From: Bacteroidales bacterium
Lineage (GTDB): Bacteria; Bacteroidota; Bacteroidia; Bacteroidales; UBA10428
Assembly: GCA_016936215.1 (NCBI GenBank)
Contig: JAFGPL010000152.1
Coordinates: 1-37,271 of the forward strand
DNA: 37,271 nt
Direction: 5' to 3'
Shown piece after piece: positions 1 to 37,271 of the stretch (position 1 is the stretch's first letter; each line of letters begins with the position of its first letter). The notes under the pieces were generated by a model. The model was given only the letters and a program-made list of their open reading frames with translations. It was not told where the DNA came from and did not search any database. The position numbers and the translations under genes were made by a program.

Positions 1-1
1 G

Positions 2-793
2 AGCGGCGCAGCAGCTACCAACTATTCATCTGTATTATGGACAGTGGTTACCGGTAACGGTTCGCTCACAAATGCCAATACCCTTACTCCGACTTATACA
101 CCGGTTGCAGCAGATGCAGGAACAACGGTTACATTGAGGCTTACCACCAACGGCAATGCGCCTTGTGCTTCGGCCAGCGATGAAATGATTATTGATATTG
201 AAACAGCCCCTGCTGTTAACGCAGGCAGTGATGCAGAAACATGTGTCAACCTTGCTTATACAGTTAGCGGCGCTTCAGCATCGAATTATTCATCGGTATT
301 ATGGACTGTCATAGCAGGAGGCGGGACATTAACAAATGAAACTACGCTAACACCGGAATATACCCCTGTACCAGCCGATGAAGGAACAATTGTTACCCTT
401 AGGCTTACTGCCACTGGAAACGCCAATTGTGCACCTGTAACCGATGATATGGACATTCAGATAGTAGCTGCACCATTAGCAGATGCCGGAAGTGACGGAC
501 AGACATGCGGCAATGCAGCATTTACCGTTAGCGGTGCTGCAGCAAGCAATTATTCCTCAATATTGTGGACAATAGTCAGCGGCGCCGGGTCGCTTATAGA
601 TGAGAATATCCTCACCCCTACTTATACCCCTGCTGCAGCAGATGCAGGTACAACAGTTGTGCTCAAGCTGACTGTTAACGGAAATGCAAATTGTGCAGCA
701 GCCATTGATGAAATGAATATTGATGTAATAGATCCCCCGACAGTTGATGCAGGTGAAAATATTACCGAATGTTATGGGTCTGATGTCCAGTTA
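2..793 (+). repeat. Three tandem 264-bp in-frame coding repeats
   Basis: The unit beginning agcggcg/agcggtg recurs at 2, 266 and 530, exactly 264 bp (88 codons) apart, and a diverged copy starts near 794. The phase is kept, so each unit encodes one Ig/PKD-like module. Because the first unit begins at the window edge, more copies probably lie upstream. Confidence 0.9.
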
Positions 794-3700
794 AATGGCT
801 CAGCTTCCAATTATGGTATAATCTATTGGAGCACCATTACCGGTGACGGTGCTTTTGATGATGAGTATGCCCTGGATGCAATCTACACTCCCGGCCCCAA
901 TGACCTGATGACCGGAACCGTGATGTTATACCTTACAGCTACCGGTGGTGCAGTTTGTGCCGATGTAACCGATTCGGTAATAATCACTATACCCCCGAAA
1001 CTCATTGCCACCATCGGAAAACCGACGCCATTTTATATTGGCCCGAACACAGCAATAACCATATCGGCAAAAGTTGAAAACCACCAGGCAATACACGACC
1101 TGAGCTATTTTCTGCAAGCGCCTGATGGCACAAGGGTACCGCTTAAGATTGCAAACAATTTCCTTACCTGCAATTATGGCGATGGCGCTGATTTAACCTT
1201 TACAAATAACCCAGCTGATGATACTTTGGATATTTGTACTGTTCCGTTCTTCCCGGGAACAACAATAACCGGTACATACAGGGCTACAGGCGATTTCAGT
1301 ACGATTTACGGCATGGACCCTGCAAACGGTGCATGGAGTGTTTTGATTACAGATTGCGATTATAATGTTTTCGACCCGACCGACGGATTTTTAACCGCTG
1401 CTTCAATAACATTTACAGATACTGCCTTTTCCGGGCATCTTGAAACAGTTGCCTATGAGTCGGGAACCATCAATGAACCCATTGTTCAAAACCAGGTAAG
1501 CGGTTGCGGCGAAACATCCTATATCTCACCGCTGGGCTTACGAACCAGGTGTTTTGAAACCTGTGATGCCATCGGCCTTGTTACTGTTGTTGGTGGAACG
1601 CCTCCTTATGTAGATTACCAGTGGAGCCCTCTGCCCGATGGTGGAAATGGTACCGATTCGGTTGCACTCTGTAAGGGAACCTATACATTAACTGTTACCG
1701 ATGCACTTGGTTGTATAGCTATTACTACAGTTGAAGTAAGTTCTCCTCCGAGAATCGAATTCAAATCTTTTGAATATACCGATTCTCTTATATGTGGCGG
1801 CCTTAACCAGGGGGTTATCGCAACCAGGGCTACCGGTGGTACAGGAAAACTTACCTATACCCTGCAACCAGGAAACATTGCCTCCTCTGTAGCAGATTCG
1901 GGAAGGTTTGAAAACCTTGCCGGAGGTACCTACACCATAAGGGTGGAAGATATCAACGGTTGCTTCCGCGATACTACTGTTTCCATATTTGAACCTGAAG
2001 GCCTGCAACTCGATTCTGTTTCGGTTGACAGTATTAAATGCAACAGCGATCTGAATGGTGTTATCAGGGTATTTGCCTCTGGCGGTTCGCAGCCATATAC
2101 CTTCTGGATATCTCCGGGCTCGGAAGTAAACAACGACGGGGTATTCGAAAACCTGGGCGAAGGTAATTACACCATTAGTTTTACCGATGCAAATAATTGT
2201 GATACATTAAGTACTGCGCTGATTTCTCTGGTAGCGCCAACAGAACTTAAAATAAATGTTGTTACAGTAGAGCATGCAGTATGCCATGATGGCACCGGTT
2301 CTCTCAGGCTTTTTGTGGCAGGCGGTTCAACTCCATATGAAACATCTGTTGACAGTGGTGCAACCTATATCCCGGGACTTGAAATTTCTGATCTGGCGGC
2401 GGGTATATACTATGTTGCAGTAAAAGACCGTAACGGGTGTACCGACTTTTACGACTCTTCTGTTGTAATTATCAATCCTCCTGTAATAAGCATTGACAGC
2501 TTAAGCGTGGAAGATATCACAGGTTGTTACGGCGATTCAACAGGACAAATCTATATAAGGGCTTCCGGCGGATGGGGCAAATTTGAATACAGCGTAGACG
2601 GGCAACCGTATACTACATCAAACCTGTTGACCAACCTGGGAGGTGGTACACAGGTGCTGAATATATCCGATTCACTGGGATGTGTGTTAACCATTGATAC
2701 CATTACCATTGCCCAGCCTTCTGCAATACTTGTTGAAACGATTGTAACCCCCATAACCGGCGGACAACAGTCTAACCTGACCATTAATGCCACCGGGGGT
2801 ACACCTCCTTACCAGTATTCTATTGACAGCGGAGCGGTGTTCCAGGATGCAAATCTGTTTACCAGTCTCGATGCCGGTACATATTATATTGCCGTAAGGG
2901 ATAGCAGGGGTTGTACGGTTTATGATACGGTAAATATCATAGCGAAGCTTCTCGAAGTTGAAATTCTAGACTATAAAGATGTTTCATGTTTCGGTTTCAG
3001 CGACGGCGGATTTACTGTACTTATTAAGAATGGAACCCAGCCGTACAATGTTACTATTACAAATACAGCATCCAGCGAAATATCAAGAGAGGTAATAGGT
3101 TACGATCAGGACGTTTTTTCTGATGAGAATTTTGAGGCAGGAAGTTATAACATCCGGATAGTAGACAGTCAGGCACAGATATATGACTCAACATTTATCA
3201 TTACCCAGCCTACGCCAATTATACCGACAGTAGTTGCTCAGAATTCCTCATGTCAGGATTATATTCATGATGGGTCAATAAATATTACATCAACCGGAGG
3301 TGGTGGCCAATATACTTATAGATGGGATGATGATATAAATCTTACGGACAGTATCAGAAACAATCTCTCACCCAAAAACTATATTGTAACAGTATCAGAT
3401 GCAAATGGATGTAGTGTAACAACAGAAATTATCATAGACTATGACCAGGAGTCCATAATGGCATATGCAGGGATGGATACAATAATTTGTGCTTATACCG
3501 AATATATGCTAAAAGGAATTGCATTTGACTATGACAGTACTGTATGGAGCTTTAGCGAAGATGATCCGGTTTTTGAATTTGAAGAATCCATATATATTGT
3601 TGATCCCCGGAACATTAATTCTTATATGTCAACCAACCGTAAGATAAATCTGTTACTTAATGTTTATAAAAATGGATGTTATGGAAAGGATACTGTAACG

Positions 3701-4282
3701 ATTGATATACATCCAATTTTAGATTTGACTCTTTATGAATATGGTGAGGAAGAATTGACTGAAATGGATACACTTATCTATCTTTCTGAAGGTGAATCTT
3801 ATCCTTTTTGGGCACTTTTCAAAGGAGATTTGATTCCTGGACCCTCTTTTAAAGAATATTTTTGGAGTCCAATACAAGGTCTTCAAATAGATACATTGGG
3901 ACGAGGAATAGTGACTGCAACAAGCGATTCAATTTCATACTCCATTTCAGGAACTTCTATTTATGGATGCGTTGATAGCGTTAAGTTAATTGTTTTGATG
4001 CTGCGCGACCTTAAACTTTTCTCAGGGTTTACCCCAAATGATGACGGTATTAACGACAGATGGATCATTGAAAATGCTGAGGGTTATGATTCAAAAATTG
4101 AAGTCAGGATTTTCAACCGCTGGGGCGAACTGGTGTTCCGTTCGGTTGGGTATGACGAATCCAAAGCCTGGGATGGTAAATTCAACGGTAAAGAAATGCC
4201 AATAGGCACTTATTATTATATTATTGATGTGAAAGACAGTAACTTGAAACCCTTAACAGGTTCTATAACACTAATACGATAA
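2..4282 (+). CDS. Giant T9SS-secreted repeat adhesin (SprB-like), 5'-truncated by window edge
   Basis: The frame is open from base 2, so the start lies upstream and the first ATG (44) falls inside a repeat; 1,426 codons are visible. In order: three near-identical 88-residue Ig/PKD-like repeats (ASNYSS..LWT..., LTP.YTP, GNA.C...DEM) and a decayed fourth up to about nt 1000. Next comes a segment like a proprotein-convertase P domain (about nt 1030-1430; key parts DLSYFLQAPDGT and NGAWSVLITDCD). About eight SprB-type repeats follow (nt 1580-3430; GG..PY.Y...., G.Y...V.D..GC). The end is a type B T9SS sorting domain (about nt 4010-4282; SGFTPNDDGINDRW, IFNRWGELVF, WDGKFNG, GTYYYII). By family it is exported through T9SS and displayed or released as an adhesin. 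The stop is one base before the PorP/SprF gene, so they are probably co-transcribed. GC content drops in the last third before the sorting domain. Confidence 0.92.
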   Translation, partial: SGAAATNYSSVLWTVVTGNGSLTNANTLTPTYTPVAADAGTTVTLRLTTNGNAPCASASDEMIIDIETAPAVNAGSDAETCVNLAYTVSGASASNYSSVLWTVIAGGGTLTNETTLTPEYTPVPADEGTIVTLRLTATGNANCAPVTDDMDIQIVAAPLADAGSDGQTCGNAAFTVSGAAASNYSSILWTIVSGAGSLIDENILTPTYTPAAADAGTTVVLKLTVNGNANCAAAIDEMNIDVIDPPTVDAGENITECYGSDVQLNGSASNYGIIYWSTITGDGAFDDEYALDAIYTPGPNDLMTGTVMLYLTATGGAVCADVTDSVIITIPPKLIATIGKPTPFYIGPNTAITISAKVENHQAIHDLSYFLQAPDGTRVPLKIANNFLTCNYGDGADLTFTNNPADDTLDICTVPFFPGTTITGTYRATGDFSTIYGMDPANGAWSVLITDCDYNVFDPTDGFLTAASITFTDTAFSGHLETVAYESGTINEPIVQNQVSGCGETSYISPLGLRTRCFETCDAIGLVTVVGGTPPYVDYQWSPLPDGGNGTDSVALCKGTYTLTVTDALGCIAITTVEVSSPPRIEFKSFEYTDSLICGGLNQGVIATRATGGTGKLTYTLQPGNIASSVADSGRFENLAGGTYTIRVEDINGCFRDTTVSIFEPEGLQLDSVSVDSIKCNSDLNGVIRVFASGGSQPYTFWISPGSEVNNDGVFENLGEGNYTISFTDANNCDTLSTALISLVAPTELKINVVTVEHAVCHDGTGSLRLFVAGGSTPYETSVDSGATYIPGLEISDLAAGIYYVAVKDRNGCTDFYDSSVVIINPPVISIDSLSVEDITGCYGDSTGQIYIRASGGWGKFEYSVDGQPYTTSNLLTNLGGGTQVLNISDSLGCVLTIDTITIAQPSAILVETIVTPITGGQQSNLTINATGGTPPYQYSIDSGAVFQDANLFTSLDAGTYYIAVRDSRGCTVYDTVNIIAKLLEVEILDYKDVSCFGFSDGGFTVLIKNGTQPYNVTITNTASSEISREVIGYDQDVFSDENFEAGSYNIRIVDSQAQIYDSTFIITQPTPIIPTVVAQNSSCQDYIHDGSINITSTGGGGQYTYRWDDDINLTDSIRNNLSPKNYIVTVSDANGCSVTTEIIIDYDQESIMAYAGMDTIICAYTEYMLKGIAFDYDSTVWSFSEDDPVFEFEESIYIVDPRNINSYMSTNRKINLLLNVYKNGCYGKDTVTIDIHPILDLTLYEYGEEELTEMDTLIYLSEGESYPFWALFKGDLIPGPSFKEYFWSPIQGLQIDTLGRGIVTATSDSISYSISGTSIYGCVDSVKLIVLMLRDLKLFSGFTPNDDGINDRWIIENAEGYDSKIEVRIFNRWGELVFRSVGYDESKAWDGKFNGKEMPIGTYYYIIDVKDSNLKPLTGSITLIR

Positions 4283-4283
4283 A

Positions 4284-5177
4284 ATGAAACGAGTTGCACC
4301 AATTTTTATATTGCTTATCATGGCTATGGGTATAAGGGCGCAGCAGAAGCCCCTTACCACCCTGTTTATGACAAACCCGTTTGCTATAAACCCTGCCCTT
4401 GCAGGTACGCACAACTATTTCCAGGTGATTTCCAATAACAGGTTTCAATGGGTGGGTTTCGACAATGCCCCGATTACAAATACCCTGAGTATTTTCGGGC
4501 CTACCGTAAACTTTCCGATGGGATGGGGCGGCACCATTTCATACGATGTGGCAGGCGCTGTGAGCATCGGAAGCGCCCATGGATCTTATGCTTATTATTA
4601 TCCTATCAATGAAGACCTTAAAGTTTCAATGGGACTAAACCTCGGCGTGCTTCAATACAGTATAGACATGACCAAAATTACACTGCAGAACACGGCCGAC
4701 CCGGTTTATTACGATGCACAGGAAACACGTTATCTTCCCGATGCCTCAGTAGGTTTTTATCTTTACAGCTCTACCTACAATGTTGGCTTTGTTGCTACTA
4801 ACCTTTTAAACAACAAGGTAAAAATTGGTGAAGACCCGTCGGGTAAAAGCAGGCTCAAAAGCCACTTTTATCTCACGGGAGGGTATAAATACTTTATCAA
4901 CCGTGAATGGTCGGTTGAACCTACATTCATCCTCAAAAAAGTATTTCCGGCGCCTTTTCAGCTCGATATTAACGTGAGGGGCTGGTACAGAAACATGATA
5001 TGGTTTGGTACTTCGTACCGTACAGGCGAAGCCCTTTCTGTTCTTGCAGGATATGTATACGAAAATAAAATACAAATCGGTTATTCATACGATATTGTGC
5101 TTAGTCCGCTTGGAAAGTATAACTTTGGGTCTCACGAATTAATTTTAAGTTATAAATTTAACCGTATAAAAGATTAA
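4284..5177 (+). CDS. PorP/SprF family type IX secretion outer-membrane protein
   Basis: This 297-residue protein has an N-terminal signal peptide (about residues 1-19, ending IRAQQ). The mature start reads TLFMTNPFAINPALAGT, the typical opening of PorP/SprF proteins, where an early N.Y..NPA.AG segment precedes a beta-barrel. Alternating hydrophobic strands run to the C-terminus, which ends in an amphipathic strand (LILSYKFNRIKD). Members sit in the outer membrane; SprF is needed for surface delivery of the SprB adhesin, and such genes usually lie directly after their large substrate gene, as here (1-bp gap). The inferred role is therefore export or anchoring of the preceding repeat protein. 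The family also includes general T9SS components (PorP), but the context favours a substrate-dedicated SprF-like paralogue. Confidence 0.93.
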   Translation: MKRVAPIFILLIMAMGIRAQQKPLTTLFMTNPFAINPALAGTHNYFQVISNNRFQWVGFDNAPITNTLSIFGPTVNFPMGWGGTISYDVAGAVSIGSAHGSYAYYYPINEDLKVSMGLNLGVLQYSIDMTKITLQNTADPVYYDAQETRYLPDASVGFYLYSSTYNVGFVATNLLNNKVKIGEDPSGKSRLKSHFYLTGGYKYFINREWSVEPTFILKKVFPAPFQLDINVRGWYRNMIWFGTSYRTGEALSVLAGYVYENKIQIGYSYDIVLSPLGKYNFGSHELILSYKFNRIKD

Positions 5178-5187
5178 GCCTTCTTGA

Positions 5188-5925
5188 ATGAGATTTTCTG
5201 ATTTTCTGTTGCTATTCTCCATTATTGCAATGTTTTTCGCCTGTTCGGGGGAAAAGAAAGATATTATCCCGCAGAGAAAAATGGCTGCAATTCTTGTAGA
5301 TATTCACCTGGCCGACGAAATCGCGGCCAACAGGTATTCTGTTGCACCCGAAACCGAGTTGGATTCTGCCTCACTTTACGGCTGGCTTTTCGAGAAGCAC
5401 GCGGTAACCAGGGCACAGTTTGATTCTTCTGTGGTGTATTATGCTTCAAAATCGGATGCGCTTAATAAAATTTACAAAAATGTTTCTGACAGGGTTTCGA
5501 AAATGGAGGCTGAACTGGCACGTATCGCCGAAGAAGAATCAAAAAAGAGTGTAATTTATGAAGACACAAAAATGTACCGGCTGCCGCTTGACGGGAAAAG
5601 GGAAAAGATCCCGTTTGAAGTGCCATTGTCCGGTGAGGGTGATTACACTGTGAATGCACGTATTATCATGCAAAAAACCGATCAGTCTGTAAACCCGCGC
5701 ATAACGGCATATTTTTGGTATGACGACGGGACACCCGAAGGTTCACGGGAGTATTTCAGGAGCATTCCCATTAAAAAGAATGACCGGCCGAATATGTATT
5801 CAGTTTCCAAAATGCTTGACGACCCTAAATATACACATCTGAAAGGTTTTATCCTTGATCATGACAACACCGACACGCTGTTTGTAAAAAATGCAGTGGT
5901 CCTGAAAATATCCGTGACCAAATAG
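5188..5925 (+). CDS. DUF4296 domain-containing lipoprotein
   Basis: The product has 245 residues with a lipoprotein signal (FFAC, lipid-modified Cys19), so it should be membrane-anchored. Residues 28-110 carry the DUF4296 pattern seen throughout Bacteroidota (ILVDIHLADEIAANRY, LF.KH.VTR.QFD.S..YY, L..IY..V...V). The second half (about 125-245) looks beta-rich and is not recognised. The gene starts 10 bp after the PorP/SprF stop and is probably the last gene of that unit. DUF4296 has no established biochemical role. The position suggests an envelope accessory of the T9SS cluster, but that is inference. Confidence 0.85.
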   Translation: MRFSDFLLLFSIIAMFFACSGEKKDIIPQRKMAAILVDIHLADEIAANRYSVAPETELDSASLYGWLFEKHAVTRAQFDSSVVYYASKSDALNKIYKNVSDRVSKMEAELARIAEEESKKSVIYEDTKMYRLPLDGKREKIPFEVPLSGEGDYTVNARIIMQKTDQSVNPRITAYFWYDDGTPEGSREYFRSIPIKKNDRPNMYSVSKMLDDPKYTHLKGFILDHDNTDTLFVKNAVVLKISVTK

Positions 5926-5998
5926 TCCCTGTTAATTATTTTTTCACCAGCCATTTCCTTTAATCAAATCCTTTCCGGTAATTAACTGCCGGATTTAT

Positions 5999-6006
5999 TA
6001 TTTTTG
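5999..6006 (+). promoter_or_regulatory. Bacteroidota -7 promoter box for the radical SAM gene
   Basis: Sequence tatttttg matches TAnnTTTG exactly and ends 25 bases before the ATG at 6032. A degenerate TTTC lies about 23 bases upstream, where the -33 element would be. It suggests a new transcription unit for 6032-7926. Confidence 0.6.
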
Positions 6007-6031
6007 CCGGTAAGCAAAATTTTACTTTTCA

Positions 6032-6811
6032 ATGGCTACATTTCTTTTCAGCACTACTATTTTCGGACCGGTTTTCAGCCGCAGGCTTGGCATGTCATTA
6101 GGCATCAATCTTCTGCCAAACACCAGAAAGGTTTGTAATTTCAATTGTATATACTGCGAATGCGGTTTGTCCGGCCCTTATGCATTAAGCAATGAAAAAA
6201 TTCCTGAAAGAGAAACAGTTAGAAAATTGCTTGAAGAACGGCTGCGAAAAGCCGTTGACACAGGTAAACGTATTGATACCATAACATTCGCGGGTAACGG
6301 GGAGCCTACGCTGCATCCCCGGTTTCATGAAATTATTGATGATGTAATCAAATTAAGGTCTGAAATTTACCCTGAAGCCAAAATTGCTGTATTGTCCAAT
6401 GCCACGCTCATTAATGACAAGGATATATTTCATTCGCTGCAAAAAGCCGATATGAACATTCTTAAGCTCGACTCGCTGGTAGAAGAAACACAAAAGATCA
6501 TAAACTGCCCTGCTTCAAATTTTTCACTTAAAAAGCTGGTTGAAGGGTTGAAATTGTTCAATGGTAACCTGATAATCCAGACCATGTTCATCAGGGGGGT
6601 TTATAACGGGGTAAAGATTGACAATACCTCGCCTGACGAGATAAAGCCCTGGCTTGCTGCGCTGATGGATATCCGTCCGCAAAGCGTTATGATTTATACC
6701 ATTGCCCGTGACACTCCTGTGCACGGTCTAGCAAAAATAAGCGGAGCAGAACTGGAAGATATCGCCCGAATGGTAAGGGAAAAAGGAATTGAAACAATTG
6801 TATCAGGTTAG
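6032..6811 (+). CDS. Radical SAM protein (COG0731-like)
   Basis: The protein has 259 residues. The radical SAM cluster motif is CX3CX2C (Cys35, Cys39, Cys42; CNFNCIYC), the ligand set for a 4Fe-4S cluster that cleaves S-adenosylmethionine. A second conserved stretch, GNGEPTLHP (88-96), matches the GGE-type SAM-binding motif. The N-terminus (TTIFGPVFSRRLGMSLGINLLP) is typical of a bacterial family related to the wyosine-forming COG0731 proteins. The substrate is unknown and no C-terminal auxiliary cluster is obvious. The gene is followed 11 bases later by a glycosyltransferase on the same strand, so the two are probably co-transcribed. Confidence is high for the superfamily and low for any substrate. 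Confidence 0.9.
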   Translation: MATFLFSTTIFGPVFSRRLGMSLGINLLPNTRKVCNFNCIYCECGLSGPYALSNEKIPERETVRKLLEERLRKAVDTGKRIDTITFAGNGEPTLHPRFHEIIDDVIKLRSEIYPEAKIAVLSNATLINDKDIFHSLQKADMNILKLDSLVEETQKIINCPASNFSLKKLVEGLKLFNGNLIIQTMFIRGVYNGVKIDNTSPDEIKPWLAALMDIRPQSVMIYTIARDTPVHGLAKISGAELEDIARMVREKGIETIVSG

Positions 6812-6822
6812 TTTTTAAAACC

Positions 6823-7926
6823 ATGAAGAACCCTGATAGGCCATTGGTATTGGTTGCCCCCCTCGATTGGGGAATTGGCCATGCTTCAAGGGTCATCCCT
6901 GTTATCAAAACGCTTGTTGATGAAGGCTTTGAAGTTATTGCCGGCATCTCCGGCAGATCGGGTGAATTGCTGAAGACATATTTCCCGGGCCTCAGGTTTG
7001 TCGGGATACCTTCAACAGTAATCAGGTATGGGGAGAAAAATGCTGCCCTGTCGGTTATCTGTCATCTGCCCCGTTTCATCTTGTCAATTATCAGGGAGCA
7101 TTTCATGCTTCGAAAAATCATCCGGGAATATGGAATTGAAATTGTAATATCTGATAATCGTTACGGGCTTTGGAACCGTAATATTTATTCCGTATTTATA
7201 ACCCACCAGCTATTTGTTAATGTTCCCCGGCGGTTTGGTTTATTAAAACCGATGATACACAAAATCACGGGTATCATGATAAACAGGTTTGAAGAATGCT
7301 GGATTCCTGATTATGAACAAACATCGTTAAATTTTGGCGGGGCTTTGTCGCATGGTAATTATATGCCCCATAATTGCAGGTATGTTGGTATACTCAGCAG
7401 GTTTTTATATCTTTTGAAGCCGGCAACGATATGGCCTGAACAGGCAAAACTACTTGTAATCCTTTCAGGGCCTGAACCACAACGTACAATATTTGAAAAC
7501 AGGGTTAAAGAAGAAATCGTCAGGATTAATATTGATACAATAATTCTGAGGGGGCTTCCGGCAGAAAAATATCACAGGGAAGAATCAGGCAATATTATAT
7601 CATATAACCATTTACCTGATGATGCAATTGCATCTCTTGTTACCCGGTCTGTATTTATCGTTTGCCGGCCTGGCTATTCAACAATCATGGACCTGCTGGC
7701 CCTTGGTAAACCCGCCCTCCTGGTACCCACACCGGGTCAGACAGAACAGGAATATCTTGCCGGCTATCTTAGTAAAAAAGGATATTTTATTGCACAGCCC
7801 CAAAAATCGCTCGACTTCATCAAAGCATTTGCTGATCTAAAGAACAGTAAATTCAAGGTTTTCAGATTTGAGGAAGAAGATAGCGGGTTATTGAAAAATG
7901 CTGTTAGTGAACTTAAGAATAAATAA
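6823..7926 (+). CDS. MurG-like GT-B glycosyltransferase (family 28 type)
   Basis: The protein has 367 residues. The N-terminal domain begins VLVAPLDWGIGHASR (10-23), the Gly-rich acceptor-side loop of GT28-like enzymes. The C-terminal donor-binding domain has RPGYSTIMDLLALGKPALL (282-300) followed by PTPGQTEQEYLA (302-313), the usual MurG/UGT-type pattern for binding a nucleotide sugar. No membrane segment is evident, so it is likely cytosolic or peripheral. It is not MurG itself, since it lacks that protein's typical opening and there is no cell-division context. Donor and acceptor cannot be told from the sequence. It follows the radical SAM gene by 11 bases, and its 3' end overlaps the convergent membrane-protein gene by 14 bases. 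Confidence 0.82.
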   Translation: MKNPDRPLVLVAPLDWGIGHASRVIPVIKTLVDEGFEVIAGISGRSGELLKTYFPGLRFVGIPSTVIRYGEKNAALSVICHLPRFILSIIREHFMLRKIIREYGIEIVISDNRYGLWNRNIYSVFITHQLFVNVPRRFGLLKPMIHKITGIMINRFEECWIPDYEQTSLNFGGALSHGNYMPHNCRYVGILSRFLYLLKPATIWPEQAKLLVILSGPEPQRTIFENRVKEEIVRINIDTIILRGLPAEKYHREESGNIISYNHLPDDAIASLVTRSVFIVCRPGYSTIMDLLALGKPALLVPTPGQTEQEYLAGYLSKKGYFIAQPQKSLDFIKAFADLKNSKFKVFRFEEEDSGLLKNAVSELKNK

Positions 7927-8521
7927 CGCAGATCGGAAAAACTGTTACCAGCCCCAGGAGAAATCCTGAAAATACCTGTAACCCGTTGTGCGCATTAAGG
8001 TACAAACGCGCTGTGGCAAGTATACCCGCAAGCATCAGGGCGATAATAAGGTAATACATCAGGTCGGCGCTCAGCATCATGCTTATGCAAAGGATAAGAC
8101 CGGTAATACCCCCTGCCCCGGCCATGTGTGAACTTATCTTCCAGAAATACGAAATAATAAGTAGCAATAGCACTGTCATGGCAGATGCAAACATAAACGA
8201 TGTAACAAAGGTGCTCAGCGGCAGTTTTTTAACCAGGAAATGGGCTGTGTAAAACAGGATAAAAGTAATGAAATACGGTATGATACGCTGTCGTTGCTCA
8301 TCCATGTGAATGTTTCTGATCAGTCCGGTAAAAAGATAAAGCGGTAGAAATCCCAACGGTAGCAAAACAGTGAAAGTACCCACGATGAAATACATTGTTT
8401 TCAGCACCTCTTTGTCGGCAAGAGATGCATATGTGCCTGATTTCATAATAATAAGCAAACCCAGGGCAGGCATAAAAACGGGATGGAGCAGGTATGAAAC
8501 AAAAACTGTAATGCTTTTCAT
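7913..8521 (-). CDS. PAP2-like integral membrane protein, degenerate active site
   Basis: The protein has 202 residues and about six hydrophobic segments. The layout resembles PAP2 phosphatases: a basic patch RQRIIP (77-82) in place of KX6RP, SSH (130-132) in place of PSGH, and an R-X5-H stretch (Arg172, His178) in place of SRX5HX3D. The position where the catalytic Asp is expected is Gln182, so phosphatase activity is doubtful. It is the third gene of an asnS-rpoN-this set on the minus strand, 10 bases after rpoN. Its 3' end overlaps the stop of the convergent glycosyltransferase by 14 bases. The fold assignment is an inference from spaced residues; 'conserved membrane protein' is the safe call. 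Confidence 0.65.
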   Translation of the reverse strand: MKSITVFVSYLLHPVFMPALGLLIIMKSGTYASLADKEVLKTMYFIVGTFTVLLPLGFLPLYLFTGLIRNIHMDEQRQRIIPYFITFILFYTAHFLVKKLPLSTFVTSFMFASAMTVLLLLIISYFWKISSHMAGAGGITGLILCISMMLSADLMYYLIIALMLAGILATARLYLNAHNGLQVFSGFLLGLVTVFPICVIYS

Positions 8522-8531
8522 TATTAAAGAT

Positions 8532-9989
8532 TTATAACTCTTTGCGCATCCTTGCCACGGGGATGTTTAATTGTTCACGGTATTTGGCTACTGTTCTTCT
8601 GGCAACAGGATATCCTTTCTTATTGAGAATTGAAGCCAATTTTTCGTCTGTCAAAGGTTTTTTCTTGTCCTCGTTGTCAATACAATCCTGTAATATTTTT
8701 TTGATCTCCCTGGTCGAAACCTCTTCACCCGTATCGGTCTGCATACCTTCAGAGAAAAAATATTTCAACGGGAAAATACCAAAGTTGGTCTGTATGTATT
8801 TGCTGTTGGCTACCCGCGAAATTGTAGAAATATCCAGCCCGGTACGGTCAGCAATATCTTTCAGGATCATTGGCCTGAGTTTTGTTTCATCGCCTTCGAG
8901 GAAATAATTATACTGGTAATCGAGAATGGCCTGCATGGTAACAATCAGGGTATTCTGACGCTGGCGCAACGCATCAATAAACCACCGTGCCGAATCAAGC
9001 TTTTGCTTTACAAAGGTTACGGCCTCTTTCTGGTCTTTTGAAGAAAGGTTTCTGTGATGCTGATAAGTCTCGAGCATTTCATTGTAAGTTCTGTTTACCC
9101 TTAGTTCGGGAATATTTTTGGAATTCAGGTTGAGCTGCAGGTCCCCGTCAATATTTTCGAGGATGAAGTCGGGGACAATATGGCTGAAAGTCTTGTTTTG
9201 CGGATCGCTGAACGCGCTGCCCGGTTTTGGGTTGAGCTTCAGTATCTCGTCAATGGCAGGTTTTAATTCATCTTCTGTTATATTCAGCCTCGCGATGATT
9301 TTATCATAATGCTTGCGTGTAAATTCTTCGAAATGGCTTTTGAGAATTTTTGTTGCAAGGCTGATTTCATGAACCTGCTGGTCTTTGCTCTCAATCTGCA
9401 ACACAAGGCACTCCTGCAGGTTCCTGGCACCAACGCCTACCGGGTCAAAATCCTGAATAATCCTTAGTACCCCGATAAGTTCTATCTCGGTGGTAGATAT
9501 ATTCATCGAAAAAGCAATGTCGTCGGCAATAGCATCAAGTTTTCTGCGCAGGTAACCGTCTTCATCAATATTACCGATTAGATAGCTGGCAAGCATGCGC
9601 TGTCTTTCGTCGAGGGGCCTCAGTCCCAGTTGGGTTTCAAGGTAATCGTGAAAGGTTGACCCTACAGAAAAAGGTATTTCTTCCCTTTTGTCGTCTTTGG
9701 AATAATTCGAAGTGTTGAGGCGGTACGATGGAATTTCATCGTCTTCTATATAATCTTCAATGGTGAATTCTTCCTGGTCTTTATCTTTTGTATCTTCTCC
9801 CGCATCATCGTTGTCTGGCTGAAGGTCGTAGTCTGCCTCCTCCCCCTCCTCCAAAGCAGGGTTCTCTTCGAGTTCTTTTTTTATCCGTTGCTCCAGTTGC
9901 ATCGTGGGTATCTCCAGCAGTTTAATCATTTGTATCTGCTGGGGGGACAGCTTCTGCAGTAACTTCTGTTGTAATTTCTGTTTAAGCAT
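8532..9989 (-). CDS. rpoN: RNA polymerase sigma-54 factor RpoN
   Basis: From the ATG at 9989 the product is 485 residues. The Gln/Leu-rich N-terminal region I (LKQKLQQKLLQKLSPQQIQMIKLLEIP) binds activator and core polymerase. An acidic region II follows, then the core-binding domain (about 115-290), the HTH segment and the C-terminal RpoN box ARRTVAKYRE near residue 465, which reads the -24 element. It directs core polymerase to -24/-12 promoters that need an AAA+ activator. An apparent start one codon upstream (9992) is TTG and less likely. The gene follows asnS by about 27 bases; asnS-rpoN is a common pairing in Bacteroidota. No sigma-54 activator gene lies in the window. Confidence 0.97.
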   Translation of the reverse strand: MLKQKLQQKLLQKLSPQQIQMIKLLEIPTMQLEQRIKKELEENPALEEGEEADYDLQPDNDDAGEDTKDKDQEEFTIEDYIEDDEIPSYRLNTSNYSKDDKREEIPFSVGSTFHDYLETQLGLRPLDERQRMLASYLIGNIDEDGYLRRKLDAIADDIAFSMNISTTEIELIGVLRIIQDFDPVGVGARNLQECLVLQIESKDQQVHEISLATKILKSHFEEFTRKHYDKIIARLNITEDELKPAIDEILKLNPKPGSAFSDPQNKTFSHIVPDFILENIDGDLQLNLNSKNIPELRVNRTYNEMLETYQHHRNLSSKDQKEAVTFVKQKLDSARWFIDALRQRQNTLIVTMQAILDYQYNYFLEGDETKLRPMILKDIADRTGLDISTISRVANSKYIQTNFGIFPLKYFFSEGMQTDTGEEVSTREIKKILQDCIDNEDKKKPLTDEKLASILNKKGYPVARRTVAKYREQLNIPVARMRKEL

Positions 9990-10016
9990 CAATCATATTT
10001 AGACCTTCTAAATATA

Positions 10017-11411
10017 CTAAAATTCTGCATTTTTCGGAGTCCTTGGAAAAGGAATTACATCCCTGATGTTGCCCATGCCTGTGACAAAAAGTACAAGCCG
10101 CTCAAAACCCAGGCCAAAACCGCTGTGAGGAGCAGAGCCGTATTTACGTGTATCGAGGTACCACCATAAATCTTTTTGCGGCAGCTTTAATTCATTGATC
10201 CTTTGCATCAGTTTGTTAAAATTCTCTTCGCGCTGTGAACCCCCGATAATTTCACCTATTTTCGGGAACAGGACATCCATACCGCGCACGGTCCTGCCAT
10301 CATCATTCTGTTTCATATAAAAAGCCTTGATCGCCATTGGGTAATCGGTAACAATTACAGGTTTCTTAAAGTATTTTTCAACAAGGTACCTTTCGTGCTC
10401 TGTCTGCAGGTCGCTGCCCCAGTGAACCGGAAATTCAAATTGCTGCCCCGATTGTTCAAGTATCTCTATCGCACGGGTATAGGTAATACGTTCAAAATTA
10501 TTGCTGTTAATGAATTTCAGCCTGTCAATAAGTTCCTTGTCGTACATGTTCTGAAGAAACTCAAGGTCGTCTTTGCAGTTATCAAGCACGTAGCTGATAA
10601 GGTATTTAAGGAAGTCCTCCGCGAGGTCCATATTGTCGTTGATATCATAAAAGGCAACTTCGGGCTCAATCATCCAGAACTCAGCCAGGTGACGGGGGGT
10701 ATTGGAGTTCTCTGCCCTGAAGGTGGGACCGAAGGTATAAATCTTTGACAGCGCCATTGCACCCAGTTCCCCTTCAAGCTGACCTGAAACAGTAAGGTTG
10801 GTTTCTTTGCCGAAAAAATCCCCGGAATAATCTATCGTCCCTTTATCATCCACAGGAAGATTTTTGAGGTCGAGGGTGGTAACCCTGAACATCTCGCCTG
10901 CACCTTCACAGTCTGAGCCCGTGATGATAGGGGTATGAAGGTAATAGAACCCGTTATCGTTAAAATATTTATGAATGGCAAAGGCAAGGGTATGCCTGAT
11001 CCTTAAAACAGCGCCGAAAGTATTGGTACGCGGCCTCAGGTGGGCTATTTCCCTCAGAAATTCAAGCGAATGGCCTTTTTTCTGCAACGGGTAAGTCTCG
11101 GGATCGGCAGTGCCATATAATTCAATATTCTCGGCCTGCAGCTCCACGGTTTGTCCTTTACCCAGCGATTGAACAAGTTTTCCGGTTACATTTATGCACG
11201 AGCCGGTGGTTATATTTTTCAGTAAGTCCTCATCGAATTTCTGTACATCAATAACAACCTGCAAATTGTGAATAACGGAACCATCGTTTATAGCTGCAAA
11301 TGCAATGGTATTGTTTCCGCGTTTTGTGCGCACCCAGCCTTTGATATTTACCGTCCTGTCATATTCGGTCGAGTTTAGTAATTGTTTAACAGTTTCTTTT
11401 TTACCTTTCAT
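10017..11411 (-). CDS. asnS: Asparaginyl-tRNA synthetase
   Basis: From the ATG at 11411 the product is 464 residues, close to the usual 466. This start is preferred because the upstream in-frame codons (to 11474) cross a promoter box and encode a Lys/Phe-rich stretch unlike the family. An N-terminal OB-fold anticodon-binding domain (about 15-110; [20 protein letters not shown]) is followed by a class II catalytic core with motif 2 ([21 protein letters not shown] region) and motif 3 ([15 protein letters not shown]) near the C-terminus. It charges tRNA-Asn with asparagine in the cytosol. It leads the asnS-rpoN-membrane protein set. Confidence 0.97.
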
Positions 11412-11432
11412 CTTTTTAATTTTTTTTCTTTG

Positions 11433-11440
11433 CAAAAATA
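11433..11440 (-). promoter_or_regulatory. -7 promoter box upstream of asnS
   Basis: The minus strand reads TATTTTTG, an exact TAnnTTTG match ending 21 bases before the chosen asnS ATG at 11411. Its position supports that start over the longer frame. No clear -33 element was found. Confidence 0.6.
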
Positions 11441-11579
11441 GAATTTTGAAATTAAAATCGGCAGCATTGGTCATGATATATTGCGATGACCCTGTTCGTC
11501 CTGATCATACAAACTACTTATCTGCTCTTATCAGTATATGAGTGTACAATACAAAGCATTAACTCTTTGATTTACAGTC

Positions 11580-11609
11580 AAAAAAAAGGCTGTCGCACAT
11601 GACAGCCTT
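11580..11609 (-). terminator. Rho-independent terminator of the TPR gene
   Basis: Arms aaggctgtc (11586-11594) and gacagcctt (11601-11609) form a perfect 9-bp stem with a 6-base loop. On the minus strand the stem is followed by eight T (complement of 11580-11587). It lies 26 bases past the TPR gene stop. Confidence 0.92.
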
Positions 11610-11634
11610 AAATATTTTAAGATACAATGTTTTG

Positions 11635-12621
11635 CTATTCACATTTAAGTACATGCTGAATCATATAGTCAGATGATTCTTTGAAAGCCCCAACTGCTGC
11701 TTTCTTAAAAGCATCGCAGGCTTTGTCGTTTTCACCTTTTTCCTTGTAGGCATTTCCAATTTCGTAATAGATTTTTGCCTGGTCAACCGGTTCGGGTTTT
11801 TCGAATTCAAGCGCTTTGTTCCCGGCACTGATGGCGTTGTCCCACATTTTCTGTGTATTATAAATCTGTGCCATCAGGTAATAGGTAGCTGCATTACTGC
11901 CGTCAAAATCGAGCGATGATTGCAGGTATTTAATTGCAGCATCGTATTTTTTGGCATTTTTGGCCCCATCGGCTTTTAGCAGAAAATAATCCCTCCCAAT
12001 CTTAAGCGAACCCTGGTAAAGTTTGTTATCGTTGGCTGCCTTTGCTGCATCAGCAGCATTTTTGGCGGTTTCAGCAACTTTTTCCTCATTGTCCATAGCT
12101 TTGTAAGTTAAAGCCATAATGTAAAGGGTTTTTGAATTTCCGGGCAAATACTCAAGCGACTTGTTCAGCATTTCAAGGGTTTCGGGAAACTTTTCCTCTT
12201 TGTATAGCGAAGTAGCCTGAATATAGCATACCTGGCCGAGGGCATTGGTTACCTTGTTTACATCATCTTCAGTACCATATACTTTAGCTATATCAAGGGT
12301 TTTGGTAAATTGTTCTATGGCTTTTTCGTAGTTTTTTTCACTGGCATATTTTCTGCCTATTTCATAATTAATTACCGGAATCTGGCTCTCTGCCTGTATT
12401 CTCAGTTCATCGGCTTCTTCACCCAGTTCGTTTGCAACAGCAATACACGATTTGAAAGAATCAAGCGCTGCTTCAAGGTTTCCTGCCTGTTGCGCCTGGA
12501 TGGCTCCGTTGTACGATGCAATAACATCGTTCATGGTTTTTTGGGAAAATCCGTTCGCTGAGAATAGAGCAAAAACCAGAAGAGTAAAAATCAACTTTAT
12601 AGATCTGTCCATTATTTTCAT
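11635..12621 (-). CDS. Exported tetratricopeptide-repeat protein
   Basis: The product has 328 residues from the ATG at 12621; 12612 is an alternative, and both give a good signal peptide (LIFTLLVFALFSANGFSQ). The longer frame to 12684 would run through a perfect promoter box and is rejected. The mature protein is Ala/Lys/Glu-rich with about five or six TPR-like helix pairs (for example YEIGRKYASEKNYEKAIEQF, YYLMAQIYNTQKMWDNAI, YYEIGNAYKEKGENDKACDAF). Such proteins act as periplasmic protein-protein interaction scaffolds; no specific partner can be named. The gene is monocistronic, with its own TTTG-N19-TATATTTG promoter and a strong terminator. Confidence 0.85.
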   Translation of the reverse strand: MKIMDRSIKLIFTLLVFALFSANGFSQKTMNDVIASYNGAIQAQQAGNLEAALDSFKSCIAVANELGEEADELRIQAESQIPVINYEIGRKYASEKNYEKAIEQFTKTLDIAKVYGTEDDVNKVTNALGQVCYIQATSLYKEEKFPETLEMLNKSLEYLPGNSKTLYIMALTYKAMDNEEKVAETAKNAADAAKAANDNKLYQGSLKIGRDYFLLKADGAKNAKKYDAAIKYLQSSLDFDGSNAATYYLMAQIYNTQKMWDNAISAGNKALEFEKPEPVDQAKIYYEIGNAYKEKGENDKACDAFKKAAVGAFKESSDYMIQHVLKCE

Positions 12622-12662
12622 GATTTCAAATTTTATGTTATAACTTTCTTCAATACAATGCG

Positions 12663-12693
12663 CAAATATAAAAAAGAACATCAAATTAACAAA
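12663..12693 (-). promoter_or_regulatory. Complete Bacteroidota promoter (-33/-7) of the TPR gene
   Basis: On the minus strand, TTTG (complement of 12690-12693) is followed after 19 bases by TATATTTG (complement of 12663-12670). This matches the TTTG-N19-TAnnTTTG Bacteroidota consensus. The -7 box ends 41 bases before the ATG at 12621. Confidence 0.8.
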
Positions 12694-12898
12694 TTATCAA
12701 TGAAAGCAATACAAATTAAGTGCCAAAAAATATCATCTTTTACTAAACAAATTTCATCTCTAATAGTTTGGATCAATGTTTATATTTTAGATAACCAGAG
12801 GGATAGAAAAAAGTGACAGCAGGTTGTAGCCTGAGAAAAAATTATGTGCAAGCTGATACCGGTTTTATTAATTTAGCCGTGAATACAATTTTATACAA

Positions 12899-13813
12899 AT
12901 GTCAATTAAGGTAGAAAATGTTGTAAAAAAATATGGCAGGCAAACAGCGCTTAACCATGTTTCTTTTGAAGTTTTCAAGGGTGAAATAGCCGGTTTTATC
13001 GGCCCTAACGGTGCAGGAAAATCAACCATGATGAGGATTATCTGCGGACTGCTGGCGCCTTTTTCGGGCGATGTTTTAATCAATGATATAAGCGTGTCGG
13101 GCAATTCTCTTGAAGTGAGGAAAAACCTTGGTTATCTCCCTGAGCATAACCCCTTGTACCCTGAAATGTACATCAGGGAATATCTTGAATATGCTGCCGG
13201 CCTATATAAAAACCAGGATATTAAATCAAACCGGATTAACGAAATCATAGAGCTTACCGGGTTGGCCCCTGAAATCAATAAAAAAATCGGTCAGTTATCA
13301 AAAGGATACAGGCAAAGGGTTGGCCTTGCACAGGCGTTGCTTCACAACCCTCAAATTCTTATTCTCGATGAACCAACCACCGGGCTCGATCCAAACCAGA
13401 TTATAGAAATCAGAAGCCTCATAAAAGAACTGGGAAGGGAAAAAACCATCCTTTTATCAACCCACATCATGCAGGAAGTGGAGGCTATCTGCGACAGGGT
13501 AATAATTATTAATAAAGGCGAAATTGTTGCAGACGGACACCCTTCGGAGCTGAAAAGCAGGCATACAGGTTCTTTTCAAAGCCTTGTTGTTGAGTTCAAT
13601 AAGCACGTGGGTGCTGAAATATTTGAACCTGTAGACGGTATTGATCTCGTAAAGCAGGTGGATGAACACACCTGGATTATTCAGTATGAGTATGAAAAAG
13701 ACATTCGTCCTGAAATATTTAACCTTGCTGTAAAAAATAACATTGCGGTCCTTGCCCTTCAAAAAGTTGACAAACGGCTTGAAGACGTGTTCCGTGAGCT
13801 CACAGCAAGGTAG
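12899..13813 (+). CDS. gldA: Gliding-motility-type ABC transporter ATPase GldA
   Basis: This 304-residue ABC ATPase has Walker A GPNGAGKST (35-43), signature LSKGYRQR (133-140), Walker B ILILDEPTTGLDP (153-165) and H-loop His189. The C-terminal extension (about 215-304) and overall length match GldA, which with the permeases GldF/GldG forms an ABC transporter described for gliding in Flavobacterium. No gldF or gldG is adjacent, so the partner is elsewhere or this is a GldA-like ATPase with another permease. An imperfect -7 box (TAATTTAG, 12869-12876) lies 22 bases upstream. The gene precedes metK, which appears to have its own promoter. Confidence 0.85.
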   Translation: MSIKVENVVKKYGRQTALNHVSFEVFKGEIAGFIGPNGAGKSTMMRIICGLLAPFSGDVLINDISVSGNSLEVRKNLGYLPEHNPLYPEMYIREYLEYAAGLYKNQDIKSNRINEIIELTGLAPEINKKIGQLSKGYRQRVGLAQALLHNPQILILDEPTTGLDPNQIIEIRSLIKELGREKTILLSTHIMQEVEAICDRVIIINKGEIVADGHPSELKSRHTGSFQSLVVEFNKHVGAEIFEPVDGIDLVKQVDEHTWIIQYEYEKDIRPEIFNLAVKNNIAVLALQKVDKRLEDVFRELTAR

Positions 13814-13843
13814 TTCTTTAGCTTTTATTGGTCAAATGTGATC

Positions 13844-13874
13844 TTTGCAGAATAATAAATAATACCTATTTTTA
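13844..13874 (+). promoter_or_regulatory. Likely metK promoter (-33/-7)
   Basis: TTTG (13844-13847), 19 bases, then TATTTTTA (13867-13874), one base off TAnnTTTG. It ends 28 bases before the metK ATG at 13903. The region lies inside the longer apparent metK frame, which supports the shorter start. Confidence 0.65.
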
Positions 13875-13902
13875 CCAACTTTTAACAAAAATTCTAACAA
13901 TT

Positions 13903-15156
13903 ATGGGATATTTATTTACATCAGAATCAGTTTCAGAAGGACATCCTGATAAAATAGCAGACCAGATTTCAGACTCCTTGCTCGACGAGTTTCTCAGAAG
14001 GGACCCGGATTCAAAAGTGGCATGTGAAACATTGGTAACCACCGGATTAGTGGTACTTAGCGGTGAAGTAAAAACAAATGCATACATAGATGTACAACAG
14101 GTGGCCCGAAAAGTCATCAAAGACATCGGTTATACCGATTCAAATTATATGTTCGAAGCTGACTCCTGCGGGGTGATTTCCACCATACATGAGCAGTCGC
14201 AGGACATTAACAGGGGTGTAGAGCGCGGTAACGAAGATGAACAGGGCGCCGGCGACCAGGGCATGATGTTCGGGTATGCAAGCAAAGAAACAGACAACTA
14301 TATGCCGTTATCGCTTGAACTGGCCCATATCCTGCTTAAAGAGCTTGCTGTGATCAGGCGCGAAGGAAAGGAGATGAAATACCTGCGCCCTGATTCAAAA
14401 TCACAGGTAACCATTGAATACGATGATAATAATAATCCATTAAAAGTTCATACCATCGTGGTATCAACCCAGCATGATGAATTCGGCAACGACGAAACCA
14501 TGCTCAATAAAATAAGGGAGGATGTAAAGAATATTCTTATCCCCCGTGTAGTTAAACAGCTCCCCGCGCGGGTACAGAATCTTTTCAAAGGCGATTTTAT
14601 TTTGCATGTCAACCCTACAGGAAAATTTGTTATTGGAGGCCCTCATGGTGATACCGGGCTAACCGGCCGAAAAATTATTGTAGACACCTATGGCGGAAAA
14701 GGCGCTCATGGCGGTGGTGCTTTTTCAGGAAAAGACAGCTCGAAGGTTGACAGGTCTGCTGCATATGCAGCAAGGCATATTGCCAAGAATATGGTGGCAG
14801 CCGGTATTGCAGACGAGGTACTGGTGCAGATAGCATATGCCATCGGGGTTGCCGAACCGGTAGGCCTGTATGTTAATACCTATGGCACCTCGAAAATAAA
14901 ACTTTCTGACGGTGAGATAGCTGCCAAGATTAAAGAGATATTCAACCTTAAACCGGGGGCCATTATCAAAAGATTTGGACTGAAAAATCCGATATTTTAT
15001 GCTACCGCAAAATATGGTCATATGGGGCGGGCACCCTATACCGAAAAAGTTGAGTTGGTTTTGAACGGAAAATCAGAACTCAGGGAGATTGAGTTTTTTA
15101 CCTGGGAAAAAACAGACTATGCCGATAAGATTAAAAAAGCATTTAACCTCCAATAA
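13903..15156 (+). CDS. metK: S-adenosylmethionine synthase
   Basis: It makes S-adenosylmethionine from methionine and ATP in the cytosol. The start at 13903 gives [17 protein letters not shown] and 417 residues; the 25 upstream in-frame codons lack family similarity and contain the promoter. Family motifs are GHPDK (13-17), [11 protein letters not shown] (115-125) and GGGAFSGKD (270-278, the phosphate-binding P-loop), followed by KVDRSAAY. The gene sits between gldA and the nucleotide-sugar block and is closed by a terminator at 15171-15222, so it is probably its own unit. No SAM riboswitch was recognised in the short leader. Confidence 0.97.
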
Positions 15157-15170
15157 TTATTAAAACATTT

Positions 15171-15222
15171 ATGAGGCTGAATATCTTTACAATGTTTAAA
15201 AGATAACACAGCCTCATTTTTT
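15171..15222 (+). terminator. Terminator after metK with a two-part stem
   Basis: Outer arms atgaggctg (15171-15179) and cagcctcat (15209-15217) pair over 9 bp. Inside, tatcttt and aaagata can pair over 7 bp. Six T follow (15217-15222). It separates metK from the nucleotide-sugar genes. Confidence 0.88.
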
Positions 15223-15243
15223 ACATCACCAAATTCGCCAGTT

Positions 15244-16539
15244 ATGAGTATATACAATAACTTATTGGAAAAAAAGGCAACGCTATCATTGATAGGCCTT
15301 GGCTATGTTGGGTTGCCCATAGCCCTTGCATTTGCCAGGAAAATATCGGTGATTGGTTTTGACATCAATCAGGAACGTATTGACCTGATGAAAAAGAAAA
15401 TTGACCCGAGTGAAGAACTTGATTCGTCTGAATTTGAAAATACTGATATTTTATTCACAACTTCCCTCGATGACCTCAGAAAAGCCTGTTTTCACATCGT
15501 TGCTGTTCCAACCCCTATAGATAAAAACAAGCTTCCCGACCTTTCACCTTTGGTATCCGCCACAAAAACTGTTGGCAAAGTGCTGAAAAAAGGTGATTAC
15601 GTGGTTTATGAATCTACTGTTTTCCCCGGTGCAACAGAAGAAATATGCATCCCCATTCTTGAAGAATTATCAGGCCTTAAATTTATCAAAGATTTCAAGG
15701 TTGGATATTCCCCCGAACGTATAAACCCCGGCGATAAGGAGCATACCATACGTACAATCACCAAGGTTGTGTCTGGGTGCGACCAAGAATCGCTTGAAGA
15801 AATTGCCAGTGTTTATAAATTAGTTGTTGAAGCAGGTGTATTCAGGGCTTCTTCGATTAAAGTCGCCGAAGCTGCAAAAATTATTGAAAATACACAGCGT
15901 GACGTAAACATCGCGCTGATGAACGAACTCTCGATGATTTTTAACAAGATGAATATCAACACCTATGAAGTACTTGAAGCCGCGGGCACCAAGTGGAATT
16001 TCCTGAGATTTTTCCCCGGGCTAGTTGGCGGCCATTGCATTGGTGTTGACCCTTATTATCTTACGTTTAAGGCAAACGAACTGGGTCATAATGCCCGTAT
16101 TATCAATTCGGGAAGGGCCGTGAACGACGGCATGGGAGCATACATCGCTACCGAACTGGTGAAAAAAATCATAAAAGCCGGTAAAAATGTTCTGAACTCA
16201 AGGGTGCTTGTCATGGGTGCCACCTTTAAAGAAGATGTGAGCGATATCCGTAACTCGAAAGTTGCCGATGTAGTATACGGTCTGCAGGAATACGGGGTTT
16301 CTACCGACATTATTGACCCGCATGCATCACCCGAAGAAATATTCAAGGAATATGGATATAAACTCATTGATAAGCCCAAACCCGGTTATGATGCAGTAGT
16401 AGTGGCTGTATCCCATAAAGAATACACCCTTCTGGGCGAAAAAGATTTTAAAGCATTATTAAACGACAAAGGAATTGTGTTTGACATAAAAGGCCTGTAC
16501 CGTGGAAAGATCGGCAATATCACCTATATGAGCCTCTGA
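15244..16539 (+). CDS. UDP-N-acetylhexosamine 6-dehydrogenase (WbpA/WbpO/TviB type)
   Basis: The protein has 431 residues. It has the N-terminal NAD-binding loop GLGYVGLP (18-25), the middle domain KVAEAAKIIENTQRDVNIAL (207-226), and the catalytic segment GGHCIGVDPYYL (262-273) with nucleophile Cys265. The sequence WNFLRFFPGLVGG just before it is typical of the TviB/WbpO/WbpA group, which oxidises UDP-GlcNAc or UDP-GalNAc at C6 to the uronic acid using two NAD+. With a WbpB-type gene next and WbpE/WbpD-type genes downstream, UDP-GlcNAc is the likely substrate. It is cytosolic, and first in the block after the metK terminator. The sequence cannot settle GlcNAc versus GalNAc specificity. Confidence 0.9.
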   Translation: MSIYNNLLEKKATLSLIGLGYVGLPIALAFARKISVIGFDINQERIDLMKKKIDPSEELDSSEFENTDILFTTSLDDLRKACFHIVAVPTPIDKNKLPDLSPLVSATKTVGKVLKKGDYVVYESTVFPGATEEICIPILEELSGLKFIKDFKVGYSPERINPGDKEHTIRTITKVVSGCDQESLEEIASVYKLVVEAGVFRASSIKVAEAAKIIENTQRDVNIALMNELSMIFNKMNINTYEVLEAAGTKWNFLRFFPGLVGGHCIGVDPYYLTFKANELGHNARIINSGRAVNDGMGAYIATELVKKIIKAGKNVLNSRVLVMGATFKEDVSDIRNSKVADVVYGLQEYGVSTDIIDPHASPEEIFKEYGYKLIDKPKPGYDAVVVAVSHKEYTLLGEKDFKALLNDKGIVFDIKGLYRGKIGNITYMSL

Positions 16540-16542
16540 TCT

Positions 16543-16602
16543 CACACAGAAAGCCTGACACTTTAAGTTTAGTTAGCTTGTTTTACCGCCTGTGTGTTTT
16601 TT
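16543..16602 (+). terminator. Possible weak terminator between dehydrogenase and WbpB-type gene
   Basis: Arms cacacag (16543-16549) and ctgtgtg (16590-16596) pair over 7 bp, followed by six T (16597-16602). The 40-base loop makes it uncertain; it may only attenuate transcription. Confidence 0.35.
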
Positions 16603-16634
16603 AGCATATTTTTTTTAATTTTAACAGATCAATT

Positions 16635-17597
16635 ATGAACCCTGAAAAAGTCAATAATTTTGCGCTTATCGGAATCGGAGGTTACATCGCCGGCAGGCAT
16701 CTCAGAGCGATTAAAGAAACCGGTAATAATCTTGTTGCCTCACTCGATCCTGCCGACAGTGTCGGAATAATAGACAGTTACTTCCCCGAAAGCGATTTTT
16801 TTGTTGAGTTCGAAAGGTTCGACCGGCATATTGATAAACTAAGGCGCAAAGGTACCCAGGTAGATTATGTAAGCATCTGCTCCCCGAATTACCTGCACGA
16901 TTCACATATACGTTTTGCACTAAGGTCAGGGGCCCATGCCATCTGTGAAAAACCTGTTGTACTCAATCCCTGGAATTTCGACGGGCTTGAAGAGATACAA
17001 AAGGAATATGGCAAAAACATTTATAACATCCTTCAGCTCAGGCTGCACCCGGCAATCATCCAATTAAAGGAAAAGGTTGAAAAGGAAAAACCAATCAAAA
17101 AAAAGTATGATATAGACCTTACTTATATTACAAGCCGCGGGCACTGGTATCATATCTCATGGAAGGGAGATGTTGAAAAATCGGGCGGCATTGCAACCAA
17201 TATAGGCGTTCACTTTTTCGATATGCTCATCTGGATATATGGCAAGGTTGAGAAAAATGTGGTGCATATCCTTGAAAAAAACAAAGCTGCCGGATTCCTG
17301 GAACTTGAAAATGCAAGGATAAGATGGTTTCTCAGCCTCGATTACAACGATATCCCCGAAGAAATAAGGAAAAAAGGGACGCGCACTTACAGGTTGCTAT
17401 CGCTGAACAATGAGAATTTTGAATTCAGCGAGGGTTTTACCGACCTGCATACCAAAACCTATCAGGAAATTTTAAACGGAAACGGTTTTAAGCTTTGTGA
17501 GGCAAGGCCATCCATTGAAACTGTTTACCAGATAAGGAATGCCAAACCCATTGGTTTAACAGGCGATTTTCACGAGTATTGTAAAAAAATCATTTAA
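16635..17597 (+). CDS. wbpB: WbpB-type UDP-GlcNAcA 3-dehydrogenase (Gfo/Idh/MocA family)
   Basis: The protein has 320 residues. The Rossmann loop is [10 protein letters not shown] (13-22), the Gfo/Idh signature is CEKPV (104-108, Lys106), and the family's [11 protein letters not shown] (169-179) and [14 protein letters not shown] (183-196, His193) segments are clear; this last pair is typical of WbpB/WlbA. The enzyme oxidises UDP-N-acetylglucosaminuronic acid at C3 to the 3-keto sugar, usually recycling NAD+ with 2-oxoglutarate. The keto sugar is then aminated by a WbpE-type enzyme, here encoded about 3.5 kb downstream. The gene begins 95 bases after the dehydrogenase and is followed 11 bases later by gmd. 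It is cytosolic. Confidence 0.9.
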
Positions 17598-17608
17598 ATA
17601 CTATAAAC

Positions 17609-18730
17609 ATGCCGAACAATAAAGTTGCATTGATAACAGGGGTTACAGGACAAGACGGGGCCTACCTTGCCGAATATCTCCTTAAAAAAGGATATATCGT
17701 CCATGGGACAAAACGCAGAAGTTCACTTTTCAATACCGACCGTATAGACCACCTATACCTCGACCCACATGTTGAAAACCGTAATTTTGCTTTACATTAC
17801 GGAGACCTTACCGATTCCACCAACCTGATAAGGATCATACAGGAAATACAACCTGATGAGATATACAACCTGGCCGCTATGAGCCATGTTAAAGTTAGTT
17901 TTGACACACCCGAATATACCGCAAATGCAGATGGTCTTGGCACCCTGCGTATTCTTGAGGCGTGCAGGATATTGGGGCTGGTTAACAAAACAAGGATATA
18001 CCAGGCTTCTACGAGCGAGCTCTATGGACTGGTACAGGAGGTACCGCAATCTGAAAAGACGCCGTTTTATCCCAGGAGCCCATACGGAGTGGCAAAACTC
18101 TATGGATACTGGATTACCGTTAACTATCGCGAGGCATATAACATGTTTGCCTGCAACGGTATATTGTTTAACCATGAATCACCCATACGCGGCGAAACAT
18201 TTGTTACAAGAAAAATTACAAGGGCCATTGCCAGGATAGCCCTCGGGCTGCAGGAGAAATTTTACCTCGGGAACCTCTCGGCCAAAAGAGACTGGGGCCA
18301 TGCCAAAGACTATGTCCGGGCCATGTACCTTATCCTTCAGCAGGATAAACCCGATGACTATGTTATTGCCACAGGCATTACCACCCCTATCCGCGATTTT
18401 GTTAGAATGGTCTTTGAAGATATAGGTGTTGAAGTGGAATTTCGTGGTGAAGGGGCAAATGAAAAAGGATTTATTAAAACCTGTAGTAATTCAGAATACC
18501 AGCTTAAACCAGGCCAGGAAGTGCTTGCTGTTGACCCCAGGTATTTCAGGCCCACCGAAGTTGACCTGTTAATCGGGGATCCTACAAAAGCCAAAACCAA
18601 ACTCGGCTGGCAACCCGAATACGACCTTAAAGGATTAATTAAAGATATGATCACTTCTGACCTTAAACTCATGAAGAAAGAACAATATCTTAAGAATGGC
18701 GGTTATAAAACATTGAATTATTTCGAATAA
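17609..18730 (+). CDS. gmd: GDP-mannose 4,6-dehydratase
   Basis: This 373-residue extended short-chain dehydrogenase has cofactor loop GVTGQDG (11-17), active-site STSELYG (134-140), and catalytic Tyr159-X3-Lys163 within [12 protein letters not shown]. It converts GDP-D-mannose to GDP-4-keto-6-deoxymannose, the first step to GDP-L-fucose. Length and the [19 protein letters not shown] stretch are standard for Gmd. fcl follows 19 bases downstream, completing the pathway. The pair is inserted between the wbpB-like and wbpE-like genes, so the two pathways are interleaved. Confidence 0.97.
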
Positions 18731-18749
18731 AGATATAACCTGAACAATA

Positions 18750-19871
18750 ATGGAAAAAAAATCCAGAATATATGTTGCCGGGCATACGGGCCTTGTGGGA
18801 AGCGCCCTGATGAGGAACCTCGAAAAAAGAGGATACAACAACATCATCACGCGCACCATCAACGAACTTAACCTTATCAATCAGCAGGAGGTTGAAGCTT
18901 TTTTCGAAAAAGAAAAACCGGAATATGTTTTTCTTGCTGCCGCCAAAGTAGGCGGTATTGTTGCCAACAATACCTACCGCGGGCAGTTTATTTACGAAAA
19001 CCTGATGATTCAAAATAACATTATCCATAACAGTTATCTTCAAAAGGTTAAAAAGCTGCTGTTTCTGGGAAGCTCTTGCATTTATCCCAAACAGTCCCCG
19101 CAACCCCTCAAGGAAAAATACCTGCTCACCGATATACTGGAGTATACTAACGAACCCTATGCCATAGCGAAAATAGCCGGAATAAAATTGTGCGAAAGTT
19201 ATAACCTTCAGTATGGCACAAATTTTATCGCGGTAATGCCCACAAACCTTTACGGGCCGAACGATAACTACGATCTTGAAAAATCGCACGTGCTACCTGC
19301 ACTCATTAGAAAAATGCACCTTGGAAAGTGCCTCATTGAAAACGACTGGAAAGCAATTCGCAAAGATTTTAACAAAAAACCTGTAGAAGGGGTAAACGGT
19401 GAATCAACAGAAATTGAAATAGGTGAAAAACTTGAAAAATATGGCATTTTCAGGCATAGTTCAACAGAAGCGCCTATTACTGTGAAACTTTGGGGTACAG
19501 GGGTGCCACGAAGAGAATTTCTGCACAGCGACGATCTTGCAGGCGCCTGCATATTTCTCATGGAAAATATTGATTTTAAAGATTTGGTGAAACTCAAAGA
19601 CCCCGGTGAGATAACCTCGCGCGATAAAAAAATTGAAATCCGTAATACCCATATCAACATTGGTACAGGAATTGACCTTACCATTAAAGAATTAGCTTTC
19701 ATGGTGAAAGAAATCATCGGGTTCGACGGCATGATAGAGTGGGATACGTCAAAACCCGACGGTACATTTCAGAAATTATTAAGTGTTAAGAAAATACACA
19801 AACTAGGCTGGCAAGAAACTATAAAACTTGAAGACGGGATCAGGAAGATTTATGAGGATTATGTAAGTTAA
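18750..19871 (+). CDS. fcl: GDP-L-fucose synthase, long form
   Basis: It epimerises and reduces GDP-4-keto-6-deoxymannose to GDP-L-fucose with NADPH. The protein has 373 residues against about 320 for the E. coli enzyme. The cofactor loop is GHTGLVGSA (11-19); catalytic SSCIYP (108-113) and Tyr137-X3-Lys141 are intact. The extra length is mostly one charged insertion (about 194-242) between MHLGKC and the [16 protein letters not shown] segment. The gene lies 19 bases after gmd. Its TAA shares the palindrome TTAA with the stop of the convergent HU/SPOR gene (4-base overlap). Confidence 0.95.
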
Positions 19872-20899
19872 ATCCTCAGTATCCAAACCATATTGTCTAT
19901 TTCTTTCTTGTATTTTTCAAGCCGCCTGATGGCCATATCAATATCTTCATGGCTTTCTAATGAAACCCTGTACATGCCGTTGTCGGTCTTTATTATTTCA
20001 GGGTGATAACCCCGGTCAAGAAGTTTCCTTTGCAGTTCAATGGCTAACGATTCTTTCATAAAGCTACCTGCCACAATAATATACCTTTTTTCCTCTCCAA
20101 AAGTATTATTTTGTCCTGAGATAACGGTTTCAGCCTTTATCTCAGGAATATCGGGTTTCTTTTCAGGTTCTTTATAAAACAAGGCCTGTTGTTTTTCGGT
20201 TCTCTCATCAAGCTTGTCATTTAGTTTAACAGTCGAACTGTCTTTAAATGCAGGTGAAGGTCTGTGCCCGAATACAATTTTTTGTTCCCTGCGATGCTTC
20301 CCGAATACAGAACCGTCAAAAAGAGAATCTATCTTCTCATTGATGCCAAGTTTCAAAATAAAAAATAAAAGCGCCAGGACAAGCAATGAAACAACCGGAA
20401 TAATCCATAGGTTTTTTTTCGCAGAATGAGGTTTTTCTATTTCTTCATGCCCGCTAACCGGCAAGGTAACCGACTCTTCCTGCTCAATCTGGTTAACAGT
20501 AATGTCAGACAAACCGAATGAGTCTATCAGGTAATTTTCCTTTTCAAGAGCATCAAATTGTAATGCACCGCTAACGTTTCTTACTAACCTGCCAAATCCT
20601 TCAAATAAAAAATAACCGTTTACATTTATTTGCGAAGTAATCTCCGCTATCCACTCATCAACCCTGGTTTTGGCTTCAGAAAGGCTGCACTTTTCTTTTT
20701 CGGCAACATAATTGTAAAGTACACCACCGTCTGCTTTGTATTCCGGTTTGAACACTATCTTTTTGGTGGGCGGGTTTAATTTACCTGTAGTTTTGTCAAA
20801 AGAGGCAGGTTTATAATGAGTTTCAAATCCTCCGAACCCCGGTACAATAATGCATTCGTTCCTTATTACTAATTCCCTTATATATTTGCTGAAGTTCAA
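19868..20899 (-). CDS. HU-CCDC81-type and SPOR-domain membrane protein
   Basis: The protein has 343 residues. Residues 1-125 match the bacterial HU-like domain of the CCDC81 type ([40 protein letters not shown]). A single membrane segment spans about 164-182 ([19 protein letters not shown]). A low-complexity linker leads to a SPOR domain (about 271-340; [19 protein letters not shown]), which binds peptidoglycan stripped of stem peptides, typically at division sites. Such proteins are common in Bacteroidota; the HU part would be cytosolic and the SPOR part periplasmic. A link between nucleoid or cytosolic partners and the wall is inference. It is the only minus-strand gene within the nucleotide-sugar block. 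Confidence 0.87.
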
Positions 20900-20932
20900 A
20901 TTATTATACTTTTTATTTCAATAATAATGTGC

Positions 20933-20940
20933 CAAAAATA
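20933..20940 (-). promoter_or_regulatory. -7 promoter box of the HU/SPOR gene
   Basis: The minus strand reads TATTTTTG, an exact TAnnTTTG match, ending 33 bases before the ATG at 20899. No good -33 element at standard spacing was found. Confidence 0.55.
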
Positions 20941-21120
20941 ATAAATTTAAAATCATTAGAAGGCTCAGTTCAATTGAACTTTTCACCTGTTTAATAACAA
21001 TCAATATATTTATTCTGTCAAAAATATATAGTTCTATTCGTTAACAAAAATTATTTTCGCATACAGTTTAACCCAAATAATTTTAATTCTTATGAATTAT
21101 CTTATAAACATTTCTGCGAT

Positions 21121-22251
21121 ATGAAAGAAATCAGGATGGTTGATTTGAAAACCCAGTACGAAAAGATTAAGACAGATATTGACACGGCGATCGGGGAAGT
21201 GATAGGTTCCACTGCATTTATTAAAGGGCCCCAGGTAAAAGCTTTTGAAAACGAACTGGCATCATATCTCAATATAAAAAATGTTATCGGGTGCGGCAAT
21301 GGTACCGATGCCTTACAGGTCAGCCTTATGGCCCTTGGTCTTCAACCGGGCGATGAAGTTATCACCCCCGATTTTACTTTTATAGCCACCATAGAGGTTA
21401 TTGCTTTGCTGGGGCTGGTGCCAAAATTGGTTGATGTTGATAAGGATACCTTTAACATTCATCCTGATAATATTAAAAAGGCAATCACCAAAAAAACACG
21501 GGCCATTATGCCGGTGCACCTTTTCGGTCAATGCTCCAATATGGATGAAATACTTGCCATTGCCAGGGAACATAACCTGTATGTAATTGAAGATACAGCC
21601 CAGGCTACCGGAGCTGTTTATCACGGCAACAGCGGAACTAATTATAAAGCCGGCACCATGGGCCATGTCGGTTGCACCTCGTTTTTCCCTTCAAAAAACC
21701 TTGGCTGCTATGGTGATGGCGGTGCAATTTTTACCAATAACGACGAACTGGCTGAAAAGATCAGGATTCTGATAAATCATGGTATGAAGGTGAGGTATTA
21801 TCATGATATCATCGGGGTAAACTCGCGTCTGGATACCTTTCAGGCAGCCATTCTTAAGGTAAAACTTGCACATCTTGATGAATACAATAAGGCCAGGAAG
21901 GCAGCAGCAGATTATTATGACAAGGCTTTCGCCCATTGCGGAAAAATAATTATTCCGGCAAGAACAGGTTTTTCAGATCATATCTTTCATCAGTATACCC
22001 TCAGGCTGAAAAATACCGACCGGGCGAAAATGCAGGAATACCTTTCGTCTAAAGGTATACCCACCATGATTTATTATCCTGTGCCGCTTCACCGCCAGAA
22101 GGCATTTTCATACCTCGGCCTGAAAGAAGATGATTTTCCTGTAACCGTTGAACTGTGTGAAACTGTATTATCTTTGCCGATTCACACTGAACTCGATCAG
22201 GAACAATTGGAATATATTACATCTCATGTTATCAAATTTGCAGAAATCTAA
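21121..22251 (+). CDS. wbpE: WbpE-type PLP aminotransferase (DegT/DnrJ/EryC1/StrS)
   Basis: The protein has 376 residues. PLP-binding features are GCGNGTDAL (57-65), EDTAQATGA (157-165, Asp158 contacting the pyridine nitrogen) and the Schiff-base Lys192 in [14 protein letters not shown] (188-201). The opening ([12 protein letters not shown]) and [17 protein letters not shown] segment are common in WbpE/WlbC-like members. It would transfer an amino group from glutamate to C3 of the 3-keto-uronic acid made by the WbpB-type enzyme. The acetyltransferase follows two bases later, which strongly supports this role over other sugar aminotransferases. A near-match -7 box (TATTTTCG, 21052-21059) lies in the 221-base leader region. 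Confidence 0.88.
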
Positions 22252-22253
22252 TT

Positions 22254-22829
22254 ATGGAAAATAACTATTTTGCACATGAAACAGCCGTTATAGATGAGGG
22301 TTGCAGCATTGGAAAAGGAACAAAAATATGGCATTTTACACATATTATGACCAATTGTACCATTGGTGAAAACTGCAACCTGGGACAAAACGTGGTGGTC
22401 TCCCCCAATGTGGTTCTGGGAAATAATGTAAAGGTGCAAAACAACGTTTCTATTTATACCGGTGTAATATGTGAAGACGATGTCTTTCTGGGGCCCTCGA
22501 TGGTTTTTACCAATATTACCAACCCGAGAAGCGCCGTTGTGCGCCGGGATAAATATGAGAAGACACTGGTCGGAAAAGGTGCCACCATAGGCGCCAATGC
22601 CACCGTTGTTTGCGGCCATAATATTGGTAAATTTGCCTTTATCGGCGCCGGGGCTGTAGTAACAAAAGATGTGCCCGATTATGCCCTGGTAGTGGGCAAT
22701 CCGGCAAGGCAAACAGGGTGGATGAGCGAATACGGGCATAAACTGGTTTTCGGCAGCGACAAAATTGCCGTATGCCCCGAAAGCAAAGAAAAATATACAA
22801 TTGAAAACAACAAGGTGAAAAAATTATGA
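22254..22829 (+). CDS. wbpD: WbpD-type UDP-3-amino-sugar N-acetyltransferase
   Basis: The protein has 191 residues. The hexapeptide pattern ([LIV]G....) runs almost throughout ([59 protein letters not shown]), giving a left-handed beta-helix. [14 protein letters not shown] (about 156-169) is typical of WbpD/WlbB. It acetylates the 3-amino group of UDP-2-acetamido-3-amino-glucuronate with acetyl-CoA, probably as a trimer. It starts two bases after the aminotransferase, and its TGA overlaps the galE ATG (ATGA), indicating translational coupling. Confidence 0.9.
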
Positions 22830-23857
22830 AAAAACAGGTACTGGTTACAGGCGGAACAGGATATATTGGTTCTCATACTACTGTGGAACTTATTGAAGCA
22901 GGTTACGATGTGGTTATCATAGATAACCTTGTAAATTCACGAATTGAAGTTTTAGATGGAATTGAAAAGATTACAGGTGTAAGGCCTGTGTTCGAAAACT
23001 TTGACCTTTGCAACAGGCAAAAGCTTGAGGAGTTCTGCAAAAAATATCCTGATATTGTTGCAATTATTCATTTTGCTGCATTAAAAGCTGTTGGTGAATC
23101 GGTACAGATGCCGCTTGAATACTATCATAATAATATTGAATCTCTCATCAACCTGTTGTATGTGATGCGCGGGTATAAAATACCGAACCTGGTTTTCTCT
23201 TCATCATGCACTGTATACGGGCAACCAGACAAATTACCTGTTACGGAAGATGCGCCCATTAAAAAAGCAAATTCGCCTTATGGCAATACCAAACAGATAT
23301 CTGAAGAGATTATTCAGGATACCATTGCGGCACACCAGGGATTAAAAGCCATATCACTCAGGTATTTCAACCCGATAGGTGCACACATCTCAGCCGAGAT
23401 TGGTGAATTGCCCCTCGGGGTACCACAAAACCTTGTGCCATTTGTTACCCAGTCGGCATATGGCATTAGGGAGACCATACGTGTTTTCGGTAATGATTAC
23501 AATACCCCCGATGGTACCGGTATTCGTGACTATATCAATGTGGTAGACCTTGCAAGGGCCCACGTGGTTGCCATTACAAGGCTTATTGAAAACAGAAACA
23601 AAAAAGATTATGAAGTTTTTAACCTCGGCACCGGCAATGGCCTAACTGTTCTTGAAATCATTCATTCTTTCGAAAAAGCCACCGGGATTAAGCTGAATTA
23701 CAAAATTGTGGAACGCAGGCCGGGAGATATTGATGCCGTATATGCCGACACTTCGTTTGCAAACCGGGAACTGGGATGGAAAGCTTTAATTCCCCTTGAA
23801 GAAACGCTTTTATCTGCCTGGAACTGGGAGAATAATATCAGGAAAAAATTAGGATAG
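22826..23857 (+). CDS. galE: UDP-glucose 4-epimerase
   Basis: This 343-residue enzyme interconverts UDP-Glc and UDP-Gal, and in some members UDP-GlcNAc and UDP-GalNAc. It has NAD loop GGTGYIG (9-15), SSSCTVYG (125-132) and catalytic Tyr152-X3-Lys156 in [17 protein letters not shown] and [11 protein letters not shown] are standard GalE stretches. The start overlaps the upstream stop by four bases (ATGA). The NAG/ANH specificity cannot be read reliably here. It lies 18 bases before rfbB. Confidence 0.95.
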
Positions 23858-23875
23858 CTCATTAAAATATTAAGC

Positions 23876-24931
23876 ATGACAAAAAACATACTTATTACCG
23901 GAGGAGCCGGATTTATCGGTTCGCATGTTGTAAGGCTTTTTGTAAAAAAATACCCTCAATATAAAATCGTCAACCTCGATAAACTTACCTATGCCGGGAA
24001 CCTTGAAAACCTGGCAGACATAGAAGGTATGCCAAACTATAAATTTGTAAAAGCCGATATTACCAGCGCGGAAGAAATTTTCTCCCTTTTTAAAGAAAAC
24101 TGCTTTGACGGTGTAATACACCTGGCTGCCGAATCGCATGTAGACCGTTCAATAGCCAATCCTGTTGAATTTATATTTACTAATATCATCGGTACGGTAA
24201 ACCTGTTGAATGCAGCCAGGGATTGCTGGAAAGATAATATGCAGGATAAACTCTTTTATCATATCTCTACAGATGAAGTATATGGCTCGGCAGATGATGG
24301 TAGTTTTTTCACCGAATCAACATCGTATGACCCCAAAAGCCCGTATTCAGCATCAAAAGCCAGCTCAGACCACCTGGTAAGGGCATATCACAATACTTAC
24401 AGGTTACCGGTGGTGATATCCAATTGCAGTAACAACTATGGGCCCTACCAATTTCCCGAGAAACTCATCCCCCTTGCTATCAACAACATTAAGAATAACA
24501 AGCAGATACCCGTGTATGGCAAGGGAGAAAATATTCGAGACTGGCTCTATGTCGAAGACCATGCAAGGGCCATTGACCTCATCTTCCACAAGGCTGAACC
24601 GGGAAAGACCTATAACATTGGTGGAAATAACGAATGGAAAAACATTGACCTGATAAAAAAGCTTTGCGAGATCATGGATGACAGGCTTAAAAGACCTGCC
24701 GGCACCTCAGCCGGGCTCATTACCTTTGTAAAAGACAGGGCCGGGCACGATCTCCGCTATGCCATTGATTCGTCAATGCTGCAAAAAGAACTGGGGTGGA
24801 AGCCTTCGCTTCAGTTTGAAGAAGGCCTTGCCAAAACCGTGGACTGGTATCTTGCCAACGATACATGGTTAAGCCATATCATATCTGGCGACTATGAAAA
24901 ATACTATGAAAATCAGTACGTGAACCGTTAA
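23876..24931 (+). CDS. rfbB: dTDP-glucose 4,6-dehydratase
   Basis: The protein has 351 residues. NAD loop GGAGFIG (9-15), active-site STDEVYG (131-137, with Asp133/Glu134 as the dehydration pair) and Tyr157-X3-Lys161 in SPYSASKA are intact. NCSNNYGPYQFPEKLIP is diagnostic for RmlB/RfbB. It converts dTDP-glucose to dTDP-4-keto-6-deoxyglucose for rhamnose or amino-deoxy sugars. rfbA, rfbC and rfbD are not in the window, so the end product is open. It is the last gene of the nucleotide-sugar block; its stop abuts the glmS stop with no spacer. Confidence 0.95.
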   Translation: MTKNILITGGAGFIGSHVVRLFVKKYPQYKIVNLDKLTYAGNLENLADIEGMPNYKFVKADITSAEEIFSLFKENCFDGVIHLAAESHVDRSIANPVEFIFTNIIGTVNLLNAARDCWKDNMQDKLFYHISTDEVYGSADDGSFFTESTSYDPKSPYSASKASSDHLVRAYHNTYRLPVVISNCSNNYGPYQFPEKLIPLAINNIKNNKQIPVYGKGENIRDWLYVEDHARAIDLIFHKAEPGKTYNIGGNNEWKNIDLIKKLCEIMDDRLKRPAGTSAGLITFVKDRAGHDLRYAIDSSMLQKELGWKPSLQFEEGLAKTVDWYLANDTWLSHIISGDYEKYYENQYVNR

Positions 24932-26767
24932 TTATTCAACAGTCACCGATTTAGCCAGGTTTCGCGGCTGATCCACGTTACATCCCCTCATTACTGCAAT
25001 ATGGTATGACAGCAATTGTAATGGTATTACTGCGAGTAATGTTGAAAATACCACGTTGGTCTGTGGCACCTCAATCACATGGTCTGCCATGTTTTTTATA
25101 ATGGTATCGCCTTCGGTAACCAGTGCAATCACGATACCGTTACGGGCTTTTACTTCCTGGATATTACTTACAATTTTCTCGTACGAGGAATCTTTTGTGG
25201 CAATAACTACCACGGGCATGTTTTGGTCTATCAATGCAATGGGCCCGTGCTTCATTTCAGCAGCAGGATAGCCTTCTGCATGAATGTAGCTTATTTCTTT
25301 CAGCTTCAATGCGCCTTCAAGGGCAACAGGGTAAAGATAACCCCTTCCCAGGTAAAGAAAATTATTTGCCCCTTTATACAGGTTGGCAATTTTTTTATAA
25401 TGCTCGTTGAATGTTAATATTTTCTCAATCTTTTCAGGAATCAGGGTAAGTTCTTTTACCAGGGTTCTATATTGCTCTTCAGACAGGATTTCTCGTTTTC
25501 TGCCCAAAAGGACTGCCATCATGGCAAGCACGGTAACCTGGGCGGTAAAAGCCTTGGTAGATGCCACCCCGATTTCGGGGCCTGCATGGGTATAAACCCC
25601 GGCATCGGTTTCGCGGGGTATGCTTGAGCCGACCACGTTACATATACCGAGGACAAGCGCCCCAGCTTCTTTGGCAAGCTTTATCGCTGCCAATGTATCT
25701 GCTGTTTCTCCACTCTGGCTGATGGCTATTACAATATCGCCCTTGTTAATAATCGGGTTCCGGTAGCGGAATTCCGAAGCATACTCCACTTCGGTGGATA
25801 TGCGGGCCAGGTCTTCAAAAAGGTATTCGCCAACAAGCCCGGCATGCCAGGAAGTGCCGCATCCAATAATGATGATCCTTTTCGCATTAATCAATTGAGG
25901 CATAACATTAAACAATCCTCCCAGGTGAAGATTTTTAACATCTGAAGAAACCCTTCCCCTGAAAGTGTCGAGTATTGAGCGCGGTTGTTCGAAAATTTCC
26001 TTCAGCATGAAATGCTCATAACCGTTCTTGTCTATCTCACCGATATCAAGGTCGAGGTGATGGACCTTCGGGGTTTGTTTATCGTTCCTTATGGTTTTTA
26101 ATATCAGCTCATCTTTGGTGAGGATGGCCACATCGTCATCATTGAGATAAATTACACTTTTGGTATACTCCACGATGGGAGTAGCGTCCGATGCCAGGAA
26201 ATATTCTTCATTGCCCACACCAATTACCAGCGGGCTGCCTTTTCTGGCCGCTATGAGCTTGTCTGGCTCATCAATACACATCACCACAATACCATAGGCG
26301 CCGATAACTTTTGACAAGGCCAGTCTTACTGCTATTTCAGCGCTAACCTGGCCCTTCATATAAATATATTCAATTAGGTTAACCAAAACCTCCGAGTCAG
26401 TTTCACTCCTGAAGGTTACACCCCTGTGCTCCAGCCTTTCTTTTAACCGGGCATAATTTTCGATAATGCCATTGTGGATAAGCACAAATTTACCGTTCAT
26501 TGATTCATGAGGGTGGGCGTTAATATCGTTTGGCTCACCATGCGTGGCCCAACGGGTATGGCCGATGCCGATATTTCCCGAGGTGATTTTACCTTTTACA
26601 TGGTTTTCAAGATCGCTGACTTTGCCTTTGCATTTATATATGTTCAGTGATTTATTCAGAACAGAGATTCCGGCCGAATCGTAGCCCCTGTATTCAAGTC
26701 TCTTCAATCCGTTAATTAAAACCGGGTACACCTCCCGGTCTCCGATATAACCAACAATTCCGCACAT
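24932..26767 (-). CDS. glmS: Glutamine-fructose-6-phosphate aminotransferase
   Basis: The protein has 611 residues. The N-terminal class II glutaminase domain starts with the nucleophile Cys2 (MCGIVGYIG) and carries EYRGYDSAG, HTRWATHG and HNGIIENY. Two SIS isomerase domains follow, with GCGTSWHAG near residue 300 and ISQSGETADT nearby. The C-terminus LAKSVTVE is the family ending. It makes glucosamine-6-phosphate, the entry to UDP-GlcNAc, which feeds peptidoglycan, lipid A and the Wbp-type sugar pathway alongside. It is 17 bases after the DUF4270 gene on the same strand. No glmS ribozyme features were seen or expected. Confidence 0.97.
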   Translation of the reverse strand: MCGIVGYIGDREVYPVLINGLKRLEYRGYDSAGISVLNKSLNIYKCKGKVSDLENHVKGKITSGNIGIGHTRWATHGEPNDINAHPHESMNGKFVLIHNGIIENYARLKERLEHRGVTFRSETDSEVLVNLIEYIYMKGQVSAEIAVRLALSKVIGAYGIVVMCIDEPDKLIAARKGSPLVIGVGNEEYFLASDATPIVEYTKSVIYLNDDDVAILTKDELILKTIRNDKQTPKVHHLDLDIGEIDKNGYEHFMLKEIFEQPRSILDTFRGRVSSDVKNLHLGGLFNVMPQLINAKRIIIIGCGTSWHAGLVGEYLFEDLARISTEVEYASEFRYRNPIINKGDIVIAISQSGETADTLAAIKLAKEAGALVLGICNVVGSSIPRETDAGVYTHAGPEIGVASTKAFTAQVTVLAMMAVLLGRKREILSEEQYRTLVKELTLIPEKIEKILTFNEHYKKIANLYKGANNFLYLGRGYLYPVALEGALKLKEISYIHAEGYPAAEMKHGPIALIDQNMPVVVIATKDSSYEKIVSNIQEVKARNGIVIALVTEGDTIIKNMADHVIEVPQTNVVFSTLLAVIPLQLLSYHIAVMRGCNVDQPRNLAKSVTVE

Positions 26768-26784
26768 AACTTTAAGCGTTAGGA

Positions 26785-28170
26785 TTAATCAATATATGTA
26801 AATGCAATCTTAAACGTAATTTTTTTATCCGGGTTACCCGTTCCTGCCAGGATCATCCTGGTGTAAAAAGACGGGTTGAAATTGGTATGCCCGATTTTTG
26901 TGTCATTCTGCCCGGCAAATAACCTAAGTTCATTCGATGTTATATTGCCCTTCATATATTCATGAATATAACCGGTAAGAATAAATTTATAACCCATAGC
27001 CGTGGTATCAATACTACCATTCATATAATTACCAATCGAATTATTGGATTTCTGGTATAAAACATCTTCAGGCAAATAAGAAAATCCATCTTCGTAAATC
27101 CGCATACCAAGTTGATTCGGATAATAGTTCTCCTTTATATAATCCAAATCTCCTAAAAACGGAATAAACATTTCTGCGCTGTTGACAGAAACCCTGCCGA
27201 TTTGTTGTTTTAGCTGTTCGAGAGAGGGAAATACTAGTTTTACCTGCGTTCCGCCAAGAGACTTCAGGTATAGTGCTGAGTCCTGCTGTGAAAAATCGTT
27301 CATGCTGCTGATTTTTCCGGTATAATCGTGGTTGAAGACCTTTATGAACTTATCACCCAGCGGGCCATGCACTGTATACCTGTCATCGTAGGGAGAAAAA
27401 CTGAATGTCATGTACGAGGTATCAGAGCTGGTATGAAAATATACTGCCAGGTTGATACTTTTGATATTCAAAATACCCCTGTCACCTGTTTGTTTGGCGG
27501 CTTTTAGGTATAATCCCTTGAAATTGGCATCAAATATTGAGTCAATCTTATAGGTAGTAAATGCAACACTGTCATTCAAGCCGGTGGTTTGTAACAGCGA
27601 CTGGCCAAATTCATTTCTGAGTTTTAATTTTATCCTTTTAATAGAATCGGTATATTCTGCTGCAGGAATAACAAGATTTACAGGATCATACTGGCCATTC
27701 ATGTCATAATCAGAATAATATCTTGTCTTTTTTTCAATCCCACCGGTTCCTGCGTATACTTCAATCTGAGGGCGGTAGAGCGTGTCTCCGAATATGACAT
27801 CATAAGACAAATACATTGCAACCGTATCTACAGTGAATGCATTTTCTAAAGCTGCATTATAATTTCCGGGAGATAATTCAAAAAGCAGACTGGCTGTGGT
27901 TTCGCCAAAAATTTCATCGGTAAAGGTGCCCAATGGTATATTTGCACTGTCGAAGACCGGTATCCCTTCCGGGCCTATGGTATAAGCTTCAATTGTCAGC
28001 GTGTCAACCTGTCTGACACGAATGCTGTCATCACCGGGGAGAAGCTCAAGCCCTACCTGGTATGGGTCATCAACACACCCTGTTAATACTGTGGATAATA
28101 AAACAATGCTAAAGAAACATCCTGAAATACAAAGAAAACGGGATTTTAAAGGGGAGATTTTTTTAATCAT
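26785..28170 (-). CDS. DUF4270 family lipoprotein
   Basis: The protein has 461 residues with a lipoprotein signal whose lipobox is LTGC (Cys32). The mature start CVDDPYQVGLELLPGDD and the following beta-rich body (LGTFTDEIFGETTASLLFEL, TVDTVAMYLSYD) match DUF4270, a Bacteroidota family of unknown function. It should be membrane-anchored and face the periplasm or surface. It overlaps the upstream glycogen-synthase-like gene by eight bases and precedes glmS by 17, so all three are likely one operon. I recall this arrangement, divergent from panC, as frequent in Bacteroidota, but that needs checking. Confidence 0.85.
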   Translation of the reverse strand: MIKKISPLKSRFLCISGCFFSIVLLSTVLTGCVDDPYQVGLELLPGDDSIRVRQVDTLTIEAYTIGPEGIPVFDSANIPLGTFTDEIFGETTASLLFELSPGNYNAALENAFTVDTVAMYLSYDVIFGDTLYRPQIEVYAGTGGIEKKTRYYSDYDMNGQYDPVNLVIPAAEYTDSIKRIKLKLRNEFGQSLLQTTGLNDSVAFTTYKIDSIFDANFKGLYLKAAKQTGDRGILNIKSINLAVYFHTSSDTSYMTFSFSPYDDRYTVHGPLGDKFIKVFNHDYTGKISSMNDFSQQDSALYLKSLGGTQVKLVFPSLEQLKQQIGRVSVNSAEMFIPFLGDLDYIKENYYPNQLGMRIYEDGFSYLPEDVLYQKSNNSIGNYMNGSIDTTAMGYKFILTGYIHEYMKGNITSNELRLFAGQNDTKIGHTNFNPSFYTRMILAGTGNPDKKITFKIAFTYID

Positions 28171-28984
28171 TCACTGTAGCTGTTATAATTTTATCGTAAT
28201 ATTCTGAATAACTGGTTATGTAATTTTCCGGTCCCTGAAAAGAGAGAAAAGACTTTTTGTTCGCTTTTATATATTCTTCAACTGTTTTATTAATCTTTTC
28301 ACTTCCCATGATAATTCCGTCAGAAAAGTCAATTGCCAGTTTGCAAAAATTTTCATACGTAGGGTCCTCGACAACCGAAAGTTCATTTTTCGCGATGCCT
28401 TCCGATTCGAGCTTTGATTTAAACGATTTATTCAATGGTTTATTGAATTCGTTGTCATAAAGTGACAAAATAACCCTGGAATCCATAAACAACGGATCGT
28501 CGTAATACACTTTTTTAATGTACAACGGGATTAAACCGGTAAACCAGCCGTGGCAATGAATGATGTCGGGCGACCATTGCAACTTTTTTACTGTCTCCAA
28601 AACCCCTCGTGCAAAGAAAATAGCACGTTCATCATTGTCTTCAAAAAAGTTGCCGCTATCATCCTGAAGGGTAAACTTACGCTGAAAATAATCTTCATTA
28701 TCAATAAAATACACCTGCATTCTCGCGGCCTGGATAGAGGCTACTTTTATAATCAGGGAATGATCCGTATCGTCAATGATGATGTTCATCCCTGATAATC
28801 TTATTACTTCATGAAGCTGGTTACGGCGCTCATTAATGCACCCGTATCTGGGCATAAAGGTACGTATCTCTTTTCCTAAATCCTGTATGCCCTGCGGCAG
28901 GTTTCTGCTTATCACTGACATTTCAGTTTCCGGTAAGTAAGGGGTAATTTCCTGCGCAACGAATAAAACTTTAATACCTTCCAT
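28163..28984 (-). CDS. Glycogen/starch synthase-like protein, N-terminal domain only
   Basis: The 273 residues resemble only the N-terminal GT-B half of GT5 glycogen synthases (KVLFVAQEITPYL, LGKEIRTFMPRYG, IIHCHGWFTGLIPLYIK). Full enzymes have about 480 residues with a C-terminal ADP-glucose-binding domain, absent here. The KXGGL motif near the start is replaced by PETEMSVIS. The reading frame is clean and ends in a normal stop overlapping the next gene, so this looks like a stable short family rather than a broken gene. Classical glycogen synthesis is unlikely; a regulatory or acceptor-binding role is possible. It leads the minus-strand set with DUF4270 and glmS and is divergent from panC. 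Confidence 0.8.
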   Translation of the reverse strand: MEGIKVLFVAQEITPYLPETEMSVISRNLPQGIQDLGKEIRTFMPRYGCINERRNQLHEVIRLSGMNIIIDDTDHSLIIKVASIQAARMQVYFIDNEDYFQRKFTLQDDSGNFFEDNDERAIFFARGVLETVKKLQWSPDIIHCHGWFTGLIPLYIKKVYYDDPLFMDSRVILSLYDNEFNKPLNKSFKSKLESEGIAKNELSVVEDPTYENFCKLAIDFSDGIIMGSEKINKTVEEYIKANKKSFLSFQGPENYITSYSEYYDKIITATVND

Positions 28985-29018
28985 GTATATCCGGGTATTG
29001 ATTTTTCAAAACATTGTG

Positions 29019-29026
29019 CAAAATTA
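29019..29026 (-). promoter_or_regulatory. -7 promoter box of the minus-strand glmS operon
   Basis: The minus strand reads TAATTTTG, an exact TAnnTTTG match, ending 34 bases before the ATG at 28984. No clear -33 box. Confidence 0.55.
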
Positions 29027-29160
29027 CTAAAAAATATTAACATTTTGTAAATCTCAGACAGATCAATACATTGAATGATCTGCTTTATGTTTTTTTAACT
29101 TTTGGCCCCCATTGAATAGGAATGAGTGTCTGTATATATAACCTGGTGTTTATTTCATAA

Positions 29161-29201
29161 AGCCCGGTATCAAGGACTGCGAAACCGCAAAAAACCGGGT
29201 T
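29161..29201. other. Nested hairpin in the panC upstream region
   Basis: cccggt (29163-29168) pairs with accggg (29194-29199), extended by a G-T wobble and an A-T pair. Inside, tgcg (29178-29181) pairs with cgca (29186-29189) around loop aaac, with an asymmetric internal loop. There is no T tract, so it is not a standard terminator. It could be part of an untranslated RNA or a protein site. Confidence 0.35.
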
Positions 29202-29292
29202 TGCTGGTAAAAATGAACATTTTTAAGATGAGCATAACAAATACGGCGGACTTTATGGGCAAACACTGATTAGTGAATTAAATAACAATACT

Positions 29293-29300
29293 TATATTTG
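29293..29300 (+). promoter_or_regulatory. -7 promoter box of panC
   Basis: TATATTTG matches TAnnTTTG exactly and ends 15 bases before the panC ATG at 29316. A possible TTG start at 29298 lies inside this box and is therefore rejected. Confidence 0.65.
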
Positions 29301-29315
29301 CACCGCATTACAGTT

Positions 29316-30164
29316 ATGAAAGTTTTTAATACCATTGCTGCTTTACAGAACGAACTGGCTTTGCTTAAGCGCACTTCATTCAACGTTGGTTTTGTGCCGA
29401 CTATGGGGGCCTTGCATGAAGGCCACCTTTCTTTGTTAAAAAGCTCAAAAGAAAAGGACCATTGTACCGTGGTGAGTATATTTGTTAACCCCACACAGTT
29501 TAACGACAAAAACGACTTTGAAAAGTACCCCAGGAATGTTGACAAAGACCTTGAAATTTTAGAGAGTGCAGGGTGTAACATCGTTTTCGTCCCGAATGAG
29601 AAAGAGATCTATCCCGAACCAGATACAAGGGTTTTTGATTTTGGTGGCCTCGACCAGGTTATGGAAGGCCAATGCCGGCCGGGGCATTTTAACGGCGTTG
29701 CCCAGGTCGTAACCCGTTTGTTTAAAATTGTAAAACCCTGCAGGGCTTATTTCGGTTACAAAGATTTTCAGCAACTGGCAATTATCAGGTTTATAGTTAA
29801 AAAATACAATATCCCCGTTGAAATAGTTGCATGCCCCATCGTCAGGGAAAGCACCGGACTTGCCATGAGTTCAAGAAATACACGTTTATGTGAAAGCGAC
29901 AGGGCAAAAGCTTCAAAGATCTCAAAAGTCTTGTTCTATTTAAAAGATCGCTATAATAGTTTTCATTCGGTTAAAGAAATGCAAGCATACGTTGCAGGTG
30001 AACTTACCCTGAACGATGGTTTTGATCTGGAATATTTCGAAGTGGTAGATGAAGAAACCCTCTTGCCGCCTGACAGCCTTCAACAACCAGTGAGTAAGGT
30101 TGGATGCATTGCCGTTTGGATTGGCGGCGTAAGACTGATAGATAATGTTAATTTTCTTTCGTAA
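29316..30164 (+). CDS. panC: Pantothenate synthetase
   Basis: The 282-residue enzyme joins pantoate and beta-alanine using ATP. From the ATG at 29316 it shows PTMGALHEGHLSLL (28-41, with the HIGH-like HEGH), FVNPTQF, GQCRPGHFNGVAQVV and the KMSKS-like MSSRN. Length is standard. panD follows 12 bases later and supplies beta-alanine, so the two steps are adjacent. Cytosolic. Confidence 0.97.
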   Translation: MKVFNTIAALQNELALLKRTSFNVGFVPTMGALHEGHLSLLKSSKEKDHCTVVSIFVNPTQFNDKNDFEKYPRNVDKDLEILESAGCNIVFVPNEKEIYPEPDTRVFDFGGLDQVMEGQCRPGHFNGVAQVVTRLFKIVKPCRAYFGYKDFQQLAIIRFIVKKYNIPVEIVACPIVRESTGLAMSSRNTRLCESDRAKASKISKVLFYLKDRYNSFHSVKEMQAYVAGELTLNDGFDLEYFEVVDEETLLPPDSLQQPVSKVGCIAVWIGGVRLIDNVNFLS

Positions 30165-30169
30165 ATTTG
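30162..30169 (+). promoter_or_regulatory. Possible internal panD promoter overlapping the panC stop
   Basis: TAAATTTG matches TAnnTTTG exactly; its first three bases are the panC stop codon TAA. It ends only seven bases before the panD ATG, which would give a nearly leaderless transcript. It could be chance. Confidence 0.35.
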
Positions 30170-30176
30170 CAGCCTT

Positions 30177-30527
30177 ATGATGATTGAAGTTGTAAAATCA
30201 AAAATCCACAGGGTTACTGTAACAGAGGCAAATTTGCAGTACGTGGGGAGCATTACCATTGATGAAGACCTTATGGATGCTTCAAACCTTATTGAAAATG
30301 AGAAAGTTCAGGTGCTTGATATCAACAACGGTGAACGGTTTGAAACATACGTGATAAAAGGTGAAAGAGGTACCGGGCAGATATGCCTCAACGGTCCTGC
30401 CGCCCGTAAAGTGGCCGTTGGTGATATTATTATAATTATGTCTTATGCACTCATGGATTTTGAAGAAGCAAAATCATTTAAACCGAAAATTATATTCCCG
30501 CATACCGAAACCAACAGGTTGGGATAA
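30177..30527 (+). CDS. panD: Aspartate 1-decarboxylase
   Basis: The 116-residue proenzyme is pyruvoyl-dependent. It begins with two ATGs (30177, 30180); counting from the first puts the self-cleavage Gly24-Ser25 (YVGSI) at the same numbers as in E. coli. [34 protein letters not shown] and GD.III.SYA are standard PanD segments. It makes beta-alanine from aspartate for the PanC reaction. It lies 12 bases after panC and is probably co-transcribed. Confidence 0.96.
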
Positions 30528-30683
30528 ATTGTCTTCTGCCATTCCGGTAATCGTTTTAAGTTTGTAATTATTCAATAGAGCATCCATCCAGCCTATACAA
30601 ATTAATTTTTATTCGGATGAATAATTCGGGTTAAATCTTCACTTTTTTTTCATACTTTGGTTGGGTAATTTAAACGTCTGAGT

Positions 30684-31178
30684 ATGACATCGCATTTACA
30701 TAATATCAGGTCTAAAATATTTCAGCGCGAACAACTGGGTCCATTATGTGCATTCTGGAAATTTAAAGGTTACAAAATCGTTTTTACCAACGGTTGTTTT
30801 GACATCCTGCACCGGGGGCATATAGAATACCTTGCAAAGGCAAAAAAACTCGGCGAAATTTTGTTTATCGGGTTAAATACCGACGAATCTGTTAAACGGC
30901 TCAAAGGTGCCGACAGGCCATTTCAGGATGAAGATAGCCGGGCAGTCATACTCGCTTCATTGAAATTTGTAGATTATGTTTCACTTTTTCATGAAGATAC
31001 CCCTTATGAACTTATTAAAAAGGTACAGCCAGATGTTCTTGTGAAAGGCAGTGATTACAAACCCGAAGAGATTGCAGGTTTTGATATAGTAAAAGCAAAA
31101 GGGGGAATAGTGAAAACCATTGATTTTGTCGAAGGTTTTTCTTCTACTTCCCTGATTCAAAAATTCAAAAAAACATAA
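30684..31178 (+). CDS. rfaE2: D-glycero-beta-D-manno-heptose 1-phosphate adenylyltransferase (RfaE domain II)
   Basis: The 164-residue protein is a stand-alone nucleotidyltransferase matching the C-terminal half of E. coli HldE. It has FTNGCFDILHRGHIEYL (34-50, with HRGH at 43-46), GLNTDESVKRLKG, RP....DR-like RPFQDEDSRA and LVKGSDY, ending with TSLIQK. It activates heptose-1-phosphate with ATP to ADP-heptose for LPS core or S-layer glycans. Kinase domain I is not in the window and must be elsewhere. radA starts 22 bases downstream, so the two are probably co-transcribed. A palindrome ttattc-ggat-gaataa (30609-30624) lies upstream. Confidence 0.9.
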   Translation: MTSHLHNIRSKIFQREQLGPLCAFWKFKGYKIVFTNGCFDILHRGHIEYLAKAKKLGEILFIGLNTDESVKRLKGADRPFQDEDSRAVILASLKFVDYVSLFHEDTPYELIKKVQPDVLVKGSDYKPEEIAGFDIVKAKGGIVKTIDFVEGFSSTSLIQKFKKT

Positions 31179-31200
31179 TCTTTACCCTGATTTCTGATAT

Positions 31201-32568
31201 ATGGCCAAAACCAAATCGGTATTCGTGTGTAGCAACTGTGGAAACGAAGCAGCAAAGTGGATCGGTAAATGTCCCGTCTGTGGTGAATGGAATACCTATG
31301 TTGAAGAAGTAATTCACAAAGGCAGTAAGCCCCATCAGACAAATAGTGATGTGTCCAGGCCGCATCCGGTGAAAATTAGCGATATTCAGACAGGTGACCA
31401 TGAACGTATTGATACCCGTATCGGAGAGTTCAACCGTATTCTTGGCGGGGGACTGGTGCGCGGGTCGCTGGTGCTGCTGGGCGGTGAACCGGGCATAGGG
31501 AAATCCACGCTCGTACTACAGCTTGCCCTGATGCTTGGTGATTCTAAAATTCTTTATGTTTCGGGCGAAGAAAGCGCTACACAGATTAAGATGAGGGCGC
31601 AAAGGATCAGCAAAGAACAACAAGGGAATTGTTACGTGCTGAGCGAAGTACTTCTCGAAAACATCTTCGTACAGATAGAAAATTTCAAACCCGATATTGT
31701 TATAGTAGATTCAATACAAACAGTGTTCTCAGAGCAGCTTGAATCTTCGCCCGGCAGTGTATCTCAGGTGCGTGAATGCGCGGTAAGGTTATTAAAATTT
31801 GCCAAAGAAAGCATGGTACCGGTTATTCTTGTTGGCCATATCACTAAAGATGGTACCCTTGCAGGGCCGAAAATCCTTGAACATATTGTAGATTGCGTGA
31901 TACTTTTCGAAGGCGATAACCACCTTGCATACAGGGTACTACGTACAACCAAAAACCGTTATGGCTCAACCTCCGAACTTGGTATTTTCGAGATGCATGA
32001 AAGCGGGCTTACAGAAGTAGTCAATCCGTCTGAGATTCTGATCTCAAGGTCTGAAGAAGACCTGAGCGGAGTAACCATAGCTGCTACGCTCGATGGTCAC
32101 CGGTCTTTTTTAATTGAAGTGCAGGCATTGGTTAGTACGGCAGCTTATGGAACACCGCAGCGTTCTTCAACCGGCTTTGATGCGAGGCGGCTGAACATGC
32201 TCCTGGCAGTGCTGGAAAAGCGGGCAGGGTTTAAGATTGCTGCCAAAGATGTTTTTCTTAACATCGCCGGAGGTATTAAAGTTGTAGACCCGGCTATTGA
32301 CCTGGCAGTTATAGGCGCTGTTATTTCTTCAGGGCTTGACAAGCCTGTTGATAAAAGTATCTGCTTTGCTGCCGAGATAAGCCTTTCGGGTGAAATCAGG
32401 CCTGTAGGCCGCATTGAACAACGCATCCGTGAAGCAGAAAAACTCGGGTTCGGCAAAATAGTTATATCCGGTGCAAATACCGTATTGAACAGCCAGAATT
32501 TTAAAATTAAAGTTTTAAAAGTAAACAAAATCGAGCAGGCCTTAAAGCTGCTATTTGCCAATAGCTAA
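31201..32568 (+). CDS. radA: DNA repair protein RadA
   Basis: The protein has 455 residues. An N-terminal C4 zinc finger (Cys10, Cys13, Cys24, Cys27), a RecA-like ATPase with Walker A GEPGIGKST (95-103) and Walker B DIVIVDS (165-171), the RadA-specific KNRYG motif (251-255), and a C-terminal Lon-like domain (about 285-455) are present. It is a DnaB-like helicase that promotes branch migration in recombination. Start and length are standard. A small palindrome with a T tract lies just after the stop. Confidence 0.97.
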   Translation: MAKTKSVFVCSNCGNEAAKWIGKCPVCGEWNTYVEEVIHKGSKPHQTNSDVSRPHPVKISDIQTGDHERIDTRIGEFNRILGGGLVRGSLVLLGGEPGIGKSTLVLQLALMLGDSKILYVSGEESATQIKMRAQRISKEQQGNCYVLSEVLLENIFVQIENFKPDIVIVDSIQTVFSEQLESSPGSVSQVRECAVRLLKFAKESMVPVILVGHITKDGTLAGPKILEHIVDCVILFEGDNHLAYRVLRTTKNRYGSTSELGIFEMHESGLTEVVNPSEILISRSEEDLSGVTIAATLDGHRSFLIEVQALVSTAAYGTPQRSSTGFDARRLNMLLAVLEKRAGFKIAAKDVFLNIAGGIKVVDPAIDLAVIGAVISSGLDKPVDKSICFAAEISLSGEIRPVGRIEQRIREAEKLGFGKIVISGANTVLNSQNFKIKVLKVNKIEQALKLLFANS

Positions 32569-32571
32569 CCC

Positions 32572-32590
32572 GCATTATATAATGCTTTTT
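32572..32590 (+). terminator. Weak terminator after radA
   Basis: The palindrome gcattatataatgc (32572-32585) can form a 5-bp stem with a 4-base loop, followed by five T (32586-32590). It begins four bases after the radA stop. Confidence 0.5.
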
Positions 32591-32721
32591 GATCTGAATC
32601 CTAATGCAGGAAACACCGAAAATTAGTCTTATTCTAAGTACGTTGAAATATTTAGCGAAGGCGACTAAAGCTTGGTTGGTACGCAGCCACCGAAGGCAAT
32701 ATTACGGGTAAAAATTAAAAA

Positions 32722-32746
32722 CTCCGGAACTACCCGAGTTCCGGAG
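32722..32746 (-). terminator. Terminator of the DUF4493/lamin-tail lipoprotein gene
   Basis: ctccggaact (32722-32731) and agttccggag (32737-32746) form a perfect 10-bp stem with a 5-base loop. On the minus strand it is followed by TTTTTAATTTTT. It lies 75 bases beyond the lipoprotein stop; the plus-strand side has only atata, so the direction is minus. Confidence 0.85.
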
Positions 32747-32820
32747 ATATAAAGCGAGTTGAAAATTTTCAACCTAACGCCCATGCATTATAAACCTAAC
32801 GTCTGACGACGATTGCATGA

Positions 32821-34140
32821 TTATTCACAAATACTGTTCGAAAACCCCGGTGTACCAAGGTCTCCGGTATTATATGCCACATTCCCGGGGCACCATGAAG
32901 AACCCGATTTGGCCTTGTCAGCATCAAAGCATGAGGGATTCAGACTAAGGGAAGCACCCGCTGCCTTCGGAAATGAGGCGCCGTTATCATATGTTAAAGA
33001 GGCAATAACCATACCATCAGTGCCATCGCTGCCATATGTAGAAATAGAAACAGTGCCTGTGGTGTTTGTAAGGCTTATTCCGCTTCCATAGACATATTTT
33101 TGAACATCTACTGCGGTATCTTTTTTTGCAAGGACAAAAAATTCACCCGGGGATAGCAATATATCGGATGATATGGTATGTCTTGCCGTTGAATTACCTA
33201 ACACAAGGTTTAACAGGTTGATGTCTTTCGGGGAATTGTTATAAAGTTCTATCCATTCCCCGTCAGCGTCGGAAAGTGCCACCGGATCATACATAATCTC
33301 TGTGATGAGCAGGTCGCCGTATCGCAGTGCTGTTGAGGTAGTGTCATTCAATAAAACGATTTGCTTTTCGACCGATTCATCCAATGTGATATTCAAAGCA
33401 GAATAACCATTCGTAATTTCTGTATCAATATTGATTTCATAAAGCTTTCCCTTTTCAGGTGCAGATATTGTGCCTTCCAATACATTATTGTACTTCGAAC
33501 CGTTTGGAAGTGTATAGGTAAGCGTAGACTTTATCCTCAATGGCTGCAGACAACAATATCCCAGCCGTGTTTCATTCATATCATAAATCAGCTTCTCTGT
33601 ACCCGCATATATCTCGGTATAATATGCTGAATAGTTGTTTTTTACATAGTCTGAATATACAACGGCAACTGCACAGTTGGCAAGCGTACAGTTCACCTGT
33701 ATTGTTTTAAATTCATTGGCATTAAGTATAATGATTTCACTCCTTCCTTCATAATAAGGGTTTTCGAATGATGCTGTTACCGGGTTCCCGGAATATGCCA
33801 CAATGTAATAATCACCCGGGCTTAGTTCAATCTCTGAAGGCAGATCGGAAGCCTTATCATAACTTCTCACGGTTTCACCCGCGGCATTGCATATTATAAC
33901 CTTAAAATCTGAAGTGTTGCAGGTTGACTTTGATTCCGGGTACTTTTCAAATATCTGCATCTGTACTTTCAGGTCAATGCATAGTTTTGCATTGCATGCT
34001 ATGGCTTCGGTTTCATCTTCCTTTGAGCATGTCCACGAGAGTAAAACCATAATAGCAGCAACGATCACGAGGATCAGCCTCCCTATGTAACCCGGCATAA
34101 TCCGGGCAATCAGGGCAAGGATGGATTCAGACAGGTTCAT
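32821..34140 (-). CDS. Surface lipoprotein with DUF4493-like and lamin-tail domains
   Basis: The protein has 439 residues. A hydrophobic segment (21-37) ends at Cys38, followed by SKEDE, which fits the Bacteroidota lipoprotein export signal (a Lys then acidic residues just after Cys) and predicts surface exposure. Residues about 62-230 resemble DUF4493 (ELSPGDYYIVAYSG, FENPYYEGRSEIIIL, VNCTLANCAVAV). Residues about 283-435 form a lamin-tail (LTD) Ig-like domain (LLITEIMYDPVALSDADGEW, IELYNNSPKDINL, LLSPGEFFVLAKK). Met15 (34098) is an alternative start and suits the signal length better. A near -7 box (minus-strand TAATTTTT, 34156-34163) with TTG 17 bases upstream is a weak promoter candidate. 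It is divergent from the HTH gene across a repeat array. Ligand unknown. Confidence 0.82.
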   Translation of the reverse strand: MNLSESILALIARIMPGYIGRLILVIVAAIMVLLSWTCSKEDETEAIACNAKLCIDLKVQMQIFEKYPESKSTCNTSDFKVIICNAAGETVRSYDKASDLPSEIELSPGDYYIVAYSGNPVTASFENPYYEGRSEIIILNANEFKTIQVNCTLANCAVAVVYSDYVKNNYSAYYTEIYAGTEKLIYDMNETRLGYCCLQPLRIKSTLTYTLPNGSKYNNVLEGTISAPEKGKLYEINIDTEITNGYSALNITLDESVEKQIVLLNDTTSTALRYGDLLITEIMYDPVALSDADGEWIELYNNSPKDINLLNLVLGNSTARHTISSDILLSPGEFFVLAKKDTAVDVQKYVYGSGISLTNTTGTVSISTYGSDGTDGMVIASLTYDNGASFPKAAGASLSLNPSCFDADKAKSGSSWCPGNVAYNTGDLGTPGFSNSICE

Positions 34141-34203
34141 GGGTTGATTGGTTTTAAAAATTATGCCGCTAATATATTACCAAGCAACGCTTTATCAAAA
34201 TTG

Positions 34204-34377
34204 AATTTCGCAAAATTTTTTTTGCTCATTTGCGAAATTTGCAAAATTTTGTTCATTTCAAATTTTTTCGATATAAAATTTTGCGATTTTTGCAAATTGG
34301 TCAATTTTTTTTTTCATAAATTGCAAAAATTGGAATGTCCAATAAAAAAGATTTGCAAAAATTGCAAAATTTTTATG
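34204..34377. repeat. TTTGCAAA-type repeat array in the divergent promoter region
   Basis: The palindrome TTTGCAAA occurs at 34238-34245, 34289-34296 and 34352-34359. Close variants are at 34206 (TTTCGCAAAA), 34229 (TTTGCGAAA), 34279 (TTTTGCGA), 34321 and 34362 (TTGCAAAA). The GC centres start at about 34210, 34232, 34241, 34283, 34292, 34323, 34355 and 34364. Three pairs are 9 bases apart, and larger steps of 31, 42, 31 and 32 are close to three or four helix turns. The array ends at the ATG of the HTH gene. It is a strong candidate operator for that regulator. Confidence 0.75.
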
Positions 34378-35367
34378 CCAAGAACTTCACAGTTTAAAAA
34401 TCAAAGCCTTTTCCTGGAGAAAATCAAGAATCTCCTGCCTTCGAACCTATCGTTTGTTGAAACACTTTCACAGGTGCTTGGGCTTAGTATTGACAGTGTT
34501 TACCGAAGAGTCAGGGGTGAAACGGCCATTTCATTTGATGAAACCTTAAAGCTTTGCCAGCAATTTAACCTTTCTGTTGACTCGATTATCGAGGGAGATG
34601 CATCTGCTGTTACATTCAATTACAATCTTATGTGCCGGCAGGTTGATTGTTTTAAGGATTACCTCCGGTCAATACTTGAAGACCTGCAATTGCTGAACAA
34701 ATTCGAAAATGCAAGGGTAATCTATGTAGCAGAAGATATCCCTATTTTCCATCTATTTGCCTTTAAAGAACTTGCTGCCTTTAAAATGTATTATTGGATG
34801 AAATCGGTATTGAATGTGCCGGAATACCAGCATCTTAAGTATAGTTATAAGAATACCGACCCCGAAATACTTGAACTTGGCTCTAAAATACTGGAAGCTT
34901 ATTCACGCGTAAATTCTGTCGAGATATGGACAGAATTCACTATTAGTAGTCTTAGAAAACAGATAGATTATTATTTCGAAGCAGGATTGTTTGAAAACTG
35001 CGACGACGCGATGAAGCTTTGCGACCAGGCATCGGAGCTTGTAAAGCATATAAGCCGTTTGGCTGACACCGGATCGAAACTATCCGATGCCTCAAAACAG
35101 AATTACAAATTGTATTACAGTGAAATTGAAATTGGCAATAACTGCATACTGGTTGAGGTTAACAATATAAAAAAAGTGTATCTTACATATAATACATTTA
35201 ATAAAATGACCACAGCCAACGAAAAGTTTTGCGATGCCACCCATGCATGGATCAATTACCTTCTTGATAAAGCAAGCCTCATGAGCGGGGCATCTGAAAA
35301 ACAACGCTTGCAGTTTGTGAACAGAATAGTCTCACAGCTTGATCTCACCCGCAAAAAAATTCAATAA
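34375..35367 (+). CDS. HTH transcriptional regulator, Bacteroidota-type, uncharacterised C-terminal domain
   Basis: From the ATG at 34375 the product has 330 residues. Residues about 27-70 form an XRE-like helix-turn-helix (LSQVLGLSIDSVYRRVRGET, ISFDETLKLCQQFNLSVDSII). The remaining 250 residues are helix-rich (IWTEFTISSLRKQIDYYFEAG, FENCDDAMKLCDQASELV) and unrecognised; they may bind a ligand or dimerise. There is no signal peptide or membrane segment, so it is cytosolic. An in-frame extension back to a TTG at 34144 is open but consists of the repeat array and would start four bases from the divergent gene, so it is rejected. The likely role is control of the divergent surface lipoprotein and of itself through the array; this is inference. 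Confidence 0.72.
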   Translation: MPRTSQFKNQSLFLEKIKNLLPSNLSFVETLSQVLGLSIDSVYRRVRGETAISFDETLKLCQQFNLSVDSIIEGDASAVTFNYNLMCRQVDCFKDYLRSILEDLQLLNKFENARVIYVAEDIPIFHLFAFKELAAFKMYYWMKSVLNVPEYQHLKYSYKNTDPEILELGSKILEAYSRVNSVEIWTEFTISSLRKQIDYYFEAGLFENCDDAMKLCDQASELVKHISRLADTGSKLSDASKQNYKLYYSEIEIGNNCILVEVNNIKKVYLTYNTFNKMTTANEKFCDATHAWINYLLDKASLMSGASEKQRLQFVNRIVSQLDLTRKKIQ

Positions 35368-35529
35368 AAATATAGTGGTTATTAAATTGTTAGTTTACCA
35401 ATTAATTGATCAAGTGTAACTTACCATTAAAAATAATCATTTTCTGTTGCAAAAAATGAATATTTTTAAATAGAGGTTTCATATTTGTAAATTCTTAGCA
35501 GGAATCCGGGGCAATTTATTTAAAATCTT

Positions 35530-35537
35530 TATTTTTG
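35530..35537 (+). promoter_or_regulatory. -7 promoter box of the sugar transferase gene
   Basis: TATTTTTG matches TAnnTTTG exactly and ends 43 bases before the ATG at 35581. No -33 box at standard spacing. A single TTGCAAAAAA related to the array upstream of the HTH gene lies at about 35447-35456. Confidence 0.55.
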
Positions 35538-35580
35538 CAGCCAAATTCAATGCAAACAGTCCGTTAATGCAATTCCATAT

Positions 35581-37128
35581 ATGGGAAAAGGCAGGATTTA
35601 TAAGATACTTATTATTGATTTGATGATCCTTATCGCATCAATCATGCTGGCTGTGCTGTTTAAACAGGGAACCGGTAATAGTTATCTGCATGATTATGCC
35701 CTTGAATTCTGCCTTTTATTGGTGATCTGGGGTTTCAGTTCGTTTTTTTTCGGTAAATATGCTACTCTGAATAAATATGAAATTGCTAAAGCAATAAGGA
35801 CAATCCTGTTAAGTAATTTTTTTTCTTTTGCGCTGATAACCAGTATTATGTATATAACCCGAATTGTATATTACTCGCGGTTTGTAGTAATAGGCACCAT
35901 TGTAATTGCATCGGTTGGAGAAATCATATTTACCCTGTTGTCAGGCCTTTTTAAAAGACCGGTAATGTATAACATTACTGGTAATAATTATAGCGAAATT
36001 AAAAATGGAAATGGTATTTCGCTGCTTAACGGCAACATCCTTAAGTTAAGAAAAAGGCAAAAAAAAGTTGCCTCTGCATTGGCCATTACCACGAGAAAAC
36101 AAGCTTTACTGGATGAAATAAGCAAAAATGCATTTGATTTTATCTTTTCTTATGCCAGTCTTGAATCAGAAAATTCGCTGATTGTAAGCACCACTTCACG
36201 CTTCAATATTGACACACAACTGGCATCAGCATTCGATTCAATAGTTAACATCAACCGAATTAACGACATCAGGTACCTGAACAAGTTCTTTGAATCGGCA
36301 AATGCAAAATTACCCGTTGGCGGATTGTTTATTGATTATGTTGAAACAAAAGACCTCAGAAAACAGCGTATCCTCAGAAAATTTCCACCGGTACTGAATT
36401 ATATCTTCTATTCTTTTGATTTTATTATTAAAAGGGTGTTCCCGAAATTTTTGCTTACAAAGAAAATTTACTTTTTTCTTACCAGGGGACAGAACCGGGT
36501 AATTACAAAAGCCGAGACTTTTGGAAGGTTATATTCATGCGGGTTTGAAATTATCGCAGAGAAGTTTATTGACAATCACCTGTATTTCGTCGCACGTAAA
36601 ACCGGCAAACCTGTTTTCCCCGAACGCCCAAGCTACGGGCCTCTTGTAAGGTTAGAACGCATCGGCAAAAACGGCAAAAAAATTGTAGTGTTCAAGATGC
36701 GCACCATGCACCCTTATGCCGAATACCTGCAGCAATATGTTTATGAAAAAGTCGGACTTGACAACGGTGGTAAATTTAAAAACGACTTCAGAATTTCTAC
36801 TATCGGCAGGTTAATGCGCACTTTCTGGATTGATGAGCTGCCTATGTTGTTTAACCTTTTTAAAGGCGACCTTAAACTGGTAGGTGTCAGACCATTGAGC
36901 CAGCAATATTTTAGCCTGTATACCAAAGAACTGCAGGAAAGGCGTATTAAATATAAACCGGGTATGATACCTCCGTTTTATGTTGATAATCCACAAACTC
37001 TTGAAGATATTATGGCTTCTGAACTCAGGTATCTCGAAGCCTATGAGAAACACCCGTTTCTTACTGATTTTAAATATTTTTTCAGGGCAGTCTGTAATAT
37101 TTTATTTAAACGTTACCGCAGCAAATAA
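35581..37128 (+). CDS. Polysaccharide-initiating sugar transferase with extra middle domain
   Basis: The protein has 515 residues. Four hydrophobic segments (about 6-28, 38-58, 74-92, 100-122) anchor it in the inner membrane. A middle region (about 150-345) is unusual; its end (LPVGGLFIDYVET, TFGRLYSCGFEIIAEKFIDN, LYFVARKTG) looks like the C-terminal part of a class I methyltransferase, but no SAM-binding glycine loop is visible. The C-terminus (about 353-505) is a bacterial sugar transferase domain (RLERIGKNGKKIVVFKMRTM, STIGRLMRTFWIDELPMLFN, FKGDLKLVGVRPLS, YKPGMIPPFYV). Such enzymes move a sugar-1-phosphate onto undecaprenyl phosphate to start a surface glycan. The usual membrane hairpin directly before the catalytic domain is replaced by the middle region. 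It probably begins a polysaccharide locus continuing to the right. Confidence 0.85.
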   Translation: MGKGRIYKILIIDLMILIASIMLAVLFKQGTGNSYLHDYALEFCLLLVIWGFSSFFFGKYATLNKYEIAKAIRTILLSNFFSFALITSIMYITRIVYYSRFVVIGTIVIASVGEIIFTLLSGLFKRPVMYNITGNNYSEIKNGNGISLLNGNILKLRKRQKKVASALAITTRKQALLDEISKNAFDFIFSYASLESENSLIVSTTSRFNIDTQLASAFDSIVNINRINDIRYLNKFFESANAKLPVGGLFIDYVETKDLRKQRILRKFPPVLNYIFYSFDFIIKRVFPKFLLTKKIYFFLTRGQNRVITKAETFGRLYSCGFEIIAEKFIDNHLYFVARKTGKPVFPERPSYGPLVRLERIGKNGKKIVVFKMRTMHPYAEYLQQYVYEKVGLDNGGKFKNDFRISTIGRLMRTFWIDELPMLFNLFKGDLKLVGVRPLSQQYFSLYTKELQERRIKYKPGMIPPFYVDNPQTLEDIMASELRYLEAYEKHPFLTDFKYFFRAVCNILFKRYRSK

Positions 37129-37216
37129 CCATCGGGATCTCCCGGGAAAAAAATGCATATTTCCATAAATCCGCAAGTTAAATAGTAAATAATTGGTATT
37201 AAACACCCTTCGACTT

Positions 37217-37253
37217 CCCGCCTGCCATAGCAGTGCGGCGGGCAGGCGCTGCT
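37217..37253. repeat. GC-rich inverted repeat with competing hairpins
   Basis: cgcctgcc (37219-37226) pairs perfectly with ggcaggcg (37241-37248). The same bases allow two other stems: cccgcc (37217-37222) with ggcggg (37237-37242), and agcagtgc (37229-37236) with gcgctgct (37246-37253, one G-T). No T tract follows on either strand, so it is not a plain terminator. Its composition differs sharply from the AT-rich flanks, suggesting a dispersed intergenic repeat. Confidence 0.6.
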
Positions 37254-37271
37254 AATGACACGATGGTAATA

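Follow-up and report, generated by a model that had tools for sequence, protein, structure and literature searches.

Lambda CI and the C proteins of restriction-modification systems are Cro/C1-type repressors with multi-operator control regions, TrmB-type regulators combine an HTH with a phospholipase-D-like effector domain, the DNA-binding domain of TrmB itself being a winged helix, and in AraC, LysR and CRP class I systems regulator and target form divergent pairs that have activation sites upstream. Here, we present a predicted operator array beside the gene of an HTH regulator, P0001, in a 37,271-nucleotide contig of a Bacteroidales bacterium (GenBank assembly GCA_016936215.1, contig JAFGPL010000152.1; this whole stretch is referred to as the window), together with a comparative analysis of the regulator's family. 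As with lambda CI and the C proteins, the N-terminal HTH of P0001 has the same fold and dyads of about 17 bp, known here as sequence, are clustered beside the regulator gene. Unlike these systems, the P0001 family features recurrent distances of about 30, 40 and 50 bp, a large second domain and, in the relatives, a divergent envelope target, and unlike the phage CI-type repressors it has no phage or prophage context in the phage records and viral contigs covered. The second domain (residues about 78-305) resembles those of TrmB and TrmBL2 with Z-scores at the noise border, and also those of several nucleases and phospholipases, but the N-terminus is by Pfam and structure comparison a Cro/C1 HTH and not the winged helix of TrmB. 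With AraC, LysR and CRP class I systems the family shares the divergent arrangement of regulator and target and sites at recurrent distances, the nearest presumably about 72 bp before the target's transcription start; it differs from them in having up to four phased dyads, and activation is here the presumed sign. Among the matches listed in a search of open-licence literature, there was no account of the regulator family or of its operator.

In the window, the regulator gene (34375..35367, plus strand, 330 residues) and the gene of a divergent surface lipoprotein, P0002 (32821..34140, minus strand), flank four dyads centred at 34237, 34288, 34319 and 34360, with steps of 51, 31 and 41 bp. We identify as the unit a dyad of 17-19 bp, WTTTGCRWWWWWYGCAAAW, with the 17-bp palindrome form TTTGC-N7-GCAAA. 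The predicted operators, none of which is assigned to a strand, are O1 (ATTTGCGAAATTTGCAAAA, 34228..34246), which matches the family motif exactly and precedes the lipoprotein ATG by 97 bp; O2 (TTTTGCGATTTTTGCAAAT, 34279..34297), also an exact match, whose 17-mer is found upstream of the homologue L054 as well; O3 (TTTTTCATAAATTGCAAAA, 34310..34328), a predicted weaker operator with one mismatch, of which a near-identical 17-mer lies upstream of the homologues L064 and L100; and O4 (ATTTGCAAAAATTGCAAAA, 34351..34369), again exact and five bases before the regulator ATG. The initial annotation had described eight copies or variants of an 8-bp palindrome as the unit. In our analysis TTTGCAAA is the appearance of a half-site, present with at most one mismatch in seven copies (starting at 34207, 34229, 34238, 34289, 34320, 34352 and 34361), while the eighth, TTTGCGAT at 34280, has two mismatches. 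Steps between the eight centres are 22, 9, 42, 9, 31, 32 and 9, so that the three 9-bp pairs and the steps of 42, 31 and 32 counted earlier by hand are correct, but the first of the two counted steps of 31 is 22 + 9; because the unit is the 17-19 bp dyad, each 9-bp pair is one operator. An isolated half-site-like TTCGCAAA (34207..34214, no strand assigned) is located outside any full dyad.

The density of the 8-mer exceeds chance only modestly: the 172 bp contain seven copies with no more than one mismatch, where shuffled sequence averages 3.1, and 1.1% of 5000 dinucleotide shuffles have at least as many. Over the whole window no enrichment was found (49 copies versus 48.9 expected). The dyad TTTGC-N7-GCAAA, in contrast, occurs in the same 172 bp three times exactly (shuffle mean 0.03) and four times with at most one mismatch (shuffle mean 0.23), and none of the 5000 shuffles reaches either number. 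AT-richness does not explain the dyad. In the 5.3-Mb genome, the 19-mer WTTTGCRWWWWWYGCAAAW is present exactly in three places, all in the array, and with at most one mismatch in nine, four of which are in the array, while a control with the pattern read backwards gave one match per strand. The scan at up to one mismatch gave no sign of a dispersed regulon in this genome, as the five further one-mismatch places are not clustered; three are within long reading frames (contigs C50, C92 and C238) and two between frames (C1:15205 and C29:2616).

A reading of the array as coding sequence was rejected: a frame in the window remains open from 34144 across the array, but among 51 regulators with a dyad scoring at least 12, the window included, the frame is open to the best dyad in only 14, and dyads also precede partner genes (described below) that have no regulator on the fetched stretch. 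The regulator's own frame extends without a stop across the entire array upstream (34144-35367), which is not the case in most dyad-bearing relatives. No Rfam family was found in the window at the gathering score, and RNA-level roles were set aside, since the signal takes the form of a symmetric DNA dyad with recurring spacing.

Within the order, 55 of 393 genomes, among them that of the window, contain relatives of P0001 at an E-value of 1e-30 or better, and a contig search with an alignment of the family (A3) returned 61 further named loci, mostly from Bacteroidetes/Bacteroidota with a few from Chlorobi/Chlorobiota, 15 of which duplicate loci of the order genomes; P0001 alone as the query returned none. 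After 19 duplicates were dropped, including these 15, the non-redundant set comprised 118 regulators with the window included. Gene starts were placed at the ATG nearest to the expected start, and as another codon stands there in 16 of the 118, distances to the regulator ATG are approximate. The dyad, with at most one mismatch and within 300 bp upstream, is present at 47 of the 118 regulators, window included. This supports an operator array tied to the HTH regulator, and the refutation named in the initial annotation, a lack of such arrays at homologues, did not come true; its statement that neither gene family explains the array is contradicted, since the HTH family does. Within 250 bp upstream of the homologues with at least 33% identity, the window excluded, an exact dyad is present in 13 of 52 against 0.14 as the mean of 100 shuffles, and one with at most one mismatch in 26 of 52 against a shuffle mean of 1.9, whereas none of 19 more distant homologues (below 33% identity) has a dyad in the same interval. 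Derived from 58 sites of 45 homologues with the window left out, the family motif is WTTTGC(A/G)WWWWW(T/C)GCAAAW, the seven central positions having been free in the search pattern, and this window-free motif recovers all four sites of the window with scores of 24.8, 24.2, 17.8 and 24.8 for O1 to O4.

Distances between dyads in the homologues fall at 9 (overlapping), 30-32, 39-41, 50-51 and 80-82 bp, with 68 observed against 1.7 expected from shuffles. Based on one representative per 55%-identity cluster, with steps limited to 15-130 bp and periods of 9-12 scanned, 25 neighbour steps from 23 cluster representatives have a period of 10.1 bp (R 0.80), and none of 5000 sets of random distances reaches that value. 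The helical phasing suggested earlier from the single array is thus borne out across the family, where dyad distances lie near whole turns. Steps of 50 or 51 followed by 30 or 31 bp are found at L049, L055, L137 and L140, and the window, with 51 and 31 plus an extra 41 bp, has this array geometry of about 50- and 31-bp steps. No dyad was found upstream of the regulators in another genome of the window's own genus (G001) and in one of the same family (G002), one of the two G002 copies having Ns there, while a third genome of that family (G004) has both the dyad and the partner. A more distant branch of the HTH family is represented by L008, L012, L016 and L018, several copies in a single genome (G052) and some of them close together; within 300 bp upstream of L008 and L016 there are no dyads.

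The regulator itself is present in a single copy in its genome at an E-value of 0.01. Its BetR match (PF08667) of 22.7 bits exceeds the gathering score of 21.6 but covers only positions 26-76 of the 148 in the profile, and because the match is partial we filed P0001 as HTH-type only; 34 of 37 members of a family alignment (A1) match BetR at an E-value of 0.1 or better, and HTH_3 (PF01381) is below its cut-off in P0001 (15.1 versus 23). In the structure model (pLDDT 90.8, pTM 0.82), residues 1-75 match the Cro/C1 HTH chains of C.EcoT38IS (Z 9.0) and the lambda repressor (Z 7.9). For the C-terminal alpha/beta domain (residues about 78-305), the weak matches to a phospholipase-D/TrmB-effector-like fold include, among those listed, NucT, PLD4, Zucchini, TrmBL2 and TrmB at Z 7.3-8.6, the noise border for unrelated folds, with the TrmB and TrmBL2 chains at Z 7.3-8.0; we take all five to belong to the phospholipase-D superfamily. 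Foldseek returned no match for P0001 at an E-value of 0.001, the best being 0.014. The motif HxKxxxxD, which is taken as the catalytic signature of phospholipase-D-like enzymes, is absent in all 54 aligned rows, and because of this absence the C-terminal domain is likely a sensor rather than an enzyme. On plasmids there are two weak relatives of the regulator, and among phages there was no relative in 50,697 phage records and none confirmed in viral contigs.

In 46 of the 118 homologues, the fetched stretch includes a divergent gene for a conserved protein of about 370 residues, the same in all cases and hereafter called the partner. A dyad is present within 300 bp in 37 of these 46 partner-linked homologues versus ten of the 72 partner-less ones, the window being among the ten (Fisher p 3e-13, with rows counted as independent despite kinship); the remaining nine partner-linked homologues have no dyad at up to one mismatch. 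On independent branches of a quick tree (106 of the 118 rows, with identity of at least 29% and at least 300 residues; midpoint root), about 5.3 of nine pairs show a joint change of partner and dyad and 0.2 an opposite one, with a median sign-test p of 0.06. The window's regulator belongs to a 73-row group (SH-aLRT 98) in which the tree places all 45 of its partner-linked rows. In the model of the L099 partner (pLDDT 86.3, pTM 0.50), an N-terminal helix, which by eye resembles a signal peptide, is followed by a TolB_N/LpoB-like domain and eight long strands like those of the Ail and OmpX barrels, with Foldseek matches to TolB (E 3.5e-8), LpoB (2.2e-6), Ail (2.2e-5) and OmpX (3.2e-4). Judging from this model, the partner is probably an envelope protein with a periplasmic TolB_N/LpoB-like domain and an 8-stranded outer-membrane barrel. 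Of two partners scanned with Pfam, neither had a match above cut-off and one had a sub-threshold match to TolB_N. Across the order, partner matches were found in 42 of 386 genomes, five of them with short partial matches only. The partner reading frame is interrupted in L003 (G004) and L180 (G224), and the dyads are nonetheless retained there.

Partners that do not lie beside a regulator gene provide a view of possible action in trans. The comparison included 15 partner places without a neighbouring regulator, there being no regulator on the fetched stretches, and left out the short partial matches in G176, G218, G262, G279 and G364. Elsewhere in the genome a regulator is present in eight of the 15 and in none of the other seven. 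Upstream dyads scoring at least 12 are found at the unlinked partner in seven of the eight genomes with a regulator versus none of the seven without (Fisher p 0.0014), this threshold having been chosen after the scores were known, and at the looser threshold of 6 in seven of eight versus one of seven (p 0.010). The sole exception among the eight is G125, which has a regulator and an unlinked partner, yet no dyad at the partner. For G077 only 175 bp upstream were available, G168 also holds a linked pair, and one weak dyad (10.2) precedes the partner in G032; G246, with a 61-residue HTH match (4.9e-4), was scored as regulator-less, and G263, with an 84-residue partial match, as regulator-positive. 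The regulators of G307 and G224 (L046 and L052) lack a dyad within 300 bp upstream, while the unlinked partners in the same genomes have two dyads 30 bp apart and three dyads 31 and 50 bp apart, respectively. This comparison indicates that the dyad follows the presence of the regulator and stays with the partner promoter, and as unlinked genes keep their dyads where the regulator exists, the site is tied both to the regulator and to the control of the envelope gene. At L046, L050 and L052 a gap of 6-10 bp separates the regulator gene from a preceding gene, and the regulator itself lacks a dyad; the preceding gene belongs to the EPSP-synthase/MurA family at L046, and those at L050 and L052 look alike by eye.

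The distances between dyads and partner promoters were assessed with the -7 consensus and its position at -12 to -5 as given for a flavobacterium in a published study (PMC9723704). CCGTTT occurs in 21 of the 61 partner leaders (e.g. L043, L047 and L180), where shuffles average 1.0, and the distance from it to a TAnnTTTG-like -7 box is exactly 27 bp in 14 of the 21 and 28 bp in three; it may represent a specialised -33 element, or another factor may bind there. Of the 61 leaders, 12 are dyad-less and 15 have dyads but no recognisable promoter, and the dyad distances rest on the other 34 with 67 dyads. Measured to the start of the -7 box, nine dyads are at 59-61, 19 at 108-112 and 12 at 139-143 bp, these bins having been drawn after the list was known, and 27 of the 67 are outside them. 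Given that box position, the bins would put the dyads near -72, -122 and -153 from the transcription start. The recurrent distances upstream of the core promoter therefore point to control of the partner promoter, most simply by activation, although repression through a loop may be an alternative. The initial annotation overlooked this aspect: the conserved geometry relates to the divergent gene's promoter, and not only to the regulator's own gene, for whose forward promoter no consistent box was found.

In the window, the place of the usual envelope partner is occupied by P0002, which has a lipoprotein-like N-terminus (by eye) and DUF4493 and lamin tail (LTD) domains by Pfam. No TolB_N/barrel partner was found in the window genome by protein search at an E-value of 0.01, and a partner profile at the same cut-off gave none either, with all 26 candidates scored and both positive-control genomes matching; as the partner was not found in the genome, we regard the window as a variant of the module. 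No dyad was found in up to 600 bp upstream of nine P0002 relatives from other genomes (0/9), and because these lipoprotein relatives lack it, the array goes with the regulator. Relative to the lipoprotein ATG, the four dyads are at -97, -148, -179 and -220, while those of linked partners span -88 to -249. A weak candidate -7 box, TATATTAG (34169..34176, minus strand), would place O1 to O4 61, 112, 143 and 184 bp upstream, compared with mostly 60, 110 and 141 in the relatives, and a candidate -33 element, CAATTT (34198..34203, minus strand), is located 27 bp before this box, start to start; at the -33 position many relatives have CCGTTT, while L054, L056, L063 and L067 have CAATTT. The divergent promoter of the window is degenerate, and since a second, equally good -7 candidate (TAATTTTT, 34156-34163), at 74, 125, 156 and 197 bp, does not match the register, the window's own promoter register is a weak point. 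Most likely, the control region was retained while the target gene behind it was exchanged, and as the lipoprotein holds the place of the missing partner, it is probably the present target.

Taken as a whole, we consider it quite likely that the array is the platform of P0001, from which phased dimers control both the regulator's own gene and the divergent gene. Comparison of sequences argues for the site, its association with the family, the phasing, the fixed register and the action in trans on unlinked partners. Physically, one dimer of the HTH protein would bind per 17-19 bp dyad, and with spacings of 51, 31 and 41 bp, about five, three and four helical turns, the dimers would be on one face of the DNA with neighbours in reach of each other, as cooperative binding would need. 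Two genes would be controlled by P0001: its own, with the array spanning the region upstream, and the divergent one, with a core promoter that would keep a fixed register to the array; the divergent target would be the envelope protein in the relatives and the DUF4493/LTD lipoprotein in the window genome. As to sign, it is likeliest that the divergent gene is activated from sites lying upstream, O1 being about 72 bp before its transcription start, and that the regulator's own gene is repressed, and the C-terminal domain probably senses a ligand.

Pure autoregulation, in which the array would serve the regulator's promoter alone and the divergent gene would be an unaffected neighbour, is the strongest of the competing explanations, and we regard it as unlikely. 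The array spans the upstream region of the regulator, with O4 five bases before its ATG, and dyads are found at ten regulators without a divergent partner, the window included. However, unlinked partners keep their dyads in seven of eight regulator-bearing genomes, mostly in the fixed register to the -7 box, and in G307 and G224 it is the partners and not the regulators that have dyads; this contrary evidence comes from partner-bearing genomes, and for the window itself, in whose genome the partner was not found, autoregulation alone may apply. That the sites would belong to another global regulator or a nucleoid protein binding AT-rich palindromes, and not to P0001, is clearly less probable still. 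AT-rich palindromes are common sites of such proteins, but the exact 19-mer is found nowhere else in the genome and the dyads at unlinked partners track the presence of the P0001 family (7/8 versus 0/7). Very improbable, in turn, is that the dyads are the inverted repeats of an invertible, phase-variable promoter, which reportedly occur in Bacteroidales: 23-bp arms are 87% and 96% complementary, but their inverted arrangement follows from the palindromic form of each dyad, the same spacing and register are found throughout the regulator family, and there is no recombinase among the ten window proteins scanned with Pfam. Chance occurrence in AT-rich sequence has a negligible probability, as the modest enrichment of the 8-mer alone (p about 0.011), absent over the window, gives way for the dyad to shuffle statistics, genome scarcity and conservation that refute it.

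The control of both genes by P0001 would have broader implications. A regulator family for which no described function was found gains a sharp predicted motif, a recurrent geometry and a target, in a module of regulator and target found repeatedly among the Bacteroidota, of which the window is a variant with an unrelated surface lipoprotein, apparently replacing the usual target. The unlinked partners that retain the sites where the regulator exists can be seen as a natural experiment on regulation in trans, and the window would, if this is true, represent target replacement under a conserved control region. More tentatively, and with doubt slightly outweighing confidence, we propose a so far undescribed Bacteroidota family of one-component signalling proteins, an HTH with a catalytically dead PLD-like sensor, that would control an outer-membrane TolB_N-barrel protein through promoter-locked operators at about -72, -122 and -153, with the window as a natural target swap in which the control region and promoter register are retained. 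Elsewhere in the window, sigma-54 (8532-9992), a type IX secretion system protein of PorP/SprF type (4284-5177) and, beside the regulator, a sugar transferase (35581-37128) are ordinary features.
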